The position numbers and the translations under genes are program-made. The notes under the pieces were generated by a model. That model searched no databases. It was not told the DNA's origin and saw only the letters and a program-made list of their open reading frames with translations. From Trissonchulus latispiculum (taxonomy: Eukaryota; Nematoda; Enoplea; Enoplida; Ironidae): 64,000 bases of DNA. Of this stretch, positions 1 through 64,000 are shown piece by piece (position 1 is the stretch's first letter; the number at the start of each line of letters is the position of its first letter). Location: contig JASAND010000819.1 of assembly GCA_030248195.1 (NCBI GenBank), forward strand, positions 1 to 64,000, given 5' to 3'.

Positions 1-139
1 TGAACACTGTAGTTTTAGCAATTTTCGGATTTGGAACGTGATCTAAACATCATTTTAATGCTTGCAATGTGTAAATTCGCCTCATTTTATCAAAAGCATA
101 ATAGCTTACTTTTTTACGTACCAGCTAAATATAGACAGA

Positions 140-680
140 CGATCTTTGAAAATAGTTCGCAAAACTGCAGAATCAGACAAAGTTTCTGTTTTTACCATGA
201 TATAAATGATATTTGGGACGAGGGGAGCTTTTTGGATATGGTCAAATAGGTTCTAACGCTCGAGAAAATAAGCCAAACGTGTAATGATACCAAATTTCAC
301 AATTTCGCAACTGGCAATGTTTTAGCTCAAACCCAGAAAATGTCCCTCAGCAAGAGTGCAAATCTTCATCCTGCTAAAACTCTCGCGAGCCCATTGGGTA
401 GTTTTTGATAAACCGATGTTCAAAAAATAACCAGTTTTGCAAAAATGGTTTTTCGGCCATTCACTAGTTCAAAGCATCGAACTGCAACTAAAAGGCGCTT
501 ATAAAATGGGCAATTAAACTGTGTACCGATTGAGTATGAGTATGAATAAGCCAAAATTCTTCCCAAATTTCACTGTAATTTTGAAATAACCGCCTTCCCG
601 AAAATGGCCAATTTTGGACCCCCAAAATAGTTTTTGGCTTATTTCATCATTTCAAATAAGGCAGTTTCAAAATTGTTCAC
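140..680 (+). repeat. Dispersed repeat, copy A
   Basis: Non-coding AT-rich sequence that aligns in blocks, same orientation, with 58070-59240. Shared blocks are about 141-195 with 58078-58130 (TTCGCAAAAC followed by AGAATC), 300-345 with 59027-59062 (GTTTTAGCTCAAACC) and 560-640 with 59150-59210 (CCAAAATAG followed by TTTTTGGC). Copy B carries an extra 0.9 kb between blocks. The family was not recognised; no termini or target duplication are visible. The small ORFs here are not supported as genes. Confidence 0.5.
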
Positions 681-1151
681 AATTGAATGATTTCATAGAA
701 CTACACGTACTTTTGTGCTCGCGTAACGTGAAGATAGCAACACCTCTATTTTGCTGCTGCGCTGTTGCGTAGCTGACGATCAGTCCCTCAAGGAATAAAA
801 TCATTCACTAGCTATATTTCTATAAGACGAGATGTGCTGTGGCGCAGTACCACTGTGGAGCCTAGAACAGTAAGCTGTTTATATATCGTACAGCTACTGT
901 GCAAAGTAAACAAAAATTTAAACAAAGAAGGAAAGAAAGAAAGAAGGAAAAGTTACATAAGAAAAGAAATTTTAGTAACCTTAGGTTGTTCAAGTCTGAT
1001 GACTTTACAGCTGCTCTCTACTCGGTTAATTTCAAAGGTACTAAATTTTATGATATTTGCTTTTCATTTCTTCACAAACACGCATCTTAAGCTCTATTTT
1101 AGGGAACATTTCGATTAAAGTGTTGCTTTTGGAATCTTGAGAAAACGCCTA

Positions 1152-1157
1152 TTTATT
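1152..1157 (-). promoter_or_regulatory. Poly(A) signal of the receptor gene
   Basis: The plus strand reads TTTATT, so the minus strand has AATAAA about 180 bases after the receptor stop codon. Spacing and strand fit a 3' UTR end. Confidence 0.4.
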
Positions 1158-1337
1158 TTAATTCCACTATTTGCATAGCAACTTCATGCTACGAGATCGG
1201 CCTACTAAAATAACACTAACTAATTGCTTTGTTAAGACTTTGTTGTTGTTACATAATAAATAGCTGAGCACTCCGTTTATAGTAACCAAAAGCACACTTA
1301 CAGCAACAAACTATTTACAAACCCTATCCTTGGCTAA

Positions 1338-2600
1338 TTAGAAGTATTCTACTGTCTGTCGTCGCTTCTTTCTGCGACACCAGCAAATTTTGGACAATAT
1401 AAGCTGGAAAGCTTTCCTAAAGTCCAGGTTAAAGATAGTGTAAATGATTGGATTCAGGGAAGAATTAATGTAGCCCAGCCAGTTGGAAGCCTCGTAGATT
1501 TTTGGATGAATTTTGCAGTTGCAGAACGGATCAATCACATAGAAGACGAAAAATGGCAGCCAACAGAGCACAAAAACGCTCATAATAATGGCGAGGGTTT
1601 TGGCAGCCTTTTTCTCCCGACTGACCGAAATTCGCTCCTTTTCCTTGAAATAGGAGGCCAGACTTGCCGCCTCATTCTTTCGATTGACGGTAATCATGTG
1701 CTCTTGGCGCAACGGGGCCGCAGGAATTGGTAGGTACTGTAGGACCACCTTGGACTGCAGCTTTTTGCTGGCACGAGGATTCTGACGCAAGGTGGAGAAG
1801 GAGCGCCTTCGTACGGCGTCAGCGATATCGGTCAGTCGCCGACGCGTACTGGCGCTTTCGCTTCCGTCAATTTTGGCATTCAGGGACTTTCCGGCACTGG
1901 TCCGGGTCCGATTCCGGATGCGCCGCCGCGCCGCAATATAGATTTTGATGTAGACGGTGGTCATGACCAACAGTGGGACATAGAAGGACCCGGACGCAGA
2001 GTAGATCACAAATCCCTTGTCCGTCGTATACTCGCAGGACTCCATGAGGCCCCGTTGGGACCAGTCGTTCCAGCCGAATACTGGCGGAACGGAAATCATG
2101 AAACTCAGCAGCCAAACGCTGGCAATCATGGATAGGACTAGCTTAATCGTCCGACGGTTGGCGTAGGAGATGGGATACTGGATGGCCCAGTACCGGTCCA
2201 GGGAGACAGCGCAAAGGTTAAGGATGGAAGCAGTGCAGAGGAGTATGTCAAATGTGATCCACATTTGGCACAAACGTAGGCCAAGTGGCCATCGGCCAGT
2301 TATAAATTTGACAATATGAAACGGGACAACGGTGGAGGCGACCAGTAGGTCTGCTGCTGCCAGCGAGATGAGGAAAAAGTTCTGGACCTTTCGCAACGGT
2401 CGATGGGCAAAGATGGACATAACGACCAGCGTGTTTCCGGTTATGGTCATCATCATTATGGCGACCAGAGTAATGGTTCCCACCACTATTTCTGAAGTAC
2501 TTCGATAAATGGCCGAAATATTTCCATCCAGAAGAACTGGGGTAATACCGTTGGTAAAATTGGCTGACTTCGCCGAATCAGCGGCCAATAGGTCTGGCAT
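1338..2600 (-). CDS. Tyramine/octopamine-type aminergic G-protein-coupled receptor
   Basis: A 420-residue class A receptor with seven hydrophobic segments in the plasma membrane, expected to bind a biogenic amine and signal through a G protein. The N-terminus has glycosylation sequons at N14 (NFT) and N27 (NIS). GNTLVV (TM1) and LAAADLLVA (TM2) are canonical. TM3 carries the amine-binding Asp118 in FDILLCTASILNLC, followed by DRY at 135-137. C111 and C189 form the usual disulfide. TM5 has serines 201, 203 and 205. The third loop (about 225-330) is basic. TM6 has CWLPFF (346-351) and TM7 has NPIIY (383-387), then a short tail with cysteines. The stretch around TM3-TM4, ending PPVFGWNDW, is closest to invertebrate tyramine/octopamine receptors from family knowledge; a dopamine D2-like, 5-HT1-like or alpha-adrenergic-like assignment is not excluded. 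The coding region is one exon, and a splice acceptor lies 31 bases upstream of the ATG. The exact ligand is inference. Confidence 0.93.
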   Translation of the reverse strand: MPDLLAADSAKSANFTNGITPVLLDGNISAIYRSTSEIVVGTITLVAIMMMTITGNTLVVMSIFAHRPLRKVQNFFLISLAAADLLVASTVVPFHIVKFITGRWPLGLRLCQMWITFDILLCTASILNLCAVSLDRYWAIQYPISYANRRTIKLVLSMIASVWLLSFMISVPPVFGWNDWSQRGLMESCEYTTDKGFVIYSASGSFYVPLLVMTTVYIKIYIAARRRIRNRTRTSAGKSLNAKIDGSESASTRRRLTDIADAVRRRSFSTLRQNPRASKKLQSKVVLQYLPIPAAPLRQEHMITVNRKNEAASLASYFKEKERISVSREKKAAKTLAIIMSVFVLCWLPFFVFYVIDPFCNCKIHPKIYEASNWLGYINSSLNPIIYTIFNLDFRKAFQLILSKICWCRRKKRRQTVEYF

Positions 2601-2630
2601 ATTTAGGAGTCGAAGATGATGAAGGGGTTT

Positions 2631-2650
2631 GCTGAAACAAAAAACAAAAT
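2631..2650 (-). other. Splice acceptor ahead of the receptor start codon
   Basis: On the minus strand a T-rich tract ends TTTTTTGTTTCAG, with the exon starting at 2631, 31 bases before the ATG at 2600. This suggests an intron in the 5' UTR and a promoter further upstream (above 2650), which I could not locate. Confidence 0.5.
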
Positions 2651-5579
2651 GTTAAAAAAATATATCTGGCAGTCAGTATAAAGCAAATCAGATGTGGTTT
2701 TATCTGTTATCTATTGTTTTGTACTAGGCAATATAAATGGGAATATTGGGAATATTTGTTACTAATTGGCTGGAAATATGCTTAACCACGCGGTTTAAAA
2801 TATCTAGAGAACCCTATCATGCAACTGCTTCTATGATGCTAACAAAGTGATTGGTCTTATTATATCAGAAGACGCAATAAGCTGCTATGTGTGTTTTAAT
2901 AACCAACATCACTGTCTTTTTGATAAGTTTGCCTTTCAAGAAAATTGTGATTCAATCTCTGGACTCCCAAACTGGGGGCGAAGTATTATCATTTGATGGG
3001 CTGCTGACCTTTCCCCCACCACACGAAGTGTGACAACTCAAGAGGTCCACTCTCGCATTCTGGTCAGAGCACCGTTACGCAATGACGTGAAGAGTGACGC
3101 TTCCTTTGTGAACACAAATCGTAACTTTATGTGCCCTCTAATTGTGTATTCATACATTCAACTAAATGGACAACCTTTATACTCTGGAACTATACTCACC
3201 ATCGTCAATAACTATTTGACAACAACCGTTTTACTATAATATGTGACTAAAGATGATTAAGATTCAGAAACATAAATGCGTGATCAGTTAAAATTCAGCG
3301 AAACTACTACTACTAAACTAACTGCTACCATCAGACTATACTGTAAAACTAAGAAATAACATGTATATCTCTGACTCCTGTAATCAAAGAAGCCATTGGC
3401 ACAAAACGATTCCAAACAAAGGATTAAGTTCCAAAAACTTTAAGAACGAATCTTAAGTTTGTCTTAAACTTATTTGTAGATGGGTTACTGAGAACACGGG
3501 GGATAGTATTATAGGGTGGTGCTAACTTCACTGACTGATGCTCGAATATGTCTTGATTTATTAGTTTGGCATAGCATACTGTTGACACAATGTTGTTGTG
3601 ATAATATTAAAGTTCAATCTACAAATATTTTAGGTACTTGAGGACATATAAAAATAAAAATAAAAAATAGAAATAAAAATTCTAAATTTTTAATTTACTT
3701 TCTTTTTAATTGCCGGAATAGTATTAGTCTTTTTCCATATCAAAATTAATTTTGATGGATAACTATAGCCAGTATCGGAATCAATTTTGACACTTCTAAC
3801 CGGCATCAAAATTAATCTATTAACTACATAACGTCCAGCATTAATATTATTTTTGATACTGGATGTACAGTGCAAGGGTCAAAATTGATTTTGGCTCAAA
3901 TACGAAAAACTATGTACCATATGGGCATCTTACAAGAGGTAACTAAACCAAGAACATCTTCGCAGACTAATACCGTGTTGCACAAAACTTTTTGAAGCAA
4001 ACAAGCAGTAAACAAAAGCGGATAAATATTAAGGAACTGGGATATTTTGACTCGACAAAATGCCAAATTTTTGTTAAGTTTTTGAATCTTGGCATTCTAA
4101 TTAATATGATATATCAACATTAACAGAATTAATTATTAATAATTAATATATTAATTCTAATCAGCAGCTAACGGTTGGTATTGCCGCCTTCTTTTCGGTA
4201 CGAAAGGTAACCGAAATGTATTCTCTGCTTTAATGCTTATACTCATTCATAGGAGTTTAATCATATTATATTTAAATTTATTTTATTATTTAAAGTATCA
4301 TATTTAAGTTAACAGTATATCACTCATATTATATTTAAATTCCCACCAAAATCAATTAAATGTATTTGATCCGCATTATTACTACTGCATTATTATTTGC
4401 ATTATTTCTACTTATTCTCTACTGTATTATGTATTTTAGTTAGCCAGAATATATTATTTTTAGTCCTTTAATTCTATTTTTTTAATTTGAATTTAAATTT
4501 CAATTTGAATATTTATTATTGAATAAGCTAAAGAATATTATTATTGTATTATTGTATTTAATTTGTTTGTTATTTTTATTATTTATTATTTATTATTTAT
4601 TTATTTATTATTATTTATCTATTTTGTTTATTTAATCATTTCATACTTAGCTATATAAAAATTTGAAAATTGATACTTAAGCATCAGCAACTTGCGTGCC
4701 AATGATATACAGTCCTAGATTCACTTATCAGACTCCTTATCACGGATTCCGACTGAAGCAATGTTAGTTTAAATTTTCCAGCTTTCAAAAAATTAAAATT
4801 TTTGGCGCCCCTACAAAAAGTCGTCTGCAGAAAACATCTAACCAATAATTTTCTGATTTTTCTTCGTATCGAGCGAAGTAATGATTGTCCTAATTAAAAT
4901 AACTCACTCAAGTACGCAGACTTGGACTTGAAATAGACGACTCTCTGAATACAGATTAATTGCATTGCTGGCAATTGCTTCATTCAGAACTCTTCTGACA
5001 AGAGGCCTGTCGTTGTTGATACACACCTTTGCAGAGGCAGGTATAAATCCGTTAAGCCTATTAGTCTATTTTTAATCCTCCGTTTCAGAAGGAGTAAAGA
5101 AGATTAAGCAAGATAAACTTGCAACAGCAACTGTCAAAACAGTTGGTTTTCAGAAAAAACAAAAGGGAATTATGAGATTTGCGAATGATAGAAAAGGAAG
5201 TTTACTTGTGGATTTAGTGTGAACCAAAATATGCGAAGGATGGGCTTAGCTTAGATTCCTGAAAAAGGTTTTGCCGTTTCAATATGTTTCACAGATTAGT
5301 ACCTATTTAAAATTAAAATTCAACAAGAAAAAATCATGGCAAGTCAATGCTTTAGCTGGACTTAACTTTGTATAGCTTTCAAGAGTGAAGTAACGTTGAA
5401 ATTCAAATGAAGGGCAACGGTCATTGCAAAAAATCTAAATAGCTTTGCTTTAAATTAGAAATTTGAAATTAGAAATTTGAAATCTAAATTTTAAAATTGA
5501 ACACAGTTTCCATAACTGAAAGCTGCTCTTTTTCTCCGTAACGCCATACTCTTGCAATGCAATTCTAATACTCAATCTC
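2651..5579. other. Intergenic, AT-rich
   Basis: No gene seen. About 3715-3900 holds several near-palindromic TCAAAATTAATTTTGA-like segments, possibly an old snap-back repeat. From about 4100 to 4660 the sequence is almost pure A/T with TTATT and ATTT runs (low complexity). The promoter and 5' exon of the receptor may lie in the first part. Confidence 0.5.
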
Positions 5580-5582
5580 TAA

Positions 5583-5749
5583 GGGCCTTTTCGCGCGCGA
5601 GTTAAAAGAGTAGAGTTAAAATTTTTTAACTCGTTTAACCCTGCTAGCGAGTTAAAATGAACTGTTTAGCTCGTTTAACCCTGTGCGCGAAAAGGATTGA
5701 GTTAATTTTAACTCTTTTAACTAGTTTAACTCGCTGCGCGAAAAGGCCC
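5583..5749. mobile_element. PIF/Harbinger-like MITE, 167 bp
   Basis: The ends are inverted repeats (GGGCCTTTTCGCG and CGCGAAAAGGCCC) flanked by the trinucleotide TAA on both sides (5580-5582 and 5750-5752), the target duplication typical of PIF/Harbinger. The interior is made of repeated GAGTTAAAA and TTTAACTC units in both orientations, so the whole element can fold on itself. No coding capacity. A larger relative is at 59861-61070. Confidence 0.75.
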
Positions 5750-5752
5750 TAA

Positions 5753-6595
5753 GATACACATGGGCTATAACTTATCAAAATGGACGGCAGGTGTTGGATG
5801 TTCAGAGAACCTAATGTAGAATTGAAAGCGACAGGAAAAACTCAAACCTAGGAGACGAGTTGTCACTCAAACTCTAGTCTTGTTTTTCGCTAAATTTCAT
5901 AGAAGGAGTCATTTTCTTTAGCCAGTGAAACGAAGCTAATAAAGAAAATATTTGATAAATTGCTGAAAAACGCCTGCTCTGCAGTCACTAAGGCAAAGCT
6001 TAGTGAGGAATGGGAAGGAGCCAGCCAGCACTCCTCAAATAGAACTACTCCCGTGGAGTCAACGGCTGGATGGAATTCAGTCCGATCGCTTTAATCAGAA
6101 ATGAGAAAATGAGGGAAGCGAAAGATTATACCGTTTTTAGATCAGGTTCGTGCCAAGATACCCAATTGTTGGCTACAGCCAATCTACAAGTTCAGAGCTT
6201 AAGCTTATTTATGTTAATGATAAGAGTGAAAATGATAACGCTCTGAATATTTTGATAACCCTCTCAAGTTACAACTCTATACTCGCCTCCATCTCTTTGG
6301 CTGCCGATGACTTAAGTCGAAGGAAATTAAGACAATATACGTAGGAGTAAGATCTTATATAGCAAATTTTCTGAAGGCAAGTTAGTAAAGGGCTTCAAAA
6401 AGGTAGTGATTCTGGGGAGATCTCCATGTATTTTTCGGTTCGAAGTTGCAACGGATCACACTATTGCTACAAAGTTGTAAACAGTCACGTGCACGTACAA
6501 GTACTTAATATTGGGGCTTTGAATAATGTCTGAAAGCCGGAGCTTTTATTTTTCTGGAATTCTCGTGTAGCTGTCGCAATTTAGAACCAATAGGC
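5753..6595. other. Spacer before the Polinton
   Basis: No gene or repeat recognised. A short open frame at 6150-6344 has no family resemblance and was not accepted. Confidence 0.4.
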
Positions 6596-6601
6596 TAGGC
6601 T
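6596..6601. repeat. Polinton target-site duplication, left (TAGGCT)
   Basis: TAGGCT directly precedes the left inverted repeat and recurs immediately after the right one at 15356-15361. A 6-bp duplication is the known signature of Maverick/Polinton integration. Confidence 0.9.
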
Positions 6602-6768
6602 AGTAGTATACAAACCCGGGTTCTGGCACACTTAGCGAATAGTACTGGCTTGAGTCATGTCTACTACCTTACCTAATAATAATGGCTAGAGTGGCTAGAG
6701 TCTTTGTCTAATACCCTTCCTAATAACACTGGCTAGAGTCCCTAAACTATGACTAATACCCTACCTAA
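6602..6768 (+). repeat. Polinton left terminal inverted repeat
   Basis: Matches the reverse complement of 15198-15355 with few mismatches. It differs mainly by a 9-bp tandem duplication of GGCTAGAGT in this copy. Contains repeated CTAATAATA and TGGCTAGAGT units. Confidence 0.93.
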
Positions 6769-6807
6769 TAATACTAGCATGATCCCGATAACGTAGATAC
6801 AGGGGTA

Positions 6808-6972
6808 ATGAAACTCATCAAGGAAGGAGACGTATCACTAAGGATGCAACTAGAAGAGGCCTTACCAACGGTAACCTATCCTCAGGGTGTAGAAATCATT
6901 ATATACGGTGAGTTTAATAATCTTATCTCAATAGACTATAATCGGACACCATTCTTTGACTATGCACTATGA
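6808..6972 (+). CDS. Small Polinton ORF ahead of the protease
   Basis: A 54-codon open frame starting MKLIKEGDVSL, 40 bases inside the left inverted repeat. Its stop codon overlaps the protease start in the sequence ATGA. It could be a real small protein or the remnant of a longer gene truncated by the internal deletion. No domain recognised. Confidence 0.35.
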   Translation: MKLIKEGDVSLRMQLEEALPTVTYPQGVEIIIYGEFNNLISIDYNRTPFFDYAL

Positions 6973-7454
6973 ACACCCGCAATATCCTCGAGACTTTAAG
7001 GAAGGATTGTAAAGTTCCTCTCCTAGGAGTATTTCCCTGTGATCAGTTAACACGGTACCAACCAGGATGTCTTGTTGCTAACACTGAAGAAGCCAATCAC
7101 CCTGGAGAACACTGGGTAGCAATGTGGCTAGAGGATAATGGAGTAGAATATTTTGACAGTTACTGACTACCACCTCTCCTCTTCATGTCATTCATTGGCA
7201 ACAGAGAACTACAATATAATCCGATTCAGTTACAAGATTTCACTACTGATGTATGTGGGGAGTACTGTATATACTTCCTTCATCACCGGGCTAGAGGCAG
7301 ATAAATGGAATCCATTATCAACTATCTCAGGAGACGCAGCGATACTAACGATAATATAATCAGGACATTTGTTGACAAGCTACGAGTAAGACTATCTCCA
7401 ACTCCAAAATGTCAGAAATCCCATACAGGTATCAATGACAACAATAAATTATGA
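6969..7454 (+). pseudogene. Adenain-like cysteine protease (Polinton PRO), two nonsense codons
   Basis: Related to the adenovirus-type maturation protease (peptidase family C5) that Polintons and adintoviruses carry for processing virion proteins. Seen in frame: GVFPCDQL (20-27), the catalytic His48 in PGEHWVA, and the acidic residue in EYFDSY (60-65). The frame is then stopped by TGA at 7164-7166, exactly where family members have Gly after DSY, which fits a single G-to-T change. The same frame continues with the Cys region (DVCGEYC) to a second stop, TAA 7302-7304, and then to a final TGA at 7452-7454. Two in-frame stops with no frameshift mean a degenerate but recently readable gene. Confidence 0.85.
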
Positions 7455-7467
7455 AGTTATAGACACC

Positions 7468-7809
7468 ATGTTTCTTATACTTATTACCCTTTTTACCGTA
7501 GTGTCTTCACTAAACATTACGGAGACAGAGCACGGTATTGAACTATCCCTTAACAATGTTACTGCGCTATTGGCCACTGATAATCTTTACCATCACTTGG
7601 CAGATTGCAGTCTACATCTATGTAGAGAAACTGAGCACAGCCATCGAACAAACACTTGTCCCTATGTTGAATGGGACCAATGTTGGGAGTACTGTTACGC
7701 CACTGACAGACGCCTTCAGTCTATCCATGATAAGATGACTGACTTCAAAATAGACAATATCAGTGACCTCAGATACTTGCGTGGTGCACTCAGGGAATAC
7801 TATCAGTAA
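7468..7809 (+). CDS. Small secreted or membrane-anchored Polinton protein, unknown function
   Basis: An open frame of 113 residues when started at the second Met (7468); the upstream Met at 7435 would add 11 residues. It begins with a hydrophobic stretch, MFLILITLFTVVSS, that looks like a signal peptide or anchor, followed by NIT and NVT sequons and five cysteines between about residues 47 and 78, which fits an extracellular domain. It sits between protease and polymerase on the same strand. An overlapping +1 frame (7538-7738, 66 residues) also has a hydrophobic segment, so the true frame is not certain. No homologue recognised. Confidence 0.4.
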   Translation: MFLILITLFTVVSSLNITETEHGIELSLNNVTALLATDNLYHHLADCSLHLCRETEHSHRTNTCPYVEWDQCWEYCYATDRRLQSIHDKMTDFKIDNISDLRYLRGALREYYQ

Positions 7810-7848
7810 ACAATGTTGTATAATGCATGTTCAATACATTTCGTTTGC

Positions 7849-8020
7849 AGTGCTATCAGTGTTTTTAATATCAATGTTTTGGAAAAATCAGTGTTTTGTA
7901 AAATCTAAACTTATAAAAGCAGTCTTTTGTAATATCAGTATTTTAAAATGTCAGCTTTTTTCTGTAATGTTAGCATTTTACAATGTCAAACGTTTGTGAT
8001 ATCAGTGTTTTGTAATATTC
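7849..8020 (+). repeat. Degenerate tandem repeat, unit about 18-20 bp
   Basis: Variants of ATATCAGTGTTTTGTAA recur about eight times between the small secreted ORF and the polymerase N-terminus. Spacing varies by a few bases. Non-coding; function unknown. Confidence 0.55.
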
Positions 8021-8800
8021 GCTTATTGTCAGCTATTAGTACTTTTCATGTAGTGCTAACTTTATGTAATATTTTTCAATGATGTATTGCTAAATTCATG
8101 GATTACAGGTAAATGTAAACTAGTGTGTTTGTTGTTTGTTGCTTCATGATATTCAAATTTGGGTAGCAATAAGAAGGGTGTCATGTATGTTATTCAGTTC
8201 ACAGTTCAGTAGTGACAATGACTTTACAGCGTCAAGCGGCGTCTTTACGAGGATACTATCGGTGGTATCGCATAACTCCAGATGAGCCAACAAGTGATCC
8301 ACAACAATTTTTATTGGACTGCACAGAAGCTATCCAGAGCCTCATAGGTAACCGAGCCTTGAAAATGCAACTGAGACTGCATATCCTATTCATCAGTGAG
8401 ATCACCAACGAAACTATGAGCAGCTACTTTGCCAGCAAACAGACTATCATTATTCCTGGAGAAGATGTGCCAATGAATGACATTATTAACCGCATCCTCA
8501 CGAACATTGAAGAATTCCAACGCAATGGATCAGGATGGGTGATCGATCATGTCAAATACCTGGATATTCACTTGGCTAAATATCGACCACTGTATGAATC
8601 AACCTATGTTCCTCTACCAAAGAGACTGCAGAACAAGAAGGCAATCATCAATCCGTAGAATCAGGACAATAAATGCTTCATGTGGAGTGTTTTGGCCGGA
8701 CTGCATCCAATAAACACAAATGCCGACAGAGTTATCAAATACCAACAGTTTGTGGATGAACTGAACTTTCAAGGATTGGAGTTTCCTATCAAACTGAAAG

Positions 8801-10602
8801 TAGGGTTTTTTTTGCGTCCAGAAGTGCGTCTGGACGCAAAGTTTCTTATCTAGACGCAATGAAATTTTAACGGGACGCAAGCTAGACGCAACATTATTTC
8901 GGGAGAAAATTCAGTTTTGTAAGAGTGAAAACTTTTAATGTTTCCATTAACAATTTCTCCTTATTTTCCAAAAATTTTCTCGGTTTCTGGGGGGCTCCGC
9001 CCCCCAGACCCCCTGGTGTTTTCCACTATGGCATCGAATGCCCATGTACTGTATTATATTATAACAACACAACAAGTACTCATGTAGTCATGTGTCAGTA
9101 CTTGTTGAGTTGTTATATATTCACCCGTATCCATACGTAATAGATCAAACCCCAGCATTAATAAAATTTGTAGCCGCAGCCGAATATCCAAATTTTGGGA
9201 TCATTCAATGTTTCTCGGAATAGTTTTCTTAAAAACATTTTCGCAAGAATGCACAAACGGTAATGTCAAAAAATGCAAGCTACATTGTTCTAAACTTTTC
9301 AACTGCAAAAAGCTTATCAATAAGCATTTTGCGTCTTGCGAAGAATTCAGCCATAATCTATCGTAATCCTCGTTAAACTTACAAAGGCTTAGCTGTTTAT
9401 CCCTTAAAAAACTGGTACACGCTGTTTGTTTCTTGATATGATTTCATTTAATATTCAAGAATTTAAAGATTCAGTATACACAATTGCATTAGCAAAGTTT
9501 TTAAACTCAATTTTTTTTATTTTAAAAATATTTTTTACCTCATGGATTAATCCCGAAATTAACAATATTTGTAACGAAATTTGCAGAATATCCAATTAAT
9601 TTGGTTGATTTAAAGCATATAATTCTTCTAAAACGTTTTTCACAAAGCATACACAAATAGCAATTTGAAATATATATTGCATTGCAAAACTACCATTTTT
9701 CTAAAATTTTCAACAATATGACAACAAGTTGTCTGTCTATGAAAAATTTACGATAAATTTAACTTTAATCAATCGTAACCAACGTTAAGGCTTCACTGTG
9801 TTTGATTTGAATAATACTGCACTAAGTAAGCATCGCATACATATTTTTTGTTTATTGATATATACTGACTTTATTCAAAATTCAAAAATTTACAGATGCA
9901 ATTTACACAAGAAATGCATTAGCGCTAGATGCTTTGGTTAAATTTAACAGATGCCAAATTAATCTTTTTAAACGTTTCCATTGAACGAATAAATTCGTAA
10001 TTTGCAAAAAATTCTCCAGCTTCTGGGGGCTCCGCCCCCAGACCCCCCGTGCTTATTTCCAATAACCTTTTCAGTGATCAGTATAAGTTTTCAAAACAGG
10101 ATTTATGTTTCAATACATGCTACCTTTCTTCTCAATGATATTAATTTACGTAATAACTGTTTCATTAATTTTTTAAACAATAAACATCGGAATGAACCAC
10201 TGGTATCAAAAATTAGCCACCATGTGCGCTTAAGATGTAATAGATGCCAAATTAATCTTTTTAAACATTTCCATTACGGATTTTACTGTAATTGGAAAAA
10301 ATTTCTTCAACTTCTGGGGGGCTCCGCCACCCAGACCCCCCGTCGTGTATGTTGGACACATCTATACGCATCTTGCAATAGTGCATTGCTATTAGGCAGG
10401 ATCAACTTTCTACTTGACTCATACGATTAATTAATTTTATACTAAAGAAATTATCGAAATTTTAATAAATAAAACAATTTTTGCACTAAAATAATGCTAA
10501 AACAATAATGTTATGCTGGACGCAAAATTTCTTAACGGGACGCAACTGAAATTTAGCGGGACGCAAGGTTGACGCAAATCCGAAAACCAAAAAAAAACCC
10601 TG
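8801..10602 (+). mobile_element. Non-autonomous hAT-type transposon, 1802 bp, inside the polymerase
   Basis: Flanked by a perfect 8-bp duplication ACTGAAAG (8793-8800 and 10603-10610), the hAT signature. The ends are short inverted repeats, TAGGGTTTTTTTT on the left and CAGGGTTTTTTTT (reverse complement) on the right. Both subterminal zones carry repeated GACGCAA units in the same outward sense (8813-8893 and 10517-10582), as expected for transposase-binding repeats. The interior holds three copies of a module ending in a GC palindrome (about 8988, 10021, 10313). No transposase. A second fragment of the family is at 54624-54710. Confidence 0.88.
8988..9014 (+). repeat. GC palindrome module 1 in the hAT element
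   Basis: CTGGGGGGCTCCGCCCCCCAG followed by ACCCCC, the first of three copies (others 10021-10047 and 10313-10341). Each follows an AT-rich lead containing TTTCCATTA and AAAAATT. The second and third leads also share ATGCCAAATTAATCTTTTTA about 280 bp apart, so the interior arose by duplication. Confidence 0.7.
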
Positions 10603-13138
10603 ACTGAAAGACATTCCCAGTTTTGAACAACAGAACGATTTCTCAATCTGTGTATACGGATTCGACAGATCAGTTCATATCCTATACCTATCAAGGACCA
10701 GACATGAGAAGCATCTCCATCTACTGCTACTGAACAATCAGCATTATTGCCTAATGAAGAACATTGGAAGACTCCTTCACGATCAACGGAAAGATAAAGG
10801 AAGAAAATACTTTTGCAATCATTGCCTATTTCCATTTCCTACTGAAGAACGAAGAAGTCAACACCAGGACCTTTGTAACACTGATAACTTGCAGATAACT
10901 GTTATGCCATCGTCAACAAAACTAAAATTTCAGAACGATCATAGACGTTTGAAGCGACCTTATGTGATCTACGCAGATTTTGAGTGTTTGCTTGAAAAGA
11001 TAGACACTTGTCAACCTAATCCGTCCGTACTCTTCATTCACTCACACATACGAACATCACTAACCTTGCGGATATGGGTTAGTAGATGTACTCCAGTGTT
11101 GTGAGGGAAAGCCCATAGTGAGAGGTCAACCAACAATATACCGGAGTGGAAATGCAGTGCAGAAATTCCTCAGGGCGGTCATACAGAAAGGTCAGCAGTT
11201 TCAAGACCGATTGAATAAATATCCGAAACTACCAAACTCCTTCAACATGGTGCACAATGTCATCTATGTGAAGGTGCAATTGAGGAAGGTGAGTCTACTA
11301 GGGACCATTGTCACATTTGCGGGACGTTCTGAGGTTATGCTCACAGGCGGTGTAACCTAAAATATAAGCTCGGGCGGACAGTTACAGTAGTGTTCCATAA
11401 CCTAAGACGGTATGACGGGCATCTAATTATGCAAGAGATTGGGAAGATCAGTAAGGAGTTTAAGCTTGACATCACCTGTGTACCGAAGGGCTTGGAAGAC
11501 TACCTATGCTTTGAACTGAAAACGTCGAACAGGAGTGGCGGATTAGGTTCATTGATAGTTACCAGTTCCTGAATAGATCATTGGATACACTGGCAGACGG
11601 ACTGACTGATGAAGACTTTACATTCACATCTAGAGTCTACGGAGATAAACTTTCACTAATGAGAAGAAAGGGAGTTTACCCGTATGAGTATATGGACTCG
11701 TGGGATAGATTTAGTGAGACTCAGTTACCACCTATTGAAGCGTTTCATAACACATTAACTGATAGCGACATTGAGATCCAAGACTACGAGCACGCAAAGA
11801 CTGTGTGGAATGAGCTAGGTATAGAGAATATGGGACAGTATCATGATGAATACTTGAAAACAGATGTCCTACTATTGGCAGATGAGGTAGAGAATTTTCG
11901 CAAGACTAGCCTAAAAACATATGACTTAGATCCTTGCCACTACTGTACTCTACCTTCATTTGCCCGGGACGCATGCCGCAAGTATACGGGACAGGAGTTA
12001 GACCTTGTGACTGATCCAGACATGTACAAGTTCTTTGAAGATGGTATTAGAGGTGGAGTGGCAATGGTTGCCCAACGGTACGCAAAGGCCAATAACCCAC
12101 TGCTAGAGGATTATGATCCAAGCAGCCAACCTCATATTACATACGTGGACATGAACAATCTATATGGGCGGTCAATGGTCCAGCAACTACCCTTGCGCAA
12201 CTTTAGATGGATGACCAACTTGAACCAATGGCGAGACGTTCCTTGTATCCTTGAAGTCGACCTTGGTTATCCACAACATCTACACAATGTACACAATGAC
12301 TACCCACTTGCACCTGAGAGAATTACCATTAGAGAAGAGATGATATCGCCATACAGTAAGGATCAAGGAGGATATATGAGATGTGAGAAGTTCAGTGCCT
12401 AATTTACGCAATAAGACTGGTTACATCATACACAAGCATACCTTAATGCAATATATAGACCAGGGATTAGTGCTAAGGAAGATACACAGAGGAGTGACCT
12501 TTGAGGAAGAAGAGTGGATGAAACCTTACATTGAGTTGAACATGATTAAGAGGGTAGCGGCGAAAAGTAAGTTTGAAGAAGACCTACAAACTCATGAATA
12601 ATGCGGTATCTGGTAAAACGATGGAGAACGTCCGTAACCATGTAGATATGAGATCAGTCACCACCTCAGAGAAGTTGGAGAAGTTAGTTGCAAACCCCAG
12701 ATACAAGGCATGTGAGGCATTTTCAGAAGACCTGATCGCAGTACAGATGCAGAAGCGTTCAGTTAAGCTATGCAAACCCGTATATGTAGGATTCACCGTA
12801 CTGGGACTATCAAAATACCTCATGTACATCTTTCACTATAACTACATGAGGCAAAGGTATGGCGACAGCGTTAGCTTACTGTACACAGATACGGATAGCT
12901 TTTGCTACCATATGACAGCAAGTGACGTATATCAGGACATGAGAAAGGACATTGATCTATTTGACACCAGCAACTACCCTAAGGACCATCCACTTTATTG
13001 CAGTGCTAACAAGAAGGTGATAGGCAAGATGAAGGATGAAGCTAAGGGAAAGCCAATCAGCGAGTTTGTAGGATTAAGGGCAAAGATGTACAGCATTAGG
13101 TGCGAGGGTGATGATAAGACAGCAGCAAAGGGACTTAA

Positions 13139-14896
13139 GGGGGGGTCCATTTTTGGCCGATTTTTCGACCATCTCCGATTTTGCTCATTTTCACATATTT
13201 TGTTGTCCGATTGGTATATTTTAACGAGTTTTTGAAATGAAGGTCGGATCTCTTACGGTTAGCAAGTAATTTCACCTCAAAGTTGATGTCAGTATGTGTT
13301 AAACATAGGAAACGGAAAAAGTTGTGATTTTTCCGTGCGCCAGAGAAATCTTGCCAACGACAAAATGGAGCACTTCAACATCCATCCTATATCATATATA
13401 CGATCTCGAAGGGTGATTTGTAGGTAGGGTTGTCCCCGGGCCGTGTAGCGGGCTCCGGCCCTGGGCCGGGCCCGGGCCGGGCCGGCCCGGTTTACTCCCG
13501 GGCCCGGAAAATTTTGAGGTGGGCCCGGCCCGGGCCCGGCCCGGCTCTGGCTGAAAGCCCGGGCCCGCTTTTTTAAGCCGGGCCCACCGGGCTTCCGGGC
13601 CCACCGGGCTCACCGGGCCTGCCGGGCTCACCGTGCCGGCCTGGCTCATCGTGTCTGCCAAGCTCAGTTTGCGAGTCTGGGACTTCCTGCGGCCCGGGCG
13701 TTGAGCCGGGCTTAGTAGCGGGCCCACGCTTTGGAGCCCAGGCCTATCACCGGGCCCGGGGATTTGAAGCCGGGCCAAGAAGCGCGCCCGGGCTTGGGCC
13801 GGGCCGGGTAGCGGGCTCCGGGATTTGATTGGGCTCCGGGCCTGGGCCGGGCCAAGCCCGGGCCCGGGCCCGGCCCGGCTGAAAATTTAGGCCCGGGCCC
13901 GGGCCCGGCCCGGTCAATTTCTTATCGGAACAACCCTATTTGTAGGAAGCAGAATTTTAATTTAGGCCTTCAAAAATTTTTAATTAATTTTTTAAGTTTG
14001 CGAACAGCCAAATTTGACTGTTTTGCAATGTTAACGTTGGGGGTCAGCAAGTTTGATTAAATATTCTGAAAGCTGTAAGCCCTAATTAAAAATTCTACTT
14101 CCTACAAATCACAGCTTATGACAAGACATTTCGGACGATACCAATTGATCCTGGTCACCTCTGTTCGATTTCGAGATTTCTCTGGCGCAGAAATCTCAAT
14201 TTTTAGCAAAATGTAGGAAATTCCCGTTTTTTGGCAAATAACCTAGAGCTATGGCAACACAGACCTATAAAATGTTAGTCTATCTATTTGCGCACGATTA
14301 TTGATGAGTTTAGGTCAAGTTTGGGCACAAATGCTCCAGGTTAGTGCACCCAGTTGGTCGCTGGGGTCAAATATGGGGGTCTGACAACCATAATCTCAAA
14401 AATAGCGATTTCTCAAATTTTTCGAAATACGTTAAATTTTAAATCAATCGAAAGCTCTCATTGTCGTGAACATTTTTTCTTGTTGGACCATTGCCCGCAA
14501 ATCCACCAAATTCAAGTTATCGGCCGTTAAATGATTTTCGTGGTCAAGGCTTTCCAGCGTCGGTGCTACTTCCTAAAATCACTAAATAAAGTCATAAAGA
14601 AACGTTTTCCCATTAAAAGCTGCCCTAAGTTCTTTGTTTGCATCAGATATCAAACATACAACCGAATATAGCTCCATTCTCAAGGAAGTTCAGGTGTAAA
14701 GTGCGTTTATTTGCTGCGGCACCGCCGTTTTCACTTGTTTTCAAATTGCATGCAATTAATAGCCGGTTACTCGTTAAGTACTGAACGAAACTACTCTAAA
14801 TTGAAACTCGATATGCAGGACATATGTGACAAAATTTTGTGTGAAAATGAGCAAAATCCGTGACCATAAAATTTTTCATGGTGGACCCCCCCCCCC
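13139..14896 (+). mobile_element. TTAA-flanked piggyBac-like non-autonomous element, 1758 bp
   Basis: Inserted in the polymerase with TTAA on both sides (13135-13138 and 14897-14900), the target used by piggyBac-type transposases. The ends are imperfect inverted repeats: GGGGGGGTCCA...GATTTTGCTCATTTTCACA on the left and the same motifs reversed on the right. No transposase frame. A related 5' end without the later hAT insertion is at 41717-42030. Assignment to piggyBac rests on TTAA and end structure only; other TTAA-specific families are possible. Confidence 0.75.
13425..13938 (+). mobile_element. GC-rich hAT-type MITE, copy 1 (514 bp), nested
   Basis: Ends TAGGGTTGTCC and GGAACAACCCTA are inverted repeats. 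A perfect 8-bp duplication TTTGTAGG flanks it (13417-13424 and 13939-13946). The interior is built from GGCCCGGGCC-type units, extremely GC-rich in an AT-rich surrounding. The related sequence at 41717-42030 aligns straight across this site without the insert. No transposase; the long open frames here (for example 13392-13778, minus) are composition artefacts. Confidence 0.88.
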
Positions 14897-15145
14897 TTAA
14901 TAGGTCAGTCAGACTAAGGCACGAAGATTATAAGCGAATATTACTGCATGGAGGTAGGACACGACATATTATGAGTAATATTGATGGAAAAGGTCATCAG
15001 CTAACTACTGTGCAGCGATGTAAGGTAGGATTAGGCGCCTACGATCACAAACGTCACATACTTGACGATGGTATACATTCACTTGCATATGGTGATGTGT
15101 TGATTGAATAAATGTTTGAATTGTAATGTATGTACTGATTGAACA

Positions 15146-15151
15146 AATAAA
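15146..15151 (+). promoter_or_regulatory. Poly(A) signal after the Polinton polymerase
   Basis: AATAAA lies 35 bases after the polymerase stop and just before the right inverted repeat, on the coding strand. Confidence 0.55.
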
Positions 15152-15197
15152 ATACATGGACTCCCAAAGTGCGCTCAGTTGTCCTCTCTATTACTAC

Positions 15198-15355
15198 TTA
15201 GGCAGAGTATTAGTCATAGTTTAGGGACTCTAGCCAGTGTTAGTAGGAAGGGTATTACACAAAGACTCTAGCCATTATTATTAGGTAGGGTAGTAGACAT
15301 GACTCATGCCAGTATTATTAGCTAAGTGTGCCAGAATCCGGGTTTGTATACTACT
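15198..15355 (-). repeat. Polinton right terminal inverted repeat
   Basis: Reverse complement of the left repeat (6602-6768), ending GGGTTTGTATACTACT. Followed immediately by the second TAGGCT target copy at 15356-15361. Confidence 0.93.
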
Positions 15356-17676
15356 TAGGCTTTTTGAGGTTTCTATGCACGTAGTTTCCTTAGTGTTACC
15401 GTTAGATATAGCACAGACAAAATATTTTATATTTTTATATTAGTAAAAATCCTTATTATGAAATGATATGAAATCTTATTGGTAATTGTTTCCTAATATT
15501 TCTAACTTAAAAATTGTTTAAATGACAAATTAAATTTACTGTAATCAAACTTTAATCGCATTAATAGGATTAAAAGTAAATAAAGTTAGAGATGGTGCAT
15601 ACACTTACCAAAGACAATTGTTAATTGTCAATTCTGGTTTTAATATTCAGATTTGTGTTCAGAGACCATGAGAACTCTACAGTAAAGTTTTTGGACCCTT
15701 TTGATTCCCTTTTGAAAAACTTAATTTTTTATTTAAAAATGCAAAATGTTGGTGTTCATCGATTACAGATGTGTTCAAATTTCTTTACACTACATATATG
15801 TGAACAGAATTAGTTAAGGTTTGCGGCAGTTACACACAGTTGGACCGGCATGCATGCATGTTGCTGTGTAAAATGTAAAAATACACAATATAGTAATAAA
15901 TTACAAATATCTTTAATAGTTTACAGGTGCAATATCGTAACATTAGCATCATGGGAAATATTCTTACAACAACTTAGGTATGCTATTTATAGGTATTTAT
16001 ACTTTTATATGATAACATAATATTATACATACTTACTTGTAGTTATACATATGCTTACACTTATAGTTTAATGTACTCGCTTATTCTTATACTTAATATT
16101 TGCTATTATTGCATATACCCACTGAACTAAAGAGTGTTGGATAATAAACGGTTAAGCAGCAACCCAAAAACCAAGCTCGAACTAAAACATTACCACAGTC
16201 AAACACAGGAGTTATATATTTTTTCTACTAGAAACAAGTTCTCTATGGGCAACTTTGCCTCATCCTTGAAGTGTCCAAAGTAGGCAAATAGATATTAACG
16301 GCTTCTAATTGTTAGAAGCCTGATACAGCTCTTAAAGTTGCCAGGGTGGTACGTACGTATAGAAGGTAAGATTTAAGCTTGAGTAATATTTAGCCGACTT
16401 ACCATGAACATGTGAGCATATCCATGTTGATAAGGTGTCGGTAGGTCCAAAGCACGCTCATTGAGGCACAAAAATGCAGGAAATACTTGGAGGAAACTAA
16501 AGTTAAAGTCCAACAATTGCCTAATTTCTTAGGGGGTCCCCCTCCTTTTGGTTTTTATCGTTCCCGAATTTCAGGAAAAACCTTGTCACTCAAACCACCA
16601 TTAAACTCAGGAATTCCATTTTGTCAGGAGGGCTCAGGCTTAGTCTTAGTTGTCACGTTATTGTCAGCAGGCGGTTACAGAAGCTGGGCAAAATTGAATA
16701 ATTGAAAACTGTAGGAAACTTTTTCTGGGGACCCTCCGACTTAGCTTAAGCCTCAAACCATAAGCCTGAAGCCCGCTTCTGAAATGAAAGTCGGCCTTTA
16801 TTCCTTTTCGGGGAAACAAAAGAATTTGAACTGACAGCTATTATAATATTGAAATTTTAAGTATTACCTTACTTGGCTTTTACCCCATCACACATTCATT
16901 GCTCAAAAAGTCCTCCCGAGTAAAACAGAAGCTGTCAAGATGGGCTCAGTCGATAATTTTCAAGCACCAATTAAAGTTGTACTTAAAGGTCTAGGCAGCA
17001 TAAGGTAAAGGGGGGATCTTAAGTGTAGGCTACATAATATGATACTTGATATTAATTCTTTATAGGATCCTGACGCTGGCGTGAATTGGGACTCTTTCAA
17101 CCCCATTTGACCCAAGAAAAAAGGGAAAATAACGACTGAAGAACCCCCTCTCTCTCATCTCCTACTTGTCTTCCTTATTCGTTCTTGCCCTGAGAAAAAG
17201 CTCATATGTTATGGATATTTACTGTCCACAGAAACACAGTTAAGCTATTTATTCCAATTCCAGGAGTGGAAAAGGATTTTCGGGGCTCACTAATGGGGTG
17301 GTCTGCAAAACTGAATGAAAAAGATGAGTGAGCAAAGCTTTTAACATGCAAACTTTTTTATGCATCAGATTCCATTTGCCTAAGTATGGACTAATATGGT
17401 CCAGTTTAAACAGAACCTCTGCATAAAAGGTAGGCATAAAGCCAGATGTTAGGAAAGCTGGTACCACCTGGGTTGGGGCTCAAATTACCCTACATACTGG
17501 AAATTTCTGACATCAAGACTACAGTCATTGCTGTGCTGCATTGAACGCAGACGACATACTGTATCCAGCTGTTAGTAGCTAAGCAGACTATGTAGTAAAG
17601 GATTGCGGATAAGGCTTTTCTCGAAGTCCTTCCTAGTGACCCCCCTCCCCGCAATAGTATGATTGTGTACGTAATG

Positions 17677-17711
17677 TAAGAAATGAAATTGTCACTTCAG
17701 CACCTGAGACC
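17677..17711 (+). repeat. Short direct repeat, copy 1
   Basis: A stretch reading GAAATGAAATTGTCACTTCA and then AGCACCT recurs at 19793-19829 in the same orientation with two differences, then both flanks diverge. Source element unknown. Confidence 0.55.
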
Positions 17712-18953
17712 CGAAAAATTCGGACCTCGGGTGGGATTTGTCAATTTGGGCTCTAACACCACATTTCGCCTATCGACCCAAATTTTCTGTTTCACCTAAA
17801 CGGCACGTCAGGGAATTAAAAGGGCAGTCTTAGTGACAATCTTAGTTTGTTATTTCATTAGCCTGCCCATAACCTGAGAAATTATTAGCATAAGTGAGTA
17901 TACCAATATCAGCTATGCGAATATATTCCAATGGGGTTGGCTATGAACGGAACTGTGGAGTGTTGGCAGAATTTTCCAACTTGTGCGGTCAAAGGCCCAA
18001 GTTCAGCCTACAACCTACTGGCCTTTGGCCGACTGGCCGAACACGCAATATGTAGCATACAATTACCTGTAGCTAACATTTTTAATGACGTGCAGAGTTC
18101 GAAGTGGCGGCTACTCACGGGTAACTAAAATTATTTTCTTTCCGTTCTTTACTAACTGTCAAAGGCATGGCCGGCGATTGTTGCTAGCCCCTGGCCGGAT
18201 CAACACTACAGTAACCAGAAGTTGCATGGTTGAGCAAGTTGCTGGAACCGCTCTGGTAGCACCCTAGACACATTTTGAACAATTAATACTTTACGTATAT
18301 ATATATAATACTTTACGTATATAACTGCATACTGCATATTGACCAACTTTTAAAGATTAACTGAGAATAAATGGGAACTAGGCATTTGTAACTTTGGATC
18401 TTGCATTTGTAATAATATGAATGGACATGTTTAAAGTGTGACGCGGTTAGGTACTTGCATTGGAGATCCACTGGTCAGGAACTTATGGACCAGGCAAAAC
18501 TAATATAGGAATCAGTAATTTTGTGATTGTGCATTTAACTCTTCAGCCTTGGTCCAGAGGCGAATAAATGATACGCGTTTTGGTAAAGTAATTAGGAACT
18601 TTTATAGGAATTAGAAGCAACAACTAGTTTATTTTGGGCTGGTGTTGGCTGTTTGGCAAATTTGGAAATGTCCCAAATATGGAAACTGGTTGTCAAAAAC
18701 ATTTCCTTATCTCCGTCATCTGGAACATGGATTCAAATCTCAATCACTGGGTTTGTACTAGCAATATAGGGATCTTAAAAGGTAAAGAAATTTAACTTTA
18801 GATTGAAATTAAAACTTAATTTTGGTTCCAAATCCAGTAGCTAAATCGTGTGTATATTGAAGTGACATCTCTATACTATAGTCAATTGAATCACAATTCA
18901 CAAATACCGAAGTTTGACGAGGATAGGAAAGTTTCCACTTCTTATTTTTTATG

Positions 18954-19189
18954 TATTTTCAGCATCTTCACAGACCATATTTCCTAAAATTTTAAAAATA
19001 TAAGGCTTAGATTTTCAAGAGCAGCAGGGATAGGTATGGCGAGTGAAAAAGGTTTTTCCGTGTCTGTCCCTGATGCTCAAGCAAATATAACTAATAAATA
19101 ACTTTGCCAACTAAGGAAAGACTGAAATTTGCTGGTTCAGTAGAGACTTCAGTTAGTATTTTTAGCAGCTTCACAGACCATATTTCCTA
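18954..19189 (+). repeat. Direct repeats bracketing about 170 bp
   Basis: A 33-bp block containing CTTCACAGACCATATTTCCTA occurs at 18954-18986 and again at 19157-19189. Possibly an old small element with its flanks; unassigned. Confidence 0.5.
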
Positions 19190-21667
19190 CTTTCCTGTAT
19201 AGGCTCGTCGCTCCTGGCCCCCCTCTTTCTTCTGCAGCCGACTTTTCACCCAGGCCTTTCGAGCAGGCATATGTAGTTTTCAGCCCACCTAGTTGTTATT
19301 GCCAAGCGGGGGGCAGCAACTTTCGAATTCCGAATGTTGCTGCCTTGGGAGTGACTGAAATAACCGTACGGTAGCTTGCTCGGGGATCATGTTTTCTGTC
19401 CGTAATCTTCGCCTCTCTGCCCCTTGACTACGGTCTGCGGAGAGCACCACTTACGGGCCACTTTGTGAGCCTAACAGTGTGTGAGCAATTAGCAAAAAAA
19501 ATAACTGCATACGTTTAATAAATTAGCCTTAGTTACACGCACACATTCCTGGAGCTGTGTAGCAGAGCCACCTACACAACACACCTCTCTATATAATGAG
19601 TTAGAGTAGGTTTAACTCAGGAAGTTGGTAACTAATTGGCTTTTAGTCTGATAATTAAATTACACTTAATTATAATGTATATTCGTTTGTAACTGCAATT
19701 ACCAGCAGGCCACTCTTATTGTTAAACATACTGTTAAACAATCCAGTAAACAATCATATCAATTAGACGTAATGGGGAAGTAAATACAAGATAATGCAAG
19801 AAATGAAATTGTCACTTCAGCACCTAAGACTGTCAAGTAAACAAAAGCACCATTTCGAATAGTTACCTTTAACCCTCTTCTGCCCAAGACTTCTCGAGGA
19901 AAGCGGCTCAGTGAGAGCTCCTAGAGAGAAGGGACTACCGCCAATCGATAGAGAATCAAATTCTCTACATTTTTGGATCCATCGTTATTTGTCTTCGGTG
20001 CACCCAAAAAAGTTAGAAACCGTCAAATTTGGGCACAGTACAAATTTTTGCTAAACTTTCATTGCAAAAAACCAATAAAATTATTTCTAGCTACAAGAGT
20101 TGATCCCCAGAAGGGATCAATTATATGTTAATTTAACTTACATAACCTCCCCAGCTTTGCCGCCAACTATGCCAACCTATGCTGGAATCGTTTAAAATAA
20201 ACACAGAAACATAGCACACAATTTGTCGAATCATTCATTCCGCCAAAGAGCAGCCGGGACTTTAATTCTGTAGCAACTATTGAACTATTACTCCACAATG
20301 TAGTGCGAGTGTCAAAGAAAACTGGAGCATGTGATCAGAGTGCCATTGTGCAACTTGTGTCTTGCGCTTTGCAACAGATGTCCAAAATTACCCCTTGTGC
20401 CAAAAAGTGTTAATGTTAATTTAGGGCATGAAAGTGTTAATCTTTCCGTTTGGATTTATTAAATACAACTTACAACTTGCTTGGAAATTTCAAGTAAGTC
20501 TGATTTTGGTGTAGGTTGCGTTGTAATGTACGATTAAAATAGTGGCCGGGAAAGCTCCAGTTTTCGTGGTTTTGTGACAAAAAGGCTCGCTCAGACCAGA
20601 ATATCGGTCCCCGATTTGGGTGTGATCAACAAGCTAACCGCTAAATACTAAACTATACTGGGAAGTAGATGGGGTACATAGTTTCACAACAGCAACAATA
20701 CATAGGTCCTGTTTAAATAAGAAGTAATAAATTGCCCATCAGATTTAGGAAATCCTTTTCTGTTTGGTGAAGCGACAGTCTTGAATCTCTCCTCTCCCTT
20801 TCCAAGGGCCTTTTCATAAAAACAGATTAACTTAAACGCAATAATTTAATAACCGATTAAAAACGCATTCCCAAAATGGTGGATTAAAAACGGATGAAAA
20901 GTTATCCTGTATAGCTCTAACTCGCGGACTGAACTTTAATCCGCTTAATCCGTGAACATATTCACACGATCCCGAGTACATAATGATAAGAGTATGACAA
21001 GCGTCACACTCTATGCAGTCAAAGCCAAAACTATGCTATGCGCGCTATCGGCTGACCCCCCCCCCACGAATTGACCCCCTCTCACACCGCCCCTACATTG
21101 GTACATAGTCCCAAACGGGGTCGCTCGCTGCTTTGCATAATTACACGTTGAACTTAACAGGGGGCCCAATTTGGGGAGGGGGTTTAAACGTGTATGTTTA
21201 ACACTTATAATGTTGAAAACATGCTAAGCGAGTGAGCATGTTATCAATATGTGCTCTTGATACGATTAAGTTATTTTGATTCAACCAATTTATAAGAAGG
21301 CCCCAAGTTGTGGCTATAACTCCGACCTCTCCCAACACGAAACAGCATTAAACTGTTGCATAAATACAAATGAAGAAAAATACACCTAACCACCCTTAAT
21401 CATACAATATTACGAACTGTTGATGATGGTAAATGCTAATTTCATAGAAGAGCACTGCGTTTCTTTTTCCCTAGATATCACACCATTTTTGAGAAATAAA
21501 TTTTTTGAATCAACTGCCGCGAGCCGTTCATGTCCGTACAAATGGCACAAAAAAGGAGCCGAAAGTTTCAGAGAAAATGGAAAGTGTGGAGTGATTAAAA
21601 GCTAAACGATGGATTTATCATCGGCGACATGGCAATGGATGGGATAGTTAGAAAATTTTGATGTAAA

Positions 21668-21694
21668 GAAATTCTTCTTCTTCTTCTTCTTCTT
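21668..21694 (+). repeat. TTC microsatellite
   Basis: About nine consecutive TTC triplets. Confidence 0.9.
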
Positions 21695-22747
21695 CTATTC
21701 CTCTGAATACGAGGGCAAATGAAGGAACGCGCAAGGTCTCCAGCCCACGAACTGACCGAAAAAGTCACTAAAGGAGCAAAGCAGCTTCTCTGACGGAAGT
21801 GTAACTGGGGGCCCTAATTTGAAGTTTTCAATAATTGTCGCCCTTTGCCTTAGCATAAACCTCCAGGGCTGAATTATGTTTTATGGCTCAACAAAATGGG
21901 GACCCCACGCCCCGATCCTTGTGATTGGAAAGCCATGATTTAATGCTGAGATATGCGAGGAAACGTTGGGGGTGCCAAAACAAAGCTATTATAACAGAAT
22001 TTGTCAGCAAAATTTGTCATGTTAGGATTTGCCGTTGAGTGAATTAAAATTTTGCCTCAAGGAAGTGACTTTGGACACATTTTCTGTCTCTGAAACCTTG
22101 CTGGTTTTTTTAGTCAGAAACAGAATTTATTTATCGCAACATGTAACTTGTAAGAGGTAAAAAAGCTGACAGCAAATACAAGACAAGTTTAGTACTATTA
22201 ACGTAAGTAATATAGAAGTATTAACGCTTGGCCGGACAGCCAGGTGGAAACTGGCCATTTTCAATTTTCATTTTTAAAACCAATTTTCAGTACATTTTTT
22301 AAAATTTTTAGCACTAAATATAGTATATGATACGTACTATATGATCGCTAGCCTTTTAGAATAGATCCTATAACCTGCTGGCCGGCCACTCGCCTTATTA
22401 ACATCGGCAGGCAAACAACACTACCGGACAGATGAAAGCTCTCGCGTACGTTTCCGTGCACAGTGGAATACAGAAATTTGGCATGCAAAATGAATTTTTA
22501 ATGATACTGATATAATCATGAAAAACTTTCAAAGAACCTTGTGTGCGAATATAAACCAAAGTTCCCCCATCGTTTTTGGTATGTCCCATACGTGAAGATT
22601 GGAGGCAATTGATGTCGGCGACGATTTTGTTGGTGTTTTACTGAAATATGCGGGTACCTGATTAACCAATTACTTAGTACCTATTTATACCTTATATTTA
22701 TAATATTTATATTTATAATATTGAATAATATTAATAATGTAATAATG

Positions 22748-22771
22748 ACAATAATAATAATAATAATAATA

Positions 22772-22806
<35 letters not shown>
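22748..22806 (+). repeat. AAT microsatellite
   Basis: About 19 AAT/ATA triplets with one G interruption, inside an AT-rich block (22680-22830). Confidence 0.9.
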
Positions 22807-22807
<1 letters not shown>

Positions 22808-24925
22808 TTAATATGTTTATAATATTTATAACTTTATATTTTGTCAATTTGAACGCGCGCAATCTATCAACAATCAGTCGTTAAAACAAAAGCACCGGAC
22901 AGCATCATTGAGTCTGCATATATCTTGAGAGACAGTAATAAAAAACTAGAATGCAATAGGGACTTGGACATCTTCACAAGTCAAAATCATTATAAAATCT
23001 ACTAAATCCCGGCAGATTACAGATTGTAGGATGCATTTCAGAATGCAAATGGCAGACCTATCTGCAATCTGCATATTACAATAGTAATATTACATAGTAC
23101 AAATTGTTTACAATAAGCTGCCAACAGAGTCATTTCGAGTGTATTGGAATGGAAAAACCTGGCTTGTTGAGCGGTAAAGGCTACATTTTTGGTGAAAAAG
23201 GTGCATAACATTTAGTATCAAGCAGTTTGCATCCTTTCTGGCTTGAAATGTACATAGGAAAATGTAAGGCGTAGAAATGGTACATAGGTTGTTAGAGGTA
23301 GGAGGGTATTCTGTATAACGAGGGAGGGAGGGAATGGAATTTTGTGAAATCCATCGAACACTCTCTCCTTCTACCTCTTTCTTTGCCATTAGACTAAGGA
23401 GATTCATATTTGCCATATTAATATTAATGATTCAAGGGCTTCTTCGGAGACAGCAAACCTGAAAGTGAGATTCCTCTGGCTGGAAAATGTGATGGAAACA
23501 AGAAAATCCTATCACTGAAACCAGGAGGGCGGAATGTTGTTTTGCATTACTTAATTCCATGTTATAGGTTTGGAAAATAACAATTATTGACTAGAGAAAA
23601 ACAGTTTGCAAGCTTACAGGTCTGGGATTTCTGTATGGTGAGGGTTATTTTCTAGTGATCTTCGCAAAAATCTCTTAGCATAAAGCACCTATTTACAAAA
23701 AGTCCTCCTTCGCTTTGTACTTAAAAGAATCTGTTGGCTTTTTACAAAATTTCTAAAACTCCCAGTCCAAACTAGGCTAGAACAAAGCTTTGTTCAACAA
23801 CCAATCATAGTCTAATGAATGGTCGAAATTTTTTATTATATTCCGTTCTTTCTTGTTTCGCTAACTGTCAACTAATATTATTTTTCTACTTTTCTCAGCT
23901 AATGAAAAGTGCACTGACAAGTTTACGTTTTTCAGTTGCTTTATATTTTTCATTGAAGCCCACCTAATGAGGTTCGACGATTAGTGTTTTATTAAATGAC
24001 ACCCTGCTTAAAGACTTAATCATAAACAATAAAACTGTGATGATCAGGAAAATGCAAAATACTGTAATACTATGAAAATGATGCCTAAACCACATTTAGA
24101 TGTCTTTGAGATTAATTTAAATAGTTGATTTGATACTAAATTGGATTTCTTCATTTAGTTTAGTTTTCAGTATTAGAATTTAGTATATTTCAAAACGCAA
24201 ATGGCAGTTATGAACTGTTTTAATTAATCACTATATTTAAGTGTGAAACGAACAGAAAACCTATTGCCTGAACATTTACATGAACTTTCTGGAAGCTGGA
24301 TATAGGTTTAATGGAAACAACTATAGCTATGATTGCAGGACCAATGTTTGAAGCTTAGACTTCTACCACAAACCTCATTAGTACTCAGTATGAACTTCAA
24401 CAGTATCCTGTGTTACGGTTTTCTTTACTTCATTAAAAGTGACGTCACTCGGAAGTCAAGTAACGGGGTTAACCTATTGCGTATGTCTGTTGACGACATA
24501 AATTAGAACTCCAGAAAAGCAATGCTTCTTGAAATGTTTCAATGCTTACGTAAGAAAACTCAGAGTGCCAAAGTCTTTGTTTCCCAATGCTTCGAAAATG
24601 GAGATTCGAAGTTTTCAGAACTTCTTATGTTTTTCAACAACCGCACAGAGTGCTCTGAATGTAAGTGGATCTAGAACGAATGCAAGACTTGAGTTGTCTT
24701 CCGGCATGTGTTGGAACCATAATGCCAACAAAAGCCTACTTCTTCAGTATTAGCAGAGGGCCAACGCCAAACGTTAGTCCATTACGGTGTTGGTAACAGT
24801 GTTGGGTGAAGCTCAGTCAGTCATTAACGTTCGCCAATTCAGTAGAGCTTCGAAAGGTTGAAATCAGCATTAAGAAGTCTCGTTCCGAATTGGTAGAGAT
24901 TTCTTGTCTGCAAAATCTGATCTTT

Positions 24926-25055
24926 ATCTTAAACTGATTTCTTACCTCCAATCTGTAGTTTTCATTACTCATTGGGATATCCATTCATTCATCCATTCAT
25001 CTTAAACTGATTTCTTACCTCCAATCTGTAGTTTTCATTACTCACTTGGATATCC
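24926..25055 (+). repeat. Tandem duplication, 57-bp unit
   Basis: 24926-24982 and 24999-25055 are nearly identical (each starts ATCTTAAACTGATTTC and ends GGATATCC), separated by 16 bases of ATTCATTC-type repeats. The high identity suggests a recent slippage duplication. Confidence 0.85.
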
Positions 25056-25456
25056 AAAGAAAAAAGTGACAAATACTGGAATACCCCAAAAAACTTAAAT
25101 TCCTAAAAGGAAACCTTTTTGTTCCAGAAATTAAGTCGAGTTAAGCTTAATGCTTAGTCTAATTCTAGCTAACTACTAGGGAACCATCCCTATCACCGTA
25201 CACGGATGTCTAATCGTGGAGAAGTTGTACACGATTTCTTGAAAACCAAGCAAGCTCAGCTCAAATGAAGCGTTGAAAGGAACCGTTCACACTCACGACT
25301 AATGAATTATGGAAGGGTTTTCATCAAAGAAATAGCTGAATTGACAGACTCACAAATTATGGATGAAACACTTTTAACACTTCACTTCAGCTGACAGACC
25401 AGATATAAATATAGAAGATTTAAGTATAGCAAACTAGCACAAGGGCACCTTGTTAG

Positions 25457-25632
25457 CAGTGTTGTCCAGACCGATTGGCATGCCGCCGCTAGCTTACAAC
25501 AGGCCGGCCGATTTAGTGCGGACAGGTCGGCCGGCCGGTTTAATGCGGACAGGCCGGTCGGCCGGAGAGATTTCGGACATCTCGCCGACCTGCCGGCCGA
25601 CCTCTGAAAAGTTGGCCCGGTGAACAACACTA
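25457..25632. mobile_element. Short GC-rich hAT-like MITE, 176 bp
   Basis: Ends CAGTGTTGTCC and (reverse complement) TAGTGTTGTTCAC form short inverted repeats. Flanking octamers CTTGTTAG (25449-25456) and CTTGATAC (25633-25640) match at 6 of 8, an eroded 8-bp duplication. The interior is CCGGCCGG-rich, reminiscent of the copies at 13425 and 47259 but with different units. Confidence 0.6.
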
Positions 25633-25640
25633 CTTGATAC

Positions 25641-28164
25641 TGATACGAAGCACTGGTAGGTAAAGGTGAAATCGGTAATATCCTCAGATGCCTTTCTGTT
25701 TTTCCGTTGATACCGGAAGGCGAAATAACCAGGATTTTTCAGCAAAATTTTTGCAGGATAAAAGCGCAACAACAATGTCGAAATGTTTAAATGAAAGTCT
25801 GTTTTAATGGTTTCCCGAAAGTTTCCCGAAATTAGAGATATCCACACCTGTTCAGCTCTTTTACAATGCCTTCCCAATAGATCAACTGTTTTTCATGTCG
25901 TCTCTCCACTTGGTCAACTGTTTTCAGGTTCGAGCTGTTTTTTCAGGGAAGGGGGCTTCTCTACATTAACTAAATATAAAACTTTAATTTTCAAAATTAA
26001 TGAACTTTAGTTAATTAATTTTACCGAACATAATTTTAAGTCTTGGCATAGAAAATACCAAATGAATGAGCGCATAAGTTTTGAATTAATATACAATTAA
26101 ACTTTTATTTAACTTATAGCTAGAATAAATTTCTCATTATTTGAACAAGTTTAAACACTTTTTGTATTCAATTGGTATTTTCCAGTCCAAACATTTTATG
26201 AAAGTTTAAATAAAATTATAAATTAATTAAAACTATTTGTAAAAGCTAAATCCTTATCTTAGATAATGAGCGCAGAGCGCGTAGCCATGCCATACTTCAT
26301 TTTTCTTCAAAGTCGGGCGCTCCCAATCACACCTTAGGCATGTCAACTGTTTGTAACCTATATCACCATGAGGACCTCCGTCCTCATTAACGAACCATGT
26401 ATCAAAATCAACTACCTACAACTATCAACCGTCAACCTCTACATGCAATTTCACCATTCGCAGGCATCACAAACGACATCCTCAAAGCGATAAGGACACG
26501 GCAAGGCGCCAAATGTGAAAGGTTGATATCAGGATTGAAAGATGTGACGAAAAGCGTTCAGAACGGGTGTTGAATAGCCGCGTTGTGGATCTTCAGCAGA
26601 ACGCCCTATCACTTAGCCAGGAGGCGATTTCACGCTGTGTTCAACCTTCCGGTGTTAACGTGAAACGCTGATATTTGATATCAATTAATAAATTTGAATA
26701 TATATTTAAGATAAGCTTATTCTGTACATGGTGTCGAAATACTGCACAACATTGAAAGACTACATCGGCTACTACCTGACACTGAATTTGATAAAGATAT
26801 TATTTCTGCTCCCCTCAAAATGGAAAAATAGAAGAACGAGCAATAGGGTTTCCTTTGTAGAACTAATTTTGCCACGTCATTAGCATCATCTCATGCAACT
26901 TGAACTGGCGCGTTCGTGCTGATTATGCACGGAAAATTAACAAAATCACACCTTGCCTTACAATTATTTTCTTGGATAGGTTCAGTCGAACTTTATCAAA
27001 AAGACTCTACAGATGTTATCATTAATGGTTGAATTGAGACAATTCTGACTTCGTTAGCAGAACAAAATCTAGACTAGACGTTTGAGAGTGGATCATTTTG
27101 ATTCATAAATCAGGGTATCCTGATCTACAGTTGCCGAAAAAAACGAGACGATCTCAACTATTGCTAATTTCGCGGAACTGTCACGGAACTGTCACGGAAC
27201 CAAAATTTACCTAGGATTCCTGAGAGCTCTTATTGGGTTTTCGGTAATTCAGCAAATAAAAATGATGATCCCTCAAAAAGTCTGATTTCTGACATTCTCG
27301 GATTATCAGACATTTTGGATTTTGGGGAAATTCAGAAAATAATGGTTGGAGTGAGAAACACGGAAACAAACCAGCTAGGGAATTACAGTAACACAGACTC
27401 AGATGTGTAGTGGTCAGAAATGGAAACTGGGTCATGGGTCGTTTGGGTCGTGGGTTGTTTGGGTCACTAGTTTTGGGAAACCTTTGGGTAAGGGTGGAAC
27501 TGTGTCCAAGCTTCTTATATGTATTTTATTTTGGGTCTGGGTCAGCAATTTTAGTGGGCTATTTTGAGTCTGGGTCACAGGGTTTTGTCAAATATTTAAA
27601 GTGTCAATTTTCGTGGTGGAAGTTTAGCCAGTTAAAGGTAAACCCTCCATTTCTGAAAATTTTTCCATCATATACAGAGAGCAATTTGTAACAAACAACG
27701 CTTAATAAACTAATCCAATAAACATCGCACTCTCAAAGCTTTCAGGAAACCTGTTAGTAGACTTTTCACCAAAGGACTTGGATACAAGCTTAAGAAGTCT
27801 GTTCTGTTTTGTACAAAAATGACACATTTTGAGCAATTAATCATAAAGACCTACATCTGAGCTAAAATTAGGGGACAGCTAACAGACATTCAGTTACGTC
27901 AAACACTGAATTCGAATTGGCTATAGACTACCATATTTTTAAGTTTAATGTGTGTAATTAACAAACAACTTTGATACTCTGCAAGCAGCATAAAGTGGCG
28001 AAATGACAATCTCTTGCACTCCTCTCCCCAAGCACTAATGTTAGAGGTTTTAGCCAATAGCTTTAACATTGTTCATGAGGTATACTGCTAACTAATGAAT
28101 TCAAAATGTTTTAAAAAAATAAAATAAAAATTTAAGATTCCCATTTTTGGTCACCTTTTAATTT
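25641..28164. other. Gene-free stretch
   Basis: No gene supported. Includes an 11-bp tandem CGGAACTGTCA repeated about 2.5 times near 27172-27200 and a G/T-rich segment with GGGTC repeats at 27425-27590, possibly another worn MITE. Confidence 0.4.
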
Positions 28165-28345
28165 ACGATTGAAATCAAAGAATTGGTCGAGCGTGGGATT
28201 GAACCACGGCCCTTCTGCTCCGGAGTCAGACAGGCAAGCAAACCACTACACCACAGAGCCATCCGCTGAACTACCACATCAGGCTTATCAATCTTTCCTA
28301 TGCCTGCTTCTCTTACACCTAAACCAAGACCAATAGGATCAAAAA
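28165..28345 (-). mobile_element. tRNA-derived SINE, copy 1
   Basis: On the minus strand a tRNA-like head has an A box TGGTGTAGTGG (28253-28243) and a B box GGTTCAATCCC (28205-28195), the internal RNA polymerase III promoter. Homology to the second copy at 44675-44830 extends through the head and about 85 bases upstream of it (GTGTAAGAGAAG, TGATGTGG). The 74-codon open frame over it is fortuitous. Confidence 0.75.
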
Positions 28346-28559
28346 CGTTTTCCCAGATGCTGAAAACCCTGAAAACTTGCATGAGGGGTTGCGCATAAGG
28401 GATTTTTGCTTCAGCTTTGCGAAACGGGATTTAGATTCGAGCTCAGCTAGCACTGCAGAGTCCTTATGTAAGATTTTAAATATATATTAATTTTCAAAAT
28501 TTTTAATTTTCAAGTTCATGGGTGTCTACGTAAGAAACAAGAGAACAAGAAATGAGAAA

Positions 28560-28632
28560 ATAAGAAATCTGGAATCGATTTGAGCCCACGACTTCAGGAT
28601 TAACGATCCGATCGCTCTGCCAAGAGAGCCAC
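28560..28632 (-). ncRNA. tRNA-like relic (tRNA pseudogene or SINE head)
   Basis: The minus strand reads GGCTCTCTTGGCAGAGCG, an anticodon-like GTT loop, then GTGGGCTCAAATC in the B-box position. Stems are imperfect, so it is not a functional tRNA; asparagine-like origin is only a guess. Confidence 0.35.
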
Positions 28633-28639
28633 CAAATAT

Positions 28640-29387
28640 TACAGTTTCATCAACCTGGAAGGAGTTTGTTTCCAAGCTGAAGTGACAATAAGTGCTGTGC
28701 TCGAAGGCATTTCAACTCTAGAGAGATAACTCGTCCTTAGAAAGCCTTCGAATTATTACGCGTTCCTTCCTCATTGTGTTTTCGTGTTTTCAGTTTACTA
28801 CAGTTCCTTCCCTGTACGAGTTTAGGATTCACCATAAATTCAACTTTTGAGCGGAGAAGAATACTGACAGTCGAATTTCACCCCGAAAAAACTAGGCTCA
28901 GAACGGTCATTAGCTGCATAATTGAGCCATTAGAAGTTAGCTAAGAAAACGAAAAAGAAAGACTGAATGAAATATGACTTAACCCTGCTGAAGAGTTGGG
29001 GAGATAATAGAAGTTGATAGTGTCACGCAACTTCAACAGAATTAGGGAAGAGGAGAGAGCAGAGATGAGAAAAAGGCAAAAAGGCTGTTTAATTCTTGAA
29101 GACATTTCCCCTTCAGTAGAGGACAGCTTGTAACACTGCTTCACAGAAAGATATGATTCAAGATAATTACACAGATTGACCCCTCAAAACCAAATCTTGA
29201 AACCATTTTTTCGCCAGCCTGCCAGCTGGAATCTCTTAGCTAAAATCGGTCTAGCACTAGCTGGCAAATGACCGCAACCGGTAAAAGGTTTCTGTCTCAC
29301 TGTTCTGTAGCTGATCATCTAGCTTTTGATCGGCACAGAACAGAAGAGCAAAATCCTCAAGTTCTGTTCAATTCATTGAGTTGTTAG
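28640..29387. other. Gene-free stretch
   Basis: Nothing recognised. Contains short G/A-rich runs near 28930-29060. Confidence 0.4.
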
Positions 29388-29395
29388 ATCCAAAC

Positions 29396-30282
29396 TACGG
29401 TTGTTTTGATTTTTGATTCGAATTGAATCAAAAGTGTTTTGATGCGACTTTTGATTTTTGATTAATCGAACTGAATCAAATCGTTTAATATTTTACAGCA
29501 AAAAATCGAACTGAATCAAATCTAACTGAATTTTCATAAGCGAAAATCGAACTGAATCAAATAAAAACCTTTGTCCATGAATCAGTAATTTTGATTTTGA
29601 TGCGATTTTGATTCACATTTTGATTCAGCAGAATATATGCTAAAAGCTTACACTTAGTCTCATATGCTCAAGAAAAAGCCTTTTCCCTACATGCGTCTTT
29701 TTTAGTATATACTGTTGAACCTATTATTATGTGCATTTAGGGTTGTTTGTGCTCTTCACTAGGGCAGTGCTCACGGCAGAGATAGCAGCAAAATCTTAAC
29801 GAGATTTTTTAGTTTGGAAGACTGTATTGGTAGGAATTTACTAGAATAGGTACGTTTATTGCTTTATGTAGTCTTTTGCGTTTCGAGAGACTGTTAGATC
29901 ATTTTTTTACATTAGCTCAAACTTTGATCAAGATTAGAATGCAAGGATTGCATTAAAGCAAAGAAGTCTAAATTATATTAAGAATCTCAACGGTAGCAAT
30001 GCACATTCAATATTATGAAGAACTAAAATGAATTAGGTTAGTTTATATTATGTAAAAGTTTCAAAAAAGCAAATTTGCAAAATCAAAAGTTGCATGAAAA
30101 TTCAGTTTTGGGGAAAACTGCATCAAAATCAAAACTCTTTCAAATTGAAAAAATCGAACTGAATCAAATCAATTCATTTTTCGGGTGCAAAAATCGAACT
30201 GAATCAAATCTGATAATTTTTCAGAGGCGAAAATCGAACTGAATCAAATCAAAACTTTTGAGGCCGCATCAATACAACCGTA
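29396..30282. mobile_element. hAT-type MITE, 887 bp
   Basis: A perfect 8-bp duplication ATCCAAAC flanks it (29388-29395 and 30283-30290). Ends TACGGTTGTTTTGAT and (reverse complement) TACGGTTGTATTGAT are inverted repeats. Subterminal zones (29400-29640 and 30110-30260) are packed with AATCGAACTGAATCAAAT and TTTTGATT units. The central part is unique. No transposase. Confidence 0.85.
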
Positions 30283-30290
30283 ATCCAAAC

Positions 30291-33200
30291 CTACTTGGCT
30301 GGATTTAGGCTCTATACGGTGGCTGGATTTAGGTATTATAAGGTTGGCCAGGGTGAGATTGTAATTTAACAAGATCACCCCTAAAAGGGGTAATATTCCG
30401 TTGTTGAGCCTTTTAGTTATATTAATTTAAAAATTTCCAGATTCAACTTATTAAGACTTTACTCGCATTACTAGCGTTGATTGCAACTTTGACTTGAAGA
30501 TAAAAGTGATATGAACGTTATTTACGTAACCAGAATCTGAGAAGCAAAATACTAAGCACGGAAACATCGTTCCATTGAAATCCCTTAAAACTTGATGTGT
30601 CAGAATGCAAATTTCTGGCCTAATGCCCAAGCAGACGTTATACCCCTCACTAACACGCTAGCTTCTTGTCCAACACGTGGAACGGAAGGCCAGTAACAGA
30701 AAATTAAAACACTGAAATTCAAATGTGGACTGATCTCCGGCTATTGTGGTGCCAGTCTTAGGTCTTAATCACTACGCTAGCCGTTATGTATTATTCAGGC
30801 ATATTAATTGAATCTCGTCTCGATTGTCCAAAAAGAATAGGCAGACTAAGATTAGGGATAAGTGTTATTTTTTGAGCATCGAACTTTGAGGAGGAGTTGC
30901 TAATAGACCGTTGCCAATCCAAATCTGATTTGATGCAATTTCAATTTGACATTGTCCTGCACAAGTTATGTATGAGTGAACCTTTACTAATCGATAACAG
31001 CTGCGGAGGATTCGAGAAACGAGTAATTTCAAAGCATTTATTTTCTAAAACTCATTGAAACTTGTGCAATAGGGTTTAGAGTAGTATACGTGAGGACAAT
31101 GGGGACCAGTTTTCAGGCTATTTTGGTAGGCAATCTTGGAGGAGATGGTTGCTACGGTTACGGTCAGTGAGAGACTTTTGCTAATCTTATGAATAACATA
31201 GAAACTGATAGCTTCCTGTTAAAACTTTTTGGAAGCTGCCAAACTTTTCCTCAAACATTTTCAAAACTTTCCCCCTGTAATGAAGTTAGTGAGATCTGAA
31301 TCTCGATCCTCTTGAAAACTAGATCACATGGAAGGTCAGCACGTCCACTTATCGAAGCAGACTTAAGCACCGGATCTCTGAAAGGTGGTGTTCCAAAATC
31401 AGAGATTCCCTGCGGCCAACCTTAGTAGGGGTCTTCTTTGTGAGTTCCTTTAGTGCACTGGATTCCAGCAGATCAGCAGGAGGGATCAGCACTTGCTTTG
31501 ACTTGATCGCTGGATTGATGATGAGTTTCCAATTCCTGACCAGAACTTACTTTGATTAGTCCTGATTCGATCCTTAGGCTGTGAGTTCCTTGTGTGGCTA
31601 TCGCGCCTGGCTTTCAGAGACTCTAAGTCTGACACACCAAAGATTTATTACGACTTGTACAGTTATGGTGGGTACACCTTTTAAACAGATTGACAAGTTA
31701 CAATACAGCAAGTGTTATTACTAGGGGTCGTTACAAGCTATGCAAAAAAGCTGTCTCTGTCTTAATCCGCTACTCGGCAATACAGGCCGTCTATGTACCT
31801 TCCAAAATTTACTGACTCCGATTAACTGACTGACTGACTGAAACGACTGATCCGGACTTCTGCGGTCCACCAATGAGCAACTAAATCCGACTATCTGAGA
31901 GACACACGACTGAGATCCACGGGCAGTTCAGATCTAGATAGAGCAGCGTAGCTTCGTCTCCGCACCTGAATCAAATGGGTTAAAACCCATTAGTACAAGG
32001 TTATTGTGCGGGAATCGAACCCAGCAACCATTACTCGTTCCTTTGCTTTCCAGGCCCAAAATGTGCATTTTGGGCCCCATTGAACTTGCGAATTAAAGAA
32101 ATGACTGAAAATAGTTGGTTATTGCCTCGTTGACAACGTTGACAACCCCGTTTCTGGTAACTTCTTGTCACCAAATGGGCCTTCCGGGCCATTGTTAGTT
32201 TGTATTTTCAGGACTTGGTTAAACTTGCCGTAATTTCTTGAATGGAGAAATGAGTCGTAAAGTTTCTACCTTTGGGCCCGGCTGGGCCAGATTGAACTTG
32301 TAGCTAGGCGAAACAGTCTTGAAAACGCGCAGAAAATGCGCTGTTTGCAACCCATATTCGGACTTCGTTTGCGTTTACCCTTTTCTTGCACAGACCGGCC
32401 TTCTAGGGCCATTCTGAAATGAAATGAACTGACTCTGACTGAACTTTGCATACTCTTCAGGGCAAACAATAATACTGGCCAGTATTAACGTTTTCCGACC
32501 TGTGTTCCGCCTGATTTTGTTGATTTGTCACGGGAAATGGGCTCATTTCCCGTGACCAATTAGTTAGGTCAAATATACATACGAAACTGGACATTTGTAG
32601 TGAATTTCTGATATTGGAAGATGGTCAATTGCTAAATACTCATAATGGTTACCTTAATTGGTGCCTACCTACCTACTTATGCTAATTAGCTAAAGCCTAC
32701 GTAATATTAAAGTTAACTTGAAACTACCTGGTGATTTAATGTAAAATCCCTATTAATTATTTATTTGCCTGATTGGGAATGAACTAATTAACTTAAAATA
32801 AAACTAACTGGCTGACTAATTGAGTCAGTTTTCGCATGTAATTAATTTTAGTCGGTTTATGCAAAAATGCAAAAACTCACTCACTCACTGTCTCAGCAGC
32901 CATTCTGTGCAGTCCCTACTTACCGACCTACCGAACTACTTCTACTTCTAAATCTACCTGCCACGTATCCTAGTGCCCTAACAGGGGACGTACCGAACCG
33001 CTATTCGATCCGGCGCTGGCAACCCCAGCAGCCAGCCGAGTGGAAGTCGCATGTACAACCACCCTTTCATACGAGCACATATCAGTACTCGTGCAAAATC
33101 AACATATAAATTAAGCAAAACTTTGATGAACACGAATTTGAACAGAAGTTACATATTCTTGTAGAGCTTGAAAAACTGGACATTTTTTACGCTTACAGTA

Positions 33201-33541
33201 CCAAAAATGTTCAGTAGTTAGTGAGAAAAACTTAATTGAAATTAATTAATACCTGCACAGATTGCGTTCTGCGCAGGCTTATTAACGTTAACTTGCTTGT
33301 GTTAATTAGTTAATGAAGAATAATTGGGCTAAAGGTTATATCATTTTGTAGAGTTTGGAGAGCTGAACATTTTCCTTTTTGAAACAGCTCAAACCGTCCA
33401 GGTGTTAACGAGAAAGTTACGATTAAAGTTTACCTTCACATATGCGTAATTTGTGCATGTAAAGTACTAGCTCAACTGCACATGTGCTGGGTTGCCAAGT
33501 TGCTTTCCTATATAGACTGGCTTGAACTCGTTCTAATCATA
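30291..33541. other. Gene-free stretch, transposon debris
   Basis: No gene supported. There is a tRNA-T-arm-like sequence on the minus strand at 32001-32030 (GGTTCGATTCCCG) and a worn tRNA-like stretch at 30730-30790. CTGACTGACTGACTGAA forms a short tandem near 31825. Confidence 0.4.
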
Positions 33542-33613
33542 ACCCGTGTAGCTCACTGGATGAGTACCGGACTTCTAATCCGGAGGACCTGAGTTCGAAT
33601 CTCAGCACGGGAT
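33542..33613 (+). tRNA. tRNA-Arg (anticodon TCT), intronless, possibly tRNA-derived repeat
   Basis: A full cloverleaf can be drawn: acceptor ACCCGTG/CACGGGA (only the outer A-A pair fails), D arm GCTC/GAGT with GG in the loop, anticodon stem CCGGA/TCCGG with loop CTTCTAA (anticodon TCT), variable region of 5, T arm CTGAG/CTCAG with loop TTCGAAT. A T4 terminator follows at 33620-33623. The sequence is not close to the usual animal cytosolic tRNA-Arg(UCU) as I know it, and the mismatched first pair leaves a pseudogene or SINE head possible. Confidence 0.65.
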
Positions 33614-36600
33614 TATTTCTTTTCTTTTAGTTTGGCTCGTCTTTGGGGCCTCTGACATTGGAGGTTAAAACTGCCATAAGGTAAGTGATTACAGTTGTAA
33701 ACGTGAATACATGATAATTTTGAACAAGGCAATGAATACATCTGCCCTAACTAGGGCTAGCTATACCGATCAATCACTTTACAGTTAGTATAAACTTTAG
33801 CTAAGTAATACGACAAAACTGCGAAAATTTTCTTAGCTAGAACCAAATGGACTACTAATCCGCTAATCGGATGTTTGGCACGCAATACTAAACTTTGGTT
33901 AATTTCGTATTAATTTAAACATTTCTTTGTTACAACCCTGATTTGACTATTCCTGGATTCCATGAATGCGGCTCATCCGTCCCCTAATCGCAGAGCATTA
34001 CCTACACGGATGACCGGGAATCCATCAGATTTGGCAGACCTAATTCGGGGTCCCCGTGACCCTAGGCTGCAAACCTACCTTAAATCGCCGAGTATACCAG
34101 CATTTCTATGTAGATTCATACGCGTTTCACTCCAAAATTAACATTTTCACAGCGGTTATTTGTCTAACCAACAATTATTACAGAATTTGAATTATCTATG
34201 TTTTGGGCCCAAATTGCTACTTAATTTGGCCCCTTTTCCTGTCTCATATCTGAACATTTTACACTCATTCTGGCAATTCCAAGACCCTTATCAAACAAAG
34301 GGGGTTTATATGGTATGCCCTCATTCACGCTCGAATTACACAATTTTGGTTCCTAGCTCACACTTTACAAAAAGGGGCTAGCCTTGGAACCTCACACTCC
34401 ATGAGGGGTTTACCCAAGGAGCCATTTACGTAAATTTGGGCAGTCTCATTCACACAATTACCATCACAATCACGTCAACGACTATACAAACAACGAAACA
34501 CATAATACAAATCTTGATATGTCCTAACATTTCCCTATCTATTCTATTTACTCTTTGTATGCACATTTTGTTCAATTTCTGGATTGACTAGCTTCCATTT
34601 GGGCATTGGAAATTTATGAGTTTTGTAAATTTCACAAGGATTACGAATTTTAGAACTTTGTTAACTTTGGAAAGCAGAACGAGTAATAATTTGCTCAGGC
34701 AATTATTACAGCAAACAAAACTACTCAAACACATTCCGCTAAGGACAGCTTTATTTTGTTAAATTAACTTTGGGGAAGCCGGCCATTCTCCTTAAACGAC
34801 TGTATAATTAATAGTTAAGACGATGCAGAATTTTTAATTCCTATTAATTTTAGTTGCCGACCTACACAGGATTACAATTCACAATGGCAGATGATATACT
34901 TTGCTTCAGTAGCGCCTATGTTGCGATTACGGCCGGCAATTCCTGATTGCCGGCTGTGGGGAGAATGATTCCCTAAACTTAACTCAGTTCTAATATGAGG
35001 TCGTAACCAAGGGACCTCCTATCTCAACTCAGGGGTGGGTCCCCACTCAGAATCCCAGTTCATTAGCAAAACTCCGACAGGATAAAAAAGGTAAAAACTG
35101 GGCATTAAGCCCTTACTAAAAATTAAGGCCAACTAGGCCGTGGCTTGGTTAAACAAGGTCAATTTTACATCAAGGCCCGAAGGCCACAAAAAGCTAATTT
35201 TAGGCCAAAAAAGGCCTGCTAAAAATCCCTAAACTCGCGTTCCTAAGGTGTAGGTTCTGGCCGAGCATAGCAAGCTCATTTGGCCCTCAATGTGCGGTGT
35301 TCGTCGTGTTGGCTTAGATCGTCTCCTCTGACCAGTGTGGGTCAGAGGAGGTCCCTAACTCGTGTCCTAGCAAGGGAAAGTACGTCTTTTATTCCCGGCC
35401 AAAACGCTGGCACAGCGGGAAGACATACTGATGTGGGGTGGGGGAAACCCGACCGCTCTCGGCCGAGACTCAGACGAACACTGATGAAAATTTGAAATTT
35501 TCCAGTGAGCTGACAGGAGTCTGACAGCTCACTGGTGTTTGCTTTTCTGTCGCTTTTCCTTTGATTTTGGGTGGAGCTTCCAGAAATTTCTGGAAGCTTC
35601 CTATCTTAAACTGTGTGCCCGACGCGGGCTGGCGAGGCGGCTGGTCCGTTGGAGGGGAGATTAACGAGGAAAAGAAATTATGACCCTCCAACTGACCCTT
35701 TTTTAATGGATTTCCCAAGCTGAATTTTGGGAAACTTTGCAGACTTTTTGGTTAACACATAAAGGTAACCAAAGGGGAAATTTCTAGCTTTAAAAATTAA
35801 ATGGTATGAATAAAAAACGGAATTGTACAAAATACAGACTAGTTAGGAGGGCAATTGTTGCGTAAAACTGTGCATACAAGGAACTACGTATTTTTGCAAA
35901 AAATGAAAACTAAATATTATTGTTCTACGTGCGAAACTACTAAAGACTAACTACTTTCATTTCATTTTAATTATTTGGGAGGGAGTTAAGCCCTCTCCAA
36001 ACCTATTTTCACACCTAAGGTGTGTACTAAGTCTTCTCTGCAAGGCAAGTCTTCGCTGGGTGAGGGCCAACAGAAGCCCAAGAATGAGTGGAGAAATGAA
36101 TGAACGTAACAACACGTGGTTGTTATGTTCTGTTATGAAGTTCACGTAAGGCCAATATTAGGTGATTAAAATGTAATCTGTCAAAACTTCTTTGGCCTGT
36201 ATTTCTCGCGTTATTGGGAGTTAAAAGACCGGGTTTGGCTTTTTAGAATCAGAAAAGAATTGCCTTTCAGATAAGCCCAACTTGCATTTTTGCCAAAAAT
36301 TGCACAAATTGACTAATTACCACCTAACTGATGCAAATTATGCCTAACAAAGACTTGGGAACACTAATTAACATCATCTTATGCTACTAATGGACGAATT
36401 ATTACCTTATTTTGACCCATCTTCCAATATTCGCACTTATTGGCGGCGTAAAACGTTTTAAACTCGAAATCTCTTGTTGAATTACTGGTTATTTGACAAT
36501 CTCTTTCTTTGTGTTCGTTTTCCTTGATAGTTTTAGCTGTTTTAATCGGATTTTAACGAACTTCTTGACAATGAGAAGCCCTATTCGTGGCCTGGGAAGA

Positions 36601-37620
36601 GTAACGACTCCTCCGTTACACAACAAGAGCAATGTTGGGGCCTATTACTGACCCGGGAAGGGTAGCGACCCCTCCATTATTAATTGGTAACCTACTGAAA
36701 CCTCATTAAGCTACATTCTACTGAAGTTCTATTCCATTTTGCGTCATTTGCGTGGTGGTAATGCTACTTCTGACCTTATTCTTCCTATCTACACTAGAAC
36801 CTATGTCCCTAATGATAAATTGCTGGGGGTTTCACACTGACTGGCAACTCTGGTAATGGCATGACAATCATTTTCATACAGTGCTTGGATGTTTTGCGTC
36901 TGTCAAAACAGTTTGAGTACACCATTATAGCTAGTTTCCGCAGATTAGACATATGAAAAGCTAGCCAGCTGAATTCCATTTTTTTCGAGCACTTTTTCAG
37001 TAGCCTCGCAAGGTGACTTTTGACTTTAAGTGGTGCTTTAGAGTCCCCTTATACCAAACTTTCTAAATGTAACACTAACTATCAAATTGCTGCAAATCTG
37101 GTGCTGTAACAGAGCACGATAATTTGGCTGGAATTGCAGCTATGTTGGTTCTGCGGAAACTCGCAATAATGGTGTACTCAAAATCTTTTGATAGACGCAT
37201 TTCATAGTTCACCTTAAGATTTCACAGGCACATCACAATTCAATCAAGAATCACAATCTACGACAAGCTGAGCTTTTTCTGTCATGTTTGAGCTTTATTT
37301 AGCTTTTTCCATTACAATCTCCAGAAGTAAAAGGGCTAGGTTTTTGACTAGGGGGGAAGAATCCAAAGCGTTGAGAAATTCCCAAAACCGTAACTTGTAT
37401 CAGAATACTGTCATTACTTCACCAGTTCAATTACCAATTAATCACATGAGTAGAATGTGCTGAAGTATTATTGTCCGGATGCTCTAGCTGCAGAGGTTTA
37501 TACATTTACAGTAGTATCAGCTGAATATAACAATTTAGATGAGCTGCGATTATTAGGGGGGGATCGCTGGGCAGAAGAGGCAGAATTTTAATCCAGTCTG
37601 ATGATCCCATTCATTCTATT
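33614..37620. other. Gene-free stretch
   Basis: No gene supported. Includes a strong 11-bp-stem hairpin at 35503-35536 (CCAGTGAGCTG / CAGCTCACTGG) and a direct repeat of about 38 bp, period 58 (36583-36620 and 36641-36679, CTGGGAAG...CCTCC). Probably remnants of unrecognised transposons. Confidence 0.4.
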
Positions 37621-37627
37621 ACCACTA

Positions 37628-37836
37628 AATGTAGCGGGCTTTGAGTCGAGTCGAGTAGACTTCCTCGGAAGTACGGATTAAGGCAGCTCTATGGTGTTCG
37701 CTCGAGAGCAACGGAAGAGCAACAAACAGTTCAGACAGAGAAGGAATTCCGACAGGAATCGCAGAGTACAGCAATAGAAGGACTCCCTCAAGAATCTGGT
37801 AAAGCAAGGGTGACCGAGATACAAAGTCTAGGCCAC
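37628..37836 (-). repeat. Inverted-duplicate fragment, copy 1
   Basis: The minus strand here matches the plus strand at 41164-41345 (shared GAGGGAGTCCTTCTATTGCTG and CTTCCGTTGC...CTCGAGCGA). Copy 1 keeps an open frame of 74 codons over the whole block; copy 2 has stops but encodes a similar peptide. It may be a fragment of a transposon gene or duplicated host exon; not recognised. Confidence 0.55.
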
Positions 37837-38399
37837 GGCTGAGCACCAACTAACCGCCTATGAATAATGATTGGCCTTATATAGCAGAAAAGTATAAAGA
37901 AATCGTTATTTAACCTTAGTTTTAATTTGAGTAATTACGAATTTTTAAGGTTTTTGAAGCAAACACGAAAAGAAATCCGGTATCAATTGGGGGCTCAAGC
38001 TGTTGTTGTTGTTGTTATTTCCTGGATTATCTGGCGGACCAATATGATATAAACCACCTCAGAGGCGACCTATCCCTCGCAGGAAATCCACCACTGCAAG
38101 GGGGGCCTCCGTAAGGACCGCCAACGTAGGGTTGGTTCCCAGATGCCTGGCCCGGGGGATTGCGTACGCTGGGGCTCAAGCTCATCAGATTCGTCAAGAC
38201 CGCACTAATATTGACAGTCTAAACCATGTAACTTTCATTCTTGAAAAAACTAAAGCAATACGACCAGCAATCATCAAATTGTTCAGGTAAAATCGGATCT
38301 CCTGCAAGTACAAGCTGGAGTTGATCATATTGATCAACAGTTCATTTCTGATTTGCAGAATCATAAACCTATCTGTCATGTATATGTCGTAGTCATATA

Positions 38400-39274
38400 G
38401 TGTAATTGGACACTTCAGGAAGTGTCAGATAATTTCCGACTTTCCATGAAGTGTCAGACACATACTGTAATACTTTGTTAAACACCTTTATTACACTATC
38501 TGTCAGGTCATTTCTGACTTTTCATGAAGTGCCAATGCCTCAATTGACACAGTGAAATCCAACAGTACACGCCATTTGAAAATATTTTTCATTATTTATG
38601 ACGTAAATAGATACCACTACAACAGTCAAACTAGAAATAGAATGTTTTAAGGTAGCTTTAGCTTTAAAGCTTTAAAATAAAGTTAAACTATTTATTTTTG
38701 AATTGTCACAAAATAAAATAAGTTATTCATAACTAATTAACCAATACATAAGAATTATAATTTGAGTGGAATCTGAATAGTATTTATTTTACACTATTTT
38801 CTTTATAAAAGTATTCATTTATGTGTTGTTCTTTATTTTAAAAAATTCTTCATTACTGACAGAATTCCTTTGGATTTACGTCACCTGTTTGTTTCCTTAT
38901 TAATTCGTTTTATTTGTCGTAATAATTCATATTAATTCGCCTACTTTTAATACTGGTGCCATTTATATACCTTGCATCTGTTGAACGTTACGTATATAAT
39001 TACTAATGTAAACTGTATTCTCAAACTAACAGTCTGTTTCTGTTTGACTATTATAACTGTGTCCATTACGTCACAAATAATGGAAAATATTTTCAAATTG
39101 CGTGTACTGTTGAATTTCAATATGTGTCAAATGAAGCATTGGCACTTCATGAAAAGTCAGAAATGACCTGACAGATAGTATAATAAAAGTGTTCAAAATA
39201 GTATTACACGATGTGTCTGACACTTCATGAAAAGTCAGAAATTATCTGACACTTCATGAAGTGCCCAACTACAC
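38400..39274. mobile_element. TA-flanked MITE with about 155-bp inverted repeats, 875 bp
   Basis: Left 38400-38555 matches the reverse complement of right 39115-39274. Ends start GTGTARTTGGRCAC and are bordered by TA, fitting Tc1/mariner-type insertion. Each inverted repeat holds two copies of TTTCTGACTTTTCATGAAGTG and the palindrome CACTTCATGAAGTG. The center is AT-rich, with no transposase. Confidence 0.75.
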
Positions 39275-39276
39275 TA

Positions 39277-41163
39277 CTGTAATGATGTAATGAGGCGACG
39301 TGACGTTGGTCCTCTAAAATATTAATGTGTGTTGGTTGAATTTATTTTGGATTGAAATTAAGGTAGAAATGTGGTTTTAGGAGTAATTTATAATGTGTGA
39401 AATTTATTTTGAAATTGCTTGTTTGAAAGTGTTTGGAAGTTTAGTTGAAAGTTCTACTGTGTTTATGTGGAAATTACGTATATGTGTATCAGCCAGCCTA
39501 GTCACTAGTTGGCGTTGTGTATTGTCTATTTTCGCTGAGAGTTTCTCCCAACTTCTCGCTTTCTAAGGGGATCTCAAAATTAACCAATCAGATTCTTCCA
39601 GCGTTTCTCAAAACTAGTTTAGTCTCCCTATACCTGTCGACAGGCAGTCGTGTGTTTTGTTCTCGTCTGTGTCGGTTGTGCTTTTCCATTGCTCTCTCTA
39701 TACGTCCTATATTAGCGGTGATTATTTATTGGATTAACAGTCTAAAGTGGGGACCGCTTTAGACCTTCTGTTGCTCCAGGGTGACCCTGTAGAGCTGTGC
39801 TTTCATTAACAGTTCATTCTTTATTAAGTCAAAACGTTCGTCTCTCTTTTCTTACGAAAGTTTCTGTTTTTATTTTCTTCTCATAATTTCTATGAAGCTT
39901 CCAAAATTAATCTGATTAGCTTAGGTTCAATTCATTAGGCTAGTTTGTTGGGGTTTGTTTATTGCGTTTGTTTTGTCTGGTAAAAATTATATTGTGGTCT
40001 TATTCTATTTTATATTGAAAACTTCTGTAAAATTTAATTAGTTTATTTGAGTTCAGTACTTGTCTTCCACTTCACTTTGTACGCAATTTTTGGGGGTCAC
40101 CCCCTTTGTCAAGCATATTTTATTCAAGTAAATGTGGTCTCTTTTTGGACCATTTTAGGGCGTCTTCTTAGTTTTTGTATTAGAACTGTATAATCGGTAA
40201 GTAGGGTATTTCTGAGATTATTTGGGTAGGTAGTTAGTCATTTTTAAGCATGTACCTTTCAGTAAATTTGGGGTAAAATTTTATTTGAGTCTTTGCTCTT
40301 CATCGGCGGTTTAACTCCGTTCGGTAGGATTCACTTAGGTCTACTTGGCGAGGTTCGCATATGTCGACTGGAACTACCTCTCCTCCAGGTTCGACGCTAT
40401 CCTTGTGCACAGTTTCCCACTCGTAAAGTTTGGTCAGTTCGTACACTACCAACCTTACACTATGTGACTACGACATATACAACAATAGGTAAAATAATGT
40501 TTCACAATTAGCGCGGCACGGAGTTCACATTCCAGTTCACATTCGACTAACCTGACCTTCTGGATTGAGTGGCGCACATAGAAAATTTTTTCGCGGGGAG
40601 AGCGGCCCTCAAAAAAATTTGCGGGGTCTGGGGGGCGAATCCACCCCCGAACTTGGAAACGTTTTGAAAATCAGAGTTGAAAACCAAACTTAAGCGTAAA
40701 TTAAGCAAAATTGAATAAAGTTCGCGCCAATAGGCGTGAAAATTGCGCTGCGCGCGGACATTAAAAACTTTCCGTCACATCTGGTTTCGTTGGGAGGGCG
40801 CTCCCTTAAGTGCGCCCCTGTCTGATTCCCTTATTTTACGGAAAAGCGACGGAAGAAATCATGTTGGCTGGCTTGTTTTTTTGTGTTGGTGGCTGAAACT
40901 CATCAATGTGAAGTCGCCACTAACGCCCGCCTTGTTCACGTTTATGGTAGGGTACAAGCTCAGCGGATGTTTTCTCAATCGGACACCGCCGATAATAGTG
41001 ACTAAAGCACGCCGACGGATGCGGTGATCAAGGAACTTGAACGCAAAGAAGCAGAAATGCTGTGTTGTTTGAGTCTGTGTTCCGATAGCAGCGATCCAGA
41101 GAAATGAAGCTAAAGTTGGATAGCGATTTTGTTATACATCTCTATTAACGTCTGCTGCCGCAG
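39277..41163. other. Gene-free stretch
   Basis: No gene supported. A hairpin GTCTAAAG...CTTTAGAC lies near 39740-39765. GC-rich patches at 40590-40650 (GGGGTCTGGGGGGCG) resemble the palindrome modules of the hAT element at 8801. Confidence 0.4.
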
Positions 41164-41345
41164 CCTAGACTTTGCATCCTGTATGTTCTCTGTCACCCTC
41201 GCTCTACCGGACCCTTGAGGGAGTCCTTCTATTGCTGTACTTTATGATTCCTGAAAGAATCTGGTCTTATGGCTGACCAGCTTCTTGCGCTTCCGTTGCG
41301 CTCGAGCGAGCACCATGGAGCTGTCGTGCTTCCGCGGAAGTTTAT
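41164..41345 (+). repeat. Inverted-duplicate fragment, copy 2
   Basis: Diverged partner of 37628-37836, opposite orientation, about 3.3 kb apart. Similarity fades on both sides. Confidence 0.55.
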
Positions 41346-41716
41346 GCATGTAGTAGAACAGGGGAAAGGAATAATGAATCACCCTACTCAAAGCCTGCCA
41401 CATTTGGTGTGTTTGCTGCGCTCTTTGCTGTACATTCAATTGAAAAGGCTCTCCAGGTATTTGATTGAGGCATCAAATGATATAACCCACGTCTCATGAA
41501 ACAATTTACTCCAGTCTGCAAATAAATCTGAAAGATTACACTCCTTCTAAAATGCAGTAAAACTTCAAAAACTAAAATTATTTCTATTGTATTTTTTGAA
41601 AAGAATGAATATTGAGCTACATTTTGAATAATGATGGCTTCTTAGCTTCAATGTAAAGAATAAGTATAGTGGTTCACAATTGAGGTCTCCAAAAGGAGAG
41701 TTACCGCCTTTAGGCG

Positions 41717-42030
41717 GGTCCATTTTTATTATATTTGTTAGTTGCTCCGATTTTGCGAATTTTTACATAGTTCATTGTCCAAGCGGTATCTTTAACGGAT
41801 TTTTAACATTAAAGTCGTAACTCGTAAGTCCTGCGGTAGTTTATTAATTTCACCTGCATGTGTGCACAGCATGCACAGCACCTGCATGCGCTGAGAAATC
41901 TCGAATGACAAAATGGATCCATCCAAGCATTATACCCTATTATTTCTTATATTTCCGAGCCGTGATCTGTAGCATTCAGATTTTAATTAGATCTTTAAAA
42001 ATGTTGAATGCATTTTTGCGGTATTGATAT
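41717..42030 (+). mobile_element. Truncated relative of the TTAA element, with unoccupied hAT site
   Basis: Aligns with the left end of the element at 13139: GGGTCCATTTTT, TGCTCCGATTTTGC, TTGTCC...GGTAT, GAGAAATCT...GACAAAATGGA. It continues across the position where 13425-13938 inserted (GTGATCTGTAG...CAGATTTTAATT) with no insert. The right end is missing. Confidence 0.7.
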
Positions 42031-42433
42031 CAATTTCAACAGACAACAAATTGTATTTACAACTAGACTTTATTCTTATAGCGGGAGCGGACTGGAAAGG
42101 TCCGATTCGAGCCTGAATCGGTATAGCCTAGTTGGATTCTTTCGTTATCGTACTTGACGTTATATTTTGTACGTTATTGTACGTTATTATTTTGACTCCT
42201 TTCAGTTTGTGAAGTTTGCTTCTTGAAGCCAATAGCTAGACTATCCTGGGGAATCTTAGAGAAATGAAACGGTATAGGATTGCTCAATTGTTGGTTAATG
42301 AAGCATTGTCAGTGTTGTATACCACCTTGCCTGGATGTCAATGACTTACGAGCATCAAACTCAGCTACAGTCTATGACACAACAACAATCTTACAGTTAC
42401 TGCTAACGTAGAATGTACCAGGACACATACTTC

Positions 42434-43435
42434 TAGGGTTGTGCTCGGGCCGTGAATCGGGCCTCGGGCTCGGTTCGGGCTCGGGCTCGGGCCGGCCCCG
42501 GGCCGGCCCGGCCCGAGAAATAAATTCAGCGGCCCGAACCGAGCCCGAACCGAGTACTTCTGCCAGCCCGAACCGAGTCGGGCCGCTCGGGCCGCTCGGG
42601 CCGCTGGGGCCGTTCGGGCCACTCGGGCCACTCGGGCCGCTCGGGCCGTTCGGGCCTTCATATCCAATTCTTGCATATAGCCGGAATTATTGATTTTTGA
42701 GAAGCTGCTAGAGCCTGGACATACTTTCTCACAGTGTATTGACGCAGGCATTGCTAGGACTAGTTTTAGTCTGAATTCAAGTGTATACTGTGTGTGCGGG
42801 TTGGTTCCTTTTGCTTTCAATTTTTGGTGATAATGGTTGGTCTGTCTAAAGAAGACAAATCCAATATACAAAGAGGATTAAGGAATTACAAAAATTTTTT
42901 TGGTTTTGTATCTGATATGGTAAAAATGCCTGTTTGCGTTGAATTTTAGGTCAGGTAGTGCTTGACTAAATGGAACAGTTTGGTTGATTGAAGGATTTAC
43001 TTAAGTTAGGATGATGGTGCTTAGGGTTATTTTGTATCACGATCGGCGTAACTATGTCGGTTTAGGTCGTGTAGGTTTGTGCGTCTGGTCATGTTGATTT
43101 TGGGCTGATATACTTGGGACATGACCATGGTAAGAGGGATGCTCTCACAGTTCTGTCCGGTTTGGCCGTGAATTGATTTGGGAGATTGGAACCCTGTGGC
43201 TGCTCGTGGCGAACTGGTCGGGCCGCGAATCGGTTCGGGCCGCTCGGGCCGCGAATCAGTTCGGGCCGCTCGGGCCGCTCGGGCCGTGAATCGGTTCGGG
43301 CCGCTCGGGCCTTGACTCGGGCCTCGGGCTTCGGGCCGGGCTCGGGCTGGCCCGGGCCCGAACCGAGCCCGAACCGAAGAAACAGTTCGGCCCGAGCCCG
43401 AGCCCGGCCCGAGAAATTTCTTACCGGCACACCTA
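42434..43435. mobile_element. GC-rich hAT-type MITE, copy 2, about 1.0 kb, with a normal-GC centre
   Basis: The left end TAGGGTTGTGCTCGGGCCGTG matches the left end of copy 1. The right end (TTTCTTACCGGCACACCTA) matches its right end. TACTTCT occurs at both outer edges (42428-42434 and 43434-43440), probably the eroded target duplication. Two GC-rich lobes (42445-42660 and 43205-43430, units TCGGGCCGC) are separated by about 500 bp of ordinary composition, probably a further insertion. The open frames in both lobes are low-complexity artefacts. Confidence 0.65.
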
Positions 43436-43797
43436 CTTCTGGTTAGCAGTATGTTGGGTAAATTGGCTAACTGAAAAATTGGTAACTTTAATGCAAATTG
43501 ATAGGTAGTCAACTTGCTGTCAGCACGGGGGGATAACCCTACAAAGTGTACTTCGATGCCATTTTAACCTTTTCTGTAAATGACAGTGCAGGAGCTTTTC
43601 TCATTCAGCTGCCTTCAGCAAGCTGGACTTGCAATTTTTCTCTGGCCATGTGGGCATGGCCCTACCCGCGTTAACTTGCACCGGAATGGCACCAACACAA
43701 GAATGGCGGAATAGAAAATGTTCATTCTTTGCTTCGTGGCTGCGTTCATCGCACATGCAAATAATCACTGACTGAAACTTTCCTCATTTTTTCTGTT

Positions 43798-43803
43798 TTT
43801 AAT
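43798..43803 (-). promoter_or_regulatory. Possible poly(A) signal of the peroxidase gene
   Basis: ATTAAA on the minus strand, about 70 bases after the SECIS element; a common variant signal at the expected place. Confidence 0.35.
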
Positions 43804-43872
43804 CTATTTCTATCAGGTTAGTTTTACTTTTAAATTAAACACAAAATAAATTAATAAATATCACAGTTGCAA

Positions 43873-43945
43873 TTTGTTACAAGGACATCCGGAGAGGTTC
43901 ACGTCTTTGTGGGGTTTACAACCTCTCCTTCACAACTGTAACAAA
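43873..43945 (-). promoter_or_regulatory. SECIS element (type II) of the selenoprotein glutathione peroxidase
   Basis: A 3'-UTR RNA hairpin that recruits SECIS-binding protein so UGA is read as selenocysteine. On the minus strand helix I pairs 43945-43938 (TTTGTTAC) with 43880-43873 (GTAACAAA). The 5' quartet GTGA (43933-43930) faces GGAT (43890-43887), fitting NTGA...KGAW. Helix II is a perfect 9 bp, GGAGAGGTT (43928-43920) with AACCTCTCC (43899-43891). The conserved AAA is at 43917-43915, 12 bases after the quartet, and a CAC/GTG mini-helix follows, giving form II. It begins about 290 bases after the stop codon. Confidence 0.9.
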
Positions 43946-44231
43946 CTAACAGTCAATGCAGCAGGTTTAAATTAGTTTTCAAATAGGTTTAGGAGCCTTG
44001 TTTCAAAATGCCTAATTCACAAATATCACAATTAGTCAACCTGTTGAGCCAAACCGCATTAACTGTTCCAACTGTGCATAACATCATTATGGCAAGTTTT
44101 CTAGCGCAGCACTAAACATAGTAAGTATAAGAGTTATTGTAACGGAGTAACATGTGATCAAGGTTTTTTCGCATCGGAATGGGTGGGATAGAGGGGAGCA
44201 GAGAGTTTATTTTGACCCGAGATTTGACCCA

Positions 44232-44441
44232 CTAAGGCCTCGGCTCGGCCACTAAGCCTTCCATATACCCGGCAACCTCAGACCCGTGATACCAATTCTC
44301 TGGATGGAATCGATATCTAGGACGGCCCTGTCGATCGAAGAGGAATTTTTCGAAATTCCAGACGATGTCCGTGACCTGGATCGGCTTCCAAAACATGGCC
44401 TCCTTATCGCCCAGGGTCTCTTGAGTTGGCGGACAGAGACT
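44232..44441 (-). CDS. Glutathione peroxidase exon 3 (C-terminal)
   Basis: Starts in phase 0 after TTATTTCAG. Encodes residues 148-216, beginning SLCPPTQE and including DIVWNFEKF with Trp175 and Asn176; stop TAG at 44234-44232. Confidence 0.95.
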   Translation of the reverse strand, partial: SLCPPTQETLGDKEAMFWKPIQVTDIVWNFEKFLFDRQGRPRYRFHPENWYHGSEVAGYMEGLVAEPRP

Positions 44442-47400
44442 CTGAAATAAAACAGAATTCAGTGTAATATAGCATAACAGTGTCGATGCTTGCAGAGATT
44501 GTAGGACTTTAAACAGCAAGGAATTGTGTAGTGCTGTTACCCGGACTGGTGGACCAAGAGGAAACCGAGAGATGGCCCATACGTGGGGCATCAGGCACCT
44601 TTGTACCCACGAAACTAGGACATAGGTGAAAGAAGGGAAGAGGGAGCTTCAGCTTGTCGTTCAGGGCTAAAAAGTAAAGAATTGGCTCAGCCGGGGTTCG
44701 AACCACGGCAATTCTGCTCCTGAGTCCCTACCCTACAGGGCCATCAGCTAAACTCCCACATCACGCTTATGAATTGTTCCTTTGCCTACACTTTTCTTAC
44801 ACCTGTACCAACCAAAACATCACAATCAAGGTTTATAAAGTCTGAAGCGTTCTGCTGTTTCATTACCTTAGATTTTAGGCCACTGAAACGCAGACTTTCA
44901 AAAGGCCTTTTCAGTCACCCGAAAGCTCAAGGTAAAAGGTTTGCTCTTGGTCATCAGTTCGACCAAGATTTTATAATACCAAGAGTGGGAAACTTGGCCC
45001 TTCCTAATGGAAATGGCCTGCGAGATGCTCGGCAGATTAAGGCCGAAATCTCGGGGGGGAACCACTTACCGTATTCTCGCGCTTAAGGGAACATGTTCTC
45101 TTAAGTGAAATACGGGCAAAATTGGAAATTTTTCTGATTTCACTTAAGAGAACCCGTTCACTTAAGAGAACAGGTTCGCTAAAGTGAACGTATAGTACCA
45201 CTAAGACTCAATCGTATCTTACTTTTCTTCTATTAATTACTGTTGTCACATTTTGTGGTATTTAGGTATGAATGGTTACTTTGTCTTAGAAAAACCTAGA
45301 ATTTAAATTTAACATTCAAAAGCAATACTTCTGGTTATGCTTAAAGATTTTACTGATTTCACTTAAGGTGGTGATTCCCTTTGGTCACATAAAGTTTGCA
45401 CCATTATTACTCATTCATTACTTGGAGTTAAGAAGCCATTTTTATATCAAAATGTAGCTTGACATTTTCTCTTTTTAATGCATGCCACGAAACTAATGTT
45501 GCTGTTCTAAAATATTTTTAACACATTTTAGAAGAAGTATAATTTTCCAGAATTTTTGCTGACTCGAGCAAATTTTTTCGCGAGACATCGGTTATATCAT
45601 TCGATTCCTCCATCAAATAGCTGGGGACGATTTTTTATTTATTGTGAAATCGCTCTTCGTTGTAGAGAAATAAGCTGAAATGTGTGCGTAACCTGTATTT
45701 TGCCTACTTTTTCCAAATTTGTCAAGCGATTACTTTAGCTAGAAAGCAGCAATCGGGGCAACTAAAAAATCGTCCCTGGGTATATTTGTGCAGAACACAG
45801 TAGCAGCCCTCCAGATTGCATGGTGAATGCTCCATAATCATTGGAAAAAATTGGTCGTGTTTTTGCAAAAACTACATTTTTTATGATAGCAGCCTACAGG
45901 ATAGCAGTTGGAAGACGATCATGCGTCGGATAATTTGTCCCTGTGAGACCTTCAGATCGACGCTCTTAGTTTGATTTTACGGCTTGCGTAGTTCAAGAAA
46001 TGTTGGATTATTTGATTTCTGCAAAAATGACAAGTTTTCGACACCAAAACAAGAAAAAACGGCTATATTTCACGGTAGAGAAAAGCTAGAAACTTGCTTT
46101 AAAAAGCAAAAATGTGAAGCTCAACGAGATCTTTCAAATGAATATAGTTCTAAGTGTATAGCTGCAGCCAAACTTTCAGAAATTTGGAAAAACCGCCCTG
46201 ATCAGAAATCTCGAATTTCTGAGCCGGGATTGCGCGGAGGGTGTTAGAACGCTAAAAGAACTTATTTCGGAAAGTTTCATCAAATTTCATCTTGATTTAC
46301 GCCGCCAACCAACAATATGTGCCCAAAAGGAATCACCACCTTAAGAGAACATGTTCACTTAAAAGAACATGTTCTCTTAAGTGGATGTTCTTTTAAGCGC
46401 GAGAATACGGTACCATTGTTCAGCATGTGTTTATATGCGTTTGAACTAAAACGCATCATATTGGCTAATCGCCCACCTTATGTCAAATTTACGTGTATAA
46501 GTGGCCCCCCCGAGAACTCGGGGGGGGGGGTTGCGCTTAGCGTTATAAGCGTTTGTTTATATGCAGTCGAACGGAAAAGCCTCAGCTACCGCAATCCTCA
46601 TCAGTGCTTTCAGTTCGACTGCATATAAACACACGCTGAACAACGCTAAGTGGGAGGGACCCCACCCCCGAGATCTCAGGGGGGTCCGCTTATACACGTA
46701 AATTTGACGGCTCGCAGGCCATTTCCATCAGGAAAGGCCAAGCTTCTCACTCTTGGTATTATAAACTCTTGGTTCGACTATAGTCTCCCTCCAGTAATCC
46801 CATCATCCTACATGGGATGGTATCTGTTACCAGTCCATTGGATCCCATTCAAGAATGCCTCTTTTTGGCTAACAAAAGTCCTGGGTTGCCCTCACCCCCC
46901 CCCCAATAACCAGCACTGGTATGGTCATGTCTAAACGTAACAATTATATATCTAACCTTCATCTGTTTATACATCGGATGAGCCTCTTCGCCGTTAACTT
47001 TGAGTTTTCCAAAGATATCGACGTTGGGTTCCGGTTCCCAACCGTTGCCGGGTCGAACGTATTTCAGGCCGTTCAGAATTTCATGATTCTTTCCGGGTTC
47101 CTGGAGTTCAAACTGATTACAGGGGAAAGCGAGAATGCGAAAACCTTGATCACGATAGCGCTGCACTAGAGGATTGAAGTCCAAGTACTGTTCGGTGTAC
47201 CCTGAAATAAAGAAATGAAGGAGTAAAAGAGTTATAATTAGAAAGAGACAGAAGGTAACAGGGTTGTTCCGGTTAAAAATTGACCGGCCGGATTCGGGGC
47301 CGGCCTAAATTATCAGCCGGCCCGCTATTAGGCCCGGAGCCCAATCAAAGGGAGCCAGCTGGCAACTACCAAGCCCGGCCCAAAGCCCAGCCCACTCCTT

Positions 47401-48276
47401 GGCTCGGCTTTAAATCCCCGGGCTCGGTGATAAGCCCGGACTCCGAATCCCGGTCCCGCTACTCGGCCCGTCTCAAATCCCGGGCTGCTGCAAGCCTCAG
47501 ACTAGTAAACTGAGCCCGACAGGCCCGATGAATCCGGTAGGCCCGGTGGGCACAGAAGCCTGGTAGGCCCGATGGGCCCGGCCTCTAAAACCGGGCCCGG
47601 TAGCGGGCCGGGCTTTCAGCCAGAGCCGGGCCGGGACCGGGTCGGGCCCAACTCAAAATTTTCTGGGCCCGGGCCTAAATCGGGCCAGCCGGCCCGTGTC
47701 CAGCCCAGGTCCGGGAGCCCGCTACACGACCCGGGGCAACCCTAGAAGGTAATACATAAAATTACAGAAGAAAATAGCTTGAAGGAAGACTTCTTTAGTA
47801 ATCTCCTCCTTAGTCCGTCAATTTATGTATGTGACAATTTCTGTTTGACTGTGGAAAATGTTTTACTTACGTACTCAGCTGGTAGAAACATTAAAATGTG
47901 CTATAGCAAGATTTGGAGAGCTGGATTTGCGAGATTGGCGAAAATCGCATTTTGGTGATGATTGGTAACAAAAGTCTATTATACCGCAGAGTTATGATAG
48001 TCGAAAGCTTACTCCATAAAAACCTCCATACATACATATTTACTGCTCCACGTAAACTGTTTAGATGCTTAGTTCTGTACCTCAGTAGGTCGCCACATTG
48101 ATGACCAAGAGTACATCACCACGATACTTGGACAGGGGTACCTTTGTACCATTCAGCGCGTCAACGCTGTAGTCAAAAATGTTCATGGTATTCGGTCGAC
48201 AGATTGACATCCGTTGATCTGCCTTGGCGAAGACGATCGCCGAAAGCAGCGACCAGAGCACAGCCTGTGGCTGCAT
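44232..48276 (-). CDS. Selenocysteine glutathione peroxidase, secreted GPX3-like, three coding exons
   Basis: Reduces hydrogen peroxide and organic or lipid hydroperoxides, usually with glutathione. Exons on the minus strand are 48276-48081, 47201-46957 and 44441-44232, joined by GT-AG introns; together they encode 216 residues. An N-terminal hydrophobic stretch (about 1-18) looks like a signal peptide, so the enzyme is probably extracellular. The catalytic tetrad is complete: Sec65 (TGA at 48084-48082, in NVATY-U-GYT across the first splice junction), Gln99 (FELQEP), Trp175 and Asn176 (DIVWNFEKF). FPCNQF (91-96) and LKYVRPGNG (111-119) are family signatures. The long form with a signal peptide resembles GPX3/GPX1 rather than the short GPX4 type. 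The ATG is the first after an in-frame TAG upstream; a possible acceptor at 48351-48353 suggests a 5' UTR intron. The TGA is not decay: tetrad, splice sites, frame and SECIS are all intact. Confidence 0.95.
44675..44830 (-). mobile_element. tRNA-derived SINE, copy 2, in intron 2 of the peroxidase
   Basis: Same family and strand as 28165-28345. B box GGTTCGAACCC (44704-44694); the A box is worn. The shared upstream part contains GTGTAAGAAAAG and GTGATGTGGGAG. Inserted in the sense orientation of the host gene. Confidence 0.7.
45069..46410. mobile_element. TA-flanked MITE, 1342 bp, in intron 2 of the peroxidase
   Basis: Ends CCGTATTCTCGCGCTTAA and its reverse complement (46393-46410) form inverted repeats with TA on each side (45067-45068, 46411-46412). 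Subterminal AAGAGAACATGTTCTCTTAA-type palindromes are repeated at both ends. No transposase; the 87-codon frame at 45984-46247 has no recognisable domain. A smaller inverted pair, GGGACGATTTTTTA, at about 45621 and 45780 may be a nested 160-bp MITE with TA flanks. Confidence 0.72.
46417..46708. repeat. Long imperfect inverted repeat
   Basis: TGTTCAGCATGTGTTTATATGC (first bases at 46417) is mirrored at 46625-46642. GTCAAATTTACGTGTATAAG (46482-46501) is mirrored at 46689-46708. CTTAGCG and GCATATAAAC blocks also pair within. A C/G homopolymer hairpin (46504-46529) sits inside. Snap-back element in intron 2, not assigned. Confidence 0.6.
46957..47201 (-). CDS. Glutathione peroxidase exon 2
   Basis: Acceptor TTATTTCAG before 47201, donor AAG/GTTAGA after 46957. 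The first two bases complete the Gly codon split by intron 1. Encodes residues 66 (part) to 147 with FPCNQF and Gln99. Confidence 0.95.
47259..47744 (-). mobile_element. GC-rich hAT-type MITE, copy 3 (486 bp), in intron 1 of the peroxidase
   Basis: A perfect 8-bp duplication GAAGGTAA flanks it (47251-47258 and 47745-47752). Ends CAGGGTTGTTCCGG and, on the other side, GGGGCAACCCTA match those of copy 1 in inverted orientation. The interior is GGCCCGG-rich. Confidence 0.88.
48081..48276 (-). CDS. Glutathione peroxidase exon 1, with signal peptide and Sec codon
   Basis: Starts [17 protein letters not shown] (secretion signal) and ends with NVATY, TGA (Sec65) and one base of the next codon; donor G/GTACAG. 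A standard translation would stop one codon before the exon ends. Confidence 0.93.
48082..48084 (-). other. Selenocysteine codon (TGA)
   Basis: TGA sits where all peroxidase family members have the peroxidatic Sec or Cys. Both flanks of the codon are conserved (NVATY before, GYT after splicing), and the SECIS at 43945-43873 supplies the decoding signal. Confidence 0.93.
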
Positions 48277-48359
48277 TTGGACTTCTGCCGCAGCTGCCCG
48301 CAGAATCTAAAGCTTACTATCTACACGTATGCGGTAACCCAGTTATTAACCTGAAATAA

Positions 48360-51300
48360 TTGAGTTCAATAAAAGGTAGAGAACAAGAAAATGAAGTAAA
48401 CCCGGGCTGGCAGGTGGATCCAAGAATACAGTGCAGTAAATATAGTGAAATGTAGAAACTGGCTACCGTCGCAGCCTTAGCTCAAAGGGAAATAGCTATT
48501 TTTAAATTTAACCGTCCAAAAAGCACCTAGTTCAGGTCAAGGGTTCTCTGAACAACTCAGCTCAAACAGTGTTTCCTACACTAAAAATATATACACAAAA
48601 TTTGCTCATAATACTAAAGAAATCAATGAATATTGTGAATTCCCAAGAACCGCAGAGCAACCGATCGTAATCATACTAACATGGAATCGGATCCTGGGGT
48701 TTTCGCAACATTGAAATTGAACCAAAGTTTTTGAGGGGGCTTGCTTGCATCCATGCAAATAGTAACATAAATTCACAATTTCAATGAATTTTCAGCAAAA
48801 TCGTCACTTTTAAAAGTATAGAATTTATATTCGTTTCCTGAAAAAATTGAACAATGTCAGTAAAATGCTCTGGCGAACCTGTAAATGTTTCGTAGTTTTT
48901 TTGCAAAAGCATATAATTTCTGGCCATTTTTGCTTACCCCTTACCCAAGTTTCCGTTACCCTTTGCCACTGTCGGCGGTAGGTCTTGTACCCTATCCGGT
49001 GTACGGGAAGCCTTTCACCCCCATAACCCTGTGTAACCTATGATTTAAATAGCAGCTTTCCATAGCTATGCACCTACCTCAACAACAATTTTAGTGGGAA
49101 TTTTTCAATTATTATTCAAAACTTTCGCATTGATAATGCTTGACAATTTTCAACTACAACGCCAACACAACGAGCTAGTCCCAACATGTACTGGAAAAAA
49201 GTAGCATAGCACAGTGGGAGAATTACATAAAATCATGAAACTAGCTCCCATAAAATAGTGCCGAGCTGGAATGTCAAATGGGTTTGGTAGATAGGAGTGT
49301 TTTCCATCGAAAACTGACTATGGAATGTACTAACGCTTGGATCATTACATTTTGTTTAAAGGGAATGTTTGTATTTTGTAATAAATTATTATCATAGACC
49401 AAAATTGTTTTACAAAAATCGTCTGGTAAGCTGCAGCTAGAGACTGCTATAAAATATGTGCATATTGTAAATATTTTAAATTCTGACGAAAAAGCACTTT
49501 AGCGAACGGCGAGTTATCCTCCAGATTACCCGAGGCGTTAACCGAGGCTGGCGATTTATTCATCTCGAGCAATGTAAGAAGTGCGCTTTGTCAGCACCCA
49601 CGTGGCTTACATACAAACACTTCGAAAGGAAAGATAAATTTCAAAACCACTGCATTAGTTTGATCCTTCAAGAATCAGAATATTATCGAATTTTACATTA
49701 ATTTCAAATATCAGCAATATAATAGGACATACGTACGCACTCATTGTGATGGTGATTTCTTGAAAAGCTGGACGAAATTTGTTCGAAACCTGAATTTGCT
49801 GTTTTCGTATCAGACAGGTGAACTTTCATTACTCTACCTTTTCTTGTAGCTTTGGAAGAAAAGTAATGTTAATCTATCTGTAACTGGAAGGTGGGGCTAC
49901 CGAAGAGTGCGGTGTTTTTTGCAAGGTTTGGTTTTTTTGTTGAACAAATTTTGCTGGAATAGTTTTACGATCCCAGAACGACAAATTATTCTAAGGAAAT
50001 CAGAGATTCAATCAGTCTAAAGATAGATTAATTTAGTTTAAGTGAAATGCAGAAAAAAGCTGAAGTAATCTTACAATAGCTTAAAAGCATGGAAAATACA
50101 GGAAACACCCTGCTTAAAAGATTAAGACAAGGCTTAAAGCTTTTTGAGCAAATATTTGCTCAAGTTTGTGTTACATTCGGCAAGGGAGATACGGCAAATA
50201 AACTTGATCTGTGACAATAGTCAAAGTTTTGCTAAACTTTGCCGGATCAATAGTTCATTAGTTTAACGACTATAAGGTTATCAAATGTTTTATCGCGCCA
50301 AACGCTGACACTGACAAAGCATATGTCAAAAAATGTAAGCAAAATGGACAATAAATATTTTTAAAGGATTGAATCGGAATTTGCGAATTGTTTTTAAACC
50401 TTCACAAGAAATTCAGTAAATAAAACCATTATACAATCAACTGCACCTATAGTTCAGAAACATAAACTAGCCAAGTTGTACAACTGCTTCCGCTGTTCAT
50501 CAGCGAAAGAAAGTTCAATGAAGTTTCAGGCTAGAGTAAAGCAGAAGTTGTGAACGATAGAGCGCATATACTTGGTGGAAGTGAAATAGCTTTCAGGAAA
50601 ATCGAAGTATTTTCAAAGAGAGAAGAGCCAGAGAACAGAAATCTAAATTGTGTAACAACCTTGACTTCTGTACCACCTTTTATAGACAACTTTATTTGCG
50701 CCACCTCTACAAGAAGTAGCAAAAATTGAGAAGAACCAGTGTTATCCAGTGAAAGAAATTTGTTAAGTTGACATTGGAATTTGTTGTGGGCAACCAATGA
50801 GGTACATTAAACCACTTGCAAGAAGCATTGCTTCCAAACTAAGCCTCTAAACTTTTTGATGAACTTTTAAAACTGCTTCATCAACAATAAAATCCGGTTC
50901 TCAGCGGATGTTAATATTATGCTTAGATTACAACGGGTGGCAAACAATCATTATATTCCATACAGTTTTTGACGCAAAAATAAGTATGACTCTACGTGGG
51001 TTAGTAATTCTCTTCTATTATTGTAGTTTTCCTGTTATTGTTCTGCAAAATTCAAGGGGGATACAAATGAGCTGACAGTTTTTGTAACAAGTTTTTGGCC
51101 AGTTTTGTTGTCATAAATTATTAATCCAGACCATACGTAAGCAAAGCGAGCAATTGCAGAAACAATATCTGGGAGATGTTGCCTGCCAATTGATCAGTTG
51201 CATAAACGAACAATTGTCAATCACCCTTTTCGACAACGGGCGGTTCACTTTTCCTCTGTCTTCGATTTAGCCCCTTTTCTCAGACTTTGTTGGCCCAAAC

Positions 51301-51990
51301 TTTCGAAAAACTCGAAATTAGCGTTCCTTCCACTCATTGCAGTTCGAAAGAGCCCCGCAAATGTTACGTAATCTGATATAAAATGGAAGTGAAACGAAAA
51401 AACTTTTTTCTCCGAAAAAGGTTGGTTCTTGTCTCCCAAGTACTCATCATCCATCAAAATTCTAACGGTTTGCAGGTGGGACTCGAACCCCAACTACTCC
51501 AAGAAGCACTAACTGAATCAAAAATTAGATAATCTATATTTTTTTTAAGTTCGCCCCACTGCAGTTAGCACACGCCGGTTAGGAGTGGTGTCAGTATTGC
51601 GTGAAATTTGACTGGGGAGGGGGACTGACACCGAATAATTGCCATTGCAATTAACCGAGGCGTTTGACAAGGCTGGCGATGTGCCTATTGCTGCCTATGC
51701 AATAAGTCCACCGCGGCAGCTCCACTAAAAAGCGGCCACCACTTGGATCTCGGATAATTACCAGCAAGGGTGGAAAAGTGCACTATGTGCAGTGCCAGCT
51801 GGCACCGGTTTTCCTGGCCCATCTGAACCATTTATGTTGGGCAGATCCTTTGGATCCATATTTTCGTGTTTGTGGCCAATGGATGCATAGGTTACCATTC
51901 TCACCTGTGATTGACCGGTGTTGACGGGTCAGTAACAATAGTGATGCAGATGCATGAGACCAATAATTATACAGCTATTAGCTTATTTCA
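48360..51990. other. Gene-free stretch upstream of the peroxidase
   Basis: No gene supported. Two repeat traces: 48920-49015 resembles the minus strand of 52478-52590 (TACCCCTT, GGTCTTGTACC), and 49525-49558 resembles 51650-51680 (CCGAGGCGTT, AGGCTGGCGAT). A minus-strand tRNA T-arm-like sequence, GGTTCGAGTCCCACC, is at 51475-51490, probably a SINE relic. Confidence 0.4.
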
Positions 51991-51993
51991 GTT

Positions 51994-52073
51994 TAAAGAA
52001 AAGAAAGAAAGAAAGAAAGAAAGAAAAGAAAGAAAGAAAAGAAAAAGAAAGAAAAGAAAGAAAAAGAAAGAAA
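51994..52073 (+). repeat. GAAA microsatellite 1
   Basis: Interrupted GAAA and GAAAA repeats over about 80 bases. Confidence 0.9.
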
Positions 52074-52337
52074 TTTTGTCCTGTGAATAATTTTAAACTT
52101 TGCCATCAATTAAACAGCTGTCACTTCCAGTTACATCAGCCTTGGACTTAACACACACCCAGCTTAATTTACTTCTTTGAGGTCACCCTTATTTTCTCAA
52201 GTTAGCAACAACTTATGCCTCATACTTTTAACACATCAAACAGGCCGAGGCATAGACTTGACCTTTGAGTGTAACTCTATCCCTTTGTCTGTCAATCATT
52301 TTTAATGGAGAAACAAGAAAGTGGAAGAAATAGGACG

Positions 52338-52412
52338 AAAGAAAGAAATGAAATGAAAGAAAGAAAATAAAAGAAAAAGAAAGAAATAAAAGAAAGAAAG
52401 AAAGAAAATTTA
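52338..52412 (+). repeat. GAAA microsatellite 2
   Basis: A second interrupted GAAA tract about 270 bases after the first. The two may be parts of one expanded region. Confidence 0.85.
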
Positions 52413-52451
52413 TACTGAAATATGCGAATAGCTGTATTTATCATAGGTTAA

Positions 52452-52864
52452 CGCGGGGGGGTCTGGGGGGGTCCAAGCCCCCCCCCCCAACCCGGACAAG
52501 GTACAAGCCCTATCGCCGTCGGGGACAAGGGGTAGCGAAAAAATGGCCAAGGGGTAACAAAAAACAGCCGGAAAAAATTAGTTTTACAGCAAAATTTCAA
52601 AAAATTTCTGGCTTCGCCGGAATTTTTTAGCTAAAATGCTTAATTTTTCGGGAAAATTGAGCAAAATTTTGAAATCTTTCTAAAAATTGAAGATTTTGTT
52701 GCAAATTTTGACAAAAAATTGCTAATTTTAATAAAATAACGTTAATTTTTCGAAAAATTTTACAAATTTTTGCTTGAGGTACAAGCCCCCCTGAAAATTT
52801 TTGTTCAAGGTACAAGCCCCCTCAAAATTTTTTGGGGACAAGCCCCCCAGGACCCGACCCTATG
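52452..52864. mobile_element. GC-ended repeat with TTAA flanks, tentative
   Basis: G-rich GGGTCTGGGGGG at the left and (reverse complement) GGGTCCTGGGGGGCTTG at the right are inverted, with TTAA just outside both (52448-52451, 52865-52868). Inside, GGTACAAGCCCCC recurs. Homologous to 48920-49015. Family uncertain. Confidence 0.45.
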
Positions 52865-52868
52865 TTAA

Positions 52869-54620
52869 TGTATGATATTTATTAATCATAATATTATTTA
52901 TCCAAATATTTTAATTGGCAAGAGACCCGGGGGGACCTTTTTCACCCCCCAAGCCTAATGTCAGTATCCAGTCTGCATTTAACTGTCCTATACTTTGCGT
53001 TTATACGGACAGTGAAGTTCGGCATTCTAGCCTAACAGAGGTAACAATTATCCTATCAGTCTCAACAAAAGAAAACTCAGGTTTTTTATACGTAGCAGTT
53101 TGAAATATTGATTGAAAGAAACTTATTCCAACTTAGCTGAATCTTCAACAAGTTTGCCACAATTTGTTGTTATGCCACAACGCCGCAACAACATTGCCAC
53201 AACCATTATCAACCAGGTTCATTTGCATGTTGTTACTGGTTTTCCAGCTGAGAATCCGCATGCATAGTTCCCTCCCGATGAAATATCGTAATGTTTGATA
53301 TGTTAAAAGAATATTGTTTTGTTAGCTACAATAAATCGAACAAATTAAATGCTGGATTTATTTGCATTATTTTACAATTTCCCATATTAAATTCAAGCAT
53401 AATAAACTGTTCTGCACTATTGCATCATAAATCGTTTAGTTTGCTCTCTTTTCAGTGTCTAATACTGTACATTTAAGTTGTACATCTAAAGTTTGGATTT
53501 AATGGTGCAAAACTTAATCAAGAAGTTCGAAAAACTTATCTCATATGCAGCAGTTCTTCAGCGTTGCTTGATCAAATCCAGATAATCTATATTCTGCATT
53601 GCAATTATAAATTGTTTATTCTGGGGTTTACATTAAGTATACCTGAATTGTTTAGCACATTATATTATATTCACGATTGTGCACCAAGCAAAGCTTTTTC
53701 CCTATTGATGTCAAATCGACGAGTTCAAAAAGACCTGATAGGGAAACAAGACAATAACAACTCAACAAATTTTACTGAGATATATTCTTGCACATTTGGC
53801 ATTTGATCCCACAATACCAGAGGGTCTCGGGAGCTATGCCTCATAGAAACTAGTTTTTTTGGGAAAATAAGGAAAAATTGGCACTGGAAATCATACCTGA
53901 ACAGGAGGTCCAATTTTACTTACCCGTGTGGAAGCAAATTTCGGTACCCCTTGTGGAAGTTTTGGAGTGGATTTTTGCTATGAGTACTTTTAAAAGCAAT
54001 TTTTAAACTGTTTTTGCGTTTTTTAACGAAAACCTTCCATTTTTTAGCAAAAACAGCGTTTTCCGGCCAATTTCTAACAAAAAATGTGAGTGATTGTAAG
54101 TGTAAAATTCCGGCAAGTCCAGAAAATTTTCGAAAGTTTTGGACGTAAAACCTATTTCTTGGGCAATTGTCTTATCCCTTGTGACCGATTGTCCTGCCCC
54201 TGATTGGAGAAATTTCGGGTCTCCTTGTGAGACTCTTCGCAATGGGGGATTTCCCTCCTTCCGCTACAAACCAAAAATGAGACCTGGTCACGATTTACTG
54301 ACCCGGAGACCCAGTATTTTCGAAATTTCACGTTCAAGCTTGGAAAAAACCAAAACACGTATAATGTGCTTTGGGTGCGCTGAGCTGCATTATTTTGCAG
54401 ATATTTTGACGTTCAAAATATGAGTTTTTTATAAAGCTTAACGTTTGAAATATAAATATTTGCTTTCCTTAAAGCAACTTTGACAAAAAAATAAGTAAGC
54501 CGTGAAAATCGAGACTGAGTCGGATGACTTTGCACTGGTACTAAAATGAGCTAAATTACAAATATAATTTTAGTGTAATTTACATAATATAATTTTCATA
54601 ATTTACATAATATAATAAAT
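52869..54620. other. Gene-free stretch
   Basis: No gene supported; only short unrelated open frames. Confidence 0.4.
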
Positions 54621-54623
54621 AAT

Positions 54624-54710
54624 TCTGCGTCTACCTTGCGTCCCGTTAAAACTTCGTTGCGTCCGGCTAAGAAACGTTGCGTCCAATCGCACTTCTGGAG
54701 CCTAAACTCT
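54624..54710 (-). mobile_element. Fragment of the GACGCAA hAT family
   Basis: The minus strand matches the left end of the element at 8801 (CCAGAAGTGCG, TGGACGCAA, TTTTAACGGGACGCAAG, TAGACGCA) but lacks the outermost TAGGGTTTT. No right end nearby. Confidence 0.75.
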
Positions 54711-55940
54711 AGATTCAGTATGTCTTAAGGATCATATCCCACATCATTAACCTGCTGTTTCACTTAATTTGTTTCGCTCCGCTTTGAATAAGAATTAGCG
54801 ACCCTAATATTCGAGCCTATAACTGTTCAAAGCAAGCTGCTAAACAGAGCTAAGCAAAACTAACAAACAGTACTTAGCAGTTTTACGTCTAATTATTTTG
54901 GCGTTTTGTGGACCAATAGGGCAGATCAAAACCGGCAAATCAGTCTCCAAAACTATATCAATTCGCCTGTGTATCATCTATCGGTTTCCAGAAGGGTTCT
55001 GAAAAATAGGGAAGTAATGTAATAAAGACAAGCACTGTTGTAACCACTAGACACTACCATATGATATTTAGTGCTTGCTGTTATTGTGGCAACAGTAGTA
55101 TATAAATGTGAGTTCTTGAAATTTTTGACCCAATTTTCGGGATGGCCATTTCAAACTTAACTGTTTTCAGGGTTCTTTACTAAAATTGAGTTTAGATTTG
55201 AAAGCTTTTCATTCCTAAGGTGTTTAAAAACTATTTAGACTAAAGGATCATAGTGACTTGAAATTAATTTCCAGGATACCGGAAGCTGATGGTGATACAG
55301 ACGACTTTGGTTTTTATTTTATATACTTTTTATATACTAATATGCTGTATATTTATATACAGAGCTTTCTACCACTGTTGTGCTGTCCGCTTCCTTTAAC
55401 TATTGAATGGAAACAAACATGAGACAGTGCTTGAATTTAAAAGCAAATTCCATAACAAAATTTGGCTAACTTTAACTGCTCATCTCTGGACACTGGAACA
55501 GTGCAAAGAGCAGCAAGGATTAAGAGGCCGTACGTTATTAGTTAGCCACTGTTTGATGCTTCTGTAACTGCAAAACCTGAATTAATTTTGGAAAAGAATA
55601 GTAGTTTGAAGTCAAAAATACTTTGAAATTGTTTTAAAACACAAGGGTTTTAAATTTACCGGATTTCAAATATCACTTTCACATTTATAAAAATCTAAGT
55701 TGAATTTAACTGAAAACGAAAATGATTTTCAACCGAAATGTGAAGATTCAAATACATTTTACTAAAGTTGGCTCGTTTTCGGAACTTTTCTATTAAAAGT
55801 AAAATTTGTAGGGAGAGAAATGCAAAGGTCATTTGAGAAAAAATGTCATGACCTTCCAATTTTCCTTCTGTACAATTTCTTCAGCCTGTCTAGTGGAGTG
55901 CCACTTAAACACTAATCAAGTGTGAAACGAGTCAAGTCAG
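54711..55940. other. Gene-free stretch
   Basis: Nothing recognised. Confidence 0.35.
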
Positions 55941-56153
55941 TTCCTCCCCACAAAATTGACAAAAGCCGTAGAATTTCATCAAGGTATTCCGGATATCAAA
56001 GACTGGAGTTCCTACAGTTATTGTGTTCATCAAGCTACAAACAAACCACGTGGATATTTATTAATAGATCAAAATAAGCGACAAGAATATAGATTAGGAA
56101 GTACCATATTTCTAGATGAATCCAACGCTGTTTATAAACTAAAAAATACTTAA
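55941..56153 (+). CDS. Coding-like fragment of unknown family
   Basis: An open frame of about 70 codons without an upstream ATG, reading ...GIPDIKDWSSYSYCVH...KPRGYLLID...YRLGSTIF...VYKLKNT and a stop. Its mixed composition looks more protein-like than the surrounding spurious frames. A CAG at about 55937-55939 could be an acceptor, so it may be a terminal exon or a piece of a transposon or viral insertion. I do not recognise it. Confidence 0.3.
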   Translation, partial: FLPTKLTKAVEFHQGIPDIKDWSSYSYCVHQATNKPRGYLLIDQNKRQEYRLGSTIFLDESNAVYKLKNT

Positions 56154-56159
56154 AATGAA

Positions 56160-58060
56160 GAGAAAACAAGGTAAGCTTCCTAAAATAATGGCCAAGTGTT
56201 TACCAATAGTATTAATCGTTATGCTTCCATTTGATACCTTTCAATTAAAAATTCAAAATTAACACACATTGGCTTTTCGCCTTGTATATTTCGTTTCATC
56301 CCAGTGTAAGGTTTTTGATGCTAGTCCAAAACTAATATCAGATAAAGTAAAGACTGCAGATTCCAGAGTGTGTGCATGTCTAGTTCACTCAGATTCCGCG
56401 TATTCCAACCAACTGCAAACGCGACGGCAATCTATTTTAGTACCGCAAGTTTATTTTCAGAAAAGGTGCAATATGACGATTTATTATTAATTACAACAAA
56501 AGTTACAACGCAGCAAAATATATTTTCCAAAAAATACAGAAAGTGGCTACAAGCTTTTACAATGAAAAGCTGAATCAGATAAAGGGACACAAAAACGAAC
56601 GAGTTCGACTAACTCCGGGGTAGAGCCCAAAATGTAATCCCCAACCCAAATAGTCGGGAGAATTGTCACGAAAACCCAACTTACTCGCAGAAATCATAAC
56701 ACACTGCACTGACTGTAAAAATGGGCGGTCAAACCCAACTTTTGAATATTAGCTACAGAAACTGAGGTTTGTACACGAAAAAAAGTTTCGTTTATTGTTC
56801 ATGAAGACAGCATTGCACTTTAACAATTTTGAATTGAATTCGAGGAAAATGTCATGAAATATTCCACACCAGTTTGCTTAGCTATCCCCAGCTATCCTTG
56901 CTTTTCCAATTATACGGGAATGTTCTGTCTTTGCTAAATAATAACTAACTAAATAACTAAAACAAAGTTATCTGCTTTATTTTTCTGGAATAGCATGGAA
57001 TAATACACAGAATAAGACACAAGAGGTCCTGAACAATTAATCAAACTGGAGCGTGGAGCAGTGTGATGTACAGTACCGCTCAGAATCATTTACCTATTCG
57101 TGCGGGTGCAGAGTCATTGACTCTGCGCGCGTGCACTGATTGCGGTCGTTGATTCTATCCTTTGTTATACATGGTAGCTGAACAGAAACTGAGACGTAGT
57201 TCTGGCGAAGGAAAGTTCTGCCTTTGCTTTCTCATAACTGAAACAAAGTTGTCTAGCTTTTATCATCAATTCCAAACTAATTGTCTGCACTAATTGCTGT
57301 AATACGTCTCTCAAATAAAATAATGACGTTGGCTGGCACACTTTAAAGAAATTCTATATTAACAACTGGCTAAAATCTTAAGAATGCAATTTCGTTTTTT
57401 AATTAAATTCGGATTCTGAAAACATACTCTATTCAGAAAACAGACGTCATTTCTTAGAATGTACCTGGCAGCTGACACACTTCCTTAGAAAGTACGTTAA
57501 CTGGGATCCAGCACGTAGCTCCCAGTATTGGCCTATTATGCGGTAATAGCTAAAAACGAGCTAAATGAAGAAAAAATTGAATTTTCGTATTTTTAGAGGC
57601 ACCGTATCTAAAATGAAATGGTTAGTCCCAATCATACATGTGCTGGGGGGGGGGGGGTTGAAAGCCCCCAGGCCTGGAGCTTACCTCCCAGAGGGGTCCC
57701 TCACCCTCCCAGAATCATGATTATTCCGGTGTTTTGTTGAAAAACCGGAAAAATCCGGTTTTCCGGCGGCCTCTGGCCGTCGGTTCACCACCGACCCCCC
57801 ACAACTTTTCCTCTTGCACATGTCTGGTTCCAATTCCCAATGTAAAGTTACATTATTTAAGATTAAGTAGATAATTTCAAAATTACTTTGACATTTAATG
57901 AAAAAGCAAATCCTCTAAGCGTATTTAAGGTGCTTGTATTCTTTTGTGCAGTTCTTTTGGGATGATTTGTAACTTTTGTTTTTTAAATTTTGCTGTAACT
58001 TTTAATATTGTGGCTGATATTATTTATACTATATTTTGTGACGCATACTAACATCTGTCA
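56160..58060. other. Gene-free stretch
   Basis: No gene supported. At about 57630-57830 a G-run/C-run segment is bordered by ACATGTGC and GCACATGT and contains CCGGAAAAATCCGG, probably another small palindromic element; the target duplication is unclear. Confidence 0.4.
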
Positions 58061-58069
58061 AGGCTGAAC

Positions 58070-59240
58070 ATAGAACAAAAATATTTGAACATCGATTTCG
58101 CAAAACAGTAGAATCGACCAAAACTTCTTCTTGAGCCGAAGGTCATATGGACCGAAGGACATTTTTATACCGCCGGAGGCGGTATACTTGTAATGGGTTG
58201 ACCCATTTGAATTCATATGTTTTGCATGTAAATTGCTTGGCGCGGAGGATTTCCGTCCTATCTTCAACACATGTCCCTGTTACGCAGGTTTTTTTGCCCA
58301 ACAATTTTTTTAAGATTTTGCAGTTTTTAGAGGTGTTACATCGATCATTACAGTCGATTTAGTTCATTTTCAATGCCCTGTAAATTGTTTTGCAAACGAT
58401 CACTCTCTGCCTTTTCGCAAACTACCGAAAATCAGGCGTTATTTGCCTGTCACTTGATTGGCAGGGTTTAACAGATCAATAGATAGCTAAAACTGTTGTT
58501 ACAATTTTCGTGTGCTAAGACTGAGTTTGAGCTTGCACTGTATTTATTTCATTAGTGTTTGCTTTGCTTTAGAATTTAGATAAAATAAATTGTTTAAAAT
58601 AAACATATATAGATAAATGATAATTTTCTCTCTCGCAGTTTACTCAGTAAAAATGTTATAGTCGGAGTAGTGTAATGGCTAGGGTGTCCGTTTAGCGATG
58701 GTCCGGACACAGATCAAATCCTTCTTCCAGTAGAATTTTAGTTTCACAATTGGCAATGGTAAATGGCAATAAAATACTCCCATCCTTTTGTCTCAGAGAC
58801 GGCAAATGTCGGGGAGTTGAAACTTTAGTCAAAAGCTAACATCGACGTACACTATGATCATACTATGAACAGTATGAAGAAAACAAACAAAACGTTGAAC
58901 ACATGAACACATAAATTCCAAACTCTACGGCGGTATTATTCCCCTTTTAAGGGGTAACTTGTTTAGATTTGCCTCAACAGCTCTTAATACTCCAGAAAAT
59001 GCTACTTTGTATTGAGTTTTCTCGCAGCTGGGGACGTTTTAGCTCAAACCAAGAAAAATGCCAATCCACAATCGTTCAAATTCATGGGTAGTTATGAGAA
59101 ATAGACATTCAAACAAAATAATCCCAGTTTTTCCAAAATTTCTCTGCAAAATCGTTCAAAATTTCTTCGAAAATAGCCATTTTTGATCTCCAAAATAGCT
59201 TTTGGCGAATACTGAATAACTATTCGCGATAGCTCAAAGG
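58070..59240 (+). repeat. Dispersed repeat, copy B
   Basis: Block-wise homologous to 140-680. Contains the palindrome ATACCGCCGGAGGCGGTAT (about 58168) and, within the extra segment, a tRNA-like sequence. Confidence 0.45.
58664..58738 (+). ncRNA. tRNA-like SINE relic
   Basis: The A-box-like TAGTGTAATGG is followed at normal spacing by a weak B box, AGATCAAATCC. Stems are not convincing. Confidence 0.35.
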
Positions 59241-59860
59241 TTGTAAAGGCAGAAATGTTTATTTTTGTACCCTCGTTCCGGTCATTACAATCAATAATGT
59301 GTAGCGACTTCCTACTGAGAGTATAATGCCAAAAACTGAACATTTTCTATCTTTCTACCTAAAGATGTTGCAGGTCCTGGTACAAAATGTTAAAAGCACC
59401 AAAATAAGACATTTGGAATATTTCATTCACTTTCTAAAAAAGAGAAGCCAATGGGGTCAAATTTACACAAAGCAATACCGGCACCTTAAATAGATTGTCT
59501 TGTAATTAACATATTTTGAAATTAACGGAGCTTGACTATAATCCATTGTTATTTCTAAAGTATTTAATCGTGTCTCTCAGCTCTGCTCGAGTCTTTCGGA
59601 AGAACGTTGGTATTGCCTGCCGTTGCTAATAAGCCTTATGCATTTATTAGACTAAATTTAGTTGTGCGTTGTCTAATACGGTGCTCGTAGTTATTAAAGG
59701 CAATTAATATAGTTCTTTCTGAAGCATTTGTTCAACCACATATAATCAATAATTAAGTTTACAGTTTCTTTCATATGTAATTTGTACACATTATCAAATT
59801 GAACGTAGCCTAAAAGAAGTTGGTTTGCGTTTTTGCTGCACTAACGAACCTACTTTCTTA

Positions 59861-61070
59861 GGGCCTTTTCGCGAATGAGTAGAGTAGAGTTGAGTTAAAA
59901 TTAACTTTTTTTATCCCTTTTCATGAACGCAGAGAGTTAAATTTAACTCTTTTAACTCTGCAGGGTTAAGAAATCATAGAGTTAAAAGTGACATAGTTAA
60001 AATGAACTCTCTGCATTCGCGAAAAGAGTTAAAAGAGTTGAAACAGGGAGAGTTAAAATTAACTCTATTCATAGGTGAAAAGAGTTAAATTAGTTAATTT
60101 TGCCTTACGTAATGCCCAAGTTTTCAACGTTTGAGAATTTTAGAAAAGCTTGCCTATGTTTGGAACATTTTAAATAAAATACTTAAACATCAAAAGAAGA
60201 TATTTACGCATTTATTAATAGACATTTATTACATCTTCATTTTAGCGTCAGGGTGGTCCAAGCGACCAACGACTTCTTTTTTACGGCAAAATTGGTTTTT
60301 TAATTAGTCCATTTTTGGACAAAAAATTGAGATTTTGGTTGGTTGTAGTGTTTCGTAGATTCACTTTTCGTGTTGCCAGCAGCTCTCTCTCATAATACTT
60401 CAAGTTAGCTTTCATTCATATATTGTTGTCAAATAACTGGGAAAACATAGAGTTTATTACTTATATATAATTATAATTATTTTTTGTTTAATTAATTTAA
60501 TCTAATTATTGTTTCTAATAATGCAGCATGTTTAAAACATTAGTTGTTCCCATATTTTTATTTAATTAGGTAGTCTTTTCGTTGCTTTAGTGTAAGCAGA
60601 ACATTGGCAAATGCTTAAGTAATTTTGAAGCATTTTGAACCATCCAATGAAATTATGTGTTGCGCTTTCATTGGTTGGATTATCTTCTCATACTTAAAGC
60701 TCATTACGTGCGCAAAATATGGCAATAGCAATGCAAAGCATAGAAGATTTTTAATTCGTTTAACCCGCGTGCTGAGACTTCGGTTAAAATTCAATGTAAA
60801 ATATCGTTAACGAGTTAAAAGAGTTAAATTTTACCCATTCATGAAAAGGGTAGAGTTAAAATTAGCTCTGCAGCTTTTTAACTCTACGTGCCATTCACGA
60901 AAAGAGTCGAATTTAAAAAAGTTAATTTTTGACTCTTTTCGTGAATGACCGAAGGGTTAAAAATTTTAACTCCGCTTAACTCGGCGAGTTAAATTTAATT
61001 TTAAGTTAAATTTAACTCATACGCGAAAAGGATCGATTTAATTTTAACTAACCCATTCGCAAAAGGGCCC
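59861..61070. mobile_element. PIF/Harbinger-like MITE, 1210 bp
   Basis: Ends GGGCCTTTTCGCGAATG and (reverse complement) GGGCCCTTTTGCGAATG with TTA on each side (59858-59860, 61071-61073). Both subterminal zones (59870-60100 and 60800-61060) consist of GAGTTAAAA/TTTAACTC repeats like the 167-bp element at 5583. The center (60110-60770) is unique AT-rich sequence without a transposase. Confidence 0.78.
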
Positions 61071-61073
61071 TTA

Positions 61074-62270
61074 GAAAATATGCCAACTGACAAACGTACA
61101 TTCATAGAAAGTAAGCTCGTGCTAACTTACTTTCACAGTTGTTCCTTCAACATGCTTTCTAAAGTATAGGCCAGCTGTTGCCATAAATTTTCCCAGAGTC
61201 GTAAAGATTGAAACTTTTGTTATTTCAAAGACGCGTAATTTGTTTTCACAGCTTCAAACCCTTGCAACAGCAATACTAAATCGTTACCTGCTTTGCAGTA
61301 TTTAATGGGAATAGCAGTATTGGCACAACATGAAGTAGCAAGGTCTAAACAGCAGGCAACGTAAGGTCTGGCAAGAAAGGTCACATATCAAAAGATATTG
61401 AGTACACAAACCAAGCACGATTCGACGGATGGGGAGCATCAAAATTATGCTTGCTTTATTCCACGGAATATTTTCAGGTAAAACCCAGCTAGCTGCATTC
61501 CAATCAATGCGGCTTGATACCGTGGAATTTGTTTAAGGTTAATTCTTGGCAGCAGGTTTACAACTTTTCCACCATAAAATAATATTAAGGCTAAGCCCAG
61601 TCAAATAGATCAATAGTCAAAGTCACATTTAAGCTGAAATCCAGAAACGTTGGATAAATGAGTTAGAAACTTACGTGCCTTACCCAGTCTAAGCCATAAA
61701 TTTACGTGCCGTATCAGCAGGATCCCGTCCGCGAAGCTGGAATTTAGTTTAGATTAAAACTGGACAGCTCAATTTCTTGGAATCTTTTTGAGGTTAAACC
61801 TAGCTTGGGCGATTCTGCGGAATCTTGCTGGGTTTGGGTGTTCAACATCTTTTATAGAGACAGTGGTTAGCTGGTTTCTCATTCTATAGCTGTAATCACA
61901 TACTTTTCCTACTTCTGCACATAAGACAAAAGAAGCACCTTGATAAATGTAATTCCGGATCACTCAAAATGAAAAGAATGAATAGAAAAGCCAATAAGCA
62001 GAGGTTATCAAACTATTTAATAATGAATTATTAAGCGAGAAAATAAATCTTAACTACCTCTTGGTTTTAGACAAATAACAACTTATACCAATGTTTTAAC
62101 GTTCTTACTGCTTTTATCGATACACTGGCGGTACTAGGCAACGAACACGGACTCTATTTTTAGCTTTTTATGTTGGATTTTGGAAACATTTTGGTGTGAC
62201 AAATTAGTAATTCTTTGTTTTGCAATCGCACTCGTCACTGTTAAGAACTTTATCCATAAAAGGTAGAATT
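61074..62270. other. Gene-free stretch
   Basis: No gene or repeat recognised. Confidence 0.35.
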
Positions 62271-62346
62271 TCTTATTTCAGGACACACGTCTTGTGCCAC
62301 TCAGAGCTTTACGAAAACCGCTTAATCATTATCCAAGAAGCAAACG

Positions 62347-62619
62347 CAGTATGCCTTCGGTTTGTCTGTTTCCTTTATGGCGACTGGTTTGCTATCCATA
62401 ATGTTTCATTTTGTTCCAGTTTTAACTCTGATGTGCATTAGATATGAACCTGTCCGTGAGGGCAGATACAGATTCACTGTTAGTGTGTCCATGCCAACCG
62501 GTTGTACTTTTGAGCTAGCATTGAATCGACGAGCATTAACTTCTCCCGCAGACAATGAACCTACGGACACTTCTCGAACGGAACTGGAATCTGCCCAGCA
62601 CGAGTTATTCGAATATTAG
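62347..62619 (+). CDS. Possible last exon of an unrecognised membrane protein
   Basis: An open frame with one strongly hydrophobic segment (FMATGLLSIMFHFVPVLTLM), then a polar part containing YRFTVSVSMPTGC and an acidic C-terminus ending HELFEY. A poly(A) signal AATAAA follows at 62818-62823, about 200 bases after the stop. The upstream boundary is unclear: a good acceptor, TTCTTATTTCAG, lies at about 62268-62280, but the frame from there meets a stop at 62323-62325, so the acceptor would have to be nearer 62349. No other exon was found. Confidence 0.3.
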   Translation, partial: QYAFGLSVSFMATGLLSIMFHFVPVLTLMCIRYEPVREGRYRFTVSVSMPTGCTFELALNRRALTSPADNEPTDTSRTELESAQHELFEY

Positions 62620-62817
62620 CTCAGATCAATCTTCTGTAAGTCGGGAAGTCTCAATATAATTTCTACTTCCTCTCTTCAGTGCGGGCCCGATTGGGAGTTC
62701 TCGTGAACAGGATCCCCGGAAGCGGCTGAATCGATGAACGTCTCAACTGAAAGTATAACCGCTTTGCAGTCAACCGAATCGCACTACGAATACTTTACGG
62801 AATAGGTTTTATGGCAA

Positions 62818-62823
62818 AATAAA
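62818..62823 (+). promoter_or_regulatory. Poly(A) signal, plus strand
   Basis: AATAAA about 200 bases after the candidate exon ending at 62619. Confidence 0.35.
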
Positions 62824-62829
62824 GAGCAA

Positions 62830-64000
62830 ACAGTGAACCAACTTCGGTTGGTAATTATTGGGCAGTTCGTTTATTTATAATGATTAGTTAAACTTGACTA
62901 AATGTACACAGAAGTGTGAACATTTGTAAGACCTCTGTTTTGACTCTCTTGAGTCTTGATGGAAATCGTGTTGAAAATCCCTTGTTGTTTTCTTTATTGT
63001 AATAAGATGTGACGGTTTAGATCAATAGTGTAGTTATTGCTGACACCTTTTGTCACTTTATGTTCTTTGTAGGTGCACCTCACAGGTGCCGAACATATTA
63101 AAAGCAAGTGGTTATAAGGTTTTTCTATTGTATTCAATCATTTATAATTTTTTAGTTTTATAATTTTCTTCCTAGAAGAAGTTTTTTTGAAACTTTCTTA
63201 TTCACATTATTAAAGAGAATGTTTATTTTTTAATTCTGCGTAATCCAGAATGTGTTGAATTCATGGTTAAAATGGTACCTGCCCATTAAATTTGACCCCA
63301 CGCAGTTTCACTTTGGTTCTCTTAATACGTAAGGTTTCTCTCTGGGATTTGAATTAGTGTTTAGTTTTGTATAGTAGGTTTTTATTTCAAGTTTCCGATG
63401 TACAAATAGTTTTCCTTACGCATTTTTCTTTTAGACAAATTGTTCTCACCTATTTTTTATTTTTTCAACACAGACCATTACCAACTCAATTTTAAACAAA
63501 ACCACTGTTATACTTACCCAACAATCAAATAACAATAAATCAGGGAACCCAACTTGCAGCCAACACTGATGATTTACAATGAATTCGGGTCGATCATCTA
63601 TTAGGTATGGTTTCCCTTATGACGGCAGTTGGGGCGAGGGGAAATAAACACAATGTTAGCTCAATAATGCGGGAATATAGGGACCACATGGTATTCCTTG
63701 GGCCTTTCTTCCACCACCACACGGATACCATTTGCCACCTGACCACTATACCCAATAAAACCTTTGTTGGCGGCAGTTTAATCGCCGCCTATTCAGCCTG
63801 GTCAGGTCCCTAGGTCAGCCACCCACCAATCGTTCGGATGTGGTCACTACATGTTTAAGTAGAGCATTCAACCAGGGTTGGAAATAAATAACCGGGGATA
63901 AGGGATGGGATACAGTGGTCAGCTATATGTTTCTTGTTAAAAGTAACACATGGGATATACATGATTTGATTAAAAAACAAACTAACCAAATTGAATTAAA
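62830..64000. other. Gene-free end of the window
   Basis: No gene supported. The frame at 63607-63813 contains mirror-like GGCGGCAGTT...CGCCGCC and no recognisable domain. Confidence 0.35.

Follow-up and report, generated by a model that had tools for sequence, protein, structure and literature searches.

Within the 64-kb window (the whole stretch of DNA analysed here), three exons on the minus strand (48276-48081, 47201-46957 and 44441-44232) constitute a gene for a 216-residue protein of the GPx3 type, with the coordinates and phase given in the preliminary description of this locus. The joined exons comprise 651 bases, or 217 codons including the final TAG, and contain a sole internal TGA, which is codon 65 and occupies the catalytic position of the motif NVATY-U-GYTEQY. 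The gene and its 3' flank are composed of the following features:

48081..48276, minus strand: exon 1, with an ATG start at 48276 and a hydrophobic N-terminus, ending NVATY-TGA-G
48082..48084, minus strand: in-frame TGA, residue 65, at the column that holds Cys/Sec in GPx relatives
47202..48080, minus strand: intron 1, GTACAG...TTTCAG, starting one base after the TGA and containing a copy of a GC-rich repeat
46957..47201, minus strand: exon 2, YTEQY..., with the catalytic Gln99, followed by the donor GTTAGA
44442..46956, minus strand: intron 2, which contains hairpins and one copy of a dispersed repeat
44232..44441, minus strand: exon 3, with Trp175 and Asn176 and the stop TAG at 44234-44232
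44206..44211, minus strand: AATAAA (motif only), 21 bases after the stop and before the SECIS element
43876..43942, minus strand: SECIS element past the stop, Rfam RF00031 (SECIS_1), full model positions 1-64 of 64
43798..43803, minus strand: ATTAAA, a possible poly(A) signal (motif only), 73 bases beyond the SECIS element

The predicted splice sites, which were judged by eye and by reading frame, are consensus-like. As had been claimed, the first donor lies one base past the TGA (48084-48082), which is followed by a single G and then GTACAG, and exon 2 supplies YTEQY in the right phase, with only the acceptor at 47201 keeping the GPx frame through that exon. We tried 36 splice joints and compared the 12 with a length divisible by three; four of these use the 47201 acceptor and keep the GPx frame through exon 2, and the only difference among them is one or two residues where exon 2 meets exon 3. 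By hydropathy plot only, a hydrophobic stretch is seen near residues 4-20, and the N-terminus encoded by exon 1 is probably a signal peptide of a protein predicted to be secreted.

Both introns also hold repetitive sequence. The GC-rich repeat occurs in two inverted copies (13425-13843 and 47744-47330) that are 78% alike, the latter lying inside the first GPx intron, and the proline/glycine-rich frames within these GC-rich stretches are probably not genes. Two long hairpins in intron 2 (46557-46628 and 45087-45161), whose matches to microRNA families fall far below the cut-offs, are probably pieces of inserted elements.

The predicted protein matches the Pfam GSHPx domain (PF00255) above its curated cut-off (120.7 bits vs 27; E = 2.5e-35) over residues 33-147, and the best of the 41 solved sequences matched is human GPX3 (E = 2.3e-44), the structure entry for which we take to be 2r37. 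Its best named protein matches, among the best 120 of 1028 listed, are nematode glutathione peroxidases. An alignment of the three exons with the GPX family, which had been named as a way of checking the original claim, places the TGA on the Cys/Sec of the GPx relatives. Identity with the C. elegans protein P0014 amounts to 18/39 in residues 26-64, 49/81 in residues 67-147 and 33/68 in residues 148-216; across the 13 relatives compared, identity in residues 26-64 ranges from 12/39 to 22/39, with exon 1 being less conserved than exon 2. The catalytic tetrad of these enzymes, given as U/C, Q, W and N in an excerpt of PMC9925728, is complete (U65, Q99, W175 and N176), and its last three residues are encoded by the downstream exons in agreement with the preliminary description. 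Since the Pfam domain and the GPX3 structure are both matched, and conserved residues flank the TGA on both sides, we do not regard the gene as a chance assembly of reading frames. A tblastn search of the 64-kb window for a second GPx copy matched only the three exons well, the three other matches having E values of 4.3 to 6.3.

Beyond the stop codon lies a SECIS element that is outside the coordinates of the preliminary description, which had given none. At curated cut-offs, Rfam recovers two RNAs in the 64 kb, namely one tRNA and this sole SECIS match, which passes narrowly (36.7 bits vs a gathering score of 35) with an E value of 0.0011 for the window times all 4227 families. The element starts 290 bases past the stop; in the spliced mRNA, some 745 nt would separate it from the UGA. 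Its core, with positions counted by hand from the Rfam match, comprises GUGA at 43933-43930, the apical AAA at 43917-43915 and GGAU on the 3' side at 43890-43887. The region 43962-43856 has a fold z-score of -3.19, with one of 200 shuffles being as stable, and its unconstrained minimum-energy fold pairs the outer (lower) stem otherwise than the SECIS model. The G that precedes the quartet here instead of an A is uncommon, and a 2005 study by Taskov reportedly calls it the nematode form. In the excerpts of the literature at hand, an A precedes the quartet in most eukaryotic SECIS elements, those of vertebrates included (PMC3473315), while several selenoprotein genes of nematodes (and zebrafish) are described as having a G (PMC2375036). 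The single tRNA recovered is a tRNA-Arg (TCT) at 33541-33614 on the plus strand; the window yielded no tRNA-Sec, the gene for which need not fall within these 64 kb.

The position of the TGA at the exact peroxidatic Sec/Cys site of an intact glutathione peroxidase, together with a SECIS element downstream of the stop on the same strand, supports the earlier proposal that this TGA is a selenocysteine codon. We hold it very probable that this three-exon nematode gene encodes a GPx3-type glutathione peroxidase, probably secreted, in which UGA codon 65 is decoded as selenocysteine; to judge from its sequence, the locus most likely functions as a selenoprotein gene rather than being a pseudogene. 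In eukaryotes, SBP2 and eEFSec deliver Sec-tRNA to the ribosome at UGA codons. Here, they would supply Sec-tRNA at codon 65 via the downstream SECIS hairpin, such that the mRNA bearing this hairpin would be translated with Sec at the UGA, and Sec65 would act with Gln99, Trp175 and Asn176 to reduce hydroperoxides. Exon junctions downstream of a stop codon can expose an mRNA to decay; since such junctions lie downstream of the UGA, the GPx mRNA may be open to decay under low selenium.

The choice of poly(A) site, AATAAA vs ATTAAA, would decide whether Sec insertion is possible, as the former, if used, would leave the SECIS element out of the mRNA. An addition to the main reading would accordingly have the gene produce two mRNAs: a short one without the SECIS element, leading to a 64-residue peptide or to decay, and a long one coding for the Sec enzyme. 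The placement of the two hexamers, one just after the stop and the other beyond the SECIS element, speaks for such a switch, but they are motifs only and hexamers of this kind occur by chance too, and we regard this addition as doubtful.

The residue at the Sec site in relatives bears on both the status and the history of the gene. In the 121 aligned rows (the best 120 of 1028 matches and the query), this column holds C in 92 and W in five, with 16 proteins starting later and seven showing another residue or a gap. Fifteen further matches from a profile search (among the best 120 of 5560) comprise eight with C, five with W, one starting after the site and one unaligned there. The named nematode relatives among the matches listed carry C, the exception being P0088, a model without the motif. 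All 10 W rows come from the sources jgi or lgn and bear no species name; these sources are presumably environmental or raw-read assemblies. The row for rat GPX3, which is a Sec protein, displays C at this site, and thus some records may use C in place of U; for nematodes, automatic annotation would probably seldom yield a U. We know of no role for Trp as a peroxidatic residue, and a Mycoplasma-type code reads TGA as Trp; hence, W at this site points to TGA. More generally, we infer from these protein records that the W rows, and those starting just after the site, probably reflect a TGA there. W in the relatives could also be a true Trp codon, and the later start of a database protein may also be due to the contig being short or to the gene model, such that these rows are suggestive only. 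The W or later-start state is frequent among relatives without a species name, as would be expected if UGA were common at this site in unsampled nematodes. The gene itself is likely to be lost by ordinary annotation, a fate consistent with the relatives whose records are truncated, or give Trp, at this very residue. Two rows, P0081 and P0250, of 244 residues each and each on a 912-base contig, show C and W respectively in the Sec column and may be a close Cys/Sec pair.

Against this background, we considered the possibility that the locus is a copy of a Cys-GPx with one nonsense change that is now a pseudogene. A TGA is one step from the Cys codons, the residue shown by the named nematode relatives among the matches listed, and repeats lie within the introns; but everything else in the gene is intact, and the SECIS element, which a Cys gene in decay would not be expected to carry, is placed as a selenoprotein requires. 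Hence, we consider this reading very unlikely. That the TGA is an error of sequencing or assembly in a Cys gene is scarcely credible in the face of the SECIS match and of the W or shortened state of the relatives without species names. It is primarily the SECIS element that sets both of these readings so far below that of a selenoprotein gene.

The history of the Sec site was studied with two GPx trees: a careful one of 73 hand-chosen rows out of the 121 (48 being left out) and a quick one of all 121; the 15 further profile-search matches are in the alignment and outside both trees. In the 73-row tree, the query lies inside a 65-row group of nematode rows and rows without a species name (99/98), and within a 22-row group whose support is below the starred level (83/86) and which holds 15 truncated, three W and three Cys rows; the truncated rows P0101 and P0109 and the W rows P0117 and P0118 fall outside this smaller group. 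The 121-row quick tree does not recover the 22-row group and places the query in an open fork. In that tree, the W and truncated rows, with the exception of P0110, are outside a 72-row, mostly Cys nematode group (98), and they are also outside an 11-row all-Cys group with five Plectus rows (99); the minimum number of changes between the putative Sec states (W, truncated and query) and the Cys state is nine. Both P0117 and P0118 are long-branched and placed outside the nematode rows; they may belong to other animals. These patterns favour repeated Sec/Cys change in the family, with its direction unproven, and the replacement of Sec by Cys in nematode glutathione peroxidases looks incomplete and repeated.

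A further indication of the lineage comes from elsewhere in the window, from a single-exon frame (2651-1338, minus strand) for a rhodopsin-type receptor that resembles the SER-2 tyramine receptor and matches 7tm_1 over the full length of the profile. Its nearest named match, among the matches listed, is from Plectus sambesii (47%). A quick tree of 36 rows (the query and 35 hand-chosen from the best 120 listed) places the receptor in a starred 19-row group with all the nematode rows used and outside a starred 13-row group of Plectus and other named nematodes, in a topology where no single branch sets the named outgroup apart and where P0124, the sister of the query, is long-branched. From this placement, the lineage of the genome looks like one that branches outside Plectus and Rhabditida, and it is probably a poorly sampled early nematode branch.

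Mobile elements may account for further parts of the window. On the plus strand, 10604-13235 contains several reading frames, one of which (11515-12402) matches DNA polymerase B (PF03175), with no Pfam match in the frames neighbouring it; the region is perhaps a decayed element of putative Maverick/Polinton type. An inverted repeat (38398-38646 and 39276-39028), 87% alike over 251 bases, is possibly another mobile element.

Nematodes are a standard case of selenoprotein loss. In the excerpts of the relevant papers, C. elegans and C. briggsae are credited with one selenoprotein, thioredoxin reductase, with C. elegans keeping a Sec decoding system for one codon (PMC2375036), and selenoprotein loss is cited for some nematodes (PMC4561486) and for plant-parasitic ones (PMC5330540). 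Likewise, the C. elegans GPX4 and GPX3/5/6 are listed as Cys-dependent (excerpt of PMC9925728). Among the protostomes examined in PMC2679728, as excerpted, GPx3-like genes are found in nematodes alone and these homologs have a Cys codon, the sole Sec GPx among the ecdysozoans examined being the tick Sec-PHGPx; the same text mentions and doubts an old proposal of a vertebrate origin for nematode GPx3. No report of a nematode Sec-GPx was found in the titles and abstract starts of the open-licence literature matches listed. We lean, with some reserve, towards a broader scenario: Sec would be ancestral in the nematode GPx3-type enzymes, widespread in unsampled early branches and repeatedly converted to Cys, such that 'one selenoprotein' would describe the well-studied branches only and the databases would hide the rest as truncated or Trp-bearing glutathione peroxidases. 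With a Sec-GPx and its SECIS element in a nematode that apparently branches outside Plectus and Rhabditida, it would become testable in what order and how many times Sec gave way to Cys in a peroxidase; such a gene also bears on the proposal of a vertebrate-derived nematode GPx3. The gene also illustrates how annotation can hide Sec-GPx genes, and its value lies in its lineage and in the relatives that the databases seem to hide.

As a type, a Sec-GPx with a SECIS element is a member of a standard family of selenoproteins; what is unusual is solely its occurrence in a nematode. Vertebrate GPX3 uses Sec, and the gene described here has in common with vertebrate GPX3/GPX6 (the plasma and olfactory-type enzymes) the GSHPx domain, the NVAxY(U/C)G motif, the tetrad and the KYVRPG region. 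The eight vertebrate GPX rows among the matches listed show 38-48% identity to it and differ in their C-terminal part. Further, its SECIS element has G before the quartet, whereas that of vertebrates mostly has A (excerpt of PMC3473315). The closest named relatives are the secreted GPx3-type enzymes of nematodes, such as C. elegans GPX-3 and the Brugia cuticular glutathione peroxidase, with 42-58% identity among those listed; in contrast to the present gene with its UGA, the named members listed have C at this position, save the motif-less model P0088. C. elegans thioredoxin reductase, in which Sec sits near the C-terminus, belongs to an unrelated protein family. The likeness to it lies instead in the use of Sec in a nematode and in the G before the SECIS quartet, which is reported for several nematode selenoprotein genes (excerpt of PMC2375036).
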